A program made the translations under genes and the position numbers. Below the pieces are notes generated by a model that saw only the letters and a program-made list of their open reading frames with translations, made no database searches and was not told the origin of the DNA. This document shows positions 1 through 64,000 of a stretch of DNA of 64,000 bases, piece after piece (the first letter of the stretch is position 1; each line of letters begins with the position of its first letter). Origin of the DNA: Paracoccus aerodenitrificans (lineage in GTDB: Bacteria > Pseudomonadota > Alphaproteobacteria > Rhodobacterales > Rhodobacteraceae); NCBI RefSeq assembly GCF_027913215.1, contig NZ_CP115784.1, positions 1,674,001 through 1,738,000 on the forward strand. Reading direction: 5' to 3'.

Positions 1-216
1 GGCGTTACCATCATTCCCGTCCTTGAAGAGCGCGCGGTGTTGCGCACCGAGCTCGTGCTCGTCGAGGAGGTGCATCTCATTCAGACCGAGACCGAAGAAA
101 AGGTCGACGTTCCTGTCACCCTGCGCCGTCAGCGCGTGGTCGAAACCCGTCTTGAACCGGACGATACGGCCTCGCCCAACCACGACCCCGGCGCCCATCC
201 TGCCAAGGAGAATTGA
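1..216 (+). CDS. DUF2382 domain protein, 3' part only
   Basis: The window opens inside this gene; 71 codons and the TGA are visible. The peptide has the DUF2382 pattern, with VPVTLRRQRVVETRL and an acidic, Glu/Val-rich run before it. DUF2382 is found in YsnF/AvaK-type proteins tied to general stress and has no known catalytic role. The next gene, also DUF2382, starts 3 bases after this stop, and AAGGAG inside the 3' end of this gene serves as its ribosome binding site. The two are therefore almost certainly co-transcribed and probably arose by duplication. The N-terminal part lies outside the window. Confidence 0.8.
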   Translation, partial: GVTIIPVLEERAVLRTELVLVEEVHLIQTETEEKVDVPVTLRRQRVVETRLEPDDTASPNHDPGAHPAKEN

Positions 217-218
217 TC

Positions 219-1064
219 ATGGCCTATGAAAACACCGGTCGCACCCTGTCCGCAATGTTCGACACCCGCGACGAGGCCGACCGTGCCGCCTCCGCTCTGC
301 GCGAGATCGGGGCGACGGATGTCGTGCTGCATGGCGAGAAAAATCCCGGCTATGGCGAAGTTCGCCACGAAGACGCCGAAAGCCGCGGCTTCTTCGAAGC
401 TCTCGGCGATTTCTTCTTCCCCGATGACGACCGTGCTGCCTATGCCGAGGGGCTGAGCCGTGGCGGCTATCTGGTGACCGCGACGAATGTACCGGAAAAT
501 CTGGTGCAGCCGGCGCTGGAGATTTTGGAACGCGAAGGCTCGGTCGATCTGGATCAGCGCGAGACCGAATGGCGGGATGATGGTTGGGATACGGCCACCT
601 ATACCGGCCCTCTGGGCGCGACCGCTGTTGCTTCCGACACGCGCGATGCCGACCGTACCGGGCTGGACACGACCGGCGAAAAGATCGACGTGGTCGAGGA
701 ACAGATCAATATCGGCAAGCGCGATGTCGATCTAGGTACTGTTCGCGTGCGGTCCTATGTGCGTGAAGTTCCGGTCTCGGAAGAGGTCGAACTGACCAGT
801 GAGCGCGTCAATATCGAGCGCCGCCCGGTCGACCGCGCCGCTGGCGACGGTGCCTTTGAAGAGCGCGTGATCGAGGCTCGCGAACACAGCGAGGAAGCCG
901 TGGTCCAGAAAGAGGCCCGCGTCGTCGAGGAAATCGCGCTGAACAAGAACCGCGAAAGCCATGTCGAGACGGTTGAGGACACTGTCCGGAAAACCGAAGT
1001 CGAGATCGAGGACGATAACCGCGGACTGCGAGACCGTGACGGGCTGGATCAGGAGAAGCGCTGA
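219..1064 (+). CDS. YsnF/AvaK-type stress protein (YflT-like N-terminus plus DUF2382)
   Basis: This is a 281-residue, highly acidic soluble protein. Residues 1-100 resemble the YflT/GSP17M heat-stress domain, with MFDTRDEADRAASALREIG near the start. After a linker, residues 150-275 form a DUF2382 domain with alternating Glu and Val strands (VPVSEEVELTSERVNIERR). The start is the ATG 8 nt after AAGGAG; a TTG two codons upstream overlaps the previous stop and is less likely. No catalytic residues are evident. The family is linked to general stress in other bacteria, so a structural or protective role is inferred. A hairpin terminator follows the stop. Confidence 0.82.
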   Translation: MAYENTGRTLSAMFDTRDEADRAASALREIGATDVVLHGEKNPGYGEVRHEDAESRGFFEALGDFFFPDDDRAAYAEGLSRGGYLVTATNVPENLVQPALEILEREGSVDLDQRETEWRDDGWDTATYTGPLGATAVASDTRDADRTGLDTTGEKIDVVEEQINIGKRDVDLGTVRVRSYVREVPVSEEVELTSERVNIERRPVDRAAGDGAFEERVIEAREHSEEAVVQKEARVVEEIALNKNRESHVETVEDTVRKTEVEIEDDNRGLRDRDGLDQEKR

Positions 1065-1085
1065 TCTTACCCTTACACAGATTGC

Positions 1086-1113
1086 AAAGGCGGCCCTTCG
1101 GGGTCGCCTTTTT
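1086..1113. terminator. Bidirectional terminator between DUF2382 gene and mfd
   Basis: A stem AAGGCGGCCC / GGGTCGCCTT with a TTCG loop is followed on the plus strand by a T run. On the minus strand it lies just after the mfd stop codon and ends in TTTGC. It probably separates the two convergent genes. Confidence 0.7.
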
Positions 1114-1115
1114 GA

Positions 1116-4100
1116 TCAGCCCTTCGCCTTCGCCGCCAGATCACGCGCAATGGCATAGGCCCCCTTGATCCGCTCCCCATCGGTTTTCCAGTCGCGGCGG
1201 ATGACGATCCTGTTATCGCTGACCTTCGCCTGATCGCGCTGATCGGTAAGGAATGCGACCAGACCGGCAGGGTTCGGGAATTTGTCATTATGGAACTGAA
1301 CCGTCGCCCCTTTCGGCCCGGCATCCAGTTTGGCGATATTGGCGCGTTTCGCCATCGCCTTGATGCGGATGACGTTCATCAGCATGTTCACTTCGCGCGG
1401 GACGGGGCCGAAACGGTCATGCAGCTCCGCCGCAAAACCCTCCATCTCGACCTTGGTGCTGATATCCGACAGTCGCCGGTACAGACCCAGCCTGACATCG
1501 AGATCGGCGATATAGCTTTCCGGAATGGTCACCGGCACGCCAAGATTAAGTTGCGGCGCCCATTCATCTTCGGGCGTGCCCTCCAGCTCGCCGGACTTCA
1601 GCTTGGCAATGGTTTCCTCAAGCATCGCCTGATAGAGTTCAAAGCCGACCTCCTTGATATGGCCGGATTGCTCTTCACCCAGAAGATTGCCTGCGCCGCG
1701 CAGGTCCAGATCCTGTGAAGCAAGGTTAAACCCTGCCCCCAACCCGTCGATATTGCCCAGAAATTTCAGCCGCCGCTCGGCTTGCGGGGTCAGCGGCGCT
1801 CGGGGTTTCGTGGTCAGATAGCAATAGGCGCGGGTCCGCGAGCGCCCCACCCGGCCCCTGATCTGGTAAAGCTGCGCGAGGCCGTAAATATCCGCCCGCC
1901 AGACGATCATCGTGTTCGCGGTCGGGATATCCAGCCCGCTTTCGACAATCGTCGTCGCCAGCAGCACGTCATATTGCCCGTCGTAAAACGCATTCATCCG
2001 CTGATCCAGATCGCCCGCCGCCATCTGGCCATGCGCCACGACAAAGCTGATCTCGGGGACATGCTCGCGCAGCCAATCCTCGATCTCGGGCAGATCGGCG
2101 ATGCGCGGGACGACGAAGAAGCTCTGCCCGCCGCGATATTTTTCGCGCAACAGGGCCTCGCGGATGGTCACGCTGTCGAATTCGCTGACATAGGTGCGGA
2201 TCGCCAGACGGTCCACCGGGGGCGTGCCGATGATGGACAGGTCGCGGACGCCGGACAGCGACAATTGCAATGTGCGCGGGATCGGAGTTGCGGTCATGGT
2301 CAGCACATGAACATCGCTGCGCAGTTCTTTCAGGCGCTCCTTATGCGAGACGCCGAAATGCTGTTCCTCGTCAATGACCAGCAGGCCGAGATTGCGGAAT
2401 TTCACCGCCTTGGCCAGCACGGCATGGGTGCCGACGACAATATCCACACTGCCATCGGCCAGCCCTGCCCGCGTCGCGGCGGCTTCCTTGGCGGACACGA
2501 AGCGCGACAAGGCCCGCACATTCAGTGCCGTGCCACGGAACCGGTCGGCAAAGCTGCGGGCATGCTGACGCGCCAGCAGCGTGGTCGGCGCGATCACGGC
2601 AACCTGTTTGCCCTGCGAGGCGGCGATAAAGGCTGCCCGCATCGCCACCTCGGTCTTGCCGAAGCCGACGTCGCCGACGATCAGCCGGTCCATCGGGCGG
2701 CCATTCGCCAGATCCGCCATCACGTCGTCAATCGCGGCCATCTGGTCATCGGTCTCGGTATAGGGGAAGCGGGCCGAGAACGCCTCCCAGTCGTGATGTT
2801 CGGGTTCCAGCACGGGGGCGGTGCGCAGCAGACGCTCGGCGGCAACGCGCATCAGGCGATCCGCGATCAGCCGGATCCGTTCCTTCAGCTTCCCTTTCCG
2901 CGCCTGCCACGCGCCGCCGCCGAGGCGATCCAGCAGACCTTCCTCATGGCCATAGCGGCTGAGCAGTTCGATATTCTCAACCGGTAGGAAAAGACGATCC
3001 CCGCCCGCATATTCAAGCGCCACGCAATCATGCGGCACACCGCCTGCGGTAATGGTCTCCAGCCCCTTGTAACGCCCGATGCCGTGTTCGACATGCACAA
3101 CAAGATCGCCGGGGGTAAGGGCGGTGGTATCCTTGAGGAAGTTCTCGGCCCGCCGCCGTTTGCGTGCACCCCGGATCAGCCGGTCGCCCAGAACATCCTG
3201 TTCCGAGATCACCGCCAGCCGACCCACAGCGCTGCCATCGGCGGTAAACCCTTCCTCCAGCGGCCAGACGGTCAGGCCAAGCGCCCCCGGCTGGTCCGGC
3301 AGCTCCGAGAGGCGGGAAATATCGGTGAGCCCTTCGATCCCCTCATCCGCGATCAGCCCACGCAGGCGTTCGCGTGCGCCATCCGAGAAGCTGGCAATGA
3401 CGATGCGATGGGTCTTGCGCAATTCCCTCAGATGCGCGGCGAGTGCGCCGAACAGGTCAAGCTGCTCCGCCTGCCGCTCCGGCGCGAAATTGCGACCCAC
3501 CTTGCCGCCCGCATCCAGCACGCCCGGCCCCGGAGGCGCGGCATTCACCGACAGGCGCAGTACACGGCGGTCGGACAGCCAGCGGGTCCAGTCGGCATCC
3601 CCGGCAAACATCGTCTCGGGCGCGACGGGGCGATAGACCGTTTCACCCACACGACGCCCCGCAGCCTCACGGCGGGCGTTATATTGTTCGCGGATCATCT
3701 CCCACCGCGCCTCGCGGACCTGATCCAGCCGGTCATCCGTCATCACCGAGGCGTCGGGCAGATAATCGAAAATGCTGTCGAGCCGTTCGTGAAACCACGG
3801 CAGCCAATGTTCTACACCGGCCAGTTTGCGGCCCGCGCTGACGGCCTCGTAAAGCGGATCATTCGCCCCGCCGCCATATTCGGCGCGATAGGTGGTGCGG
3901 AAACGGGTGATGGCGTCCTCGTCAAGGATCACCTCGGACATCGGCACCAGTTCCAGCCGGTCCAGTCTGCCTGCACTGCGCTGCGTCTCGGGATCGAACA
4001 GGCGGGCGCTGTCCAGCACATCGCCGAACAGATCCAGCCGGATCGGGCCCGAGGGTCCGGGCGGATAGATGTCGATAATCCCGCCGCGAATCGCGTAATC

Positions 4101-4550
4101 GCCCGGCTCGGTCACGGTCGGGGCCTGCGCGAAACCCATCCGCGCCAGCCATGCCCGCAACCCGCCCTCGTCGATGCGGTCACCCACCCGGGCGGTAAAA
4201 CTGGAAGCCGCGACAGTCTCACGCGGCGGGACATGCTGAAGCGCAGCATTCAGTGTCGTCAACACCACGAAACGCCCCGGCACCGCCTGATGCGCCAGCA
4301 TGGCCAAAGTCGCCATCCGCGCCGCCATCACCTCGGATGCGGGCGACACACGATCATACGGCGTCGTATCCCATGCCGGAAATTCCAAAACGATCAGATC
4401 GGGGGCGAAGAAGCGCAACCCCTCGCGCATGGCCTCAGCCCGGCGGTCGTCGCGGGCGATATGGATGACCGGGCCGCGCCCGGCCTCTCGCGCCAGAAGT
4501 GCCGCGTCATAGCCCTCTGGGGAGCCGGATAGGGTGATCTGATCTGCCAT
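1116..4550 (-). CDS. mfd: Transcription-repair coupling factor Mfd
   Basis: This 1144-residue protein has the usual Mfd length. The N-terminal UvrB-homology region comes first. It is followed by the RNA polymerase-interaction domain (near residues 480-550), a RecG-like SF2 translocase, and a C-terminal TRCF domain. Visible motifs are Walker [11 protein letters not shown] near residue 625, the Walker B box DEEQHFG near 725, and [10 protein letters not shown]. Mfd releases RNA polymerase stalled at DNA lesions and recruits UvrA. The gene lies 36 nt after a small membrane-protein gene on the same strand and may be read with it. It is convergent with the DUF2382 gene. No truncation is seen. Confidence 0.97.
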
Positions 4551-4586
4551 GCGGTCCAGATAACCGGCCCACGGGCGGGGTCAAGG

Positions 4587-5159
4587 TCACAACCCGTTCG
4601 GATGCAGCAGCAGCCACAGCGACGCATACATCGCCGTCACCGTCACGGCCAGAAGCGAGATGAGCATATGCAGGATGCGGTAGTGGTTGATGTGCTTCAT
4701 CGCCTCGGCCCCGGCATCGCGGGGCGACTGGCCCAGATGCGCCGCCTCGACCACCCAGTAAAGTTGATGAGCCAGCCGCATCTTCAGCCCCAGAAGCAGC
4801 GCAAAAGGACATGCCAGCAAGGTCACCGCCTGCGCCATCTCAAGGCCGAAATAAAAGCCGAGCACTGCCAGAACTGTCAGGGCGAAGGCGATCAGCCCGG
4901 TCAGGATCGCCCCGGTCATCCGCGCGATCCTCCATCTGGGAACATGCAGCGACAGCCAGTCGAGCAGCAGCAGAAGGTCAGCCGCACCGTCCCGGCCCTG
5001 CGCTTCGCTGAGCGCACGGCGGGCATTGCTCAGAACATCATTCGGCACACCCAGAACGGCACGGCCGGACATCGCCCAAAGTCCGATGAACACCAGCCAG
5101 AACCACGGAGAGGAAAATGATCTGGAATCGAGGACAGAGAAAAATTCAGAGAGAAACAC
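4587..5159 (-). CDS. Integral membrane protein (family often labelled component of SufBCD complex)
   Basis: This 190-residue protein has about four hydrophobic segments: one near residues 18-36, a pair near 80-125, and one near 160-185. It resembles a Rhodobacteraceae family that databases often label as a component of the SufBCD complex. Nothing in the sequence supports Fe-S chemistry: there is no Cys cluster and no suf genes are nearby. The function should be treated as unknown. It sits just upstream of mfd on the same strand and diverges from hemB, whose start is 82 bp away. Confidence 0.6.
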   Translation of the reverse strand: MFLSEFFSVLDSRSFSSPWFWLVFIGLWAMSGRAVLGVPNDVLSNARRALSEAQGRDGAADLLLLLDWLSLHVPRWRIARMTGAILTGLIAFALTVLAVLGFYFGLEMAQAVTLLACPFALLLGLKMRLAHQLYWVVEAAHLGQSPRDAGAEAMKHINHYRILHMLISLLAVTVTAMYASLWLLLHPNGL

Positions 5160-5241
5160 TTATGCCAGCCTGCTTGTCGTGGGGCGGGTGCAAGCTTAGA
5201 ACAGCAGCGGAACAAGGAAAAGTCGAAAGCCCGGTACCCGC

Positions 5242-6240
5242 ATGTCTGTCACGCCAATCGTTGCCCCTTTCCCTCAGTCGCGCCTGCGCCGCCTGCGCCG
5301 CAGCCCTGCCCTGCGCGAGATGGTCACCGAAACCCTGCTGTCCGCCGAAAACCTGATCTGGCCGGTTTTTGTCACCGAGATGCAGGGCGAGGATACCGAG
5401 ATCCCCTCGATGCCCGGCGTTCAGCGCTATACGGTCGACAGCGTCAAGGCCGCCGCGGAACGCGCGGCAAGGCTGGGTATCCCGGCGATCTGCGTCTTTC
5501 CACATTCGGATCAGGCGCTGAAAACCGAAAGCTGTGAACGGGCCTGGGACCCCGACAATATCGGCAACCGGGCCATCCGCGCGATCAAGGATGCGGTGCC
5601 GGAAATGGTGGTGATGACCGATATCGCGCTCGATCCCTATAACGCCAACGGACATGACGGCATCGTCCGCGACGGGGTGATCGTGAATGACGAAACCGTC
5701 GCCTGTCTGGTCCGCATGGCGCTTGTTCAGGCCGAAGCCGGGGCGGATATTCTGGGCCCGTCTGACATGATGGACGGGCGGATCGGCGCTTTGCGCACGG
5801 CATTGGAGGAAAACGAGTTTCAGGACGTCGCGATCATGTCCTATGCCGCGAAATTCGCATCCGGCTTTTACGGACCATTCCGCGACGCGGTCGGCGCCTC
5901 GGGTCGGTTGGTCGGAGACAAGAAAACCTATCAGGTGAACCCCGCCAATCGTGAAGAGGCGCTGCGCTGCGTCGCCCGCGATCTCTCCGAGGGCGCGGAT
6001 ATGGTCATGGTCAAACCCGGCATGCCCTATCTGGATATCTGCCGCGAGGTGCGGGACACCTTCGCCGCCCCGACCTTCGCCTATCAAGTCAGCGGCGAAT
6101 ATGCGATGATCGAGGGGGCGATCCGTCAGGGCTGGCTCAGCCGCGATGTTATCGCCGAAAGCCTTCTGGCCTTCCGTCGGGCGGGCTGCGACGGGATCCT
6201 CACCTATTTTGCCCCTCAGATCGCGGAATCTCTAGCCTGA
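5242..6240 (+). CDS. hemB: Delta-aminolevulinic acid dehydratase (porphobilinogen synthase)
   Basis: This 332-residue protein condenses two 5-aminolevulinate molecules to porphobilinogen in haem biosynthesis. The two active-site lysines are visible as K204 in MSYAAKFASGFYG and K258 in VMVKPGMPY, the Schiff-base site. The metal-site segment reads DIALDPYNANGHDG. The three cysteines of zinc-dependent enzymes are replaced, as in Rhodobacter-type enzymes that do not need zinc. The ATG at 5242 has only a weak upstream ribosome binding site, but the N-terminus fits the family. The gene stands alone and diverges from the membrane protein at 4587-5159. Confidence 0.96.
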   Translation: MSVTPIVAPFPQSRLRRLRRSPALREMVTETLLSAENLIWPVFVTEMQGEDTEIPSMPGVQRYTVDSVKAAAERAARLGIPAICVFPHSDQALKTESCERAWDPDNIGNRAIRAIKDAVPEMVVMTDIALDPYNANGHDGIVRDGVIVNDETVACLVRMALVQAEAGADILGPSDMMDGRIGALRTALEENEFQDVAIMSYAAKFASGFYGPFRDAVGASGRLVGDKKTYQVNPANREEALRCVARDLSEGADMVMVKPGMPYLDICREVRDTFAAPTFAYQVSGEYAMIEGAIRQGWLSRDVIAESLLAFRRAGCDGILTYFAPQIAESLA

Positions 6241-6286
6241 GCGCAGGAAAATCGCTAAAATACCTCAAAATAATGGGGATAAGAGC

Positions 6287-6868
6287 ATGGGACACCACAA
6301 GGTTTTGACCCGACGCGGCTTTATTGCCGGGGGCGCAGTGCTGACGCTTGCAGCCTGTAATAACGGGCTTGCGACAAATGCGACCCAGACGCTTGAGGGC
6401 CGCGTCAACGCGACGCTGAACGAGTTGTTCGCCAAATATCCGAATACGCGCCCCATCGTCGAGAATTCGCGTGGTGTGCTGGTCATGCCGGTGATGACAC
6501 AGGCGGCTTTCGGCGTTGGCGGGACCTATGGAGAGGGTGCGCTGCGCGTCAACGGCACGACGGCGGATTACTATTCGGCGGCGCAGGCTTCTATCGGCTT
6601 GCAGGCCGGTGCGCGTCAGTTCGCGCATGTGCTTGTGTTCCAGACCGACGCAGCATTGCAGAATTTCCGCGCCGCGCCGGGATGGGTCGCCGGAGCGGGT
6701 GCGTTCTATGCGCTGCCCGCTGATGGAATGAGCTATGGCACCGACACGATCACGCGCGAACATCCCGTGGTCGCAATGGTCTTCGGCGAAACCGGGATCA
6801 TGGCCGGCGCAGCGATCGAGGGCACCAAATACACCCGCATCATCCCCTCGGCACTGGCGACGCGCTGA
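6287..6868 (+). CDS. SYLF/YSC84-domain lipoprotein
   Basis: This is a 193-residue exported protein. The N-terminus combines a twin-arginine-like stretch (LTRRGFIAGG) with a lipobox (LAAC, Cys24), so a lipid-anchored, possibly Tat-exported protein is likely. The mature part matches the SYLF/YSC84 fold, with ENSRGVLVMPVMTQAAFGVG and a Gly-rich repeat pattern. SYLF domains bind lipids in eukaryotes; the bacterial role is unknown. A strong terminator follows the stop, so it is probably a single-gene unit. Confidence 0.8.
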   Translation: MGHHKVLTRRGFIAGGAVLTLAACNNGLATNATQTLEGRVNATLNELFAKYPNTRPIVENSRGVLVMPVMTQAAFGVGGTYGEGALRVNGTTADYYSAAQASIGLQAGARQFAHVLVFQTDAALQNFRAAPGWVAGAGAFYALPADGMSYGTDTITREHPVVAMVFGETGIMAGAAIEGTKYTRIIPSALATR

Positions 6869-6888
6869 CCGGAATACAGCCATGAAAG

Positions 6889-6910
6889 AAGGGGCCGAAA
6901 GGCCCCTTTT
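6889..6910 (+). terminator. Rho-independent terminator after the SYLF gene
   Basis: A perfect 8-bp GC-rich stem AAGGGGCC / GGCCCCTT with a GAAA tetraloop is followed by TTTT. It ends the SYLF transcript and may work in reverse for the convergent transglycosylase gene. Confidence 0.85.
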
Positions 6911-6928
6911 CCGCATTTTCAGCCCGGA

Positions 6929-7582
6929 TCAGCCGCCTGCGATGATCCGCACATAATTGCGGGTTTCGCGATAAGGCGGGATACCACCATATTTTTTCAC
7001 CGCACCCGGCCCGGCATTATAGGCCGCAAGCGCCAGACGCCAATCGCCGAATTCATTATACATCATGCGCAGATAGCGTGCGCCGCCTTCCAGATTCTGC
7101 ACCGGATCGCGCGGATTGACGCCCAGAGTACGTGCCGTTCCCGGCATAAGCTGCGCCAGCCCCATCGCGCCCTTATGCGAACGCGCATTCGGGTTCCAGC
7201 GCGATTCCTGATTAACCAGCCGCAGGAACAGCGCCTCGGGAATACCATATTTCCGCGCCATTGCCTGTGCTTGCGGAATATACGCCGAATTCTTGCCCGA
7301 ATAGGCCTTGGTCGAGATGGTCGGCGACAATTCGATCGTGGTGACGTTTACAACCTGCCGACCAGTCGGACGCAGCCGCTTGGATTGCTGGTACTGGCTG
7401 GCCAGTCGCGAATCCATCAGTTGTTTCTGCCGTGAAAACTGCGCCTGACGATTACGCTCTGTCACACGCTTCAGTGCCAGCCCGTCAGCCGAAGCAACAG
7501 AGGGCGCGGTGGTCGCGACGCAAGCGGCGATAACGCCGATCTTCGTCATGAAGCCGAGGCTTTTCAATGCTCTGCCGATCAT
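6929..7582 (-). CDS. Lytic transglycosylase (SLT family)
   Basis: This 217-residue exported protein cleaves peptidoglycan glycan strands in the periplasm. A signal peptide covers about residues 1-33, ending near PSVASA. An Arg/Gln-rich linker follows, then a C-terminal SLT domain with NQESRWNP (catalytic Glu), [13 protein letters not shown] and [13 protein letters not shown]. The ATG at 7582 is preferred because it directly begins the signal peptide and is preceded by GGGAACGGGAC. An in-frame start 18 codons upstream would add a Cys-containing leader that breaks the signal peptide. The gene is convergent with the SYLF gene and divergent from ssb. Confidence 0.9.
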
Positions 7583-7855
7583 GTCCCGTTCCCAACATCT
7601 TATTATTATGGGGTGACTATACGCGATTTCGAACATATCGCCAGTAACTTGGCAAGCCGGTTCCCTGGCTTCGCAGGATCGGCGGCTTTTCGCCTATAGC
7701 TGTTTACCTTGTTTCCGCAACGCCTCTGGCCCGTTGAGGATTGCGGAATCGGGCGGATGAGGTGCGGCAGGGCCGGGAAACTGTCCCGGAATAAGCCTTG
7801 CCCCACGCCCGCCAGCCGGGCTAGACCATTGCGACTCCCGAAGGAAAGGTAGAAG

Positions 7856-8356
7856 ATGGCAGGCAGCGTCAACAAGGTCATCCTGATCGGCAATCTGGGT
7901 CAGGACCCCGAGGTCCGCACATTCCAGAATGGTGGTAAAGTTGTGAACCTGCGCATCGCCACCTCGGAACAGTGGAAGGACCGCAACAGCGGCGAGCGGC
8001 AGGAACGCACGCAGTGGCACTCTGTCGCGATATTCGCGGAACCTCTGGCCCGCGTGGCCGAGCAATATCTGCGCAAGGGCAGCAAGGTCTATATCGAGGG
8101 CCAGCTTGAAACCCGCAAATGGCAGGACCAGTCCGGGCAGGACCGCTATACGACCGAGGTCGTGCTGCGCCCCTATCGCAGCGAGCTGACCATGCTGGAC
8201 GGTCGCGGCGAAGGCGGCGGCGGTGGTGGAAGAAGCGGAGGCTATAGCAGCGGTGGCGGAAATTATGGCGACAGCGGCGGCTATGGCGATGGCCCCTCGG
8301 GCGGCAATCAAGGCGGCGGCGGCCGTCCCGATTTCGACGACGAAATTCCGTTCTGA
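7856..8356 (+). CDS. ssb: Single-stranded DNA-binding protein
   Basis: This 166-residue protein has an OB fold at about residues 1-110, with [16 protein letters not shown] and [14 protein letters not shown] Gly/Ser-rich linker follows at about 118-155, and the acidic tail DFDDEIPF recruits partner proteins. It coats single-stranded DNA in replication, repair and recombination. AGGAAAGGT precedes the ATG. The roughly 270 bp upstream, shared with the divergent transglycosylase, holds the promoters. I saw no clear alphaproteobacterial LexA box there. Confidence 0.96.
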
Positions 8357-8380
8357 TCGGGTAAACTAAAAAAATCACGC

Positions 8381-8406
8381 AAGGGACGACTGATCAGCCG
8401 TCCCTT
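8381..8406 (-). terminator. Palindromic terminator candidate at 3' end of the fusion gene
   Basis: The arms AAGGGACG and CGTCCCTT flank a CTGATCAG core, so nearly the whole 26 bp is palindromic. On the minus strand a T7 run follows about 6 nt later. The hairpin overlaps the last codons of the minus-strand gene and may serve both it and ssb. Confidence 0.5.
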
Positions 8407-10127
8407 GTCAGCTTTTCCTCGACAAGTTTTTTCCCTGCTCGCAGCAATCGGCCAACTCGCGACCTTCTCGGTATGCTCTGCTCCGCAGCGGGAAGCGCTT
8501 CTTCACTGTTCCAGACGATCTCGACACGATCAGGGACATAGGGTTCAACTCCATCCTGTCGCATCTTTTCGACCGCTGTGACGGCCTTCCCGATATTCGA
8601 AAAATCGATATGCCGCATCTGCCAGGGAGCATAACTCCACCATTCAGATGCCAGCAGGCGCCCGATGATTTCCTCCGGAAAACGATACCGGATAATTTTT
8701 GCCGGAACCCCGCCGACCACAGCATAAGGTGGAACATCCTTCGTGACCACCGCATTCGCGCCGATCACCGCTCCGTCACCGATCCTGACGCCGGAGATGA
8801 CACTGGCTCCGTGGCCGATCCAGACATCATGGCCAATCCGGGTCCGCGCCGCAGTGGCTTTATGCGCGGCTCTTGCAACCGAGCGGACAACGCGATCAGC
8901 ATCGTAATGTTTCTTATATGGATATTTGTCGCCCGTCGCGATCTTGAAGCTTCCCTGAAAAAAAGCCGGATGGGTCGACAGGAAATCCATCGGATGATTG
9001 CCCTGCCCGATATTTATCGCCGATGCGATTGAGCAATAACGACCGATATCCGTCGTATAGAACGCTCCCGAAACGGTATACGAAAACGCCCCCATCGAGG
9101 ATTTGCCGCGAAACGTAGCTTGGTAGATCCGCGCAGGAGGTTCCAGCATCAGCCCTTCGGGCAATCGCGCAACGACATCGGGATGAACATCTACTCCGTA
9201 CCGCGCCAGCTGCTTGCGCCCGGTCAAAGCGGCGCGGACCGGGCTTAATTCGGCGCGAATAGTTCCGGTTTTCCTGCCAGCCAGCCCCGGCCAGGATTTT
9301 TCACGCGCGAAATGCTGCAGGAGTTCCGTTTCGGCCTTCCACGACGCCAGCCGATCACCGAAACGCTCATGAAGAGCTTTCAGCGTCGGGGCGTAAAGAT
9401 CCAACAGATAGGCCACATCGTCAGGTCGAATATCATTAAGACCAGAAATCCCGGTCGCAATGCGATTATCATGCCGCGAAAACTGCTCATTCGCATTGTT
9501 TATTTTCAGGGACAAATTCCGGAAACCCTCCGAATCAATCTGCAGAAAATCGCAGATCAGCTTCAGGCCGCGATACGGATTTGACGCAATCTCGCTTTCA
9601 AAGATGACAGCTTGGATCTGCTCGGCGGGAAAAACCCTCTCCCACGCCTCAAGATGTTTTTCGTAGAAGCCGATATCGGCAATGCCAAGCCGCCCGACCA
9701 CGTCACGCAGATACTGATCCTCTGAGATCCTCTTGCGGCGGCCATGATGAATATAGGCCGAGATCGCGCGATAAACCGGATGACACAATGCAACGATCAT
9801 GCGGGTATCGGGGCCGAGGATGCGCGATACGGAACCGGGAATATCAGGGTTGTGGGATTTCGGCGGCTGGTCGGCGAATGTTCCGGTTTTGCTTGACCAG
9901 AAGTAGCCGGAAGTATGCTCGCCCACCCATTCATGCGTGGAACCGGCATCGTCAAACTGCTTCAGATAAGCTTTGACCCGGTCAGGGTCTTCGCAATCGA
10001 TCCGGCTGAAATGCTGAGGCTCCAGGCTTTCGGGGATGAAGACATTTTCGTGCTTTTTCAGAATCTCGGCAATCCTGTCGGACCCGGCCTTCTGAGCCCC
10101 GATAATAAGAAAATTGGGCTTCGTCAT
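8394..10127 (-). CDS. Sulfotransferase fused to a CatB-type hexapeptide acetyltransferase
   Basis: This 577-residue cytosolic protein has two transferase domains. Residues 1-270 are a PAPS-dependent sulfotransferase. The 5'-phosphosulfate loop reads [16 protein letters not shown], with SD in place of the usual TT/TS. The 3'-phosphate site reads [17 protein letters not shown] (Arg120, Ser123). Residues 340-510 are a left-handed beta-helix acyltransferase of the CatB/Vat type. They contain [20 protein letters not shown] (probable catalytic His378), [18 protein letters not shown] and the closing [15 protein letters not shown] basic tail (residues 550-575) follows. Such a pair would sulfate and acetylate the same glycan or acceptor, which is inference. 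The gene stands alone and its GC looks somewhat lower than that of its neighbours. Confidence 0.8.
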
Positions 10128-10337
10128 TGTTATTCAGCTTTCTTTTCGCAGCCCGTCTGAGACCGTATCGCAACGCCGGGACGGCAATTCCTTAACGGCG
10201 TAACACGATGGTCACAATAGCGCACGAGACCGCGCCGGTGGTCAACCACGTCATTGGAAAGCGATTAAGAGAAGGCACAACTTATGCGCCGTCTCGTCCG
10301 AAACGATGACAAGGCACCCCCGATCTTGCCCGATAGC

Positions 10338-11438
10338 TCAGCGGGAACCGGCCAGCACCGCAGCAAGATCCTCTGACCCGACCTGATCGGACATGAACGC
10401 CTCTCCGATAGCGCGGGCCAGAATGAAGCGGAGCCGTCCGTCCACGACCTTCTTGTCCTGCCCCATCAGCCCGATCAGCGTTGCGTCGTCCGGCAGATCG
10501 CCCGGAATATCCGACAGCCGCGAGGGCATTCCCATCTCAGCCAGATGCGTTCCGACACGCGAAGGGTCCTCCTGGCTGCACAGGCCAAGCCGCGCTGACA
10601 GTTCGAAAGCAAGCGCACAGCCGATTGCCACGCCCTCGCCATGCAGCAGCCGGTCGGAATAGCCGGTCGCTGCCTCAAGCGCATGGCCGAATGTGTGGCC
10701 AAGATTAAGCAGCGCACGCTCGCCCTGCTCGGTTTCGTCGCGCTCGACAATGACGGCCTTCATGGCGACGGAATGCGCGACAGCATGGGCGCGGGCCTCC
10801 ATGTCATCGCGCAGGGCCGGGCCGTTCTGCTCCAGCCAGTCGAAGAAACCGGCATCGCCAAGCAGGCCGTATTTCATCACCTCGCCATATCCGGCAAGAA
10901 AATCGCGTGGGTGCAGCGTGTCCAGCACGCTGATATCCGCCAGCACCAGCGAGGGCTGATGAAAGGCTCCGATCAGGTTCTTGCCATGCCCGGAATTGAT
11001 CCCGGTCTTACCGCCGACCGAGCTGTCAACCTGCGCCAGAAGCGAGGTCGGGATCTGCACGAAGCGCACCCCACGGCGCAGGATCGCAGCGGCGAAACCG
11101 ACTAGGTCGCCGATAACTCCGCCGCCAAAAGCGATAACGATATCGCGCCGCTCGATCCGCTGTTCCAGCAGCCATTCAACGCTGCGCGTCAGATGCTCCC
11201 ATGACTTTGTGGCCTCGCCCGCAGGCAGGATCAGCGCCTCGCTGGAAATCCCCTCGCGCTGCAAGGCGGCCCTGAGGTTGGGCAGATGCAGCGGCGCGAC
11301 ATTGGCATCCGTGATGATCGCCACGCGCGGGCGGGTCAGCAAAGGCGCGATCTCCCTGCCCGCCTGCCCGATCAGGCCGGAGCCGATGCGAACGTCATAA
11401 GCGCGATCTCCAAGCGGAACGTGAACGGTTCGGGTCAT
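10338..11438 (-). CDS. aroB: 3-dehydroquinate synthase
   Basis: This 366-residue enzyme converts DAHP to 3-dehydroquinate, the second step of the shikimate pathway, using NAD and a divalent metal. Motifs are the NAD loop FGGGVIGDLVGF, IPTSLLAQVDSSVGGKTGIN, the metal-ligand region AGYGEVMKYG (Glu) and LGHTFGHALE (His residues). The start is the ATG overlapping the aroK stop (ATGA), which implies translational coupling. An open frame continues upstream inside aroK but has no homology there. The roughly 210 bp between this gene and the fusion gene at 8394-10127 hold no gene that I can support. Confidence 0.96.
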   Translation of the reverse strand: MTRTVHVPLGDRAYDVRIGSGLIGQAGREIAPLLTRPRVAIITDANVAPLHLPNLRAALQREGISSEALILPAGEATKSWEHLTRSVEWLLEQRIERRDIVIAFGGGVIGDLVGFAAAILRRGVRFVQIPTSLLAQVDSSVGGKTGINSGHGKNLIGAFHQPSLVLADISVLDTLHPRDFLAGYGEVMKYGLLGDAGFFDWLEQNGPALRDDMEARAHAVAHSVAMKAVIVERDETEQGERALLNLGHTFGHALEAATGYSDRLLHGEGVAIGCALAFELSARLGLCSQEDPSRVGTHLAEMGMPSRLSDIPGDLPDDATLIGLMGQDKKVVDGRLRFILARAIGEAFMSDQVGSEDLAAVLAGSR

Positions 11439-11971
11439 CTGGCCTCCAGAAATTCGGGATGGGCGTCGCGGATGCTGGCAATCACGCGGCGGGCGGTGGT
11501 TTCGACATCGGCCTTCGAATCGGACTGCACCCGCAATCCGGCACGGGCATAGACCGGGCTGCGCGATTCGATCAGCGTGGCGAGGGTTCCCTTCGGATCC
11601 CCCGTCATCAGCAAGGGCCGGGTCGGACGCTGACGCACCCGCTCCCACAGCGTGTCGAGATCGGCATCCAGCCAGACAGCAAGCCCTGCCTCGCGGATCA
11701 GGGAACGGTTCCGCGCCTGAATCCATGCCCCGCCGCCCGTGGAAATCACCCCATGCGGGCCACCGAGCAAACGGGACAGGACCATCGATTCGCGGTCGCG
11801 GAAGAACGCCTCTCCGTCGCGGGCGAAGATCTCGGGGATGGACATGGCGGCGGCGCGTTCGATCTCGGCGTCGATATCGGTGAAGCTGACCCCAAGCTGG
11901 CGGGCCATTTCCTGACCCACGGCGGTCTTTCCCACCCCCATCATCCCGATAAGAACGATCTGTCCCTTCAT
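11435..11971 (-). CDS. aroK: Shikimate kinase
   Basis: This 178-residue P-loop kinase phosphorylates shikimate at the 3-hydroxyl. Walker A reads GMMGVGKTAVG. The shikimate-binding Asp and Arg lie in FTDIDAEIER and FRDRESMV. GGGAWIQ marks the Walker B-like loop, and the lid carries RPTRPLL. A purine-rich GAGAGGAAG precedes the ATG. It is the first gene of the aroK-aroB pair and overlaps aroB by 4 bp. It diverges from the small membrane protein gene at 12086. Confidence 0.95.
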   Translation of the reverse strand: MKGQIVLIGMMGVGKTAVGQEMARQLGVSFTDIDAEIERAAAMSIPEIFARDGEAFFRDRESMVLSRLLGGPHGVISTGGGAWIQARNRSLIREAGLAVWLDADLDTLWERVRQRPTRPLLMTGDPKGTLATLIESRSPVYARAGLRVQSDSKADVETTARRVIASIRDAHPEFLEAR

Positions 11972-12085
11972 CCGCGCTTCCTCTCAATTCCTGACGTGAA
12001 TGGCGTGATCTTTCCGGAAATGCCAGTTATAAAGCGGGAAAACCGGGTGAAAGACCGGATGAGGCTGCAGGCGAAAGGGCAAGAA

Positions 12086-12340
12086 ATGCGGTTGCTTAAA
12101 ATTCTGGTGGTGCTTGTGGTGCTGGCTCTGCTGGCCCTGACCGGCTATGCCTATCTGGGCGATATGGAGCCGCGGCAGCAGGAAATCCGCCAGCCTGTCA
12201 GCCTGAATACCGGGGCCGCACCTGCCGCCACTCCGGCAACCGCAGCGGCGGATGCCGATCAGCCTGCGGAGGACAGCGATTCCGGTCAGGACCCTGCGCC
12301 CGCCGATGCACAACCAGCGGATGCGAATGATCTTGATTGA
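12086..12340 (+). CDS. Small single-pass membrane protein with Ala/Pro/Asp-rich tail
   Basis: This 84-residue protein begins with a hydrophobic helix (residues 3-24, LLKILVVLVVLALLALTGYA). A low-complexity acidic tail rich in Ala, Pro, Asp and Gln follows, so it looks anchored in the inner membrane and facing the periplasm. An alternative ATG 9 codons upstream is possible; the chosen start begins at the helix. I do not recognise the family. Its 3' end overlaps the next gene by 20 bp, so the two are probably translated together. Confidence 0.65.
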   Translation: MRLLKILVVLVVLALLALTGYAYLGDMEPRQQEIRQPVSLNTGAAPAATPATAAADADQPAEDSDSGQDPAPADAQPADANDLD

Positions 12341-13937
12341 TCCGAAGCTCATTTTCCCGGCGCTGCTTCTTGCTGCCGGGCTGGCCGTGACGGTCGCATC
12401 CGCGCAGCAGGCTCCGCTTTCGGCGAATGACTGGCTGCGCGGAGAGGGCAACCCGCCCGGCTACAGCAGCGCATGGCGACCCGGAGACCCGGTGCCGCGC
12501 GATGCGTCGCGCAGGCGGCCCGCGCCTGCGCCGGTGAAACGGGTCGAACCGCCGGACGATATTGCAACGTCAGCGGCAACGGTTCCTGTGGATGTGCGCC
12601 GCCTCGGGGCGGCCAACCCGGACGGGGCGGGGATCATTTCCGCCCGACAGGCAGGGTTGCCGGATGATTTCTGGCGCGGCACGGATCTCGATACGGCATT
12701 GCGGATGATCCGGGCGCAGCCCCGGATACCGGCCTCGGCACAGATCGCCCGCCGGGTGCTGGAGGCGCAGCTTGCCCCGCCCGCCCTCTCGGGCGATCAC
12801 CAGACGGGGGCGTTCTTCCTTGCCCGCGTGGATGAGCTGATTTCGCAAGGGGCGCTGCCCTCGGCCCGCGATCTGCTTCAGGCCACCGGCACCGAGACAA
12901 GCGAGAGTTTCCGCAGGCTTTTCGACCTGTCCCTGCTGCTTGGCGGAGACAGCCAGCTTTGCACCCGCATGGAAGCCGCGCCGGGGATTATCACCGATCC
13001 GGCGGCGCGTATCTTCTGCATGGCACAGAACGGAGACTGGTCCGGTGCGGCGCTTGTGCTGATCGGTGCAGGACGGCTGAAGATGATTGATCCGCAAATG
13101 GCCGATCTTCTGACTCATTATCTTGACGATGCCGGTGCCGAAACCGCCGGAGAGATCGCCGTGACCGATCCGATGACCCCGCTGGCCTTCCGTCTGCATG
13201 AGGCGATCGGACGGCCTCTGCCGACCGGCGATCTCGATCTTGCCTATGCGTGGTCGGATCTCGACGATCATGCCGGGTGGAAAGCGCAGCTTGAGGCCGC
13301 CGAAAGACTGGCCCGCGCCCGCGCCCTGCCCGCGCAGAGCCTGCATCAGCTTTATACCGCGCAACGCCCCGCCGCATCCGGCGGGGTCTGGGAACGCGCG
13401 GCGGCGATTCAGGCTCTGGATGCAGCCTTGGCAACGGGCGATCCTCAGCGGATCGGTCCGGCACTGGTGACCGCGTTCCGGCGTATGGAACATGCCGGAA
13501 TGCGCGACGCTTTCGCGATGATGGCCGCTCCGCAGCTTCAGCCCGGCATGTTGCAGGGCAATGCGGCGCGGCTGGCGCTGTGGCTGAAACTCTGGATCGG
13601 GGATACCGAGGTGACGCGGGCGCCGGAAAATCAGCTTGATATCGCCCTGCTGGCACTGGCCTCCGGCGGGCAGCCGGAACCGGTCTCGGCGGCACTTGGC
13701 GCTCTGGCTCCGGTCTTTGCGGCCGATCTTCCTCCCGCCCCCGATCCCGGGGACGATATAGCCCTTGCACCGGCATTATTCGGCGCTCTGGCGGATGCGG
13801 ATGCAGGGATACAGGGCGATGTCACCCGCGCCGCGCGTGGGGTGCAGACATTGCGCCAGCTTGGGCTGATCGCCGATGCGCGGCGCGTCGCCACGCAAAT
13901 CGCACTGGACCCGCTGCTGAAAGAGGCAGCGCAATGA
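12321..13937 (+). CDS. Exported helical protein of unknown function upstream of xerD
   Basis: This protein of about 538 residues has a clear signal peptide (cleavage after VTVASA near residue 28). A Pro/Arg-rich segment follows, then a long Ala/Leu-rich helical body with repeated A-rich amphipathic stretches, like TPR/Sel1-type solenoids though no motif is certain. No catalytic motif is visible. The chosen ATG lies inside the preceding gene; two other in-frame ATGs (12306 and 12327) are possible and no strong ribosome binding site separates them. Its stop overlaps the xerD start (ATGA). A periplasmic scaffold or assembly role is only a guess. Confidence 0.65.
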   Translation: MRMILIDPKLIFPALLLAAGLAVTVASAQQAPLSANDWLRGEGNPPGYSSAWRPGDPVPRDASRRRPAPAPVKRVEPPDDIATSAATVPVDVRRLGAANPDGAGIISARQAGLPDDFWRGTDLDTALRMIRAQPRIPASAQIARRVLEAQLAPPALSGDHQTGAFFLARVDELISQGALPSARDLLQATGTETSESFRRLFDLSLLLGGDSQLCTRMEAAPGIITDPAARIFCMAQNGDWSGAALVLIGAGRLKMIDPQMADLLTHYLDDAGAETAGEIAVTDPMTPLAFRLHEAIGRPLPTGDLDLAYAWSDLDDHAGWKAQLEAAERLARARALPAQSLHQLYTAQRPAASGGVWERAAAIQALDAALATGDPQRIGPALVTAFRRMEHAGMRDAFAMMAAPQLQPGMLQGNAARLALWLKLWIGDTEVTRAPENQLDIALLALASGGQPEPVSAALGALAPVFAADLPPAPDPGDDIALAPALFGALADADAGIQGDVTRAARGVQTLRQLGLIADARRVATQIALDPLLKEAAQ

Positions 13938-14869
13938 GCATGTTGTCACGCATCTCGATCTTCCTCGAAGCACAGGCGGCAGAGGCAGGCGCGGCGCGGA
14001 ACACGATCCTCGCCTATGGGCGCGACCTGCGCGATTTCGCGGTCTGGATGGAGGACAAGGCGCTGAGCCTTAACGATGTGACACGCGACGACATCACCGC
14101 CTATCTTTCGGCCTGCGAAGCCGAGGGTCTGTCCCGCGCGACCCGCGCCCGGCGGTTGTCCTCGATTCGCCAGTTGACCCGTTTCGCGCTTGAGGAAGGC
14201 TGGCGCGAGGACGACCCCGCACTGCGGATCGAAGGTCCCGGCAAGACGCAGCACCTGCCGAAAGTGCTGTCGCAGGATGAGGTCTCGCGGCTGCTGGACG
14301 CCGTGCCGCGCAGCGGACGAACCGAGACTGAACGGGCGCGGAATCGCTGCCTGATCGAGCTTCTCTATGCCACCGGGATGCGGGTCAGTGAACTTGTCTC
14401 GCTGCCGGTCGCGGCCACGCGCGGCGATCCCCAGCTTCTGCTGATCCGGGGAAAAGGCGGGCGCGAACGCATGGTGCCTCTGTCAAACGCCGCCCGCGAG
14501 GCGCTGAGCGACTGGCTGAAACTGCGGGACAATGCCGGGCGCGATACGCCGCTTGGCCGTCTGGTGGCGGGGAAATCGGCGCGGTTCCTGTTTCCGGCCA
14601 ATTCCTCAACGGGACATATGGCCCGCAAATCCATGAACGATCTGATCCGGGAGCTTGCGCTTGCCGCAAATATCGACCCGGCCAGGGTCACGCCGCATGT
14701 CATCCGCCACGCCTTCGCCACACATCTTCTGGAAGGCGGCGCGGATCTGCGGGCGATCCAGACCCTGCTTGGCCATGCCGATTTATCGACGACCGAAACC
14801 TATACGCATGTACTGGATGCGCGGATGCGCGATCTGGTACTGAACCATCACCCCCTCGCCCGCGTTTGA
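13934..14869 (+). CDS. xerD: Tyrosine recombinase XerD
   Basis: This 311-residue tyrosine recombinase, with XerC, resolves chromosome dimers at dif. An N-terminal SAM-like core-binding domain (residues 5-90) precedes the catalytic domain. Catalytic residues are visible: Arg in ATGMRVSELVS, Lys in GKGGRER, HVIRHAFATHLL, LGHADLSTTE and the nucleophile Tyr in TETYTHV. It overlaps the preceding exported-protein gene by 4 bp and is followed closely by the CorC-like gene. There is no adjacent integrase target or mobile cargo, which argues for the housekeeping enzyme rather than an integrase. Confidence 0.93.
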   Translation: MSMLSRISIFLEAQAAEAGAARNTILAYGRDLRDFAVWMEDKALSLNDVTRDDITAYLSACEAEGLSRATRARRLSSIRQLTRFALEEGWREDDPALRIEGPGKTQHLPKVLSQDEVSRLLDAVPRSGRTETERARNRCLIELLYATGMRVSELVSLPVAATRGDPQLLLIRGKGGRERMVPLSNAAREALSDWLKLRDNAGRDTPLGRLVAGKSARFLFPANSSTGHMARKSMNDLIRELALAANIDPARVTPHVIRHAFATHLLEGGADLRAIQTLLGHADLSTTETYTHVLDARMRDLVLNHHPLARV

Positions 14870-14873
14870 GCGC

Positions 14874-16286
14874 ATGATGATCACCGCTTTTCTCTCGACC
14901 GCCCTTGCCGCAACCGCCCAGACAGATGCCGCCGCACGGACCGCACCGCCTCCGGGCGCGGAAAGCGGCAGCAGCGCAATGATCTGGACCTTCGCCATCG
15001 CCATTCTGCTTCTGCTGATCGGCTCGGCCTTCTTTTCATCCTCCGAGACCGCGCTGACCGCCGCCAGCCGCGCCAAGCTGCGCAACCGCGCCGATAAGGG
15101 CGATACCGGCGCCGAGACCGCGCTGAGGGTCAGCCGGGACAGCGACCGGCTGATCGGCGCGATCCTTCTGGGCAATAACGTCATGAATATCCTGTCCGCT
15201 TCACTGGCGACGGCATTGTTCACGGCGCTGTTCGGCTCCAGCGGCGTGGCAATGGCGACGATGGTGATGACGGTTCTGGTACTGATCTTCGCCGAAGTCC
15301 TGCCGAAATCCTATGCCATCGCCAACCCGGAATCGCTGGCATCCCTTGTCGCGCGTCCGATGAGCATCGTGATGCGGGTCCTCTCGCCCATCGTGATGGT
15401 GGTCCGGGCGATTGTCCGCGCGATCCTCAGCCTGTTCGGGCTGGAAAGCGATCCCAGCAAGAACATGTTCTCGGTCCATGAGGAAATCGCCGGAGCGCTC
15501 AGCATCGGCACGGAATCGGGCGCGGTCGATAAAGAGGACCGCGACCGGCTTCTGGGGGCGCTCGATCTGGGCAGCCGGACGGTGGATGAGATCATGAAAC
15601 ACCGCTCCGAGATCCAGATGATCGACGGCGATCTGCCGCCTGCGGCGATGCTGGAAACCGTGCTGACCAGCCCACATACGCGCCTGCCGCTTTATCGCAA
15701 CGAACGTGAAAACGTAATCGGAGTGATCCATGCGAAAGACGTGCTTCGCGCGGTGCACAGATCCGCCTATGACGGCAAGGGCGATCCGGCGGATGCGGTG
15801 CGCGATTTCGACGTGATGGCGGTGGCGATGAAGCCCTATTTCGTCCCCGACACGACCTCACTTGACGAACAGATGCGCGAATTCCTGAAGCGGCGCACGC
15901 ATTTCGCGCTTGTCGTTGATGAATACGGATCGCTGCGCGGGCTGATCACGCTTGAGGATATCATCGAGGAAATCGTGGGCGAGATTGCCGATGAGCACGA
16001 CACCGAGGCCGGTCACGACCTGAAACCCGGCCCGAATGGCGAATATCTGATCGACGGAGCGATGACCATCCGCGACCTCAACCGGGCGCTTGACTGGAAC
16101 CTGCCCGATGATGAGGCGAATACCGTTGCCGGTCTGGTCATCCATATGGCGCAGTCCATTCCCGCGCAGGGTCTGGTCTTCTCGTTCCACGGCTACCGGT
16201 TCGAGGTGGTGACGCGGAAGGAAAACCGTATCACCAAGCTGCGCATCCGCCCGCTGGATCCCGGCCCGTCGCGGCTGAATGGCTGA
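14874..16286 (+). CDS. CNNM/CorC-type hemolysin-family membrane protein
   Basis: This 470-residue protein has an N-terminal DUF21/CNNM transmembrane domain at about residues 30-200, with FFSSSETALTAASRAKLRNRA, LLGNNVMNILSASLA and FAEVLPKSYA. A pair of CBS domains follows at about 220-370, and a C-terminal CorC_HlyC domain after that. The family is linked to Mg2+ or Co2+ efflux. The DUF21 Ser/Asn residues typical of the family are present. The start lies 4 nt after the xerD stop; ATG codons at 14874 and 14877 are equivalent choices. Confidence 0.88.
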   Translation: MMITAFLSTALAATAQTDAAARTAPPPGAESGSSAMIWTFAIAILLLLIGSAFFSSSETALTAASRAKLRNRADKGDTGAETALRVSRDSDRLIGAILLGNNVMNILSASLATALFTALFGSSGVAMATMVMTVLVLIFAEVLPKSYAIANPESLASLVARPMSIVMRVLSPIVMVVRAIVRAILSLFGLESDPSKNMFSVHEEIAGALSIGTESGAVDKEDRDRLLGALDLGSRTVDEIMKHRSEIQMIDGDLPPAAMLETVLTSPHTRLPLYRNERENVIGVIHAKDVLRAVHRSAYDGKGDPADAVRDFDVMAVAMKPYFVPDTTSLDEQMREFLKRRTHFALVVDEYGSLRGLITLEDIIEEIVGEIADEHDTEAGHDLKPGPNGEYLIDGAMTIRDLNRALDWNLPDDEANTVAGLVIHMAQSIPAQGLVFSFHGYRFEVVTRKENRITKLRIRPLDPGPSRLNG

Positions 16287-16338
16287 GCCATTTTTGGACC
16301 GGTCCGCCCTCGCGGATCGCGCCCTTGAATGGTGCGGC

Positions 16339-18153
16339 TCAGCCCGCCGCCTTGTCTTCCAGCAGCAGCCATTCCTCTTCGGCGGCATCCAGCGCGGCCT
16401 GACGCTCGGCAAGGGCTTCGGTCGCCTTCTGCGCCTTCGCCGGTGCGTCGGCATAGATATTCGCATCGGACAGAAACTCTGACAGCTTGCCGATTTCGGC
16501 TTCGAGCCGTGCGATAATGGCAGGCAGTTCTTCCAGCCGGTGCTTTTCCGTAAAACTCAGCCCCGGTTTGGCGGCCTTGCGGGCCTGCGGCATATCCTCG
16601 CGGCGCGGCGCCACGGGCCTGACTTGTTGCACAGCCGCCCTGTTTTCGGGGCGTTGCGCGACATAATCGCTCCACCCGCCGGGATAGATGACGGCGCGGC
16701 CATCGCCCTCCATCGCCACGGTGGTTGTGGCCACACGGTCGATGAAATCGCGATCATGGCTGACCAGCAGAACCGTGCCGTCATAATCGCCCAGAATATC
16801 CTGCAAAAGATCCAGCGTTTCCACGTCCAGATCATTTGTCGGTTCATCCAGAACCAGCAGATTCGAGGGCTTCGCCATGATCCGCGCCAGAAGCAGCCGG
16901 GCCTTCTCACCGCCCGAAAGGCTGCGCACCGGAGCCCGCATCTGCGCCTCGTCGAACAGAAAATCCTTCAGATAGCCCACCACATGACGCGGCGCTCCCC
17001 GCACCATGACCTGATCCGAGCGCCCGGAAACCGACATGGACGGATCGGTCGTCATTGATTCCCACAGGCTGAGATCGGGCTTCAAGGCGCTGCGGGTCTG
17101 GTCGAACACGGCGATCTCAAGATTGGTGCCATGTGTGACACTGCCGGTATCCGGTGCGATTTCCTTGGTCAGCATCCGGATCACCGTGGTCTTGCCGATC
17201 CCGTTCGGTCCGACAAATGCAACCCGGTCGCCGCGCTGCACGCGCATATCGAAAGGTCTGAGGATCACATGATCGCCAAAGGCTTTGGATATTCCCGCCG
17301 CCTCGATCACACGCTTTCCCGATTGCGGCCCGGCATCCAGATCCATAGCCGCCGCACCCTGCCTGCGGATCTGCGATGCGCGTTCCTCACGCAACGCCTG
17401 CAACGCCCGCACCCGGCCCTGATTGCGCTTACGGCGGGCGCTGATGCCCTCGACCGCCCAACGCGCCTCGGCCTTGATCTTGCGGTCCAGCTTGTGCCGG
17501 GCCTCATCCTCGGCGGCCCAGATGGTTTCGCGCCAATCCTCGAACGCCTCGAATCCTTTATCCTGCCGCCGTACCTCGCCCCGGTCGATCCACAGCGTCG
17601 CACGGGTCAGCGCCCTGAGGAACGCCCGGTCGTGAGAGATCAGCACGAAAGCCGCGCGGGATTGCGATAATTGCTCTTCCAGCCAGCCAATCGCCTGAAT
17701 ATCCAGATGGTTGGTCGGTTCGTCCAGCAGCATCAGATCGGGCGCTTCGGCCAGCAGCCGCGCCAGAGCCGCGCGTCGGCGCTCACCGCCCGATGCAGTC
17801 GAGACAGGACGCGCCGCGTCGAATTTCAGCCCTTCCGCCGCCATCTCGACCCGGTACGCTTCCCCCGCAGGAAGCCCGGACGCAGCAAAATCGCCAAGCG
17901 TCGCAAAGCCCGACAGATCGGGGTCCTGCTCCATATAGCCGACGCTGATCCCGGCAGGGCTGACCACCTCGCCGCGATCCGGTTCGACAAGCTCGGCCAT
18001 GACCTTCATCAGCGTTGACTTGCCCGAGCCATTGCGCCCGACAAGCGCCATCCGGTCGCCGGGCTGGACGGTCAGGCCCAACCTGTCGAAAACGGGATTA
18101 CCGCCGAAAGTCAGGGAAATATCGGTAAGCTGAAGGATCGGTGCTCGGGCCAT
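16339..18153 (-). CDS. ABC-F family ATPase (Uup-like)
   Basis: This 604-residue soluble protein carries two ABC ATPase domains and no membrane domain. Walker A motifs are GRNGSGKST and GPNGIGKTT; the signatures are [14 protein letters not shown] and [14 protein letters not shown]. An ABC-F linker sits between them. A C-terminal coiled coil (about residues 535-600) resembles the Uup DNA-binding tail. ABC-F proteins act on ribosomes, and Uup is also tied to DNA recombination intermediates. It is convergent with the CorC-like gene and is a single-gene unit. Confidence 0.88.
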
Positions 18154-18223
18154 GACCGGCGGTTACCGTCCCGCCCTTCCGCCGTCAATGCGCCCGAACC
18201 CGTAAAAAATGCGATAAATTAAT

Positions 18224-18300
18224 CTGACTTATTTAGTCAGTTATTGACTTTGCTGCCGTTTCGCCCGACATTCGCCCTTACGCCGTTAACTGATAAGTCA
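18224..18300. promoter_or_regulatory. Palindrome and repeated TGACTTAT motif upstream of nucleoside hydrolase
   Basis: CTGACT-TATTT-AGTCAG at 18224-18240 is a perfect 6-bp inverted repeat in an AT-rich patch. The related TGATAAGTCA lies at 18291-18300 in the opposite sense. A possible promoter (TTGACT at 18244, GACATT 17 nt on) lies between them. The arrangement suggests an operator for a dimeric regulator; no regulator is identified. Confidence 0.35.
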
Positions 18301-18359
18301 TTACGTTCCCGTTCAGTCGGTGTTGGATCGCCTGCAATTTCCCTCGCAGGCTCTCGGAT

Positions 18360-18389
18360 GCCCGGCCGCCTTGCGCGACCGGGCGTTTT
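18360..18389 (+). terminator. Hairpin with T run just upstream of the nucleoside hydrolase
   Basis: A stem GCCCGG / CCGGGC is followed by GTTTTG, ending 37 nt before the next start codon. A second small stem (GCCTGC / GCAGGC) lies at 18330-18351. Together they could be an attenuator, or the end of a short RNA made from 18.27 kb. Confidence 0.45.
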
Positions 18390-18425
18390 GCGGTGATCTG
18401 TCGCGGACAGGACACGGGGAATCTC

Positions 18426-19361
18426 ATGCCACGCAAAATCATCATCGACACCGACCCCGGCCAGGACGACGCCGTCGCCATTCTGCTTGCGCTCGCCTCG
18501 CCTGAAATCGAAGTTCTCGGGATCACCGCAATTGCCGGAAACGTGCCGCTGACACTGACCGAGCGCAACGCGCGGCAGATCGTCGAACTGAGCGGGCGCG
18601 ATATCCCCGTCTATGCCGGATGCGATGCGCCTCTGATGCGGAAACTGGTGACGGCAGAGCATGTTCACGGGAAAACCGGGCTCGACGGGATCGAACTTCC
18701 GGAACCGGCCACGGCACTTAAGGGTCGCGACGGCGTGGATTTCATCATTGATACGCTGCGCCGCGAACCGGCAGGTAGCGTGACGCTGGTGCCGATCGGA
18801 CCCCTGACCAATATCGCAGCCGCCTTCGCGCGTGCGCCCGATATCGTCGGACGCGTGGCGCAGATCGTTCTGATGGGCGGCGCGTATTTTGAGGTCGGCA
18901 ATGTCACCCCCGCCGCCGAGTTCAATATCTATGTCGACCCCGAGGCCGCCGCGCAGGTGTTTTCGTCGGGCACAGATATCGTCGTCATGCCGCTTGATGT
19001 GACGCATAAAGCGCTGACCTCGGCGGAATGGATCGCCGATCTGCGCAAGCTCGGCACACGCGCCGGTGAGGCAGTCGCAAGCTGGACCGATTTCTTCGAA
19101 AGGTTCGACAAGGAAAAATACGGCAGCAAAGGCGCACCGCTTCATGATCCCTGCACGATTGCGTGGCTGATCCGCCCCGAGATCTTTTCGGGTCGGCGCA
19201 TCAATGTCGAAATCGAGACAGAAGGTAAATTCACAACCGGCATGACGGTCGCGGATTGGTGGGGGGTCAGCGGGCGCGAGAAGAATGCGCTGTTCATCCG
19301 CGATATCGACCGGGATGCGTTCTTCGATCTGCTGCTGGAACGGATTGCGACATTGCCCTGA
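18426..19361 (+). CDS. Nucleoside hydrolase (IunH family)
   Basis: This 311-residue protein is a Ca2+-dependent N-ribohydrolase that cleaves nucleosides to ribose and base. The metal-binding N-terminus DTDPGQDDAVAILLAL is diagnostic. LVPIGPLTNIAAAF, MGGAYFEVGNVTPAAEFN and LHDPCTIAWL also match the family. Substrate specificity cannot be read from the sequence. The ATG at 18426 follows CACGGGGAATC and matches the family N-terminus; an in-frame start 11 codons upstream is unlikely. The gene is single, lies behind a structured leader, and is convergent with skp. Confidence 0.92.
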   Translation: MPRKIIIDTDPGQDDAVAILLALASPEIEVLGITAIAGNVPLTLTERNARQIVELSGRDIPVYAGCDAPLMRKLVTAEHVHGKTGLDGIELPEPATALKGRDGVDFIIDTLRREPAGSVTLVPIGPLTNIAAAFARAPDIVGRVAQIVLMGGAYFEVGNVTPAAEFNIYVDPEAAAQVFSSGTDIVVMPLDVTHKALTSAEWIADLRKLGTRAGEAVASWTDFFERFDKEKYGSKGAPLHDPCTIAWLIRPEIFSGRRINVEIETEGKFTTGMTVADWWGVSGREKNALFIRDIDRDAFFDLLLERIATLP

Positions 19362-19385
19362 TCTGCGGGGCATGTCGCGCAGGGC

Positions 19386-20234
19386 TTATTGCCCCGGCTC
19401 AGCCTCTTCGGAGCCGTGTTCTTCCGAAGCCGCCTCCGACCCGTCCCCGTTTTCTCCGGCAGGAGCATCGGCTGAGGACGCCTCATCTGGCCGTGTCACA
19501 ACCTCGGTTGCGGCACCCGATGCGGCACCCGATTGCGGCTCTGGCACACTGTCCGGAAAACCTGGCCCCTCACCGAGGCTTGCATCCAGCCTGATGACCA
19601 ACTCATCCGTGATATCGACCGCATTCGCCGCGATCAGCGCCTGCTGCCGGTCCAGCACGACAGCCGCCCCGCGCTCTTGCATGATGGCCGCCGCAGCGGG
19701 AAGCGTCGCCTGCACGAAGGCGTTGCGGTCGGCCTGATTGCGGGCCTCGAAGTCACGCAGAACCTCGGCACGTTCCCGGCGGATGGTCTGGGCACGCGCG
19801 TCGAACGCCTCGGCCCTGCGCCGGAACTCGGCAGGCGTCAGGCTGTCGCGTTCCTCTTTCAGTGCCTGCTCTCCGGCAATCAGATCCTCTTCCAGCCGCG
19901 TATTCTCGGCATAGATCTCACGCGCGACGGCCTCGGCCTCTTGCTGAGAGTTCCTGCCCCATGCGGATCGGAGATAGGCCTGATCGAAATCCAGCACCAG
20001 AATGGCAACAGGCCCCTGAGCCTGAGCCGTAATCCCTGACGCTTGCTGACCCGAAAACCGCTGCGGCAATGCAGGCATATCCGCCTGCGCTGCCGGTTCC
20101 TGCGTCTGAACAGGTGTTCCGGGATCGGCGGCTGCATCACCGCCGGGCGCAGCGCCCTGAGCCGCAACGCAGCCTGCCCCGAAGCCCCAGAAAAGCACTG
20201 GCGCAACACGCAGGCTGAGCCGTATCAGCCGCAT
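19386..20234 (-). CDS. skp: OmpH/Skp-family periplasmic chaperone
   Basis: This 282-residue exported protein has a signal peptide near residues 1-27. A Pro/Gln-rich segment follows, then the OmpH core at about 75-210, with a long helical hairpin (ARAQTIRRERAEVLRDFEAR) and the closing strand GAAVVLDRQQALIAANAVDIT. Skp holds unfolded outer-membrane proteins. The C-terminal 70 residues are acidic and low-complexity, making this longer than typical Skp (about 160-200 residues). Its ATG overlaps the bamA stop (TGATG), so the two are translationally coupled. The lpxD/fabZ/lpxA genes usually found next are absent. Confidence 0.88.
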   Translation of the reverse strand: MRLIRLSLRVAPVLFWGFGAGCVAAQGAAPGGDAAADPGTPVQTQEPAAQADMPALPQRFSGQQASGITAQAQGPVAILVLDFDQAYLRSAWGRNSQQEAEAVAREIYAENTRLEEDLIAGEQALKEERDSLTPAEFRRRAEAFDARAQTIRRERAEVLRDFEARNQADRNAFVQATLPAAAAIMQERGAAVVLDRQQALIAANAVDITDELVIRLDASLGEGPGFPDSVPEPQSGAASGAATEVVTRPDEASSADAPAGENGDGSEAASEEHGSEEAEPGQ

Positions 20235-22561
20235 CAGAACCGCGTCGAAATCGTCAGGTCGAAGTTCTGTTCTTCGTCGTAATCTTCTTTCTGAACGGCC
20301 TTCGACACGTTCATCCGCAACGGACCGATCGGCGTTGTCCAGAAGATCGAGACACCGACAGCGGCACGGATATTCATGTCGTCATCGACGGTGGTACCAT
20401 ATGCGCCCGCCGTATTATCCAGCCCCCAGATCGAGCCGACATCGGCAAAGACACCGCCGGTCAGACCATATTCTTCCGGCAGACCGACCGGGAACTGCGC
20501 CTCGGCGCGGGCAACCCAGTAATAGTTACCGCCAAGCGCATCTTCATTAGGGGCCTCGATATCGCGCGGACCGATGCCGTTCGTTTCGAAACCACGGACG
20601 CGCTGACCGCGGAAACGGTCCAGCACACGGCTGTTCTGATCGTCCAGCATATGCACCGCACCGGCCTCGAACTCGGCCCGCAAGGTGATATTGGGCCGCC
20701 AGGCGGTCGATTCGACCCCTGCGGTCAGGATCGATGTCACCGATTTGACATCACCCCCCAGACCGGCAAAATCCTGCGTGAAGCTGAGCTTGGTCGCCGT
20801 GCGCGGGTTCAGCCCGACGCGGCGGCTGTCATAGCTGTAGCTATAGCCGACCGCCGAGGTATACAGCCCGCCCTCTTCCTCGGTCAGGATCGGCGAGGAA
20901 CCTTCGGGATCGCCATCCTCATCCACACCGAGCGGTGTGACATCGAACAGCGTATCCTTCGAGTATTTGTAATGCACGCCAAGACGCGACGAAGCGGAAA
21001 TCGGGAACTCGATCCCGGTTTGCAGACCCACCGAGCGGGTGTTGAAATCAGCGTTGTCGCGATCCGTCTCACGATACCAGCCCGAGAAGCTGAAGCGCAG
21101 ATCGCGGGTCAGGAAATAAGGTTCGACAAAGGTGAACGCTCCCGCACGCGAGCCGCTTGCCGTCGAAATCTGAACCGAGACTTCCTGACCGCGCCCAAGG
21201 AAGTTCCTCTCGGACAGTCCGGCGCTCACCCCAACGCCCGAGCTTGCGCCATAGCTAGCGCCGAATTCCAGCGTCCCGGTCGGCTGTTCCTCGACATTGA
21301 CGTCAACGATAACCTGCTGCGGGCTGGAGCCTTCGCGCGTATCGACCTGCGCATCGGCGAAATAGCCAAGCGCACGGATACGCTCGGCCGAGTTGCGGAT
21401 TTCGCGCGGGTTGAACGGGTCGCCCTCGACGGTCTGGAACTGACGGCGGATCACCTCATCCAGCGTGGTGGTGTTGCCTTCGATGTCAATCCGTTCAACG
21501 AAGACGCGCGGGCCACGGGTCAGCGCGAAGGTCAGATCAAGGGTCTGATTGCGCATGTTCCGGGTGATACGCGGTTCGATATTGACGAAATCCAAGCCCT
21601 GCTGAAGCGCAATCGTCTCCATCCGGCGGATCGAGAGATCGACGATTTCAGGGGTGTAATATGTCCCGCTACGCACCCGGTTCTGTTGCTGGAACGGCGC
21701 GGCATCGACACCGGGAATTTCGGAAACCGTGGTGATCTGGCCGAAGCGATAGCGCGGACCCTCATTGATCGCATAGGTGACATAATAGGCGTCACGTTCA
21801 CGCGTGAGTTCGGGAGCGACGCCCTGCACCGTGAAATCGGCAAAGCCCTGCGAGCGGTAGAAATCGGTCAGCAGGTTTTCATCAAGGCGCAGACGCTCTG
21901 GGTTATAGGTGTCGGACTGGATGAAGTTCCGCAGCAGCCCCGCCTGCTTGGTTGCCAGCACGTTCCGCAGACGGCGGTCCGAGAAGCTGCGATTGCCGGT
22001 GAACCCGACTCGCTCAATCTCGGTCACGTCGCCTTCGCGCACCTCGAACACCAGATCGACGCGGTTGCCGTCACGCGGAATGATGCGCGGATTGACCCGC
22101 GCCGCGATCCGGCCCTGCTGGGAATAGGCCTGCGCGATATTGCTGGCGTCACGTTCAGCCAACGACGGAGAATAGACCCGGCGCGATTCCGACTGGGCAA
22201 TCTCTGCCAGTTGTTCATCGTCGATGCGGCGGTTCCCTTCGAAGGCAACCTGATTGATCGTCGGCCATTCGCGGACACTGATCACCAGCGTATTGCCCTG
22301 CGGCGTCACCTGAACCGTTTCGAAAAGTCCGGAATTCTGAAGGCGCTGCAAGGCGTCATTCACCTCACCCGCCGAGGTTTCCGCGCCCCGGACGACATTC
22401 GCGTAGGACAGGATCGTTTCCGGCTCAATCCTCTGATTGCCCTCGATCCGGACCTGAGTGAAGACATATGCAAGGGCCGGACCCGGTATCAGCACCGCCG
22501 GAGCCGCCCCCGCCAGACCTGCGATCAGCGCGACCGCGCATGTGCTGCGTTTCAGTTTCAT
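20234..22561 (-). CDS. bamA: Outer-membrane protein assembly factor BamA
   Basis: This 775-residue Omp85 protein inserts beta-barrel proteins into the outer membrane. It has a signal peptide (residues 1-31, ending PALA) and five POTRA domains, the first beginning with VFTQVRIEGNQRIEP. A C-terminal 16-strand barrel ends in Phe, the usual BAM recognition residue, and the VRGFETNGIGPRD loop is present. The ATG at 22561 is preceded by AAGGGGCAGCCAGG and begins the signal peptide; an in-frame start 12 codons earlier is less likely. It sits between rseP and skp, with its own promoter-like sequence in the 105-bp gap. Confidence 0.96.
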   Translation of the reverse strand: MKLKRSTCAVALIAGLAGAAPAVLIPGPALAYVFTQVRIEGNQRIEPETILSYANVVRGAETSAGEVNDALQRLQNSGLFETVQVTPQGNTLVISVREWPTINQVAFEGNRRIDDEQLAEIAQSESRRVYSPSLAERDASNIAQAYSQQGRIAARVNPRIIPRDGNRVDLVFEVREGDVTEIERVGFTGNRSFSDRRLRNVLATKQAGLLRNFIQSDTYNPERLRLDENLLTDFYRSQGFADFTVQGVAPELTRERDAYYVTYAINEGPRYRFGQITTVSEIPGVDAAPFQQQNRVRSGTYYTPEIVDLSIRRMETIALQQGLDFVNIEPRITRNMRNQTLDLTFALTRGPRVFVERIDIEGNTTTLDEVIRRQFQTVEGDPFNPREIRNSAERIRALGYFADAQVDTREGSSPQQVIVDVNVEEQPTGTLEFGASYGASSGVGVSAGLSERNFLGRGQEVSVQISTASGSRAGAFTFVEPYFLTRDLRFSFSGWYRETDRDNADFNTRSVGLQTGIEFPISASSRLGVHYKYSKDTLFDVTPLGVDEDGDPEGSSPILTEEEGGLYTSAVGYSYSYDSRRVGLNPRTATKLSFTQDFAGLGGDVKSVTSILTAGVESTAWRPNITLRAEFEAGAVHMLDDQNSRVLDRFRGQRVRGFETNGIGPRDIEAPNEDALGGNYYWVARAEAQFPVGLPEEYGLTGGVFADVGSIWGLDNTAGAYGTTVDDDMNIRAAVGVSIFWTTPIGPLRMNVSKAVQKEDYDEEQNFDLTISTRF

Positions 22562-22620
22562 CCTGGCTGCCCCTTCGGTTTTTTGGCGATGGCGCAATTT
22601 CGCACCAATTTTGCCCGCAA

Positions 22621-22649
22621 ATCTACATGGATAGGGGGACCCGTGTCAA
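22621..22649 (-). promoter_or_regulatory. Sigma-70-like promoter upstream of bamA
   Basis: On the minus strand TTGACA is followed after 17 nt by GTAGAT, about 60 nt before the bamA start. This could let bamA-skp be expressed apart from the genes upstream. Confidence 0.5.
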
Positions 22650-22666
22650 AACCCGATTTGCCTTAA

Positions 22667-23986
22667 TCAACAACGCAGATCATTACTGAGGCCAAAGAAC
22701 ATCAGCCCGATCACAAGCGCGAAGCCGATCGAGGTCAGAAGGTTCAGCGCCTGAGCGGATGGCGGGCGGCCCGTCACGGCTTCCCATGCGTAAAAAGCCA
22801 GATGGCCGCCATCCAGAACCGGGATCGGCAGCAGGTTCAGGAATCCGATTGCAACCGACAGAACCGCGATCCACCAGACGAACTGGGAAAACCCCGCATT
22901 CGCCGCCTGCCCGGTGCTTTCGGCAATCGTGATCGCGCCGCCCAGATTGCAGGCCCCGATCTGCCCGGTGATCATCGCCCAGATGCCTGAAAGGCTGGAG
23001 CCGATAATATCCCCGACCTGCACCACGCCCTGCCAGATCGCGGTGATCGGCCCGACATTCCGCGTTGCCGGAGCGAAATATGCGTCACCGGACACCCCGA
23101 TCAGCCAGCGTTTTTCATAGCCTCCGCTCGGCAGGGGCAGATCCTGTTCTTTCGGTGCCAGAGTGATATCCAGAACCTCGCCATCACGCCAGATTTCCAG
23201 CGTCAGAGGCTCTCCGGCGGCAGCTTCGACATGGGTGCGGAGATCCGAAAAACGGCTCAGCGTCTCACCATTGGCCGAGAGGACCACATCGCCGGACATC
23301 AGCCCCGCTGCCGCAGCCGCGCCTCCCGGAGCGACGCCTCCGATCCGCGGAGGCAGCAGATCGGGCCCCTGCACGGTCAGCTCGTCCCCGTTGCGGCGCA
23401 CGGTCCAGCTTTGGACCGCAGCAGGTGGCAAACGGTCAGCAATCGTGAACAGATCCGCCCATTCCCGCACCGGATAATCGCCAATCGCCAGAATTTCATC
23501 GCCGGGGCGAAGCTCATTGACGATTTCGGGCGGTGTAGGTGCAAGATCGCCAACTGTCGGTGTCTCGACCGGCACACCCCGGATCAGCATGAACGCGGCG
23601 AAGATCAGCGCTGACAGGATGAAGTTGAACACCGGCCCCGCCAAGAGGGTCGCCGTCCGCGCCCAAAGCGGTGCGCCCTCCAGCGTCTGACGGCGCAATT
23701 CAGGCCGGACCGTCGTCCCGGTTCCCGCGCTTGCCGCATTGCTGTCGCCGAGGAATTTCACGTATCCGCCCAGAGGGATCGCCGCGACCTGCCACCGCGT
23801 CCCGCGACGGTCCCGGCGCGAAAACAGGCGCGGCCCGAAACCGACAGAGAACACTTCCGCCCGGATACCGGACCAGCGACCGACAATGTAATGCCCGTAC
23901 TCATGCACCGCGACGATCACCGAAAGCGCCACCAGAAACGCGATCAACGTCCAGATACCGCCGCCAAGTCCCGACAGGAATTCCAT
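22667..23986 (-). CDS. rseP: Site-2 intramembrane protease RseP
   Basis: This 439-residue inner-membrane zinc protease carries out regulated intramembrane proteolysis, for example of anti-sigma factors and signal-peptide remnants. The zinc motif is VAVHEYGHYIVGRW (HExxH) in the first transmembrane helix. PDZ sequence lies at about 125-280, and the third zinc ligand is in LLPIPVLDGGHLAF. Four transmembrane segments are apparent. The start is the ATG at 23986, two bases after the dxr stop; the longer frame runs into dxr. It lies in the dxr-rseP-bamA order common in proteobacteria. Confidence 0.95.
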   Translation of the reverse strand: MEFLSGLGGGIWTLIAFLVALSVIVAVHEYGHYIVGRWSGIRAEVFSVGFGPRLFSRRDRRGTRWQVAAIPLGGYVKFLGDSNAASAGTGTTVRPELRRQTLEGAPLWARTATLLAGPVFNFILSALIFAAFMLIRGVPVETPTVGDLAPTPPEIVNELRPGDEILAIGDYPVREWADLFTIADRLPPAAVQSWTVRRNGDELTVQGPDLLPPRIGGVAPGGAAAAAGLMSGDVVLSANGETLSRFSDLRTHVEAAAGEPLTLEIWRDGEVLDITLAPKEQDLPLPSGGYEKRWLIGVSGDAYFAPATRNVGPITAIWQGVVQVGDIIGSSLSGIWAMITGQIGACNLGGAITIAESTGQAANAGFSQFVWWIAVLSVAIGFLNLLPIPVLDGGHLAFYAWEAVTGRPPSAQALNLLTSIGFALVIGLMFFGLSNDLRC

Positions 23987-23987
23987 A

Positions 23988-25169
23988 TTATCGCCCTCTG
24001 TTTCCCGCCGCCCATGCAGCAGCCGACTGTCGCGCCCGCTGATCCCAGTCCAGCACCGTCGCAAGATCCGCAGGGGATGTGGAGAAGCTGCGGTCCGAGG
24101 TCAAGTCATCCAACGCAAACTCGACCGCGGCTGACATATCCGTGAAGCGGATACGCCCGGCCAGGAAATCATCCAGAGCCTGCTCTTTCGCGCCATTCAG
24201 CACGGCACCTGCAGCCCCTCCGACCTGCATCACCTCACGCGCCAGACGCAACGCCGGCCAGCGGGTTTCATCCGGGGCGCGGAACGTCAGGCTGCCAAGC
24301 GCCGCAAGATCCAGCTTCGGCACCGGAAGCTCGACACGCTCGGGCCAGTGCAGCGCATAACCGATCGCATGGCGCATATCCGGCGCACCAAGATGAGCAA
24401 TGCTTCCGCCATCGCAATGCGTGACCATTGCATGAATAATGGATTCAGGATGGATCAGGACCCTGATTTTCTCAGGAGAGATTCGAAAAAATTCTTGTGT
24501 TTCAATAATTTCAAGCGATTTATTAAACATAGAAGCGCTGTCAATCGTGATCCTTTGCCCCATTGCCCAATTCGGATGGGTCGAGGCCTGCTCGACCGTT
24601 GCTTCGGCAAGCTTCTCAAGCGGCCAGTCGCGGAATGCGCCACCCGAGGCGGTGATCGTCACGGATTCTATATTTTCTAGGTTGTCAGACCCAATAGATT
24701 GAAAAATTGCGGAATGTTCGGAATCCACCGGCAGAATACGCGCATTGTTGCGCGATGCCGTCCCCATCACCAGACGACCCGCCGCCACAAGCGATTCCTT
24801 ATTCGCAAGCGCCAGCGTACCGCCCCTTTCCAGAACCCGAAGCCCCGGTGGCAAACCCGCCGCGCCGACGATTGCGGACAGGGTCCAGTCGGCGTCCATC
24901 TCTGCCGCCTCGACAATCGCCTGAGGCCCGGCGGCGCTGCTTATGCCGGACCCGGCAAGTGCTGCTTCCAGATCTTCTGCCAGTTCGGGATAGGCGGTCA
25001 CGGCGATCTCTGCCCTGAGGCCTCGCGCCATTTCGGCGAGCCTTGCGATATTGCGCCCGCCGCTTAGCGCGACGACCCGCCATGTCTCGGGGCCACCTGA
25101 CTGCATCAACAGGTCGAACGCGCTTTCACCGATTGAACCGGTCGCGCCGAAAATCGAAACCGAACGCAT
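23988..25169 (-). CDS. dxr: 1-deoxy-D-xylulose 5-phosphate reductoisomerase
   Basis: This 393-residue enzyme makes 2-C-methyl-D-erythritol 4-phosphate in the MEP isoprenoid pathway using NADPH and a divalent metal. The NADPH site GATGSIGESAFDLL is at the N-terminus. LALANKESLVAAG, PVDSEHSAIFQ (metal ligands Asp and Glu), TASGGAFRDW and MFNKSLEIIE follow as expected. Its start overlaps the cdsA stop by one base. Two stretches of the gene, about 24466-24545 and 24662-24720, are strikingly AT-rich compared with the rest, although the frame and protein motifs are intact. Confidence 0.96.
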   Translation of the reverse strand: MRSVSIFGATGSIGESAFDLLMQSGGPETWRVVALSGGRNIARLAEMARGLRAEIAVTAYPELAEDLEAALAGSGISSAAGPQAIVEAAEMDADWTLSAIVGAAGLPPGLRVLERGGTLALANKESLVAAGRLVMGTASRNNARILPVDSEHSAIFQSIGSDNLENIESVTITASGGAFRDWPLEKLAEATVEQASTHPNWAMGQRITIDSASMFNKSLEIIETQEFFRISPEKIRVLIHPESIIHAMVTHCDGGSIAHLGAPDMRHAIGYALHWPERVELPVPKLDLAALGSLTFRAPDETRWPALRLAREVMQVGGAAGAVLNGAKEQALDDFLAGRIRFTDMSAAVEFALDDLTSDRSFSTSPADLATVLDWDQRARQSAAAWAAGNRGR

Positions 25170-25987
25170 CAGAAACCGACCTGCGGCAGCCCCATGACCC
25201 AGCTGAGCATCATGATCGCAAGCACGGCACCGGACACCGCATCGAACCGATCCATGAAACCGCCATGACCGGGAATGAGGTTAGAGCTGTCCTTGACCCC
25301 TGCCCGCCGCTTCAGCCAGCTTTCCGCCATATCGCCCATCTGCCCGGCAAACGCCACGACCGGCGACAGGAAGATCAGCGCCGCACCGGCCAGCCCCGAA
25401 AGCCACAGGATCAGACCGAAGATCAGCGCCCCGACCCATCCCGCGACGGTTCCGGACCAGGTTTTCTTGGGGCTGAGACTGGGCCAGAATTTCGGACCTC
25501 CAATCATCCGCCCGGCGAAATAGCCCAGAATATCCGAGATGATCACCACCCCCATAAGCCACAGGATAAAGGGCAGCCCGTATTCCTGCCGCAGATGCAC
25601 AAGCTCGAACCCGACCGCCATGATCGCATAGCCGAAAACGGCATAGGTCAGACGGTCGCGCGGCACGGCTCCGGGCAGACCGGCAATGATCGGGATCAGC
25701 AGGATGAGGGCGCTGACAGATGGCAGGCCAAGCGCCGCGAACAAGGACAGCCCCGCGGCAACCGCAAGCACGATGGGGCGCGAGCGGCCCAAAGGCGTCT
25801 CAAACCGCGCCGGACCTTTCCAGCCGGTCATCCGCGCCAGTTCCCAGAAGGTCAGCGCCATGAACAGCGCCACACCGGCCCACAGCATGAGGCCGGTCGA
25901 CAGCGCAAGCATCACCCCGATGCCGATCAGAATGACCGCAGAGGTGACGCGCCGCGTCAGATCAGACCACTTGCCGCCCGCCGCCAT
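25169..25987 (-). CDS. cdsA: Phosphatidate cytidylyltransferase
   Basis: This 272-residue integral membrane enzyme makes CDP-diacylglycerol from CTP and phosphatidate for phospholipid synthesis. About seven or eight hydrophobic segments are apparent. The C-terminal signature KDSSNLIPGHGGFMDRFD, with its Asp and His-Gly-Gly, is complete. It lies 6 nt after uppS, and its stop overlaps the dxr start. It is part of the frr-uppS-cdsA-dxr-rseP run. Confidence 0.95.
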   Translation of the reverse strand: MAAGGKWSDLTRRVTSAVILIGIGVMLALSTGLMLWAGVALFMALTFWELARMTGWKGPARFETPLGRSRPIVLAVAAGLSLFAALGLPSVSALILLIPIIAGLPGAVPRDRLTYAVFGYAIMAVGFELVHLRQEYGLPFILWLMGVVIISDILGYFAGRMIGGPKFWPSLSPKKTWSGTVAGWVGALIFGLILWLSGLAGAALIFLSPVVAFAGQMGDMAESWLKRRAGVKDSSNLIPGHGGFMDRFDAVSGAVLAIMMLSWVMGLPQVGF

Positions 25988-25993
25988 CCCTGG

Positions 25994-26719
25994 TCAAACA
26001 CCACCGAAACGGCGGTCGCGCAGCCCGAACCGGTCCAGTATCTCGGCCAGATGATCCGGGGTGAAATCGGGCCAGAGCGTCGGCGTGAACTCATATTCCG
26101 CATAGGCCGCCTGATAGGGCAGGAAATTCGAGGTCCGCGTCTCGCCCGAACTGCGGATCACCAGATCCGGATCGGGACAGCCCGCCGTGTCGAGACAGGC
26201 CGCGAAATCCGCCTCGGTCGGCTCAGAAATCTGGCCCGAAGCGATTTTCGCGGCAAGCCGGGTCGAGGCGCGCAGGATCTCATCCCGACCGCCATAATTG
26301 ATTGCAACCGTCAGGTTGAGCCGCGTATTGCCCGCTGTCCGCGCCTCGATTCCGCTCATCAGCGCCTGCAGCTTGTCATCGAGCCGCTCACGCCCGCCGA
26401 TGAAGCGCATCCTGACGCCTTCCGCCGCCAATCCGTCCGCCTCACGCTGGATATAGCGGCGGAAGATCTTCATCAGACCCAGAACCTCTTCGGTCGAGCG
26501 TTTCCAGTTCTCGGTTGAAAACGCATAGACCGTCAGCCAATCGACGCCCAGATCTGGACAGGCGCGGACGATCTGCTTGACCCGCTCGGCCCCGCGACGG
26601 TGACCGACAAGCCGGGGCCACCCGCGATTGGTCGCCCATCGCCCGTTGCCGTCCATAATGATCGCGACATGGCGAGGGGGCGTCGTCGCGCCCGGCTGTG
26701 CCGCAGCCTTCAATACCAT
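25994..26719 (-). CDS. uppS: Isoprenyl transferase (undecaprenyl diphosphate synthase)
   Basis: This 241-residue cis-prenyltransferase builds the C55 lipid carrier for peptidoglycan and other surface polymers. Motifs are HVAIIMDGNGRWA (catalytic Asp), VYAFSTENWKR, NYGGRDEI and DLVIRSSGETRTSNFL near the C-terminus. It follows frr by 25 nt on the same strand and precedes cdsA. Confidence 0.96.
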   Translation of the reverse strand: MVLKAAAQPGATTPPRHVAIIMDGNGRWATNRGWPRLVGHRRGAERVKQIVRACPDLGVDWLTVYAFSTENWKRSTEEVLGLMKIFRRYIQREADGLAAEGVRMRFIGGRERLDDKLQALMSGIEARTAGNTRLNLTVAINYGGRDEILRASTRLAAKIASGQISEPTEADFAACLDTAGCPDPDLVIRSSGETRTSNFLPYQAAYAEYEFTPTLWPDFTPDHLAEILDRFGLRDRRFGGV

Positions 26720-26744
26720 TAAAAATGCCTTATAATTTCAGCCA

Positions 26745-27308
26745 TCAGACCTGCATGATCTCTGCCTGCTTGACTTCAAGCGCCTCATCGACCTTGCCGA
26801 TCATGCGGTTGGTCAGCGACTGGATTTCCTCTTCCCAAAGCTTCTGATCATCTTCGGACATGCCCGAAGCCTTGCCCTTCTTGACCTGATCCATCCCGTC
26901 ACGCCGCACATTGCGGATCGCAACGCGGGCGTTTTCGGCATATTGCGCGGCAACCTTGGTCAGTTCCCGGCGACGCTCCTCGTTCAGTTCGGGGATCGGA
27001 AGCATGATGATCGTGCCGTTCAACTGCGGATTGATCCCCAGCCCCGATTCGCGGATCGCCTTCTCGGCCTTGCCGACAAGCGCCTTGTCCCAGACATTGA
27101 TGGTGACCATGCGCGGCTCGGGCACGTTCACGGTTCCGATCTGATTGATCGGCGTGGGCGACCCATAGGCATCAACCATCACAGGTTCGACCATGCTGGC
27201 CGAGGCACGCCCGGTCCGCAGGCTGCCGAATTCATGGCGCAGCGATTCCATCGCGCCATTCATGCGGCGTTCCAGGTCGTCGGTGTCGATTTCGAAATCG
27301 TCGGACAT
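26745..27308 (-). CDS. frr: Ribosome recycling factor
   Basis: This 187-residue protein, with EF-G, splits post-termination ribosomes. [31 protein letters not shown] sequence and [20 protein letters not shown] match the two-domain RRF fold at its normal length. It is the first gene of the envelope/isoprenoid run. The usual upstream partner pyrH is not adjacent; the next gene upstream is divergent. Confidence 0.96.
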
Positions 27309-27488
27309 TCATGTCCCTCTCAAGCAGATAATCAAGCCGTTCTAACCCGAGACCAGTGACATGGCAAAGCCCTATCCCGCACCCCTATGCTGACGGAGCC
27401 CCGGACATATCGCAACCGACCCGCATCGACCGTCACCACATCTTCGCAATCATCCCCCTTGATCACCGGCGATTCTCGGGTCAAGTAC

Positions 27489-28118
27489 ATGAGTATGCCA
27501 GAAATTTCTCCTCCTTCACCGCCTCCTGAAACCGCCCATACGCTTCTCGACGATGCGCAAGGTATCGCCTATGGCAGCTTCATGGCCTCTCTGAGCGTGG
27601 TGATCCTGACCCATCTGGGATTTGTCACCGGCCAGACGGCAGGTGCCGCACTTCTGATCTCATATGCGACCGGCTGGGGATGGGCGCCGGTCTTCTTCGT
27701 GATCAACATTCCGTTCTACTGGTTCGGCTGGAAGCGCTTCGGCAAGGTGTTCGTCGCGAAAAGCCTGCTTGCGGTCACGCTGAACTCGGTCCTTGTCGCG
27801 ATCCTGCCGAATTATATCAGCTTCTCGAATCTGTCGCCGCTGCTTGGCGCCATCATGATCGGAGCCTTTGTCGGCTCTGGCCTGATCGCCCTGTTCCGCC
27901 ACGGCGCAAGTCTTGGCGGGATCGGAATTGTCGGGCTGTATATTCAGGATGCAACCGGCTTCCGCGCAGGCTGGGTACAGCTTATCGTGGATGCCGTGAT
28001 CTTTCTGGTAGCACTTCTGATGCTGGACCCGGGCGCTGTCCTCTGGTCCTTTCTCGGTGCGGCGGTTGCCAATCTGACCATTGCTCTCAATCACCGCCGC
28101 GACAGGTATATCGTTTGA
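27489..28118 (+). CDS. YitT-like integral membrane protein
   Basis: This protein of about 209 residues has six predicted transmembrane segments, with GIAYGSFMASLSVVILTHLG and GASLGGIGIVGLYIQDATG. It resembles the YitT/DUF161 family. Family members are linked to transport or membrane homeostasis without a settled substrate. The start is uncertain. ATGs at 27489 or 27495 fit best because the N-terminal 34 codons of the longer frame are low-complexity and poorly conserved in character, but no clear ribosome binding site supports either. Confidence 0.75.
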   Translation: MSMPEISPPSPPPETAHTLLDDAQGIAYGSFMASLSVVILTHLGFVTGQTAGAALLISYATGWGWAPVFFVINIPFYWFGWKRFGKVFVAKSLLAVTLNSVLVAILPNYISFSNLSPLLGAIMIGAFVGSGLIALFRHGASLGGIGIVGLYIQDATGFRAGWVQLIVDAVIFLVALLMLDPGAVLWSFLGAAVANLTIALNHRRDRYIV

Positions 28119-28185
28119 TAAATCCCGGAACCCGCCGGAATGCCGACACGTTGGCCTTGGGAAGCAATATCAGAGGAACAGAGCA

Positions 28186-28260
28186 ATGAACTCTATTATC
28201 TATATCGTAGGCCTTGTTGTCGTTGTACTTTTCATCCTTTCGATGCTCGGCCTGCGCTGA
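28186..28260 (+). CDS. 24-residue hydrophobic membrane micropeptide
   Basis: A short ORF encodes MNSIIYIVGLVVVVLFILSM plus four more residues (LGLR). This is one complete transmembrane helix with a basic C-terminus. A good ribosome binding site (GAGGAACAGAG) lies just upstream, and a strong terminator begins 15 nt after the stop. That makes it a self-contained expression unit. It resembles very short membrane peptides seen in other Rhodobacteraceae as I recall them, with no known function. At this size it is easily missed by gene callers. Confidence 0.75.
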   Translation: MNSIIYIVGLVVVVLFILSMLGLR

Positions 28261-28274
28261 CCGCCGAAAGCGTG

Positions 28275-28311
28275 AAAAGGCCCGGACGCGAATTCCGCCG
28301 GGCCTTTTTTT
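28275..28311 (+). terminator. Strong terminator after the micropeptide
   Basis: The stem AAAGGCCCGG / CCGGGCCTTT with an 11-12 nt loop is followed by a T7 run. It ends the micropeptide transcript before typA. Confidence 0.9.
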
Positions 28312-28437
28312 ATGCGGTTTTGTATGCAAACGGACTCCGCCGCGCCCCGCCGTCATCATCCAGTCAGGGACATAAGGCTAGCCAACGCGCATACTCTGCG
28401 ATAGGGGGGCGCAACTTCCTCTGAACAGGCCCGTGCT

Positions 28438-30255
28438 ATGGATATCCGCAATATCGCCATCATCGCCCATGTCGACCACGGCAAGACGACACTGGTGGAC
28501 CAGCTTCTAAAGCAGTCCGGCAGCTTTCGCGAAAACCAGGCCGTCGCCGAACGCGCGATGGACAGCAACGATATTGAGCGCGAACGCGGCATCACCATCC
28601 TCGCCAAGGCAACATCGGTCGAGTGGAACGGGACCCGGATCAATATCGTGGACACGCCCGGCCACGCCGATTTCGGCGGCGAGGTGGAACGGATCCTGAG
28701 CATGGTCGATGGCGTCTGCCTGCTGGTCGATGCCGCCGAAGGTCCGATGCCGCAGACCAAGTTCGTGACCTCGAAGGCGCTCGCCCTTGGCCTGAAGCCC
28801 ATCGTGGTGCTGAACAAGGTCGATAAACCGGCGGCAGAACCCGAACATGCGCTGAACGAGGTATTCGACCTGTTCGCCAATCTCGGCGCGACGGATGATC
28901 AGCTTGATTTCCCGCATCTCTATGCCTCGGGCATCGGGGGATGGGCCGTCGCCGATCTCGATGATGAGCGCAAGGACCTCTCGGCGCTGTTCGACCTGAT
29001 CCTGAAACATGTCGATCCGCCGAAACAGGTCGCTCAGGCGGATGAGCCCTTCCGCATGCTGGCCACTACGCTCGGCGCGGATCCCTTTCTAGGACGCATC
29101 CTGACCGGTCGGGTCGAGGCCGGTCGCGCCAAGCCGGGCGACACGGTCAAGATGCTCAACCGTCAGAATGAGCGGGTCGAGCAGTTCCGTATCTCCAAGG
29201 TTCTGGCCTTCCGCGGCCTGACGCAGCAACCGATCGACGTGGCAGAGGCAGGCGATATCGTTAGCATCGCCGGAATGGCGAAAGGCACCGTGGCCGATAC
29301 GATCTGCGCGATGGAGGTTGAAGAGGCCATCCCCGCACAGCCCATCGACCCGCCCACGATCAGCGTGACCTTCGGGATCAACGATTCGCCCCTTGCCGGT
29401 CAGGACGGCAAGAAGGTGCAATCCCGCGTCATCCGCGAGCGCCTGATGAAAGAGGCCGAATCCAACGTCGCCATCAAGGTCGAGGATACGCCCGGCGGCG
29501 AGGCCTTCATCGTCTCGGGCCGGGGCGAATTGCAGATGGGCGTGCTGATCGAAAACATGCGCCGCGAAGGATTCGAATTGTCGATCTCGCGCCCCCGCGT
29601 GATCTTCCGCGAGGAAGACGGCCAGCGGATGGAGCCGGTCGAAGAAGCCATTATCGACGTCGATGACGACTATACCGGCGCGGTGATCGAGAAACTGACC
29701 GGCGACCGCAAGGGTGAGCTGATCGACATGCGCCCGGCAGGCCACGGCAAGACCCGGATCGTGGCGCATGTGCCGTCGCGCGGGCTGATCGGCTATCACG
29801 GCGAATTCATGACCGACACGCGCGGCAATGGCGTCTTGAACCGCATCTTCCACGGCTGGACCCCTTACAAGGGCAGCATTCAGGGCCGCCGTCAGGGCGT
29901 TCTGATCAGCATGGAAAACGGCGTGTCAGTGGCCTATGCGCTGTGGAACCTGGAAGAGCGCGGCAAGCTGTTCATCGGTGCGCAGGAACAGGTTTATACC
30001 GGCATGATCATCGGCGAGCACAGCCGCGACAACGATCTTGAGGTCAATCCGCTCAAGGGCAAGAAACTCACCAATGTCCGCGCGTCCGGGACCGACGAAG
30101 CCGTCCGCCTGACCCCGCCCGTGCGTATGTCGCTGGAAGAGGCCATCGCCTATATCGACGATGACGAACTGGTCGAGGTCACGCCGAAAAATATCCGCCT
30201 GCGCAAGCGCCATCTCGACCCGCATGAACGCAAACGCGCCGCGCGCTCCGAGTAA
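28438..30255 (+). CDS. typA: Ribosome-associated GTPase TypA/BipA
   Basis: This 605-residue translational GTPase is related to EF-G and acts on ribosome assembly and stress or cold adaptation. G motifs are [15 protein letters not shown], the switch [24 protein letters not shown] and NKVDKP. Domains II, III and V and the BipA-specific C-terminal region ([19 protein letters not shown]) are present. It is followed by two inverted copies of an intergenic repeat and the convergent hydrolase gene. Confidence 0.97.
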
Positions 30256-30265
30256 TCACCCTCAG

Positions 30266-30320
30266 GGCCGGGGGTTTTGCACCCCGGACCCCCGCAGGAT
30301 ATTTGACCCAGGCTGAACGC
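30266..30320 (+). repeat. Intergenic repeat, copy 1 (after typA)
   Basis: A GC-rich block (GGCCGGGGG...CCCCGGACCCC) leads into GGATATTTGACCCAGGCTGAA. It matches copy 2 in inverted orientation and the tail of copy 3 at 46.1 kb. It lies directly after the typA stop, in the same orientation as the gene. Confidence 0.6.
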
Positions 30321-30371
30321 GTATTCATTCTGGCGTAAATATATCCCGGGGTCCGGGGCAGCGCCCCGGCT
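30321..30371 (-). repeat. Intergenic repeat, copy 2 (inverted, after the hydrolase gene)
   Basis: On the minus strand this reads GCCGGGGCGCTGCCCCGGAC, then CCCGGGATATATTTACGCCAG and AATGAA. It abuts the hydrolase stop codon and forms a large inverted pair with copy 1, so transcripts from either side could fold into a long hairpin. Confidence 0.6.
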
Positions 30372-31338
30372 ACTCTCCGAAATTCTGGGTAATCCAGCCA
30401 TTGATGCGGGCAGCCACCGGCGCGGTTTGTCCGGGCGATAGAATATCACCCGCAATCACATGCGCCGAGGGATCGTCGCCGGGGCCGAGCGATACCGGTG
30501 ATTCCGTGACATCACCTCCCCAGCTTTCCAGCACGCGCGGAATGGCAGCGGCGTCGATGATCTGATCATTCCGGGACCACAGGGCCAGCAGCGGTTGGTT
30601 GGCCTCGGCGTAACCTGTGCTGGTCGCCTCTGCGACAAGGGCGACCATTGGCAGGATCGCCGTCAGAGGATAACAGGTCGTCCAGAATTTGCGGTGAGCT
30701 TCGTTTTTCGGCTCGAAGCAGCGTTCGCGCCCGCCGAGCAATGGCAGCCAGTGACGGGCGAGAGGCTGTCTTGCCAGAAATGCCCAACCGTTCTTGAGCC
30801 CGAAATTCGGCGAAACCAGCACCACCCCGTCGATCAGCCTGCCAAGCTGCGGATCCCGCGCGGCCATCGCTGCAAGCGTCCCTCCCGTCGATGAGCCGAT
30901 CAGGATCACCTGCTTGCCGATACGGCGGCCGATCGCCACCGCTTCAGCCACATCCCGCGCCCAGTCCGAGACATGCGCCGTTCCCATCGATGCGCCGTCC
31001 AGACCGTGACCGTTCAGCCGCGCGAAATAAAGATTCGCGCCGCGCCATGCTGCGATCAGATCCGGGACAGGGCGAATTTCCTGCGATGTCGCCGAAAATC
31101 CGTGCAGATACACGATGGCCACCGGCGTCCGCACCCCTGTTCGGCCCGCCCAGACGATCCGGCGCGAGACCTCGGGCGGCACTCCGCTTTCTTCCTGATA
31201 AAGATAGGCATCCAGATCCTCGGGCAGTTCCCCGATCTGAGGCGGTTCGAAGCGCCCCGATTCGCGCGGTCCGAAAGCCCAGATCAGCGCGACAATGACA
31301 ATCACGGCCAGCAGAAGCAAAAGCGACAGGCTCAGCAT
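30370..31338 (-). CDS. Membrane-anchored alpha/beta hydrolase
   Basis: This protein of about 322 residues has an N-terminal transmembrane anchor (LSLSLLLLLAVIVIVALIWA) followed by an alpha/beta hydrolase fold. The fold contains YLHGFSATSQEIRPV, the nucleophile elbow LIGSSTGGTLAAM, an acid in WSRNDQIID and a His in DDPSAHVIAG. The substrate is unknown. The ATG at 31338 has GGGGCGG upstream. A GTG at 31455 overlapping the previous stop would add 39 basic, Pro-rich residues and is a real alternative. It is the last gene of the four-gene motor/hydrolase operon. Confidence 0.75.
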   Translation of the reverse strand: MLSLSLLLLLAVIVIVALIWAFGPRESGRFEPPQIGELPEDLDAYLYQEESGVPPEVSRRIVWAGRTGVRTPVAIVYLHGFSATSQEIRPVPDLIAAWRGANLYFARLNGHGLDGASMGTAHVSDWARDVAEAVAIGRRIGKQVILIGSSTGGTLAAMAARDPQLGRLIDGVVLVSPNFGLKNGWAFLARQPLARHWLPLLGGRERCFEPKNEAHRKFWTTCYPLTAILPMVALVAEATSTGYAEANQPLLALWSRNDQIIDAAAIPRVLESWGGDVTESPVSLGPGDDPSAHVIAGDILSPGQTAPVAARINGWITQNFGE

Positions 31339-31447
31339 TTTCCGCCCCTTCGGGGCGCGGGGTTCAGCCCGGCCTTCACCGCCCTTGCCAGAGCGGCGCG
31401 GCACCGGTTTCTGCGGTGCCGACCGGGCTTTATCGACGCGGCCACGC

Positions 31448-32191
31448 TTAGCCACGCAGAACCCCGGTGATCGAATCCTTGATAAGCGACAGGCATTCCG
31501 GGGTTGAGAACCGATGATCCGCGCCTTTGACCAGAGACAGCCGCAGATCCGGGCTTTCGGCATGATCGAGCAGCCGCATCGCCCAATCGACCGGAACATC
31601 CGTATCGGCGGTTCCCTGCAACAGGCGCACCGGGAAATCCAGACGCAGAGGCTGGTTGAGGACAAGCTGATTGCGCCCATCCTCGATCAGGCGGCGGGTA
31701 ATCACCGTCGGGCCGTCATCATATTCCGACGGCACCTCGATCCGACCCTGATCCATCAGCACGGCCCGCTGATCATCGTTGAAACCTGCCCAGAATCCGT
31801 TCTCGGTGAAATCCGGCGCGGCGGCGATGCCGACAAGCCCGGCGACGCGGTCGGACATTTGCCGCGCGACCAGAAGCGAGATCCAGCCGCCCATTGAAGA
31901 GCCGACCAGCACTTGCGGTCCTTCTGTCAGTGCCGAAATCGCGGCCACGGCATCCTCGGCCCAGTCACCGATTGCACCGTCTTCGAAGGCTCCGCCCGAT
32001 TCGCCGTGACCGGAATAATCGAAACGCAGAAAGGCTCGGCCTTCCCGCGCCGCCCATTCCGCCAGATATTCGGCCTTGGTGCCGCGCATATCTGAATGGA
32101 AACCGCCCAGAAATACCACACCCGGCCTCTGCCCTTGCTGGCGAAGAAAGGCGATGCTGCGGCCCTGAGGCGTTTCCAGAAATTCGGTCAT
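31448..32191 (-). CDS. Alpha/beta hydrolase
   Basis: This 247-residue soluble hydrolase has FLGGFHSDMRGTKAEYLAEW and RFDYSGHGESGGAF near the N-terminus. The nucleophile elbow is LVGSSMGGWISLL, an acid lies in GTADTDVPV, and the catalytic His is in GADHRFST. The pattern resembles bacterial homologues of ABHD10/palmitoyl-thioesterase-type hydrolases, but the substrate cannot be assigned. Its start overlaps the stop of the OmpA/MotB-like gene (TGATG), which ties it to that operon. Confidence 0.85.
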   Translation of the reverse strand: MTEFLETPQGRSIAFLRQQGQRPGVVFLGGFHSDMRGTKAEYLAEWAAREGRAFLRFDYSGHGESGGAFEDGAIGDWAEDAVAAISALTEGPQVLVGSSMGGWISLLVARQMSDRVAGLVGIAAAPDFTENGFWAGFNDDQRAVLMDQGRIEVPSEYDDGPTVITRRLIEDGRNQLVLNQPLRLDFPVRLLQGTADTDVPVDWAMRLLDHAESPDLRLSLVKGADHRFSTPECLSLIKDSITGVLRG

Positions 32192-33756
32192 CAGCGTTCC
32201 GTCAGTTTCAACTCGATCCGGCGATTTCGTGCCATGCCCTCGGGCGTGTCATCCGATGCAACCGGACGTGTATCGGCAAATCCGGTCGGCGCAAGACGGC
32301 CCTCAGGGAAACCCAGATCGTCCACCATATATCTGACAACCGCAAGAGCACGGGCCTGGCTCAGTTCCCAATTATCGCGATAGCGGCCCTGCCCGGAAAG
32401 AGGCGACGAATCCGTGTGGCCATCCACGCGGATCACCCAGTCGATTTCCTCGGGGATGGTATCGGCGATCTCCATCAGCATCTCGCTGACCCGGGCAACG
32501 CTTTCCCGACCCTCTTGCGAGAGGGTGGCCTCGCCCTGTCTGAACAGCACCTCGGACTGGAAGACGAAACGGTCGCCGACAATCTCGACCTCGTCGCGAC
32601 CTTCGAGAATGTCGCGCAACCGACCGAAGAATTCGGAACGATAGCGGGACAGATTGGCGGTTTCCTCTTCCAGACGCAGCCTTTCGGCCTCTTCCAGAGC
32701 AAGGCGACGCTGCTGTTCCTCGGAGGCCTGCAGAAGTGCTGCGTTCAACTGCGAACCAAGTTCCTCCAGTTCAACCTCGGCGGCGTCTCCATCGGCCTGG
32801 CTGATATTCAGCGCCTGCTGGATCGAGGCAAGCTGTGCGTTCAGGGCCGCGACCTGCTCATTCAGAAGCGCCACGCGGCGCTGAGCCTCGGTCGAACTCT
32901 GCTGTTCCTCGGCCAGTTCCGCCCGCGCAGTTGCCAGAAGCGCCGCCTGCCGCTCTGATTCCGTCAGGCTGTTTTCGGCACTCCCGGCCAGTTCATCCCG
33001 CGCGGCCTCTGCGGCGGCAAGGAGGGTCAGCGTATCCTCGGCCTCTTGCCGGCTTTCTTCCAGCGAGAGGGTCAGGGCGGTCAGTTCCGCTTCGGAATTG
33101 CGCAATTTTTCACGCAGCGCCTCGGCTGCGGCGGCTTCGGCAATGCGGGCCTGTTCGGCTTCGCTGAGTTCTTGCCCCGCAGTGGCGTTTTCCTCGCGGA
33201 GATCGGCGACCAGAGCCTCCAGCGCCTCGCGCCGTGCGGCGGCCAGCCGGGCCGCTTCCCGCTGCGCATCGGTTTCGCTGCGGGCAGAGGCAAGCGCCTG
33301 CTCGGCGCGGCTGAGGGAATTGCGCGTCGTTTCAAGCGTCGCCTCGGTGGTGTCCAGCGACTGACGGGCAGAGGCAAGCGCCTCGCGGTTTTCCTCAAGC
33401 TCTGCCTCGGCCTGCCCGGCCCGCTGCGCCTGCGCATCCCGTGCGGCGATCAGACGGGCGACCTGAGTTTCGAAATCGCCAAGCCGCTCCTCGGCAGAGG
33501 CAAGACCAGCCTGCGCGGCCTGACGTTCATCGCGCGTCACGGCCAGAATGCGGGTCAGCCCGGCGACCTGTTCGGTCAATTGGGACAGGCGGTCCTCCTG
33601 CCGGTCGACCGTATCGCGCAGCACGGATTGCACGACCATGAAAATGGTGATGACGAACATCAGCACCATCAGAAGCGCGGTCATGGCATCGACGAATCCC
33701 GGCCAGATCGTAGATGCGAAGCGGTTACCGCCGCGATTGCCCCGCGACAGCGCCAT
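32191..33756 (-). CDS. MotB/OmpA-like protein with very long coiled coil
   Basis: This 521-residue protein has a single N-terminal transmembrane helix carrying Asp23 (WPGFVDAMTALLMVLMFV). That matches the proton-pathway Asp of MotB, ZorB and ExbD. Residues 48-375 form a nearly uninterrupted Ala/Glu/Leu-rich coiled coil. Residues 387-521 are an OmpA-like peptidoglycan-binding domain, with VDGHTDSSPLSGQG, NWELSQARALAVVRYM and GMARNRRIELKL. It is expected to pair with the channel subunit encoded just upstream, whose stop overlaps this start (TGATG). The inserted coiled coil is far longer than in MotB. Confidence 0.85.
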   Translation of the reverse strand: MALSRGNRGGNRFASTIWPGFVDAMTALLMVLMFVITIFMVVQSVLRDTVDRQEDRLSQLTEQVAGLTRILAVTRDERQAAQAGLASAEERLGDFETQVARLIAARDAQAQRAGQAEAELEENREALASARQSLDTTEATLETTRNSLSRAEQALASARSETDAQREAARLAAARREALEALVADLREENATAGQELSEAEQARIAEAAAAEALREKLRNSEAELTALTLSLEESRQEAEDTLTLLAAAEAARDELAGSAENSLTESERQAALLATARAELAEEQQSSTEAQRRVALLNEQVAALNAQLASIQQALNISQADGDAAEVELEELGSQLNAALLQASEEQQRRLALEEAERLRLEEETANLSRYRSEFFGRLRDILEGRDEVEIVGDRFVFQSEVLFRQGEATLSQEGRESVARVSEMLMEIADTIPEEIDWVIRVDGHTDSSPLSGQGRYRDNWELSQARALAVVRYMVDDLGFPEGRLAPTGFADTRPVASDDTPEGMARNRRIELKLTER

Positions 33757-35393
33757 CAGGCCCGTCCAAGCGCCCGCAGCGCCTCGGTCAGTTCGACGAT
33801 TTCATGGCGCAGATCCTTCGTGGAAAGCTGACGCGCCGCAGCGGTTTCCTCGACCAGCCGGGCCATGGCATCGTCGATGGAACGCAGATAGATCCGGGAT
33901 TCGTCATCCTGCGCACGAGCCCCGCCTGCCGCGATCAGGCGATCCTGTGCCTCGGCCAGCCGGTTGAGCGCACGGGCCATTTCGTCCATCTCGGCGGGGT
34001 TCTGTTCGACGATAGAGATCAGACGCTCCTGCCCCTGCCCCAGACGGTCCAGAGCCTGCGCGATTCCGCTCTCTGCCGGGTGCTGTCCGGTTGCCCGGAT
34101 CAGGTTTTCCTGTGCCTCGCCAAGCCGCGATAGAGCGCGGGTCAGTTCTTCAGTGCCGGCCGCCGATCCCTGCTCGGCGGCGCTGATCAGGCGTTGCTGG
34201 CCTTCGCTGAGCCGTGTCATTGCGGTGGCCATTTCCCCCAGCCTGCTGACATTCGCCTCTGAATCGTCCAGCATGAACTGCCCCAGCCTTTCGACATTGC
34301 GGGCCATCAGCAGAACCCGCTCATCCGCCTCGATCGCTTCCTGTTCGCGGATTTCGTCGCGCTCGGTATAAAACGCCTGCAACTCAGCCATCTGCGCGGC
34401 GATCTGGTCCAGAAAGCCCAGAATACTGGCCTGATCCAGCTTGTCGCTGTCATCCCCGGCAATGCCAAGCCGGGTAAATCCGGACAGCCATTCCTCAAGC
34501 TCGCGATAAAAGCGGTTCTGCCCATGCGTCGCGAACAATTCCAGCAGCCCGACCACAAGCGAGCCCGCCAGCCCCAGAAGCGAGGACGAAAACGCGACCG
34601 CCATCCCGCCAAGCTGCGCTTCCAGCCCGGTCATCAGATTCTCGAAAACCTGCATCCCGGTCTGGCCTTCCTGCGGCGCAAGCGCCCGGATCGTATCGAC
34701 CACGGCGGGTACGGTCGTTGCCAGACCGTAAAACGTTCCCAGAAGGCCAAGGAAGATCAGAAGGTTGGAGAGATACCGGGTGATATCCCGCGCCTCGTCG
34801 ATCCGCGTCGCGACCGAATCGAGGATCGACCGCGCCGAGCCGGTCGAGATCACGCCGCCAATCGGCCCCCGCGCCCCCAGCAGAGCCGCCAGAGGGGCCA
34901 GCAGACGCGGGGCGCGATCCTCTCCGTCGCCGAGGGCAGCCACGCCTCTTTCGCTGGCATTGCGGCGCCGCTCGGCGAAACGTTCGATCCAGCTTACGGA
35001 CTGGAAAAGCTGCGCGACCTGCCAGAAACAGGCCAGAACGCCGATGACGAACACTGTCAGGATCAGACCGTTCAGCCAGGGATTTGCCGCGAAAATCGGC
35101 AGAATGCGGCCATAGGCGAACCATCCGCCCACCGCGACCAGAACCAGCACGATCAGCATCATCACGATCTGACGCACGGGCTGACCGAATGTCGGCTGGA
35201 CTACACGGCGTTCCTGCGCCCGCCGCGCGGTCAGCCGCCGGGATCTGGACCGAACCGCCGGATCGATCACATTGCGCTCGGCCTTCGACGCGTCAGCCTG
35301 CGACGCGGTTGTCTGGCTGTCCGCATCCTGTGCGGAGGGCCTGTCTTCCGCTGAGGCGGACGGGTTTGGTTCAGGCGGCGTCTCGGCACTCAT
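33756..35393 (-). CDS. MotA/ExbB/ZorA-like channel subunit with long repeat-bearing tail
   Basis: This 545-residue inner-membrane protein starts with a charged cytosolic region (1-70). Four transmembrane helices follow, near 74-94, 107-130, 207-230 and 262-287, with LLGTFYGLATTVPAVVDTI and MAVAFSSSLLGLAGSLVVGL as in MotA/ExbB proteins. A cytosolic helical tail (290-545) contains four 27-29-residue repeats with the core RLGEGQERLI at about 392-488. It probably forms an ion-driven motor with the next gene. Neighbours are hydrolases, not TonB, flagellar or defence genes. Its ATG follows CGGAGTG and a promoter-like sequence. Confidence 0.82.
   Translation of the reverse strand: MSAETPPEPNPSASAEDRPSAQDADSQTTASQADASKAERNVIDPAVRSRSRRLTARRAQERRVVQPTFGQPVRQIVMMLIVLVLVAVGGWFAYGRILPIFAANPWLNGLILTVFVIGVLACFWQVAQLFQSVSWIERFAERRRNASERGVAALGDGEDRAPRLLAPLAALLGARGPIGGVISTGSARSILDSVATRIDEARDITRYLSNLLIFLGLLGTFYGLATTVPAVVDTIRALAPQEGQTGMQVFENLMTGLEAQLGGMAVAFSSSLLGLAGSLVVGLLELFATHGQNRFYRELEEWLSGFTRLGIAGDDSDKLDQASILGFLDQIAAQMAELQAFYTERDEIREQEAIEADERVLLMARNVERLGQFMLDDSEANVSRLGEMATAMTRLSEGQQRLISAAEQGSAAGTEELTRALSRLGEAQENLIRATGQHPAESGIAQALDRLGQGQERLISIVEQNPAEMDEMARALNRLAEAQDRLIAAGGARAQDDESRIYLRSIDDAMARLVEETAAARQLSTKDLRHEIVELTEALRALGRA
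33930..34220 (-). repeat. Four degenerate in-frame repeats in the channel tail
   Basis: The encoded cores are MTRLSEGQQRLIS, LSRLGEAQENLIR, LDRLGQGQERLIS and LNRLAEAQDRLIA, spaced 27-29 residues apart. The pattern suggests a repeated helical unit formed by internal duplication. Confidence 0.7.
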
Positions 35394-35426
35394 ATTACAC
35401 TCCGGGCGGGCATCAAATTGCGGTCG

Positions 35427-35454
35427 AGTTTATCAGCACCGCTATATCTGCCAA
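35427..35454 (-). promoter_or_regulatory. Promoter candidate for the motor/hydrolase operon
   Basis: On the minus strand TTGGCA is followed after 16 nt by TAAACT, about 34 nt before the start of the channel gene. No operator was recognised. Confidence 0.4.
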
Positions 35455-35470
35455 CCGCCTATTTATCGTT

Positions 35471-36007
35471 TCAGGACGTCAGGCGGCGCACTTCATCCGC
35501 AAGATGCTCCAGATCGGCATCGCGCAGCCCCAGCTCGGCCAGATGCGCCGCCGTATTGTACAGGTAATCGCGGTTTTCGCCCCGCTCGCCCGAGGCCGCC
35601 GCGATGATCCGCGCCTGCTCATCCGCAGCAAGCCCGCCCGCATATTGCTCATGTCCGGGCTGCATCACATAGGTAATTGCCTCAACCTGACGCCCATCCG
35701 ACAGATGCAGCGGCAGCACAGCCTCGCGATAAGCATCAGAGATCAGCTCACGCGCACGCACCGCCGCGATCACCTCGGGCCAGTTTTCATCCGTCACACG
35801 CAGCGCCACGCCCCGGCAGCGGCTGGTTCCGTCCTCATCCAGCGCCAGAACCAGACCGGGCACTTCAGGGGTGCCGCGATAATGATATGAGCGCAGACAG
35901 AAGCTGCGGTGAAATCCTTCAAGCGTCGCCACGACACGCTCGGCCACCTCGAAACCGGGGTCCCACATCAGCGACCCATAGGCAAACAACCAGTTCTGAT
36001 CCCGCAT
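35471..36007 (-). CDS. ChaC-like gamma-glutamylcyclotransferase
   Basis: This 178-residue enzyme of the ChaC family degrades glutathione to 5-oxoproline and Cys-Gly. The N-terminal WLFAYGSLMWDPGFEV is the family signature, with a phosphate-binding-like loop, and FCLRSYHYRGTPEVPGLV follows. The start at 36007 is preferred because AGAGGAAG sits just upstream and the family motif begins within 10 residues. Upstream in-frame ATGs at 36022 and 36058 are less likely. It diverges from the DUF2125 gene. Confidence 0.85.
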   Translation of the reverse strand: MRDQNWLFAYGSLMWDPGFEVAERVVATLEGFHRSFCLRSYHYRGTPEVPGLVLALDEDGTSRCRGVALRVTDENWPEVIAAVRARELISDAYREAVLPLHLSDGRQVEAITYVMQPGHEQYAGGLAADEQARIIAAASGERGENRDYLYNTAAHLAELGLRDADLEHLADEVRRLTS

Positions 36008-36084
36008 GACTTCCTCTTTCATCGGGCGGCATTCTAGGCTTACATGCCGCCGGTTCAAGCATCTCGGGGTGAATGGAGGCCTTG

Positions 36085-37170
36085 ATGAAGAAACTGGTTA
36101 TCGGGGTGATCCTTCTCGTCGTGATTTTCGGCGCATCCTGGTATGGCGTGGAAAGCTGGCTGAGCAGTCGCGCACGCGAAGCGGTGGCAGCAGATCCCCG
36201 GATCACGGCGGAAAATGTCAGCCCGCTGCGCAATCCATCGCGGATCGGGATACGGCTTGAGCAGCTTGACTATGGCGATGAACAGATGGGTTTCGCGGCC
36301 CCCGAAATCGACCTCTATGCACCGGCCCTGTCCCCGAACAGGCTGACCGCCGAACTGCCGCAGCAGATGACATTGCGCCTTGGGTCGGCCCCGGCTCAGA
36401 TGACGCTGAGCGATGGCAGCGCCTTCGCAGTGGTCTCGCCGCTGCATCGGATGAGCATCAGCGATGCGGGGATCGAGGCACAGGGGCTGAAGATCGACGG
36501 CGCAGACGTCCTTGAGGCGTTGGATCTTCGCGCCGTCATCGCCCATATGGGCGGTGCCGCGCCGGAAGGGTCCGGTGCGGGATATGCGATCAACCTGGCG
36601 GCAAGCGGAATCGCGGTCGGATCGCTGACGGAACGGCTGGATATCTCGGGTCCGGGGCAGCTTTGGCTGACTGCGCCTGTCGGTCAGGCCATGCTTCAGG
36701 GAAATGTGCCGCCCCCGGTGGTGACCGGGCTGCAAAGCAGTGGGCTGCGTTTTTCGCTTGGCAGGACAGAGGCCACCCTGATCGGCAGGATCGAGGCCGA
36801 TGCGAATGGCTATGCCTCGGGCGAGGCCGCCTTCTACACGAAGGATGCGCAGAGCTTCATTGATGCGGCGGTCTCGGCAGGATTTCTGCCGCCCGAGCGC
36901 GCGTTGATGGCAGGAGCGCTGCTAAAAAATCTTTCTGAAACGCCCGTGGCCAATGAAACAGAACCGCCCCCAAGCGCAGAGGATCTGTCATCGACCTCGG
37001 TCGAAGTGGCATCCGAGGCCGCGCAGGCCGAGACAGAGGCGGATATGGATCAGATCGTTTCCCTGCCCCCCGCCACTGACGGGCAGATTCGTCTGCCGCT
37101 GATCCTGAAAGATGGCCGGATGCGCCTTGGCCCGGTCCCGGTCGGCCCCGCCCCGCGTCTGGTGCCGTGA
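36085..37170 (+). CDS. DUF2125 membrane-anchored protein
   Basis: This 361-residue protein has an N-terminal anchor or signal helix (KKLVIGVILLVVIFGASWYG) and a large extracytoplasmic beta-rich domain typical of DUF2125, an alphaproteobacterial family of unknown function. A Pro/Glu/Ser-rich low-complexity stretch near residues 290-325 breaks the C-terminal domain. The end, ILKDGRMRLGPVPVGPAP, matches the family. The ATG at 36085 is chosen because GGAGG lies 5 nt upstream. The gene is convergent with polA. Confidence 0.82.
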   Translation: MKKLVIGVILLVVIFGASWYGVESWLSSRAREAVAADPRITAENVSPLRNPSRIGIRLEQLDYGDEQMGFAAPEIDLYAPALSPNRLTAELPQQMTLRLGSAPAQMTLSDGSAFAVVSPLHRMSISDAGIEAQGLKIDGADVLEALDLRAVIAHMGGAAPEGSGAGYAINLAASGIAVGSLTERLDISGPGQLWLTAPVGQAMLQGNVPPPVVTGLQSSGLRFSLGRTEATLIGRIEADANGYASGEAAFYTKDAQSFIDAAVSAGFLPPERALMAGALLKNLSETPVANETEPPPSAEDLSSTSVEVASEAAQAETEADMDQIVSLPPATDGQIRLPLILKDGRMRLGPVPVGPAPRLVP

Positions 37171-37213
37171 CAGGAATGCGGGCCAGGCGCTCAGCGACGG
37201 CGCTCACCCGCCC

Positions 37214-40015
37214 TCAATGCGCCTCGGCCCAGTTATCCCCGCTTCCGGCATCGACCACCAGAGGCACTGACAGCTTCACCGCAGGTTCAGCCGCGCCCTC
37301 CATCACCTGACGGGCAACCGAGATCAGATCGTCCACGGCGTTTTCCTCGACCTCGAAGACCAGTTCGTCATGGACCTGAAGCAGCATGGTCGCGGGCATA
37401 TGCCTGATCGCATCGGGCATCCGGATCATTGCACGGCGGATAATATCCGCCGCCGCGCCCTGTATCGGCGCGTTGATCGCTGCCCGTCTTGCACCGCCTG
37501 CCGCCGGCCCCTTGGTATTGATGCCCGGCGTCATGATGCGCCGTCCGAAGATGGTCCGCACATAGCCGTCCCGCTTGGCGTTCTCGACCGTGCTGTCCAT
37601 ATAGGCGCGGATCTCGGGGAAACGCTCGAAATATGTGTCGATGAAGGCCTGCGCCTCGGCCCTCGGGATGCGGAGATTGCGCGACAGGCCAAAGCCGGAA
37701 ATCCCATAGATCACCCCGAAATTGATCGCCTTGGCCTGACGGCGAATCATCGGGTCCATGCCCTCTATTGGGACGCCGAACATCTGGCTTGCCGTCATGG
37801 CGTGAATATCGATCCCTTCGCGGAAAGCCTGTTTCAGCGCCGGGATGTCAGCCACATGAGCCAGAATGCGCAGCTCGATCTGGCTGTAATCCAGCGCCAC
37901 CAGCTTATGCCCCGGCGTGGCAATGAAGGCCTCGCGGATGCGGCGGCCTTCTTCGGTGCGGATCGGGATATTCTGCAAATTCGGATCGGTCGAGGCCAGC
38001 CGCCCGGTCTGCGCCCCAGTGATCGCATACGACGTATGGACCCGCCCCGTATCCGCGTTCACATGGGTCTGCAAAGAATCCGTATAGGTCGATTTCAGCT
38101 TGGACATGCCGCGCCAGTCCAGCACGCGGGCGGGCAGATCATGGCCCTCCGCCGCCAGATCCTCCAGCACATCGGCGCTTGTGGAATAGGCCCCGGTCTT
38201 GCCCTGCTTGCCGCCTTCCAGCCCCATCCTGTCGAACAGGATCTCTCCAAGCTGCTTGGGACTGCCGACATTGAATTTCTGCCCGGCGAGTTCGTGGATC
38301 TCATCCTCCAGCCCGGCCATTTTCTGCGCGAATACATTGGACATACGCGCCAGATGCTCGGGATTCACCTTGATCCCGGCCATCTCCATATCCGCCAGAA
38401 CCGGGACCATCGGCCGTTCCAACGTCTCATAAGCCGTCGTCACCGCATTCGGTGCAAGCTGAGGACGCAGCATCTGCCAGAGCCGCCATGTCACCTCGGC
38501 ATCCTCGGCAGCATAGGGAGCGGCCTTCGCGATCTCGACCTGCTCGAACCCGATCTGCGACTTGCCCGAGCCGATCAGATCCTTGATCGGCATGGTCTGG
38601 TGGCCCAGAACCCGCTCGGCCAGAGCATCCATGCCGTGATTATATTCGCCCGCCGCCAACGCATAGGACAGCAGCATCGTATCCTCGATGGGCGTCATGC
38701 GGATGTTGTGACAGGCAAGGATCTTCCAGTCATATTTGATATTCTGCCCAATCTTCAGGATCGCGGCGTCTTCCAGCACCGGTTTCAGCTTCTCCAGCAC
38801 CAGATCCACGGCAAGCTGCCCTTCGGCAAGCGCAGCCGAGCCGAACAGATCGCCCCCGCCGGACACATGCCCCACCGGGATATAACACGCCGCCCCGGCC
38901 TCGACGCACAGCGAGATGCCAACCAGATCGGCGGTCATTTCGTTCAGCCCGGTGGTTTCCGTGTCGATGGCGACCGCACCGGCTTCGGTGATGCGGTCGA
39001 TCCATGCGGTCAGAGCCTCTTCCGTCGTGACCGTCTCATAGCCATCCAGATTGATCGCGGGCCAGTCAGGCCCGGTCGCAGCCTCGCCCTGGGCAGCGAC
39101 CGGGACATCCGGGATCGCCGGAGCCTCAATCGCGAATTTCTCGGCCACGCGATTGGTCAGCGTGCGGAACTCCATCTCGGTCAGGAAACCCAGAAGCGTC
39201 TCGGGTTCCGGATCGCGCAGTTCCAGCGAATCCAGCGAGAAATCCAGCGGGGTCTCGCAATCGAGCTGCACCAGCCGCTTAGACACCCGGATCTGATCGG
39301 CGAAATCGATCAGCGTCTGGCGGCGCTTGGGCTGCTTGATCTCACCGGCGCGGTCCAGCAGCGTTTCCAGATCGCCGTATTCGTTGATCAGCAGCGCCGC
39401 AGTCTTGATCCCGATCCCCGGCGCACCCGGCACGTTATCGACCGAATCCCCGGCAAGCGCCTGAATATCGACCACCCGGTCGGGGCCGACGCCGAATTTC
39501 TCCTCAACCTCTTCCGGCCCGATCTCCTTGTTCTTGATCGGATCCAGCATGGTGACCCCGTCGCCCACAAGCTGCATCAGATCCTTGTCGGAACTGATCA
39601 CAACCGCCTCGCCCCCTGCCTCGCGCGCCTGACAGGCAAGCGTGGCGATGATGTCATCCGCCTCAAAATTCTGAAGCTCGATACAGGGAATATTAAAGGC
39701 CCGCGTCGCTTCCCGCGTCAGAGGGAACTGAGGCACCAGATCTTCGGGTGCAGGCGGACGGTTGGCTTTGTATTCAGGATAGATCTCGCTGCGGAACGTA
39801 TCGCCGCTGTGATCGAAGATCACTGCAACATGGGTCGGCGCCAGATCCCCCTTCGAATCCTGCACATATTTCCACAACATATTGCAGAAACCCGCCACGG
39901 CCCCGATGGGCAGCCCGTCCGATTTCCGCGTCAGCGGCGGTAGCGCGTGATAGGCGCGGAAAATAAAGGCCGAGCCGTCGATGAGGTGAAGCTTGTGACC
40001 CTTGCCGAAGCTCAT
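37214..40015 (-). CDS. polA: DNA polymerase I
   Basis: This 933-residue polymerase has all three activities. The 5'-3' nuclease covers residues 1-290 (LIDGSAFIFRAYHALPPLTR). The 3'-5' exonuclease covers about 370-560, with intact DxE in AVAIDTETTGLNEMTA and NIKYDWKIL. Family A polymerase covers about 570-933, with KLVALDYSQIELRILAHVAD, RRQAKAINFGVIYGIS and LLQVHDELVFEV. It fills gaps in repair and Okazaki maturation. The ATG at 40015 follows AAAGGACG and matches the family start; the longer frame adds 59 unrelated residues. Confidence 0.97.
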   Translation of the reverse strand: MSFGKGHKLHLIDGSAFIFRAYHALPPLTRKSDGLPIGAVAGFCNMLWKYVQDSKGDLAPTHVAVIFDHSGDTFRSEIYPEYKANRPPAPEDLVPQFPLTREATRAFNIPCIELQNFEADDIIATLACQAREAGGEAVVISSDKDLMQLVGDGVTMLDPIKNKEIGPEEVEEKFGVGPDRVVDIQALAGDSVDNVPGAPGIGIKTAALLINEYGDLETLLDRAGEIKQPKRRQTLIDFADQIRVSKRLVQLDCETPLDFSLDSLELRDPEPETLLGFLTEMEFRTLTNRVAEKFAIEAPAIPDVPVAAQGEAATGPDWPAINLDGYETVTTEEALTAWIDRITEAGAVAIDTETTGLNEMTADLVGISLCVEAGAACYIPVGHVSGGGDLFGSAALAEGQLAVDLVLEKLKPVLEDAAILKIGQNIKYDWKILACHNIRMTPIEDTMLLSYALAAGEYNHGMDALAERVLGHQTMPIKDLIGSGKSQIGFEQVEIAKAAPYAAEDAEVTWRLWQMLRPQLAPNAVTTAYETLERPMVPVLADMEMAGIKVNPEHLARMSNVFAQKMAGLEDEIHELAGQKFNVGSPKQLGEILFDRMGLEGGKQGKTGAYSTSADVLEDLAAEGHDLPARVLDWRGMSKLKSTYTDSLQTHVNADTGRVHTSYAITGAQTGRLASTDPNLQNIPIRTEEGRRIREAFIATPGHKLVALDYSQIELRILAHVADIPALKQAFREGIDIHAMTASQMFGVPIEGMDPMIRRQAKAINFGVIYGISGFGLSRNLRIPRAEAQAFIDTYFERFPEIRAYMDSTVENAKRDGYVRTIFGRRIMTPGINTKGPAAGGARRAAINAPIQGAAADIIRRAMIRMPDAIRHMPATMLLQVHDELVFEVEENAVDDLISVARQVMEGAAEPAVKLSVPLVVDAGSGDNWAEAH

Positions 40016-40089
40016 GAGATACGTCCTTTCGCGGCTTTGCGCCGTTTTGGCATGATCGGGGCGCAGGGGTAAAGGGCGGCGCGGAGATC

Positions 40090-40719
40090 TCAGTTTTGCG
40101 ACAGCGACAGGCGCACGCTCAGCGTCGTGGGCGTCCAGCCTCCGAATTCCTGACCGGCGCGGCGCAATATGCGGCTGATCCACTGATTGCATGTGTTCAG
40201 GATCGAAAACCGCCCCGCAGCCTCGAAATACCGGTCGCCCTGCGTCAGCAGATCCTGCGCGAGCGGGCGGCTGCTGATCGTATCGTCACGTATCGCACCA
40301 AGCAGCGCATCAAAGGAGGCCGCAGAAATGGTCATGGTCATCGGCGGCTGCATCGGGCCGACCGGAACGAACCGCATCACCGCGCTGTCCCCGGTCACGG
40401 CACGCCAGACGGCACCGGCGCTCAGGTCGCGATAGCTGCCGACGGTGGTATAGAAATCCCGTGCGCCCCAGCCTACCGCCAGCCATTCCGCCTCCGGCGC
40501 GATCCCGACAAAGGCGAAATCCTCACGCGTCCGGGGCGTGAGCGGCAGCAGCAGATCGGTATGGATCACCCCCTGCACAAGACCGATCACAACTGGCCCG
40601 CGCGGATCGTCCAGATCGGCAACAGGCGTGACCCTTCCGGGGATCAGCGCACCGGCCAGAGGCGCGAGAACCGCCAGCAGAAGCACCGCAAGGACGCTTC
40701 TGACAACAGCCCGGATCAA
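40090..40719 (-). CDS. DUF2459 / TIGR02117-family exported protein
   Basis: This 209-residue protein has a signal-like N-terminus ([20 protein letters not shown]). Family motifs are [23 protein letters not shown] and [15 protein letters not shown], the last with a Cys-His pattern suggestive of an NlpC/P60-like or urease-associated fold; the function is unknown. No ATG is available at the N-terminus. A TTG overlaps the stop of the upstream zinc-finger gene (TTGA) and begins the signal peptide correctly, so translation is probably coupled to that gene. Confidence 0.8.
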
Positions 40720-40958
40720 TGATCGTCAGAGGCGTGTTCGCGGTCGATCACGAAACGTTTGTCGCAGTAACCGCAATCGACGAAGCCCATTTCCGGCGCG
40801 ATCCGCAGCCAGACGCGCGGATGCCCAAGCCCCCGCGATTCATCGCCCTGACAGGCGATCTTCCATTTCGTGACGGTCTCGGTCTCCGGCGCGGGATAGG
40901 CGATGGCGCTGTCCTCGCCGGTCGAAAGCGGGTTTTCTGGCGGCACGAATTCTGTCAT
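40716..40958 (-). CDS. CHCC zinc-finger protein (NDUFS6-like)
   Basis: This 80-residue protein contains the zf-CHCC pattern [18 protein letters not shown] and [12 protein letters not shown], giving Cys, His and two Cys zinc ligands as in the complex I subunit NDUFS6. In alphaproteobacteria such small proteins are linked to respiratory complex I, although no nuo genes are nearby. The ATG at 40958 was chosen over an upstream start because the family N-terminus begins there. It overlaps the DUF2459 gene. Confidence 0.85.
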
Positions 40959-41059
40959 GGCAAGCCTTCTTGTCGTGCAGGGCTGGATCGGGTCTAACAC
41001 TCACATAGCCGACCGCACGAAGCCCCGCAAGAACCGCCAGCCAGATGCAAGGGACAGCC

Positions 41060-41989
41060 ATGACCGACACCGCCAATGCCATCGAGATCAGGGGATTGCG
41101 CAAGACCTATGCCGCCTCGGGTAAGGCTCCGCCGAAAGAGGCGCTGAAGGGAATCGACCTGACCATTCCGACCGGCTCGATCTTCGGGCTTCTGGGACCG
41201 AACGGGGCCGGGAAATCGACCACGATCAACATCATGGCCGGGCTGGTGAACAAGACCGAGGGCAGCGTGGTGATCTGGGGCTTCGATCAGGACATCAATC
41301 CGCGCAACTCCCGCGCGGCCATCGGCGTCATGCCGCAGGAACTGAATATCGACCCGTTCCTGTCCCCCCGCGCCAGTCTTGAGGTTCAGGCGGGGCTGTA
41401 TGGTGTGCCGAAATCTGATCGCTGGACCGATGAGTTACTGACCCTTGTCGGGCTTTCGGATCAGGCGGAAAGCTATTCGCGCAATCTTTCGGGAGGGATG
41501 AAGCGCAGGCTGCTGCTGGCGAAGGCGCTTGTCCACCGCCCTCAGGTGCTGGTGCTGGACGAACCCACGGCGGGCGTCGATATCGGGCTGCGCGAAATGC
41601 TGTGGAACAATGTCCGGCGGCTGAATGAAAACGGTATGACGATCATCCTTACCACGCATTATCTGGAAGAGGCCGAACAGATGTGCGACCGCATCGCCAT
41701 TATCGACCGGGGCGAGGTGCTTGTCGAAAACACGACCGAGGCTCTGCTGGAGGGCGCGGACGGCAAGACGCTGGTGATCCGCACCGACGATACCCCCCTG
41801 CCTGCCATGCCGAGCGGCGTCACCGCCGAGCGCCGCGATGGCGGGCGCATCGCCTTCAGCTATGCTCCCTCGCAGACGCAGCCGGACGCGATCATCGACG
41901 CGCTGCGCGGCGGCGGCCTGCCGATTCAGGATATTGCCATCGAGCAGCCGAGGCTTGAGGATGTCTTCGTCGAACTGACCCGGCACTAG
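41060..41989 (+). CDS. ABC transporter ATP-binding protein
   Basis: This 309-residue ATPase has Walker A LLGPNGAGKSTTIN, signature LSGGMKRRLLLAKAL, Walker B VLVLDEPTAG and the H-loop TTHYLEEAEQ. The C-terminal extension of about 80 residues resembles the DrrA/NatA exporter type. The ATG at 41060 follows AAGGGACAGCC. No permease gene is adjacent; the next gene is ytoQ-like. The partner must be encoded elsewhere, so the substrate cannot be predicted. Confidence 0.85.
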   Translation: MTDTANAIEIRGLRKTYAASGKAPPKEALKGIDLTIPTGSIFGLLGPNGAGKSTTINIMAGLVNKTEGSVVIWGFDQDINPRNSRAAIGVMPQELNIDPFLSPRASLEVQAGLYGVPKSDRWTDELLTLVGLSDQAESYSRNLSGGMKRRLLLAKALVHRPQVLVLDEPTAGVDIGLREMLWNNVRRLNENGMTIILTTHYLEEAEQMCDRIAIIDRGEVLVENTTEALLEGADGKTLVIRTDDTPLPAMPSGVTAERRDGGRIAFSYAPSQTQPDAIIDALRGGGLPIQDIAIEQPRLEDVFVELTRH

Positions 41990-42026
41990 AAATGCAGTAC
42001 CACGCAAAGCAGAAAGCAGGCTGACC

Positions 42027-42473
42027 ATGCTGAATGTCTATCTCTCCGGCGAAATCCACACCGACTGGCGCGAGCGTATCATCGACGGCGCGAAGGATCT
42101 GGATGTCGCCTTCAACAGCCCGGTGACCGATCACGACGCCAGCGACGATTGCGGCGTGGCGATCATGGGGCCTGAGGAAAACAAGTTCTGGCACGACCGC
42201 AAGGGCGCCCAACTGAACGCAATCCGCACCCGCAAGGGCATTGCCGATGCCGATATCGTCGTGGTCCGTTTCGGCGATCAGTACAAGCAATGGAACGCGG
42301 CTTTCGATGCTGGCTATGCGGCGGCGCTTGGAAAATCCCTGATCATCCTGCACGGCCCCGACCACGCCCACGCGCTGAAAGAGGTCGATGCCGCCGCATT
42401 GGCGGTGGCCGAACGGCCCGAACAGGTCGTGGAGATACTGCGCTATGTGTTAAGCGGTAAGTTGCCGGGGTGA
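42027..42473 (+). CDS. YtoQ-family protein
   Basis: This 148-residue protein matches the YtoQ family, with VYLSGEIHTDWRERI, MGPEENKFWHDRKGAQ and DADIVVVRFGDQYKQWNAAF. The fold resembles nucleoside 2-deoxyribosyltransferases, but the activity is not established. It begins 37 nt after the ABC ATPase gene and could share its transcript. Confidence 0.88.
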   Translation: MLNVYLSGEIHTDWRERIIDGAKDLDVAFNSPVTDHDASDDCGVAIMGPEENKFWHDRKGAQLNAIRTRKGIADADIVVVRFGDQYKQWNAAFDAGYAAALGKSLIILHGPDHAHALKEVDAAALAVAERPEQVVEILRYVLSGKLPG

Positions 42474-42618
42474 CGGGGCCGGGTTTGTAGCGCGGTGGTT
42501 TTGAAGCAGGGCAGCCGGATGTTCTCGAATTGGTGATGCGGTTGATTCGGGGCGCATCTGCCATTGCAGCAGGATGATCCTACCGTGAATTGTCAGTGCA
42601 TTCCTTGAGGTTCTTTGG

Positions 42619-43071
42619 ATGCAAGCAGCTCGAATCTGGTTTCAGAATCCGACTCCTCCGCTAACGCTTTCGCAGGTGAAGAAATATCTGCAAGAAACGG
42701 GCGCTGAAGTAAAAGGCACAGAATGGCGCTTGGGGAATTATGTTGTCCCGCAGTTGCACGTAACAAGCCCCGCCGATTTCGTCATGCAGTTGGAAGATGA
42801 GGTTTGGATCATAGAAGAGGCCGAAGAATTTTCACAGCGTGCACCCGCGCCTATCAGCGAGCGACTATCTATATGCGATGCACGATTAAGTTTTGGGGAA
42901 GCGAATGACGAGAACGCCATCACCACGGACCAAGGCATCGTTGTAGCAACTGACTGGAGCACATTTGACCCAGAAGAACCGCAAGCGAGGATCTTGCTAG
43001 AAGCGCTTGCCCGTATGGTCGATGGTCTTCTTGAGGACAATGTCTCTGGGACTTGGTGGGCACCGACCTAA
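42619..43071 (+). CDS. Unrecognised 150-residue acidic protein
   Basis: I do not recognise this protein. It is soluble, acidic and Trp-containing (MQAARIWFQNPTPPLTLSQV at the start, VSGTWWAPT at the end), with no signal peptide or membrane segment. TTGAGG lies 8-9 nt upstream of the ATG. Base composition and codon use are visibly less GC-rich than the flanking genes, and the 145 bp before it hold nothing recognisable. The gene may have been acquired recently. It resembles small immunity or accessory proteins only in general character; no toxin gene is next to it. Confidence 0.6.
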   Translation: MQAARIWFQNPTPPLTLSQVKKYLQETGAEVKGTEWRLGNYVVPQLHVTSPADFVMQLEDEVWIIEEAEEFSQRAPAPISERLSICDARLSFGEANDENAITTDQGIVVATDWSTFDPEEPQARILLEALARMVDGLLEDNVSGTWWAPT

Positions 43072-43151
43072 GTGACAGCCATCAGCCGAAAATCAGACAC
43101 CAGGTCCGACCACGCCGCACTCGGCAATCCGCAGAACTGCGCCCAACAAAC

Positions 43152-43532
43152 TCACTCGGGCAGAAGCAGCATCGGCCCCATCATCCGCCCGCCGAGAATA
43201 TGCAAATGGAAATGCGGGACCTCCTGCACGCCATCATTGCCGGCATTGGTGATCGCGCGGAAACCGTTTCCGATATCCAGCGACACGCCCTCGGATTTCG
43301 CAACTTGAGCGCAGAGGCGCATGAAGGCGGTGATTTCATCGGCCGGGGCATTCGCGGCAAAATCGTCGAAGCTGACATATTTGCCCTTCGGAATCACCAG
43401 AACATGAGTCGGGGCCTTCGGGCTGATATCGCGAAACGCAAGCGCGTGGTCGTTCTCGGCAACGATATCGCTTGGAATTTCTTTGCGCAGAATTTTGGCG
43501 AAGATGTTGTTGTCATCATAACTATACGCCAT
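43152..43532 (-). CDS. HIT-family nucleotide hydrolase
   Basis: This 126-residue protein carries the histidine triad HFHLHILGG near the C-terminus, and the N-terminal NNIFAKILRKEIPSDIV is typical of Hint-type HIT proteins. These hydrolyse AMP-linked small molecules such as adenosine phosphoramidates. GAGGTCCCT precedes the chosen ATG, 10 nt after the glycosyltransferase stop. The gene is therefore likely co-transcribed with it. Confidence 0.92.
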   Translation of the reverse strand: MAYSYDDNNIFAKILRKEIPSDIVAENDHALAFRDISPKAPTHVLVIPKGKYVSFDDFAANAPADEITAFMRLCAQVAKSEGVSLDIGNGFRAITNAGNDGVQEVPHFHLHILGGRMMGPMLLLPE

Positions 43533-43542
43533 AGGGACCTCA

Positions 43543-45120
43543 CTAATCGGCGAAAAGATGCGGGGTTTCGGCAATCTTCCGGGCGGTATCCTCGTCCAGA
43601 TTCAGGAAGGCCGCAAGCGCCGCGACGTTCTTTTCAGCCGAGAAATACGGGCTGATTTCATAAAGATTTTCGAAACCGAAATCGCGTACGCGTTCTGCCT
43701 CATGGTCGAGATCGCTTCGCACGACCGGAAGCAATTGTGCAACTACGTGTTCCGGCGTCGACGGATTCGCCAGCCCGACCCGCATCATGTGACCGCGCAC
43801 ATAATCGTCGCTGAACTCAGCATCGATGAACAGGAAATGAGCCTCGGACCGATCCACCGAGAAGTCCTGCATTAGCTCAAGCGCTGAAGGGTCGAGGCAG
43901 ATCACCAGACGCTCATCGTCGAACTCAGCCAGTAAAAGCCGGATCAGTGCCCGCCGATGACGCTGCCGCTTGCCGACTGTGTTCTCAACACCGCCCAAAT
44001 CGGGCAAACCAGCCTGAAGCTCGTTGAACAGATAGTCCACGGCCGGGATATCGGTGTGATCGCGAATCGCGGCTGTCAGTCGTTTCGCGACATGCCACTT
44101 CTTCGTCACAATCATGAAAATCTGGCTGCGCCGACCGAGGCTCGCCTCGGTTTCCCAGAAGCGCGGCGCAAAACGCCGGCCAATCCGGCCGCGACCAGTC
44201 AGAAACCGAAACAGCGACTTACCCTCGCCGGAAATCGCGAAATGCAGCCCTTCGGCCTGCCAGAGCGCACCTAACCGTTCCTTCAAATCCAACGCTTCAG
44301 GGCTGATCTTGCGCGCAAACAGGGAATCCTGCCGCAGCAACATATCGAAATGATCATTATAAAAAACGACCGGCATACCATAATCACTGAAGATCAGATA
44401 TGTCAGGGAGCGAGCGCGGATCTCCGAGCGCGGCACGACATGACGCACGATTGTCTGGAAAAATGTCTCGTCCGGAATCCATGTGGTCGAGAAGAAGCGC
44501 ATGACATCCGGACGCGACTGGCAGAAATCCAGTACTTTCTCTATGGTCTCGCGACGCAGGCACCACCATTGGCTCCCGATCTTCATTACGATATCCTTGG
44601 GCACCTCGCGGGTCATGCCAAAACGCTTCTGAAGATTATAGCTGAGATAAAAGCGCCGGGGCTGTGAGCGTTCGTTGAACCAATGGCGATAGATCAGCCT
44701 GTCAGCACGCATTCCAGTCTTGATCCAGTCTGACTCGAAAAAATCGACGCTTTCGATGTAATCGACATCTTCCTGTTCCAGAAAGGCCCGGGCGTATTCC
44801 GCCGACTTGATCGGCATGCAGTCCCCGGAAAGTAGATAGAAATGGGTCGCCGTCGGAAACGCACCGATTGCAGCATGCACGGTTTCTATCGTCGCTGCCA
44901 CTAGCGACCACTCACCCCAGCCGCATTTATGCCGCTTCAACGCAAACGTAACATTGGGATTATTGACCAGCGCCTGCTGAATCGTGGCGAAGTCCTGCTG
45001 GCTCGACCTGGCATCGTAATGAATCGAAACATAGTCTCCGGTCGCAGTCAGCCGCTCAGCCTGCGCGATAAGCCCGCGCGGATCTTTATGCGCCAGAATG
45101 ATGAATGCTATTTTCGCCAT
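43543..45120 (-). CDS. GT14 Core-2/I-branching glycosyltransferase with C-terminal DUF5928-like domain
   Basis: This is a 525-residue cytosolic protein. Residues 1-250 match the Core-2/I-branching family (GT14): IAFIILAHKDPRGL, FYLLSGDCMPIKSA, KIGSQWWCLRRETIEKV and TTWIPDETFFQTIV. These enzymes add beta-1,6-GlcNAc or xylose branches. The C-terminal half (about 260-525) is a separate domain of unknown role, DUF5928-like as I recall from Rhodobacteraceae. It diverges from a sulfotransferase gene, and GC is below the window average. Together they suggest branching and sulfation of a surface glycan (inferred). Confidence 0.85.
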   Translation of the reverse strand: MAKIAFIILAHKDPRGLIAQAERLTATGDYVSIHYDARSSQQDFATIQQALVNNPNVTFALKRHKCGWGEWSLVAATIETVHAAIGAFPTATHFYLLSGDCMPIKSAEYARAFLEQEDVDYIESVDFFESDWIKTGMRADRLIYRHWFNERSQPRRFYLSYNLQKRFGMTREVPKDIVMKIGSQWWCLRRETIEKVLDFCQSRPDVMRFFSTTWIPDETFFQTIVRHVVPRSEIRARSLTYLIFSDYGMPVVFYNDHFDMLLRQDSLFARKISPEALDLKERLGALWQAEGLHFAISGEGKSLFRFLTGRGRIGRRFAPRFWETEASLGRRSQIFMIVTKKWHVAKRLTAAIRDHTDIPAVDYLFNELQAGLPDLGGVENTVGKRQRHRRALIRLLLAEFDDERLVICLDPSALELMQDFSVDRSEAHFLFIDAEFSDDYVRGHMMRVGLANPSTPEHVVAQLLPVVRSDLDHEAERVRDFGFENLYEISPYFSAEKNVAALAAFLNLDEDTARKIAETPHLFAD

Positions 45121-45247
45121 TTGGCTCCGTATTCGCGGTTAATCTTTATTCAGGAGTCCAGGGCGTTGAAAACTTTGTTCCGATCTGCTTTTCTCTCTAA
45201 CGATTTTGGCCGGTGTCGCAACCCGCCACCTGCGAAAGAGGATAAGT

Positions 45248-46066
45248 ATGGGTTTCCCTGGTGTGTGGATGACGCAAAGCGAAAGCATGGTCTATCGTGT
45301 CATCCCTAAATGTGCCTGTTCAACCATAGGTCAGATCATGTTCTATTCTGATCATGGCCGGTATTTCGATGGCGATATTCACGATAGCACAGAGGGTCTG
45401 CATAAATGGGCGCAGGAGGGCAGTCAGCCGGCAATCGAAGACGCTGTGCTTTCCCATAAAGGCATCAGCTTCACATGTGTGCGCAACCCCTATGCGAGAA
45501 TTCTGTCGTCTTTCTTCGACAAGATCGCTGGGATTCAACGCAACGGGAAGCGCTATCGTGGCAATCTAGTCCCGCAGCTGATTCAAGAGTATGGAATCGA
45601 GGTCGGCAGCCCCGAGGACGGGTTCGATTTCGATCAGGTCCGCTCTTTCCGTCGCTTTCTGCTGTTCGCCCGCGACACTATTCGCTGGCGCCGCCCAATG
45701 GATCCCGACATCCACTGGTCGTCCATCTCTGGCCATATGTCGACATTCATTGCTAATGGCGGGCGCTATGATCAGATCTTCTTCACCGAGAAGTTCAATG
45801 AAGGAATGCAGCGGATCCTTGATGCGGCGACAAATCCGGTATCTGTCAATTTGGACGAGGTCCCCCGTTTCAACGAATCCGAAGGGCACGGGCCTAAGCG
45901 GGCACATAAGGTCAGCGACTATTTTGATGACCTGTCGCGCCACTTGATCTGGGAAATTTACAAGCAGGATTTCGTGCTGTTTAAGTACGATTTTGAAGAT
46001 CCCGACAACAAGTTTCCCACTGCCGAGTTGGATCTGAACGAAATTCACGCGAAGCTGGGACGCTGA
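45248..46066 (+). CDS. Sulfotransferase family 2 (carbohydrate sulfotransferase type)
   Basis: This 272-residue PAPS-dependent sulfotransferase has the 5'-phosphosulfate loop YRVIPKCACSTIGQIM and the 3'-phosphate site FTCVRNPYARILSSFF with conserved Arg and Ser, as in the HNK-1/chondroitin sulfotransferase group (Sulfotransfer_2). AGAGGATAAGT precedes the ATG at 45248; an upstream non-ATG start would add 14 unrelated residues. No signal peptide is present, so it acts in the cytosol. It diverges from the GT14 gene with 127 bp between starts, and an intergenic repeat follows it. Confidence 0.85.
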   Translation: MGFPGVWMTQSESMVYRVIPKCACSTIGQIMFYSDHGRYFDGDIHDSTEGLHKWAQEGSQPAIEDAVLSHKGISFTCVRNPYARILSSFFDKIAGIQRNGKRYRGNLVPQLIQEYGIEVGSPEDGFDFDQVRSFRRFLLFARDTIRWRRPMDPDIHWSSISGHMSTFIANGGRYDQIFFTEKFNEGMQRILDAATNPVSVNLDEVPRFNESEGHGPKRAHKVSDYFDDLSRHLIWEIYKQDFVLFKYDFEDPDNKFPTAELDLNEIHAKLGR

Positions 46067-46080
46067 GCATAACTGAAACG

Positions 46081-46147
46081 CGCGAAGGGGCTCTGCCCCT
46101 CGCGCCGAAGCGGCGCTCACCCCGCGATATTTAAGCCAGGATGAAAT
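46081..46147 (+). repeat. Intergenic repeat, copy 3
   Basis: GGGGCTCTGCCCC and CGCGCCGAAGCGGCGC hairpins lead to CCCCGCGATATTTAAGCCAG and GATGAA. The ATATTT...CCAGG.TGAA tail matches copies 1 and 2 at 30.3 kb. It lies downstream of the sulfotransferase gene in the same orientation and runs up to the stop of the convergent exonuclease gene. Confidence 0.55.
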
Positions 46148-48102
46148 CAGTTGCCGTGCGCGGCGGTGAGGTTTGCGTCGCTGAGCAGGCGGCGATGTCT
46201 TTGCGCCTGTGCGAGAACGTCCTGAAACCGGGTGATGCCCTTGGCCTCCAGCGCGGGCAACATGCGCAGATAGGCCTGCGCGGTTGCGGCGGCGTCTCCC
46301 ATTGCGGTGTGGCGCAGTTCCGCGGGCAGCTCGACCTTCAGCCTGTCGCAAATCGCATCGAGGCTGTGGACCGCGCCCTGCCCCCAGATCATCGCCGAAA
46401 GCAGTACCGTATCCATCACCCGGTTCGGGAAATGCTGGCCGGTTTCCGCTTCCGCCGCACGGAGCAGCCCCATATCGAACGGTGCGTTATGCGCGATCAG
46501 CACCGCCCCTTCCGAGAAATGATGAAACCCGCGCAGAGCGGTTGTCATATCCGGGGCGTCGGTGACCATCTGATCGGTGATGCCGTGAATAGCGGTCGAG
46601 GATTGCGGAATCGGGCGGCCCGGATTGACCAGAGTATCGAAGGTTTCGCCGGTCAGCCTGCCTCCGGCAAGGCGCAGCCCGGCAATCTGGACGATGCGAT
46701 CCGAGAGAGACAGTCCCGTCGTCTCGGTATCGAAGACCACACAGGTCAGCACGTTCAGCGGCCTCTGATCCGGCGCGGCGCGGCTGGCAAGCGCGAAATC
46801 ATAAGTGACCGAGGGACGCGCCTCACGGGCGACAGGAGAAATGCTCAGCGGAAGGGTGACCGCCGCGCCGGGTTCCGGCCAGATGCCGCTTCCATGCGCG
46901 GCAAGAATATCCGCGCCGGTCAGTTCGGGATGATCCGGATCGGGCGCCTCGTTCAGCCAGAGATCCAGCAGATCCGCGGGCAGATCCGCGCCTTGCCAGC
47001 GAAGCTGCAGAACGGCCTCGGCCTCCTTTTTGCGGATCGAGACGGTCGGAGGGCGTCCGCTTTCGGCCAGACGCTGCCCCAGCAAAGCAATCAGACCGCC
47101 GATCTGCCAGCCATCGGCGGCCAGCGTCACCGGCGCGATATCGTCCAGCGGAAGTCCCAGACCACGCGCCAGTTCCTCGGCGGCAACGCGGCGCTGTCGC
47201 GGGGCTGAGGGCGTCAGCGCTTTGTCCAGATCGCGCAACGCCGTGGCGATACCCTGCCCTTCATCGCGGATCGTCTGTTGCAGCCTGTCCGGCAGTGGCG
47301 CGTCAAGCCCGTCCAGCAGCGGGATCAGCGCAGCGGCATGGCGGCGCAGCGCCTCGACCGGGGCGCGGGGCGGGACAGGCTCTCGTCTGGCGGGGCGCAG
47401 GATCAGGATCGTGCCGCCTTCCTCATCCTGCATCTGCCGCAAGCGTCCCGAAAGCCTTGTCCCGTCCACGCCGCATAACGCCACATCTGTCGCCCCGGCC
47501 CCCGCCGCAAGCCGTTTCTGCGCCGCGTCCAGCCCGCCGGGCTTCAGGAAACGCCGCAGATCGCGGTCAAGCGCCAGCCCCGGCAGAAGCTGAGCGCTTG
47601 CCGCATTATAGAACAGCACCCGCCCGTCAGGATCGGTCAAAATCGCGCCTGCCCCGATATCGGAGAGAATATGTTCCAGCATGGATTTTTCGCGCGACTG
47701 AGCCTCGGCATGGGCGGACAGCGCCTCTGCCAGCCGGGCCTGCGCACGCGCCTGAGACTGCGCCGCAGCCCGCGCAGCCGGGGCGAGATCGGCCAGATAG
47801 CGGCCTTCCTTTTCATCGGGGACCGAGCCGGTCAGCAAGGCTCCGGCAAGGGTTTCGACCGGGCGGGCGATATTGGCGTCGAAAAGATACCAGACCAGAG
47901 TCACCAGCCCAAGCCCGCCCAGACCGGCAATCAGCGCGATATCGGCAAGCGCGTCGGTCATGCCGGGCGGGGCGGTGCCGCCTTCAGGGACCAGCACCCT
48001 GCCCGCAACCAGCAGCGCCACGGCAAGCAGCGCCAGAACCCCCGCAGCAAGCCCGGCGAAGATCAGGAACACCCGCAGCCGAAGCGACAGCCGCATCAGC
48101 AT
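46147..48102 (-). CDS. Membrane PAS/degenerate-kinase protein fused to a DnaQ-type 3'-5' exonuclease
   Basis: This is a 651-residue hybrid. Transmembrane helices lie near 9-34 and 53-73, followed by a HAMP-like helix and coiled coil (75-140) and a PAS-like domain (145-240). A region at about 250-423 recalls DHp and ATPase domains but lacks the H-box and N/G boxes (end: GSGIWPEPGAAVTLPLSIS). A complete DEDDh exonuclease at 450-620 has Asp458/Glu460 in VVFDTETTGL, Asp543 in IAHNAPFDMGLL and His598-Asp603 in HTAMGDAA. It overlaps the upstream lone receiver gene by 7 bp. Its role is unknown; signal-controlled DNA or RNA degradation is a hypothesis. Confidence 0.85.
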   Translation of the reverse strand: MLMRLSLRLRVFLIFAGLAAGVLALLAVALLVAGRVLVPEGGTAPPGMTDALADIALIAGLGGLGLVTLVWYLFDANIARPVETLAGALLTGSVPDEKEGRYLADLAPAARAAAQSQARAQARLAEALSAHAEAQSREKSMLEHILSDIGAGAILTDPDGRVLFYNAASAQLLPGLALDRDLRRFLKPGGLDAAQKRLAAGAGATDVALCGVDGTRLSGRLRQMQDEEGGTILILRPARREPVPPRAPVEALRRHAAALIPLLDGLDAPLPDRLQQTIRDEGQGIATALRDLDKALTPSAPRQRRVAAEELARGLGLPLDDIAPVTLAADGWQIGGLIALLGQRLAESGRPPTVSIRKKEAEAVLQLRWQGADLPADLLDLWLNEAPDPDHPELTGADILAAHGSGIWPEPGAAVTLPLSISPVAREARPSVTYDFALASRAAPDQRPLNVLTCVVFDTETTGLSLSDRIVQIAGLRLAGGRLTGETFDTLVNPGRPIPQSSTAIHGITDQMVTDAPDMTTALRGFHHFSEGAVLIAHNAPFDMGLLRAAEAETGQHFPNRVMDTVLLSAMIWGQGAVHSLDAICDRLKVELPAELRHTAMGDAAATAQAYLRMLPALEAKGITRFQDVLAQAQRHRRLLSDANLTAAHGN

Positions 48103-48470
48103 TTTTCGATGTCCAGCACCCGGGCCATTTCCGCCCGAAGTTCGGCCAGTTCGAAAGGTTTCGCGATGAACCCGTCCGCGCCAAGCGCTAACCCCTTGCG
48201 CCGCTCCATCACCGAGCCCCGCGCCGTCATCATCAGCACCCGCACATCGAGCAGACCCGGATCGGCCCGCATTTCCTGCACGATCTGATAGCCCGAGACA
48301 CCGGGCAGCATGATATCCAGCAGCACCAGATCGGGCCGCATCTCGCGCAGAGCCGATGTCGCGCCCTCGCCGGTGGCAAGACGCATATGTTCATGCCCGT
48401 CGCGCGTCAGCAGGAAATCGAGCGCGAGGGCGATATTGTCCTCATCCTCGATGACCATGATCCGCGCCAT
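48096..48470 (-). CDS. Stand-alone response-regulator receiver domain
   Basis: This 124-residue CheY-like receiver has no output domain. The acidic pocket (IEDEDN), phosphoacceptor Asp in DLVLLDIMLPG, Thr in MMTARG and Lys in FIAKPFELAEL are all present, so it should be phosphorylatable. Its 3' end overlaps the membrane exonuclease gene, which contains kinase-like sequence but no H-box. A true kinase must act from elsewhere unless the hybrid protein works by another route. Confidence 0.93.
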   Translation of the reverse strand: MARIMVIEDEDNIALALDFLLTRDGHEHMRLATGEGATSALREMRPDLVLLDIMLPGVSGYQIVQEMRADPGLLDVRVLMMTARGSVMERRKGLALGADGFIAKPFELAELRAEMARVLDIEKC

Positions 48471-48473
48471 CTC

Positions 48474-48977
48474 CTAACCCTCTCCGCAGATCGCGGCAAA
48501 AGCGGGATCGCCCTCTGAGGCCTGCCGCCATTCGCCCTCGGGCTGCCGGGTCCGGCCATTGGCGCAATCCACACCCTGTTCAACCGTGACGCTGCGCTTC
48601 CAGCGTTCGACAAGGATCACCGGAACGATATTGCTGCCATCATCGCCCTGCCGCACCGCATCGGGATCGATCAGCGCCATGCGCGAGGTCGGCGCGATCA
48701 GCAGGGTCCAGGGACGCAAAGCACTGCGCGAGGTGCCCTCGGCGATGATATCGACCCGTTCGGGCAGTTGCGCCTTGATCCGGCTGGCCCAGCTATATTC
48801 GTTCCAGCTTGCAAAGGCGATGATCGCCGCGCCGATCCCGGCGGGCAGAACCCATGTAGGCAGCGGACGGCCCGCGCGGCGCATCGCATGGGTGATCGCA
48901 AACAGCAAAGCCGCCGCCCCGATCGCCACGGCGAATGTCCCCAGAAGATCGGCGGCAACTCCGCTGAGACGGTTCAT
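48474..48977 (-). CDS. Small membrane protein of unknown function in the acetate cluster
   Basis: This 167-residue protein has two transmembrane helices, near 8-30 (LLGTFAVAIGAAALLFAITH) and 42-58, and a C-terminal extracytoplasmic domain of about 100 residues with two Cys. I do not recognise the family. It lies between the DUF294 gene (4-bp overlap at its start) and the receiver gene (3 bp after its stop), so it belongs to that operon. Confidence 0.7.
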   Translation of the reverse strand: MNRLSGVAADLLGTFAVAIGAAALLFAITHAMRRAGRPLPTWVLPAGIGAAIIAFASWNEYSWASRIKAQLPERVDIIAEGTSRSALRPWTLLIAPTSRMALIDPDAVRQGDDGSNIVPVILVERWKRSVTVEQGVDCANGRTRQPEGEWRQASEGDPAFAAICGEG

Positions 48978-50785
48978 GACAGCACTCCCTTACCCTGTCC
49001 CAAAGCGGATTGCATCGTGCGCACCACGACAAACGCATCCCGCAAATGACTGCGTTCGAAATCCGGCAGATCCGAGGGCGACAGGAAATTATCCGGTTTC
49101 CGCCCCGCCTTGACCAGAGCTGCCTGATTTTCCAGCCGCAGGCTCTGGATCAGATCATACGCTGCGATCAGATCCCGCGCTCCCCGGCCAGAGATCACCC
49201 CGGCATCCTCGGCTTCCTCCAGCCGGGCGCGGGTATTCACCGCCGTCAGCCTGCCCCGCAGCGCATGGACCCGCGCCATATCGGCGACTGGCACCACCCC
49301 GTTCATCTTCATGTCGATATGGCCCAGATGCTCGCCCGAACGGATCGTGGCAAAGCCCCGGATCAGCCCGAGCGGCGGCTGATGCTTCAGCGAATTCGAG
49401 ATCATATGCGCAACGAAGATCGAGTTTTTCGACGCGAGCTCAAGCGTTTCGGCCTGCAACCCGGACAGCAGCGCGGCATCGCCTCCGATCGCCCGCAGAT
49501 CGAACATGACCGAGGCCAGAATCTGCGCTTCCGGTGAAGGTTTCTCGATCCAGCCCCGGAAGTAATCGCGCCAGACGCTGCGCGGTTGCCGCCATCGCGG
49601 ATTGGTCGCCATCATGTCGCCGGGGCAATAGACATAGCCCGCCGCATTCAGCCCGTCGCTGACGAACCGGGCGAGGCTTTCATAATAGGGATCAGCCGGG
49701 TCGGTGCCATCGGTCAGGATCATGATATTATCCTGATCCGACACGCCGGTTTGATCCTGCCGCCCCTGACTGCCGCATGCCGCCCAGAGATAGGGCGCGG
49801 GCGGTGGGCCAAGCTGCGCCTCGGCCATGACCAGAAGCCGCCGTGTCACCGCATCGGCGATATCGGTGATCAGCCGCGTGACGACCTCGTGCCGCTGATG
49901 CGCTGCGACCAGCGAGACCAGCAGATCCGGGATACGCGAGGTGACCGCGGCCATGTCCCCGACAGTATCCGCCTGCGCCACATCGCGGATCAGCACCGAT
50001 GCCGAGATCGCCTGCACACGAGTCAGATCGGTCTGCGTGATCATCCCGACAAAGCGCCCGGCCTCGACCACCGGCAGATGACCGACGCGGCGCTCCATCA
50101 TGGCATTCAGCACATCCGAGCCAAGCGCCGAGGGCGGCAGACTGACCGGATCGGCGGTCATGATCGCGCTGACCGGATCAGAGCCGTCGCGGCCCTCGGC
50201 AACGACTCGGTTCGACATATCCCGGATCGTCACCAGCCCCAGCAGAGCGCCCGATGGATCGGTGATCCCAAGCGAAGAGACATGCGCCTGCCGCATCATC
50301 CGCGCGGCCTCGGCAATCGGCGTCTCCGGCGCGGCGCTCAGAGGGCTGCGGGTCAGCAGATCCGATACTTTCAGCGTTGCGATGTCTGCTCCGCCGCGCG
50401 TCGCAGGCCTGCCGCGACGGAAGAACCGGGCGAATGCCGGGCTGTCATTCAGCAGGTGCCGGAACTCGGCGGCAGGCAGCATCAGCACCGCTCCGGGCCG
50501 GATCACGCGGGCGGTGGTCGCGGCGGCGCCATCCTCAAGCAGGCCCCGCTCACCGAAACTGTTGCCGCGCGACAGCGATGAGACAAGACCGCCATGCGCA
50601 TCGGTGATCTCGACAGCGGCATTTTCGATCAGATAAAGCCCGTCAAGCCGTTCGCCGTGGCGATAGACGAACTCATCTGCGGCATATTCCCTGCGGGCGA
50701 AGGAACCGGCCACGCGGGTCAGCTCGTCCTCCGGCAGGCTGTCATAGGGGTGAATGCTGGAAATGAATTGCAGGATCTGATCCAT
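48974..50785 (-). CDS. cNMP-binding / CBS / DUF294 nucleotidyltransferase-like protein
   Basis: This is a 603-residue cytosolic protein. A cyclic-nucleotide-binding-like domain covers residues 10-120 (GNSFGERGLLEDGAAATTAR). Two CBS domains follow at about 140-260. A DUF294 GlnD-like nucleotidyltransferase domain has the GS...DxD pattern GSQGRQDQTGVSDQDNIMI at about 340-360. A C-terminal DUF294_C domain ends the protein. Such proteins often sit beside acetate or dicarboxylate uptake genes and are thought to be regulators sensing nucleotides. It follows the symporter gene after a strong terminator and overlaps the next gene by 4 bp. Confidence 0.88.
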   Translation of the reverse strand: MDQILQFISSIHPYDSLPEDELTRVAGSFARREYAADEFVYRHGERLDGLYLIENAAVEITDAHGGLVSSLSRGNSFGERGLLEDGAAATTARVIRPGAVLMLPAAEFRHLLNDSPAFARFFRRGRPATRGGADIATLKVSDLLTRSPLSAAPETPIAEAARMMRQAHVSSLGITDPSGALLGLVTIRDMSNRVVAEGRDGSDPVSAIMTADPVSLPPSALGSDVLNAMMERRVGHLPVVEAGRFVGMITQTDLTRVQAISASVLIRDVAQADTVGDMAAVTSRIPDLLVSLVAAHQRHEVVTRLITDIADAVTRRLLVMAEAQLGPPPAPYLWAACGSQGRQDQTGVSDQDNIMILTDGTDPADPYYESLARFVSDGLNAAGYVYCPGDMMATNPRWRQPRSVWRDYFRGWIEKPSPEAQILASVMFDLRAIGGDAALLSGLQAETLELASKNSIFVAHMISNSLKHQPPLGLIRGFATIRSGEHLGHIDMKMNGVVPVADMARVHALRGRLTAVNTRARLEEAEDAGVISGRGARDLIAAYDLIQSLRLENQAALVKAGRKPDNFLSPSDLPDFERSHLRDAFVVVRTMQSALGQGKGVLS

Positions 50786-50799
50786 TTCGGCCCCGTCAG

Positions 50800-50834
50800 G
50801 AAAAATGCCGCGCCCCCGGTATCAGGGGCGCGGC
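50800..50834 (-). terminator. Strong terminator between the symporter and DUF294 genes
   Basis: A perfect 10-bp stem GCCGCGCCCC / GGGGCGCGGC with an 8-nt loop is followed on the minus strand by ATTTTTCC. It separates acs-DUF4212-symporter transcripts from the regulatory genes downstream, fully or in part. Confidence 0.85.
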
Positions 50835-50841
50835 GCGTGGT

Positions 50842-52650
50842 TCAGTGACCCGTGGCCGCACCGGCTCCGCGCGGAACGCGGATCGATTCGACCAGTTCGA
50901 CGATCTCCTCGGGCGGTTCTTCGGTCGCATTGGACACGAAATACGCCACGCCGAAATTGATCAGTGCACCGATCACCCCGAAGGATGCAGGCGAGATGCC
51001 GAACAGCCAGTTTGCCGGATTATCCTCGAACAGATTGGTGCCCGCGATGAACAGGAACCCTTTATACGAGAAGATATACAGCAGCGTTGAGGCGATACCG
51101 GCAACCATGCCCCAGATCGCACCCTGCTTGTTGATGCGGGTCGAGAAGATCCCCATCATCAGCACCGGGAAGATCGAGGATGCCGCAAGCCCGAAGGCAA
51201 GCGCCACGGTCTGCGCCGCAAAGCCCGGCGGATTCAGCCCCAGTATCGTCGCAACAAGGATCGACACCGCCATCGAGATCCGGGCGGCGTTCAGTTCGCC
51301 CTTCTCGCTGATATCCGGCGCGAGCCAGCCTTTCACGAGGTCATGCGACACCGCACCCGAGATCGCCAGCAGCAGACCCGCCGCCGTCGACAGCGCCGCA
51401 GCCAGACCGCCCGCCGCCACGATGGCGATGACCCATCCCGGCAGGTTGGCGATTTCGGGATTGGCCAGAACCATGATGTCGTTATTCACGGTTGTCAGCT
51501 CGTTCCCGGTCAGACCCTGTTCCTCAATGGCTGCGGTCAGCGCTTCGCTTTCGCCGCTTTCATTATAGTACTGGATCAGGCCGTCGCCGTTCTTGTCTTC
51601 CCAGTTCAGCAGGCCGGTCACCTGCCAGTTGCGCATCCACTGCTTGTCCTCATCGTTCTCGATGGATTCAAGCGTGACGGCGGGCTGGCTGAACGTCTCT
51701 CCGGCCTCGGCACCCGGCCACATCGTCGTGGTCAGGTTGAAGCGCGACATCGCCCCCACAGCCGGAGCCACGGTGTAAAGCAGAGCGATGAAGACAAGCG
51801 CCCATCCCGCCGATTTCCGCGCATCCGCGACTTTCGGGACGGTGAAGAAGCGGATGATGACATGGGGCAGACCCGCCGTCCCGATCATCAGCGCCAGCGT
51901 GAACAGCGCCATATCCAGCGTGCTGGTGTGATGCGCGGTATATTGACGGAAACCCAGATCGGTCACCACCTGGTCCAGCTTGGCCAGGAACTTCGTGTCG
52001 GTCCCGCTCAGATTGCCGAACAGCCCGGTCTGCGGCAGGAAATGCCCGGTCAGTTGCAGCGCGATGAAGATCGCCGGGATCGTATAGGCGATGATCAGCA
52101 CCACATATTGCGCCACCTGCGTATAGGTGATGCCCTTCATCCCGCCCAGGACCGCATAGCAGAACACAAGCGCCGCCCCGATCCAGAGGCCGGTCGAGTT
52201 CGACACTTCCAGATAGCGCGAGAAGGTCACGCCGACGCCGGTCATCTGCCCGATCACATAGGTGATCGAGATGATCAGCAGGCAGACCACGCCGATGATC
52301 CGCGCGGTGCGCGAATAGAAGCGATCGCCGATGAATTCCGGCACGGTGAACTTGCCGAATTTGCGTAGATAGGGCGCCAGCAACATGGCCAGCAGCACAT
52401 AACCGCCCGTCCAGCCCATCAGATAGGTCGAGTTATCATAGCCGGTAAAGGCGATCAGCCCCGCCATCGAGATGAACGAAGCCGCAGACATCCAGTCCGC
52501 CGCCGTCGCCATGCCGTTCATCACCGGGCTGACGCCCCGGTTCGCGGCATAGAACTCGCTTGTGGATCCCGCGCGGGCCCAGATCGCGATGCCGATATAC
52601 AGCGCGAAACTCAGACCGATGAAGATCAGATTGAGGGTAAACTGGCTCAT
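50842..52650 (-). CDS. Sodium:solute symporter, VC_2705/ActP-like (probable acetate uptake)
   Basis: This 602-residue SSS-family transporter has about 13 transmembrane helices, with GFVSPVMNGMATAADWMSAAS-like sequence early and AAGGLAAALSTAAGLLLAIS later. A hydrophilic insertion at about 320-390 contains DKNGDGLIQYYN, an EF-hand-like loop starting at Asp352. The insertion and the adjacent DUF4212 small subunit point to the VC_2705 subfamily (TIGR03648, as I recall) rather than classical ActP. Position next to acs supports acetate or another short-chain acid as substrate. It starts 2 bp after the DUF4212 gene. Confidence 0.88.
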   Translation of the reverse strand: MSQFTLNLIFIGLSFALYIGIAIWARAGSTSEFYAANRGVSPVMNGMATAADWMSAASFISMAGLIAFTGYDNSTYLMGWTGGYVLLAMLLAPYLRKFGKFTVPEFIGDRFYSRTARIIGVVCLLIISITYVIGQMTGVGVTFSRYLEVSNSTGLWIGAALVFCYAVLGGMKGITYTQVAQYVVLIIAYTIPAIFIALQLTGHFLPQTGLFGNLSGTDTKFLAKLDQVVTDLGFRQYTAHHTSTLDMALFTLALMIGTAGLPHVIIRFFTVPKVADARKSAGWALVFIALLYTVAPAVGAMSRFNLTTTMWPGAEAGETFSQPAVTLESIENDEDKQWMRNWQVTGLLNWEDKNGDGLIQYYNESGESEALTAAIEEQGLTGNELTTVNNDIMVLANPEIANLPGWVIAIVAAGGLAAALSTAAGLLLAISGAVSHDLVKGWLAPDISEKGELNAARISMAVSILVATILGLNPPGFAAQTVALAFGLAASSIFPVLMMGIFSTRINKQGAIWGMVAGIASTLLYIFSYKGFLFIAGTNLFEDNPANWLFGISPASFGVIGALINFGVAYFVSNATEEPPEEIVELVESIRVPRGAGAATGH

Positions 52651-52651
52651 C

Positions 52652-52909
52652 TTACTCCTCCACGCCGTGTTCGCGGTCGAGCTTGTTCATGCGCCAGGCA
52701 TAGAAGAAGATCAGCACGATAAAGACCAGGATCGAGCCCTGCTGCGCGAACCAGAACCCCAGATCGGTGCCTCCGATGCCAATGCCGCTGAGCAGAGGCC
52801 GGAAGATGATCGCGAAGCCATAGGACACCAGTGCCCAGATGGCGATGCAGATATAGATGATCCTCAGATTCGCGCGCCAATAGGCGTTGGTTGATTGCTT
52901 GTCGCTCAT
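52652..52909 (-). CDS. DUF4212 symporter small subunit
   Basis: This 85-residue protein has two transmembrane helices, at about 16-38 and 55-78, with YWRANLRIIYICIAIWALVS and WFAQQGSILVFIVLIFFYAW. This is the DUF4212 (TIGR03647-like) family, which partners the adjacent VC_2705-type symporter. Its stop lies just before the symporter start, so the two are surely co-translated. Confidence 0.92.
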   Translation of the reverse strand: MSDKQSTNAYWRANLRIIYICIAIWALVSYGFAIIFRPLLSGIGIGGTDLGFWFAQQGSILVFIVLIFFYAWRMNKLDREHGVEE

Positions 52910-52956
52910 GTCCCTTGGTTCCTCCCTTGTGACATGTACCGCCTGTCTTTCACCGA

Positions 52957-52981
52957 CCCGCGCACGGCGGCTGTGCGCGGG
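52957..52981 (-). other. Perfect inverted repeat between acs and the DUF4212 gene
   Basis: CCCGCGCAC and GTGCGCGGG flank a 7-nt loop. There is no T run on either strand, so a terminator is unlikely. In a shared minus-strand transcript it would form a stable stem that could protect the acs message or tune the ratio of acs to transporter. Confidence 0.5.
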
Positions 52982-53000
52982 GGCGATGATCGGGGCGTGT

Positions 53001-54956
<1,956 letters not shown>

Positions 54957-55060
54957 TGCAATCTCCCCCTCCTACGGCGATGGCCCGAAACAGCCCTGAA
55001 AGACCTTTTCCGCCATCTGGCTGGCCCGAGTTAATCACGCCATATTGAATACGTAAAGTA

Positions 55061-55120
55061 TTTTGTTAAAACGATAATTTTGTAAATTCATTGACGGATA
55101 TCAGTTTAATTTTGTAAAAT
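55061..55120. promoter_or_regulatory. Three TTTTGT(T)AAA boxes in the acs/HugZ divergent promoter region
   Basis: TTTTGTTAAA at 55061, TTTTGTAAA at 55078 and TTTTGTAAA at 55110 stand out in an AT-rich 80-bp stretch of a GC-rich genome. They resemble the TTTGCAAA-type half-sites of ScfR-family (RamB/PccR) regulators of acetate and propionate genes, as I recall them. Binding is inferred. Confidence 0.5.
55091..55120 (+). promoter_or_regulatory. Sigma-70-like promoter for the HugZ-like gene
   Basis: TTGACG is followed after 18 nt by TAAAAT. The start site would fall near 55127, leaving a leader of about 54 nt to the ATG at 55181 but only about 6 nt to the ATG at 55133. The third TTTTGTAAA box overlaps the -10 element. 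Confidence 0.45.
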
Positions 55121-55180
55121 ATTCACAGCCCCATGACAGGAAAGCTTGCCTTCCCGGCGATCAGGGGCCAGCCTGACCGC

Positions 55181-55669
55181 ATGATGAAAAACCCCGTCCA
55201 CAACCCGGATGATGAGGCTCGCGCTTTGGTGCGCAGGCTGATTGCGGATATAAGACATGTGGTCCTCTCGGTTCAGGACAGACAAAGCGGTCACCCGCAT
55301 CTTTCACGGATCGCCGTACAGGCGGATGCTGACGCTGTGCCGGTCGCATTCCTCTCGGAAATCGCGCATCATACGCGGCTTCTGCATACCGAACCCCGCG
55401 CGGGTCTGCTGATCGAGGATCTTTCTGATCGCGGAGACGCGATGGCCCGTCCCCGCCTGACATTGCGCGTGATTGCCGAGAAACTGCCGCAGGATTCACC
55501 AGACCATGAAGCACGCATCGCCTCATGGGTCGCACAGAACCCCAAGGCGAAAATCTACGCGGCATTGCCGGATTTCTTCTTCTGGCGGATGCGGCCTATG
55601 GGCGGTTTGCTGAATGCCGGGTTCGGCAAGGCCTATGTGTTTTCGGAAAGCGACCTGCGCCAGCCATGA
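55181..55669 (+). CDS. HugZ-like pyridoxamine 5'-phosphate oxidase-fold protein
   Basis: This protein of about 162 residues has a split-barrel flavin/haem-binding fold, with DEARALVRRLIADIRHVVLS, GHPHLSRIAVQAD, HTRLLHTEPRAGLLIED and ARPRLTLRV. This pattern matches HugZ-type haem-utilisation or PNPOx-like proteins; the cofactor is not certain. The family N-terminus and the promoter position favour the ATG at 55181 (or 55184) over 55133. It diverges from acs and is convergent with the beta-helix gene. Confidence 0.75.
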   Translation: MMKNPVHNPDDEARALVRRLIADIRHVVLSVQDRQSGHPHLSRIAVQADADAVPVAFLSEIAHHTRLLHTEPRAGLLIEDLSDRGDAMARPRLTLRVIAEKLPQDSPDHEARIASWVAQNPKAKIYAALPDFFFWRMRPMGGLLNAGFGKAYVFSESDLRQP

Positions 55670-55672
55670 AAA

Positions 55673-55697
55673 GACCCCGAGCCGACAGCCCGGGGTC
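55673..55697 (-). terminator. Terminator after the beta-helix gene
   Basis: The stem GACCCCG / CGGGGTC is followed on the minus strand by TTTTCATGG. It ends the beta-helix transcript and may also act for the convergent HugZ-like gene. Confidence 0.65.
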
Positions 55698-55724
55698 CCC
55701 GAAAATCCATGCAGCGGAAACGCC

Positions 55725-58019
55725 TCAGTTCGGATCGTCCATCCGCGCCCGGATCACCACCTTGCCCTTGACCGGCCTTGACCATTCCACCTGAAGATTC
55801 TGCCTGCCCGGCCCCCGCTGCGTCCTGACCCACGGCATCTCAGGCACATGCTTCCCCGCACCGTCCTTGATCATCGAAACCGCCGTCACTGAATCGACAT
55901 TCTTCGCCCAGGCCCTGAACGGCACATGCTGCGAGATCGGAACCACCCAGCTTGACTGCGTACTGCTCTGCGTATGGGTGATCTGAACCGGATTCGCGAT
56001 GTAATCCAGAACGCCGTTAAACGTGTTCCCCTGAAACGAGATGTTCCGCATCCGGCCATAATCCAGATCAGCGAAGGTGGTATCGACCTTCTCGACCCGC
56101 TTGATCTTGGCCCCGCGCACCAGGAAAACATTCCCCGAGACGGTCAGCCCGTGAATGTGATGCCCGGTCCCGTAGGGCTTGACCGAGAGCCACGCAAAAT
56201 CGCTCAACACATGCTGAACCGTGAAGTGATTGCCGGTGATGGACAGCCCGCCGAAAGAATACTGGTTTGGCCCGAAATTCGGGTCCGCGGAATATTCATT
56301 GGTCCATTCGATCACGTTGTTATCGACGTAATTGCCGGTAATCGCCATTTTGCAATTGGTCTGCGCGATCACAAGACCCGGTACACGCTTGCCAACATCG
56401 CTGTTATCGCCCTGAAACCAGTGATTGCCGACCAGAAGATGCCCGGTTCCGGTCGCCACCATGAACGTGCCGAACCGCACGAAACGGTTGTCGCGGATCT
56501 TGGCGTCATTCGCGTTGACATTGATCGCGACCGAGCGGCGATCCTGCGCTTTCAGATGCATCTCCGATGACAAGAACTGGCAGCGATCGACCAGCAGATC
56601 CTGACAGGCGCGACCGACCGAGGTGATGCCGCGATCCTTGGGGCGGCTGATGAAACAGTCACGGATATGGAACATCTCCCCCTCGGCGGGCAGCATCAGG
56701 AAGCTTGCGGCATCCCCCAGAGAAAACTCGATATCGGCGAAATTCACCCGCGCACAGCTTTCCATGCCAAGGAAATCGAACGCATAGCGGAAACGCTCGA
56801 AGCGATAGCTGCGCGTCCCCGATCCGCCGTAAAGCGGCTGAGACAGGGTTACCGTCCCCGCGCCGACATTCTTCGCGCGGACGTAAACCTCGCGCCCGAC
56901 ACCCGGCCCGGTGACCAGACTGCCGATCTCGATATTGGCGACATTCTCGACATCGCTCAGCGTCCGGGATTGCGCGACGTCATACCGGGCCCGCGAATTC
57001 GCCACGGCGCTGCGCCATGCGGCCCCGTCCTCGACATGGATCCAGCCATTGCAGATCAGGCGGCGGCTGGAAAAGCTTTGCAGCCCCGGCGCAAGCTCGG
57101 TCATGACCAGAGGCTCGGTCAGGGTGATCTTGCGCCCGCACAGATCCAGCGTTGCATGGTCGGTATAGCCGAACAGCGCCTGAAGCGCCCGCTTCAGCGC
57201 CTCTGTCTCATCGCCGAACGCCTCGGCATAGCTGTTGAAATCGAACGACCCCATCAGGATCAGCCGGGCCTGACGCGGCATCGTCAGCCGACCGCTGAAC
57301 CGGACCGGCGCGGTCAGGGTGAGATCCGAGCCGATACGATACGTCCCCTCGGGCACCACCAGCACCCGGCCCTTCGCGGCATTATCGGCAGCCTCGAACG
57401 CCGCGCGATCATCGGTTGTCCCGTCGCCACGCGCACCGAAATCGCGGACATCGACCAGATCAATCATCTCGCGCAGGAAATCCGGGGTCACATCCTCGAT
57501 ACGCACCGAGTCGATCCGCACCGTCCCGCCATTCGCTCCGGTCAGATCCAGACCGAAATGCCCATAGACAGGCCGTCCGCCCCAGACCATATCGACGCCG
57601 CTCCGGGCGCCCGAGCCGATGACCGCACTGATCTCGACCACTTTGCCGAAGCTGCTCAATGCAACGCTCGGCCCGGTTTCGGTCAGACCGCCGACATGAG
57701 CGCGGCCCTGATCTCCGGCCCATCCCGCGATCCGCACCGACGGCTTCGCGCCGGCGACAGCCTTCAGACGCACCGAGACCCGCAAATAGGTTCCCGGTCG
57801 GATCGGCGTTTCTCCCATGAAACGAAGCCGGGTCAGCTTGGCCGTCTTGGTAATCTCCAGACAGGTTCCGAAATCCTGATCCGCTGAGACGATCGCGGCA
57901 TTTGCCTGACCTGCCCATGTGGCGCTGCCCGGTGTTCCGTGCTCACGGGACCAGGCTGACAGCCCTGCGGCGAAAGATGGCGGGGACAGAGGCCCCCCGT
58001 TGGTAATGGCGATATTCAT
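55725..58019 (-). CDS. Large right-handed beta-helix protein (pectate-lyase-3 / GH28-related)
   Basis: This 764-residue protein has no signal peptide. Residues 1-185 form a beta-rich, carbohydrate-binding-like domain (TYLRVSVRLKAVAGAKPSV). The pectate_lyase_3 signature DVRDFGARGDGTTDDRAAF at about 190-210 opens a right-handed beta-helix of about 450 residues with many Asn-rich turns (ITGNYVDNNVIEWTN). A small C-terminal strand domain ends with VRARMDD-like sequence. The layout recalls tailspikes and Rhodobacteraceae surface-polysaccharide proteins. Substrate and catalytic residues are not identifiable. It is a single-gene unit between lysS and HugZ. Confidence 0.78.
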   Translation of the reverse strand: MNIAITNGGPLSPPSFAAGLSAWSREHGTPGSATWAGQANAAIVSADQDFGTCLEITKTAKLTRLRFMGETPIRPGTYLRVSVRLKAVAGAKPSVRIAGWAGDQGRAHVGGLTETGPSVALSSFGKVVEISAVIGSGARSGVDMVWGGRPVYGHFGLDLTGANGGTVRIDSVRIEDVTPDFLREMIDLVDVRDFGARGDGTTDDRAAFEAADNAAKGRVLVVPEGTYRIGSDLTLTAPVRFSGRLTMPRQARLILMGSFDFNSYAEAFGDETEALKRALQALFGYTDHATLDLCGRKITLTEPLVMTELAPGLQSFSSRRLICNGWIHVEDGAAWRSAVANSRARYDVAQSRTLSDVENVANIEIGSLVTGPGVGREVYVRAKNVGAGTVTLSQPLYGGSGTRSYRFERFRYAFDFLGMESCARVNFADIEFSLGDAASFLMLPAEGEMFHIRDCFISRPKDRGITSVGRACQDLLVDRCQFLSSEMHLKAQDRRSVAINVNANDAKIRDNRFVRFGTFMVATGTGHLLVGNHWFQGDNSDVGKRVPGLVIAQTNCKMAITGNYVDNNVIEWTNEYSADPNFGPNQYSFGGLSITGNHFTVQHVLSDFAWLSVKPYGTGHHIHGLTVSGNVFLVRGAKIKRVEKVDTTFADLDYGRMRNISFQGNTFNGVLDYIANPVQITHTQSSTQSSWVVPISQHVPFRAWAKNVDSVTAVSMIKDGAGKHVPEMPWVRTQRGPGRQNLQVEWSRPVKGKVVIRARMDDPN

Positions 58020-58104
58020 GCGCGATCTCCCCTTGTCTCGACCGCAGATCGCGGTCCGATGTGGGGAGGGAAGATGACGTGCAGCGGTTAAGTCGCTGTT
58101 AAGC

Positions 58105-58134
58105 TTGCGGGCGTTGCGTGTGCCGCGCCCGCAA
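58105..58134 (-). terminator. Stem-loop after lysS
   Basis: TTGCGGGCG and CGCCCGCAA form a perfect 9-bp stem 9 nt after the lysS stop. The T run on the minus strand is weak, so termination may be partial. The rest of the 123-bp gap to the beta-helix gene shows nothing else clear. Confidence 0.5.
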
Positions 58135-58142
58135 CGCCGCGA

Positions 58143-59723
58143 TCAGGCAGCCAGTTCGCCCTTCAGCGCACGCTCGATCAGGGCGCGGGTTTCCTCAATG
58201 CCGTACAGCGCGATGAACCCGCCGAAGCGAGGCCCCTGATCGGCACCCAGAAGCACCTGATACAAGGCCTGAAACCAGCCACGGAGCGGCTCAAACCCAT
58301 GATCCTTGCCAACCGCGAACACCATCGTCTGAAGCTCTTCGGCATCCGCCGCGCCGTCCCATTCGGCCAGCCGCACCGACAGATCTTCAAGCGCGGCACG
58401 CTCCTGTTCGGTCGGAGCGCGGAAGACACGCGCCGGGGCGACGAAATCGTCGAAATAGCGCAGCGCATAACCTGCCGCTTCATCAAGCTGAGGATGTGTC
58501 TCGGGCGAGGCATCGGGCGCATAGCGCCTGATAAAGCCCCAAAGACCACTCTTATCCTTCGCCCCGGCCACCGAAGCCAGATTCAGCAGCATGGAGAACG
58601 GCACCACCATATCAGATGCAGGCACCTGCCCGCGATGGATATGCCAGACCGGATTGGCCAGTTGCTGTTCCGGAGTCTGATCCGGAAATGCCCGCAATTG
58701 CTGATGATATTCGTCCACCGCCTTGGGGATCACATCCCACCATAGCCGCTTGGCGGTCTTGGGCTTCTGATACATGAAATAGGACAGGCTTTCGGTCGCC
58801 GCATAGGTCAGCCATTCGTCGATGGACAGACCATTGCCCTTGGATTTGCTTATCTTCTGCCCCTGATCGTCAAGGAACAGCTCATAAGTAAAATGTTCCG
58901 GCTTGCGCCCGCCCAGAACCTGACAAATGCCGTCATAGATCGGCGTATTCGTGCTGTGATCCTTGCCGTACATCTCGAAATCGACATCCAGCGCCGCCCA
59001 ACGTGCGCCGAAATCCGGCTTCCATTGCAGCTTGACCTTGCCGCCCGTGACCGGAAGGGTCCATTCCCGCCCGTCCTCATCGTCAAAGGTGATCTCGCCC
59101 TTCGCGGCATCGACATTCCTGATCGGCACATACAGAACCCGTCCCGTCTCGGGATGGATCGGCAGGAAGCAGCTATAGCTCTGCTGACGCTCTTCGCGCA
59201 GGCTGGCCAGCATGATCTTCATGATCTCGTCGTAACGCTCCGCCGCTTTCAGCAGCGTCGGATCGAAATCGCCGGATTTGTAGAACTCGGTCGCGGACAT
59301 GAAATCATATTCAAAGCCGAACGTATCCAGAAACCGGCGCAGCATGGCGTTGTTGTGGTCCCCGAAACTGTCGAACTCGCCAAACGGATCGGGCACCGAG
59401 GTCAGCGGCTTTTGCAGGTTTTCCTTCAGCAATTCCTGCTGCGGCACGTTCTCCGGCACTTTCCGCATCCCGTCCATATCGTCCGAAAAACAGATCAGCT
59501 TCGTCGGAATGTCGGAAATAAGCTCGAACGCGCGGCGGATCATGGTTGTCCGCGCCACCTCGCCGAAGGTCCCGATATGCGGCAGGCCGGACGGGCCATA
59601 GCCGGTCTCGAACAGCACATAGCCCTTTTCCGGGTCCTTTTTTTCGTAACGTTTCAGCACCCGGCGCACCTCTTCGAAGGGCCAGGCCTTGGAAGTCATT
59701 GCGGCGTCGCGCAGAGTGGTCAT
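58143..59723 (-). CDS. lysS: Lysyl-tRNA synthetase, class I
   Basis: This 526-residue enzyme charges tRNA-Lys. It is the class I form, with a HIGH-type motif in [16 protein letters not shown] and the KMSKS-type motif [11 protein letters not shown]. The class II motifs of common bacterial LysRS are absent. The form is frequent in archaea and some alphaproteobacteria. The ATG at 59723 is chosen because AGGAG lies 8 nt upstream; ATGs at 59729 and 59699 are alternatives. It diverges from the TerB gene. Confidence 0.95.
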
Positions 59724-59830
59724 CGTCATATCTCCTGAAGGGGTCGGTCGCGGCTTATTGAAACACAGCCATATCGTCAATATTCTCTCATCGGACAAGA
59801 CTGACGACGCGGCTCACAAGGACGGCAAAC

Positions 59831-60253
59831 GTGACACTGGATCATTCTTCTTTTTCGGCCTGCGATGCGCTTGTGTCGGTCATGGTGGCTGTCTCAGCCT
59901 CGGATTCCGAGATGCGTACGGCAGAATTGCTGGCCATTGAGCGGATCGTCAATCACATGCCGGTCTTCGGAAAATATGACAGCGACCGCATCCGGTCGGT
60001 ATCGCAGACCGTCATCACATTATTCGAGGAAGAGGACGGGCTTGACGCCCTGTTTGGCCTGATCCGCGACGCCCTGCCCGAACGGCTTTATGAGACCGCC
60101 TACGCGCTTGCCTGCGACGTTGCCGCCGCCGATGGACGCCTGACGGATGATGAGGCCGAAATGCTGCGCGAGATCCGTTATCAGCTTGATGTCAGCCGCC
60201 TGCACGCCGCCGCGATCGAACTTGCGGCGCAGCTTCGTCACAGAACCGTTTAG
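59831..60253 (+). CDS. TerB-family protein
   Basis: This 140-residue all-helical protein carries the TerB pattern ALVSVMVAVSASDSEMRTAE, LACDVAAADGRLTDDEAEML and a preceding ALPERLYETAYAL. The repeated Asp/Glu-rich loop is the TerB metal-binding site. No other ter genes are nearby, so a tellurite role is not implied. Its stop overlaps that of the convergent dacB by 4 bp. Confidence 0.85.
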   Translation: MTLDHSSFSACDALVSVMVAVSASDSEMRTAELLAIERIVNHMPVFGKYDSDRIRSVSQTVITLFEEEDGLDALFGLIRDALPERLYETAYALACDVAAADGRLTDDEAEMLREIRYQLDVSRLHAAAIELAAQLRHRTV

Positions 60254-61683
60254 CCGTATCGTTGCAGCCAGCTTGCCACAAGCTGCTGTTGCAGGAACTT
60301 GGCGCGATGGGTCCAGGTGACGACACCGGCAGGAAGCTCTTGCCCCTCTGTCGCGGCGCGGCGGGCCATGTCGTTGATGAAGACGGCGAAAATAACATCT
60401 TCATAGCCCGGCATCCCGCCGTAACCGGCAAGATTCGACACGAAATTGAGCGTGCCGGTCTTCGCCTCCAGCACCAGATCGCCGCTGCGGGCGCTGCCGG
60501 TGGCGGTTTGCAGACCGATATGCCTCATCAGGCCGCGCAGCCCCGCCTCTTCGCCCATCGCGGCAATGATTTGGGTCATGGCCCGCGCCGTCACGCGCGA
60601 GGCGGGCGACATCCCTGAATGATCGTACACATCCAGCCCCTCGATCCCCCGCGCAGCGGCCCAGTCCTGCATTGCCGCTGCCGAAGAGACCAGATCATCC
60701 GCAGTGCTGGCATGCAGCCCCACCGCCTCTGCGGTCAGATTGGTGGAATATTCCATCATATCGCGCAGGATGTCAGACAGGGGCGCACTTTCGACACGCG
60801 CGATCTCCACCGTGTCGGACGGCAATTCCGCAGCAATCTGAGGCGTTGGCAGCACCAGCCCTTCGGCGCGGCACAGCGTCTGGAACACATCGCCCGCATA
60901 AAGCGCAGGCCTGCGGACCGGCAGCCAGCGGCTGCCCGCACGGCGCATGGCGTTGCGGTTGACCTCCCAGATTTCGCGCCCGCCTTCTTGCCGCCAGGAA
61001 AATACCCTGCCCTGCGCGACCGCAGAAGCAGAGATCGTATAGGCGACCGGGCTGTATGCCCGCCCCCGCGCCTGAAGCGACAATCCGGTTCCGCCTGCCT
61101 GCCAGCCCAGATGCACCCGGTTGAAATTCAGCATCATCCCCGAGACTGACGGATTATAGGCCAGATGATCCGCCTGCTCGGGCGAGATTTCGTCGATCTG
61201 CGGCAATGCGCCCCCCCAGACCGCAAACCGCGCCGGAGACGGCAGCCCCTGAATCGAGACCTGTTCGGCAAGCATCGCCAGAGCGTCCGTGTCCAGCGTC
61301 GGATCTCCGCCCCCGGCCAACACCAGCGTATCGCCCGCGCGAAGAACCCGTGTCACGAAGCGTTTCCCGGCCCCCAGCCGGTCAAGCGCATAAAGCGTGG
61401 TCAGGACTTTCAGCGTACTGGCCGGAGCGACGGGACGGTCGGCACCCCTCCCCTCCAGCAGTTCACCGCGGCTGTTCAGCACCGCGTAATCGACCTCGGC
61501 CCCAAGATCTGCCTGCCGGATCAGGTCTCCCGGTCGCGGCGGCGGCTTGCGCGGCGGCGGTTCTGCCAGAGCCGGATCGAAGGCCGCACCCGGCAGCGCC
61601 TCGGCCCACAGCGCCGACGCGCTTGCCCCAAAAGCCGTCAGCCCCGCCAGCATCTGACGGCGCGTTGTCATGCCACGCCGCAT
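60250..61683 (-). CDS. dacB: D-alanyl-D-alanine carboxypeptidase/endopeptidase (PBP4, S13)
   Basis: This 477-residue periplasmic penicillin-binding protein trims and cleaves peptidoglycan cross-links. Active-site motifs are SxxK in APASTLKVLTTLYAL, SxN in EYSTNLTAEAVG and KTG in EAKTGTLNFVSNLAGYGG. The N-terminus TTRRQMLAGLTAFGASASA has a twin-arginine look, so Tat export is possible. The ATG at 61683 overlaps the NUDIX stop (TGATG). Length and motif spacing fit the S13 family. Confidence 0.94.
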   Translation of the reverse strand: MRRGMTTRRQMLAGLTAFGASASALWAEALPGAAFDPALAEPPPRKPPPRPGDLIRQADLGAEVDYAVLNSRGELLEGRGADRPVAPASTLKVLTTLYALDRLGAGKRFVTRVLRAGDTLVLAGGGDPTLDTDALAMLAEQVSIQGLPSPARFAVWGGALPQIDEISPEQADHLAYNPSVSGMMLNFNRVHLGWQAGGTGLSLQARGRAYSPVAYTISASAVAQGRVFSWRQEGGREIWEVNRNAMRRAGSRWLPVRRPALYAGDVFQTLCRAEGLVLPTPQIAAELPSDTVEIARVESAPLSDILRDMMEYSTNLTAEAVGLHASTADDLVSSAAAMQDWAAARGIEGLDVYDHSGMSPASRVTARAMTQIIAAMGEEAGLRGLMRHIGLQTATGSARSGDLVLEAKTGTLNFVSNLAGYGGMPGYEDVIFAVFINDMARRAATEGQELPAGVVTWTHRAKFLQQQLVASWLQRYG

Positions 61684-62396
61684 CACTCCGTCGCGCCAAG
61701 CTGGACGAAGCGCGAGCGCTGATCCCTGTTATCGAAGAAAGGCACATTCTCCGGCGCATGCAGCGCGGCATCGCCCGAGCCCCGGATCAACGCCGCAGCT
61801 TCGGCCAGAACCACCTCGGTGATAAAGGGAAGATGCAGCGCCCTCGCCTCGGCGATGGGCACCCAGTGAAGATGCGACAACTCGTCGCAGGCCCGCGAGA
61901 AATCATCCGGATCGCCGCTGACATGGGCAGCATCGGCCAGAAAGAACCGCGCATCGAAGCGGCGCGGGCGACCGGGTGGCGTGATCGCGCGGAAGATGAA
62001 ATGCAGCGCTGACGGGTCAGGCATCAGCCCGGCTTCGGCATAGCCGGGCAGCGGGCTGTCGCCGGGCTGACCGATCAGAAGGCCGGTTTCCTCGGCCAGT
62101 TCCCGCAAGGCCGCCGCGAGGATCTGACGCGGAGTGACGGCGCTGTCGGTCCTGGGCTCAATCGCCAACCGCCGAAGCGTCAGCGCATCCGCAGTCCCCG
62201 CAAGCGCAAGATCGGCATCTTCGGGATCGACCGCGCCTCCGGGGAAGACGTATTTCGACGGCATGAACGCCGCCGTCTTGCCGCGCATTCCCATCAGGAT
62301 GGCGGGCCGCTCGGGATCACGCCGGACCAGAATAATGGTCGCCGCATCGCGCAGCCGCGATTTATCCTCGGCGGTCTGAGGCTCGCCGCCGCTCAT
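61683..62396 (-). CDS. NUDIX hydrolase (NUDT19-like)
   Basis: This 237-residue protein has FPGGAVDPED at the front of the NUDIX box and AALRELAEETGLLIGQPGD at its back. About 35 residues lie between the two halves, more than in the standard 23-residue box. The split resembles NUDT7/NUDT19-type CoA or acyl-CoA hydrolases; the substrate is unproved. The start at 62396 overlaps the stop of the DUF983 gene (ATGA), and its own stop overlaps dacB. Confidence 0.85.
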   Translation of the reverse strand: MSGGEPQTAEDKSRLRDAATIILVRRDPERPAILMGMRGKTAAFMPSKYVFPGGAVDPEDADLALAGTADALTLRRLAIEPRTDSAVTPRQILAAALRELAEETGLLIGQPGDSPLPGYAEAGLMPDPSALHFIFRAITPPGRPRRFDARFFLADAAHVSGDPDDFSRACDELSHLHWVPIAEARALHLPFITEVVLAEAAALIRGSGDAALHAPENVPFFDNRDQRSRFVQLGATE

Positions 62397-62797
62397 GAGG
62401 ATGACGGCTCTGCATCGCTGCCGCCGAACCCATGCATGCGCCGCGCCCATTGCGCACCGATCATCGCGCCCTTGATGATCGGCAGGAACAGCAGGGACAG
62501 CACGACCGCACCGACCGAAAACCCGATCAGCATCGAGACCGGCGAGGGCTGATAGGTCAGGAACACCCAAAGCAACAGCGGCGCACCCAGATGCGACACC
62601 AGCAGAATGGTCAGATAGGCCGGGCCGTCATCGGCACGCTGATGATGCAGGGCTTCACCGCATTCCGGGCACGTATCGTTGACCTTCAGATAGCCCGTGA
62701 ACATCCGCCCCTGCCCGCAGGCGGGGCAGCGCAGCATCGCGCCGCGGCGCATGGCCTGCGCGGTCGGACGGTCCTGGTCTGTCTTTTCAATCATCAT
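62393..62797 (-). CDS. DUF983 membrane protein
   Basis: This 134-residue protein has an N-terminal zinc ribbon (LRCPACGQGRMFTGYLKV, CPECGEAL) and two C-terminal transmembrane helices (YLTILLVSHLGAPLLLWVFL and a second near residues 95-115). This is the DUF983 layout; the function is unknown. The start is one of two adjacent ATGs (62797 and 62794) behind GGGACAGGACG. It is the first gene of DUF983-NUDIX-dacB. Confidence 0.85.
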   Translation of the reverse strand: MMIEKTDQDRPTAQAMRRGAMLRCPACGQGRMFTGYLKVNDTCPECGEALHHQRADDGPAYLTILLVSHLGAPLLLWVFLTYQPSPVSMLIGFSVGAVVLSLLFLPIIKGAMIGAQWARRMHGFGGSDAEPSSS

Positions 62798-62874
62798 CGT
62801 CCTGTCCCTGCCCGGGTTGCCCTGCGACCATAGTTCCTCCGGCGCGGCCTCGCCAGACCCCAATGGCAGGATTG

Positions 62875-63795
62875 TCATGCGCCGGATTGCCAGGGCGCAC
62901 CGGATTCCAGCTCTGCCGCCAGATGGTCTATCAACGCCCTCAGCTTCGCAGGCATCGGAGAGACGGGCGGCCAGACCGCCATGATCGGCAGTTCCCGGGT
63001 TTCCATATCGGGCAGCACGCGGATCAGGGAACCGTCGCGCAGACCGCCCTCGGCAATGAACCCCGGCAACATCGCCAGACCAAGCCCGGCGGCGGTCATG
63101 GCCAGCATCGCCTCGCCGTTATTCATCGACAGACGCCCCGAGACCTGCGGCGAGACCATGCGCCCGCCCTGCCGGAACTGCCACAGCACCGCATCGGAAA
63201 GATGGGTATAGCTGATCACCTGATGATCGCGCAGATCGGCAAGCGTTTCCGGCACACCGTGACGCGCAAGATAATCCGGCGAGGCGACGACAACCGGCCG
63301 ATCCTCGCACAGCTTCCGCGCCTTCAAAGCGCCGTCACGCGCCTCTCCGATGCGGATCCCGAGATCGAAGCCTTCCCGCGCCAGATCACGGGCGCGGTCG
63401 TCATAATCCACCCGGATTTCCAGCGCCGGATGGCTGGCGGCGAAACGGGCGATGATCGGGGAAAGATACATGGTCCCGAAGCTCATCGGAGCAGCGATGG
63501 CCAGCGAGCCGCGCAGTTCGGCCACCCCATCCATGCCCCATGCGGCGCTTTCGGTGGCGGCGACAAGCTCGGACAAGGCGGGGCGCAGACGTTCAGCCAG
63601 CCGCAGCGCCGCCTCGGTCGGGGTGATCCGGCCCGCATTGCGCCGGAACAGCGCCGCGCCGATCGTCGTTTCGAAATCAGAAATGCGTTTGCTGACAACC
63701 GATTTCGAGAGGTTCAGCCGAGCCGCGGCGGCGGTGACCGTCCCCAGCTCCATCACCGTCAGAAAAGTGTCGATCTCATCGAGGGAATAGCGCAT
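62875..63795 (-). CDS. LysR-family transcriptional regulator
   Basis: This 306-residue regulator has an N-terminal winged helix-turn-helix (ELGTVTAAAARLNLSKSVVS) and a C-terminal substrate-binding domain with RGSLAIAAPMSFGTMYLSPI and AGLGLAMLPGFIAEGGL. The ATG at 63795 begins the conserved N-terminus; a longer frame adds 34 unrelated residues. It diverges from the dioxygenase gene 118 bp away, which it may control. Confidence 0.93.
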   Translation of the reverse strand: MRYSLDEIDTFLTVMELGTVTAAAARLNLSKSVVSKRISDFETTIGAALFRRNAGRITPTEAALRLAERLRPALSELVAATESAAWGMDGVAELRGSLAIAAPMSFGTMYLSPIIARFAASHPALEIRVDYDDRARDLAREGFDLGIRIGEARDGALKARKLCEDRPVVVASPDYLARHGVPETLADLRDHQVISYTHLSDAVLWQFRQGGRMVSPQVSGRLSMNNGEAMLAMTAAGLGLAMLPGFIAEGGLRDGSLIRVLPDMETRELPIMAVWPPVSPMPAKLRALIDHLAAELESGAPWQSGA

Positions 63796-63913
63796 GGCGG
63801 CAGAATAGCAGCCCCGGAACCGTTCGCAATTCCCGAACACCAGTTTCGGAGGCCGGATGCTGGCAGAGGACATGAAAAGCCCCGATATCATGGACAACGA
63901 AAGGAGGCCGAAA

Positions 63914-64000
63914 ATGGACCTTACAGGAATTCACCATCTGACGGCGATCACCGCCGACGCCCCCGCGAATAACCGTTTCTATACCGAGACGCTCGGGCTG
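63914..64000 (+). CDS. VOC-family ring-cleaving dioxygenase/glyoxalase, 5' part only
   Basis: Only the first 29 codons are in the window. [20 protein letters not shown] is typical of VOC proteins, including the linear-catechol or ring-cleaving dioxygenase type (His of the metal site in HHLTAI). AAGGAGG lies 7 nt before the ATG. Divergent placement from a LysR gene suggests induction by that regulator. Confidence 0.8.

Follow-up and report, generated by a model that had tools for sequence, protein, structure and literature searches.

An exonuclease with a degenerate histidine-kinase core, encoded beside a lone receiver in an acetate-type operon of Paracoccus aerodenitrificans

Most two-component systems act through transcription, motility or second messengers. 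The exonuclease gene described below is already known, as are pseudokinases, lone receivers and SSS-type kinases. The nearest tested precedent is the Caulobacter pseudokinase DivL, which has Tyr at the phosphoacceptor place (Y550) and whose dead core binds DivK~P (PMC4211667). In Pseudomonas putida KT2440, pp_0353 (RNase_T) and pp_0354 (CBS-domain) are described as one operon controlled by MxtR/ErdR; a pp_0353 mutant showed impairment on pyruvate but none on acetate or succinate, and its authors raise mRNA decay as a speculation (PMC9927547). The PA3232-PA3235 cluster was upregulated in growth on propionate, and PA3233-PA3235 were downregulated after propionate addition in another experiment (PMC9765439).

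Here we analysed 64,000 nucleotides of Paracoccus aerodenitrificans DNA (hereafter the window; contig NZ_CP115784.1, positions 1,674,001 to 1,738,000) and computed the domain make-up of an exonuclease protein, its loss of kinase residues, the intact nuclease and receiver, their operon, the linkage and co-loss across relatives, and the SSS-type kinase beside the pair in relatives. The genes lie in a run of seven on the minus strand that looks like one operon, since the gaps are small (91, 1, 56, -4, 3 and -7 bp in order from acs to the exonuclease gene) and the last stop has a terminator-like hairpin behind it. The seven-gene set is an acetate-type uptake and activation operon:

53001..54956, minus strand: acs, acetate-CoA ligase, heading the same-strand run (TIGR02188, 1019.3 bits against a cut-off of 724.95)
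52652..52909, minus strand: DUF4212 small symporter subunit (TIGR03647, 113.3 bits against a cut-off of 26.05)
50842..52650, minus strand: VC_2705-family sodium/solute symporter (TIGR03648, 812 bits against a cut-off of 320.75)
50807..50834, minus strand: very stable GC-rich hairpin 3' of the symporter stop, operon-internal (folding of 78 nt)
48974..50785, minus strand: protein with cNMP-binding, CBS, DUF294 nucleotidyltransferase-like and DUF294_C parts (four Pfam families above cut-off)
48474..48977, minus strand: 167-aa protein with hydrophobic N-terminal stretches and no family
48096..48470, minus strand: lone receiver, 124 aa
46147..48102, minus strand: membrane-PAS-pseudokinase-DEDDh exonuclease protein, 651 aa (ORF, Pfam, structure model)
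46080..46105, minus strand: terminator-like hairpin directly 3' of the exonuclease stop (consensus scan only)

The symporter and its DUF4212 subunit pass both family cut-offs; this likeness to the VC_2705 family extends to the transporter and leaves the signalling part aside. The 167-aa protein gave no match above cut-off in Pfam and NCBIfam scans. At the place of the hairpin behind the symporter stop, 78 nt fold at or below -35 in 53% of 90 loci (L137-L226) versus 7% of 450 random stretches; the hairpin could protect the upstream message against 3'-5' decay. Among the best 120 protein matches, the named ones are from Paracoccus. Downstream of the operon are a Core-2/I-branching glycosyltransferase with DUF5928 and a sulfotransferase (ORFs 43543-45120, minus strand, and 45206-46066, plus strand).

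The MxtR/ErdR system, that is, CrbS/CrbR, shares with this locus the association of an SSS-type kinase, a CBS-domain protein and an RNase_T exonuclease with acetate/pyruvate transport genes, pp_0353 being likened by its description; ErdR, however, binds promoter DNA, whereas at the present locus the receiver stands as a lone domain, and a PAS domain and a pseudokinase core form part of the exonuclease (PMC9927547, PMC9765439). The 7-bp overlap of the exonuclease and receiver genes, reported in the first-pass annotation of this DNA, is borne out by their coordinates. The exonuclease protein is divided as follows:

47830..48084, minus strand: two hydrophobic helices, residues 7-37 and 48-91 (structure model and sequence)
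47392..47658, minus strand: PAS domain, about residues 149-237 (Pfam, relatives, structure model)
47215..47367, minus strand: DHp-like hairpin, residues 246-296, with Glu250 at the phosphoacceptor place (structure model, alignment)
46840..47148, minus strand: CA-like (HATPase-derived) domain, residues 319-421, ATP-site residues lost (structure model, alignment)
46270..46740, minus strand: DEDDh 3'-5' exonuclease domain, residues 455-611 (Pfam, structure, alignment)

The two N-terminal helices had been proposed as transmembrane segments, and they are hydrophobic in sequence and helical in the structure model. The proposed PAS-like domain also holds: PAS_4 matches the window protein weakly, at 22.4 bits and so below its cut-off of 23.1, and 45 of 52 relatives have a PAS match at E <= 10. 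Next comes a long helix (residues 106-147), but the Pfam matches include no HAMP family, so the coiled coil described as HAMP-like is the one element not borne out. The exonuclease was correctly called intact, with RNase_T (PF00929) at 117.8 bits and all five catalytic residues and the fold present; none of D458, E460, D543, H598 and D603 varies across the 84 aligned rows. This domain is closest to the DnaQ/PolC-type exonucleases, which it resembles in fold and catalytic residues and from which it differs by its membrane-anchored sensory fusion and its place in a metabolic operon. Such a fusion had been regarded as a rarity, but it forms a family of its own.

Between the PAS domain and the nuclease, the protein contains a degenerate histidine-kinase core. 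The first-pass annotation saw a stretch shaped like DHp/HATPase and asked for a check against kinase folds; a profile-to-PDB search and the structure model both found the histidine-kinase fold. In the H-box, N box and G box noted as missing, the places of His, Asn and the G1-box DxG are taken by Glu250, Arg344 and WxG, respectively, and a decayed G2-like stretch remains. At the phosphoacceptor place, in the register of the VicK alignment, 84 rows have D (50), E (33) or Q (1) and nowhere His; no row has the Tyr of DivL. The N-box Asn place is Arg in 58 of 84 rows (register from the ThkA alignment), and the DxG of the G1 box reads WxG in all 84. Pfam reported neither HATPase_c nor HisKA for the window protein, and the two are not among the 25 of 30 Pfam families listed for 52 relatives; a Paracoccus-only profile run against the PDB likewise matched no histidine-kinase core by sequence.

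Relatives were collected at several distances. A near set comprises the 80 top-ranking members of 178 related loci from named genomes and is therefore biased to long forms. An even sample of the order gave matches at E <= 1e-30 in 90 of 149 genomes, and the stretches of all 90 loci were read. In a sample of the phylum, 57 of 398 genomes had a match to P0242; 38 loci were read from the 58 matches, 13 others being already in the order sample and 7 being short exonuclease-only matches. All 38 phylum rows keep the five nuclease residues, and none has His at the phosphoacceptor place (E 24, P 5, D 2, T 2, M 1, A 1, Q 1, two gaps). Members of the family come from no fewer than two of the phylum's classes (phylum sample; Cupriavidus). 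On the simplest reading of these alignments, the family would have lost its kinase function before spreading and retained its nuclease.

The receiver was rightly described as phosphorylatable, with PF00072 at 84.6 bits and D52 and K104 invariant in eight aligned receivers. Its pairing with the exonuclease was not refuted by the survey of neighbouring genes, but the linkage is conditional: the two genes are linked at 80 of 80 near loci, and a same-strand receiver adjoins the exonuclease gene at 34 of 38 phylum loci, while the receiver is absent from 64 of 90 order loci. In the order sample, a core profile divides the loci into 25 with core and receiver, 9 with core only, 55 with neither and a single one with a receiver only; the last (L226) is a paralogue whose own core is invisible to that profile. 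The receiver is also absent at L084 and L102, and at L232 the sole receiver match is weak and on the opposite strand. Plasmids of Rhizobium, Shinella, Ruegeria, Tateyamaria and Limimaricola carry DUF4212, the symporter, DUF294, the small gene and a shorter exonuclease, without a receiver. Two Roseobacter-group operons (L101, 3314-4000; L105, 2985-3674) have an adenylate kinase gene before DUF4212 by annotation, with Pfam ADK at 182.9 bits in L101; it perhaps recycles AMP made by Acs.

Receiver and DHp hairpin tend to be lost together. The nine core-bearing, receiver-less order rows lack the RRPAAN stretch and have a shorter hairpin, while the CA-like part is still there. With a hairpin profile built from phylum-sample rows only, core rows that have the receiver reached a median of 9.9 (-0.7 to 39.0), these nine rows -2.3 (-4.1 to -0.5) and short forms -3.3 (-9.0 to 1.6), the scores of receiver-bearing and receiver-less groups overlapping. 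The reverse test, an order-built profile on phylum rows, was weak, again with overlap between the groups (median 9.0, -3.8 to 26.3, with receiver; -1.9 to -3.1 for three rows without). The co-loss pattern has a Fisher p of 1e-13 over rows that are related by kinship, and on the exonuclease-domain tree the receiver needs only 2 changes and the hairpin 3. In a tree of 115 rows (63 order rows, 27 of the 55 short forms being omitted, 38 phylum and 14 plasmid rows), with hairpin states assigned by hand from alignments, 111 rows are concordant (64 both, 47 neither) and 4 discordant: L103 and L173, probably one organism, have a receiver with a decayed hairpin, and L102 and L232 a hairpin without a receiver. 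This tree has 6 receiver and 7 hairpin changes, and the independent pairs among them are too few to support a test. We set aside as evidence the core-to-exonuclease divergence ratio, which is hardly different with the receiver (1.94; 2.00 without the Paracoccus clade) and without it (2.19).

Decay of the hairpin where the receiver is absent is expected if contact with the receiver is what the hairpin is for. With confidence a little above even, we favour the idea that the dead kinase core is a docking and sensing platform through which a separately phosphorylated lone receiver switches the membrane PAS-DEDDh nuclease. The core could instead be a mere dimerisation or transmission rod between PAS and nuclease, the receiver acting elsewhere as a phosphate sink of an unlinked kinase or on the DUF294 protein or the symporter. 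The nine core-bearing order loci, together with L084 and L102, point that way by doing without a receiver; yet in the nine it is the receiver-docking hairpin that decayed while the CA-like part persists, and the overlap and linkage of the two genes also speak against it. Moreover, a rod seems unnecessary, since the short forms, in which PAS and nuclease lie 26-66 residues apart (203-247 in long forms), keep the membrane helices and PAS. We consider the rod rather unlikely.

The constant neighbour of the exonuclease, missed by the first-pass annotation, is the DUF294 protein. In the order sample, whose stretches extend 8 kb upstream or to the contig end, all 90 loci have DUF294 and a symporter, 88 the small protein, 88 DUF4212 and 80 acs; the receiver is found at 26. 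At five Paracoccus loci (L026, L031, L034, L038 and L057), the symporter match is weak (127-138 bits) and DUF4212 is unmatched, and DUF294, receiver and exonuclease stay. This constancy makes it a serious alternative that nucleotidyltransferase and nuclease work as writer and eraser: DUF294 would add and DEDDh remove nucleotides on a shared target (symporter, RNA or protein), with the kinase core and receiver as optional input. We know of no activity for either protein, and co-occurrence shows no reaction. In P. putida KT2440, pp_0353 and pp_0354 stand together near glcB and away from actP, in keeping with such a pair (PMC9927547). On balance we judge this reading unlikely. An ordinary housekeeping exonuclease for repair or short-RNA clearance, tethered to the membrane by chance in a metabolic operon, is suggested by the kinship to DnaQ/PolC-type enzymes. 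This appears very improbable, as membrane and PAS profiles match 55 of 55 short forms in the order sample, the link to DUF294 and the symporter is unbroken, and the Pseudomonas gene has a carbon-source phenotype (PMC9927547).

Unlike in CrbS/CrbR, no SSS-type sensor kinase is encoded with the receiver here, and none of 11 kinase matches in the organism's own genome falls within the window; at 23 of 38 phylum-sample loci, however, such a gene is linked. Longer stretches were read for 20 of the 23 kinases, of which 19 are full-length with SHELRTP and the remaining one covers query residues 93-891 without it; the other three are full length. In Paracoccus methylovorus (L086), a second exonuclease type is preceded by DUF294, a small gene, an 899-aa protein that matches HisKA, HATPase_c and, below threshold, a symporter, and then a lone receiver; plasmids of P. 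denitrificans and P. aminovorans show the same order by annotation. On Cupriavidus necator pBB1, ORFs read by eye run symporter, SSS-type kinase, receiver, exonuclease, DUF294, acs. The window's genome encodes, at C5:77937-80513, a protein with HisKA and HATPase_c that is 42% identical to the SSS-type kinase of relatives, and it is the best candidate, and no more, for phosphorylating the window receiver. At about 76.5-82 kb of C5 (L088), a ScfRs-domain protein, a second lone receiver and the SSS-type histidine kinase stand in a row; this kinase's own adjoining receiver favours the possibility that the window receiver acts elsewhere.

In the docking reading, the histidine-kinase core would no longer phosphorylate and would serve the adjoining receiver as a platform in the manner of DivL and DivK~P. 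A separate kinase, most likely of the SSS type and sensing acetate or a related monocarboxylate, would phosphorylate the receiver, and we infer that the receiver then docks on the DHp hairpin and turns the nuclease on or off. The exonuclease protein probably reads the receiver state, and the receiver as likely partner of the pseudokinase, proposed earlier, is supported. PAS and the membrane helices, retained even in short forms, may provide a second input. The output may be turnover of nucleic acid, more likely RNA than DNA, or of some other phosphodiester bond while cells grow on short-chain acids. In contrast to the DivL-DivK pair, the core here is fused to a nuclease within an acetate-type operon, and the likeness rests on fold and residue loss, from which we infer receiver binding (PMC4211667).

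The open-licence literature searched gave nothing on pseudokinase, histidine kinase, receiver and exonuclease together, nor on DUF294, acetate and exonuclease, and within it the pseudokinase-nuclease fusion with a receiver, its spread and its stepwise loss appear undescribed. A wider proposal, which we regard as speculative and quite improbable, is a widespread proteobacterial device in which phosphorylated receiver gates the nuclease via the dead kinase, the nuclease is the eraser to the DUF294 writer, and a phosphorelay-controlled nucleotidylation cycle tunes short-chain-acid uptake, several lineages having discarded the input while writer and eraser stay together. The docking idea is directly testable, as the relatives form a natural series from receiver with hairpin, through decayed hairpin without receiver, to no core. 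If it is true, the use of a pseudokinase to read out a nuclease would add a new type of two-component output, and it would offer a testable mechanism for the pyruvate phenotype that the Pseudomonas exonuclease gene shows without explanation so far.
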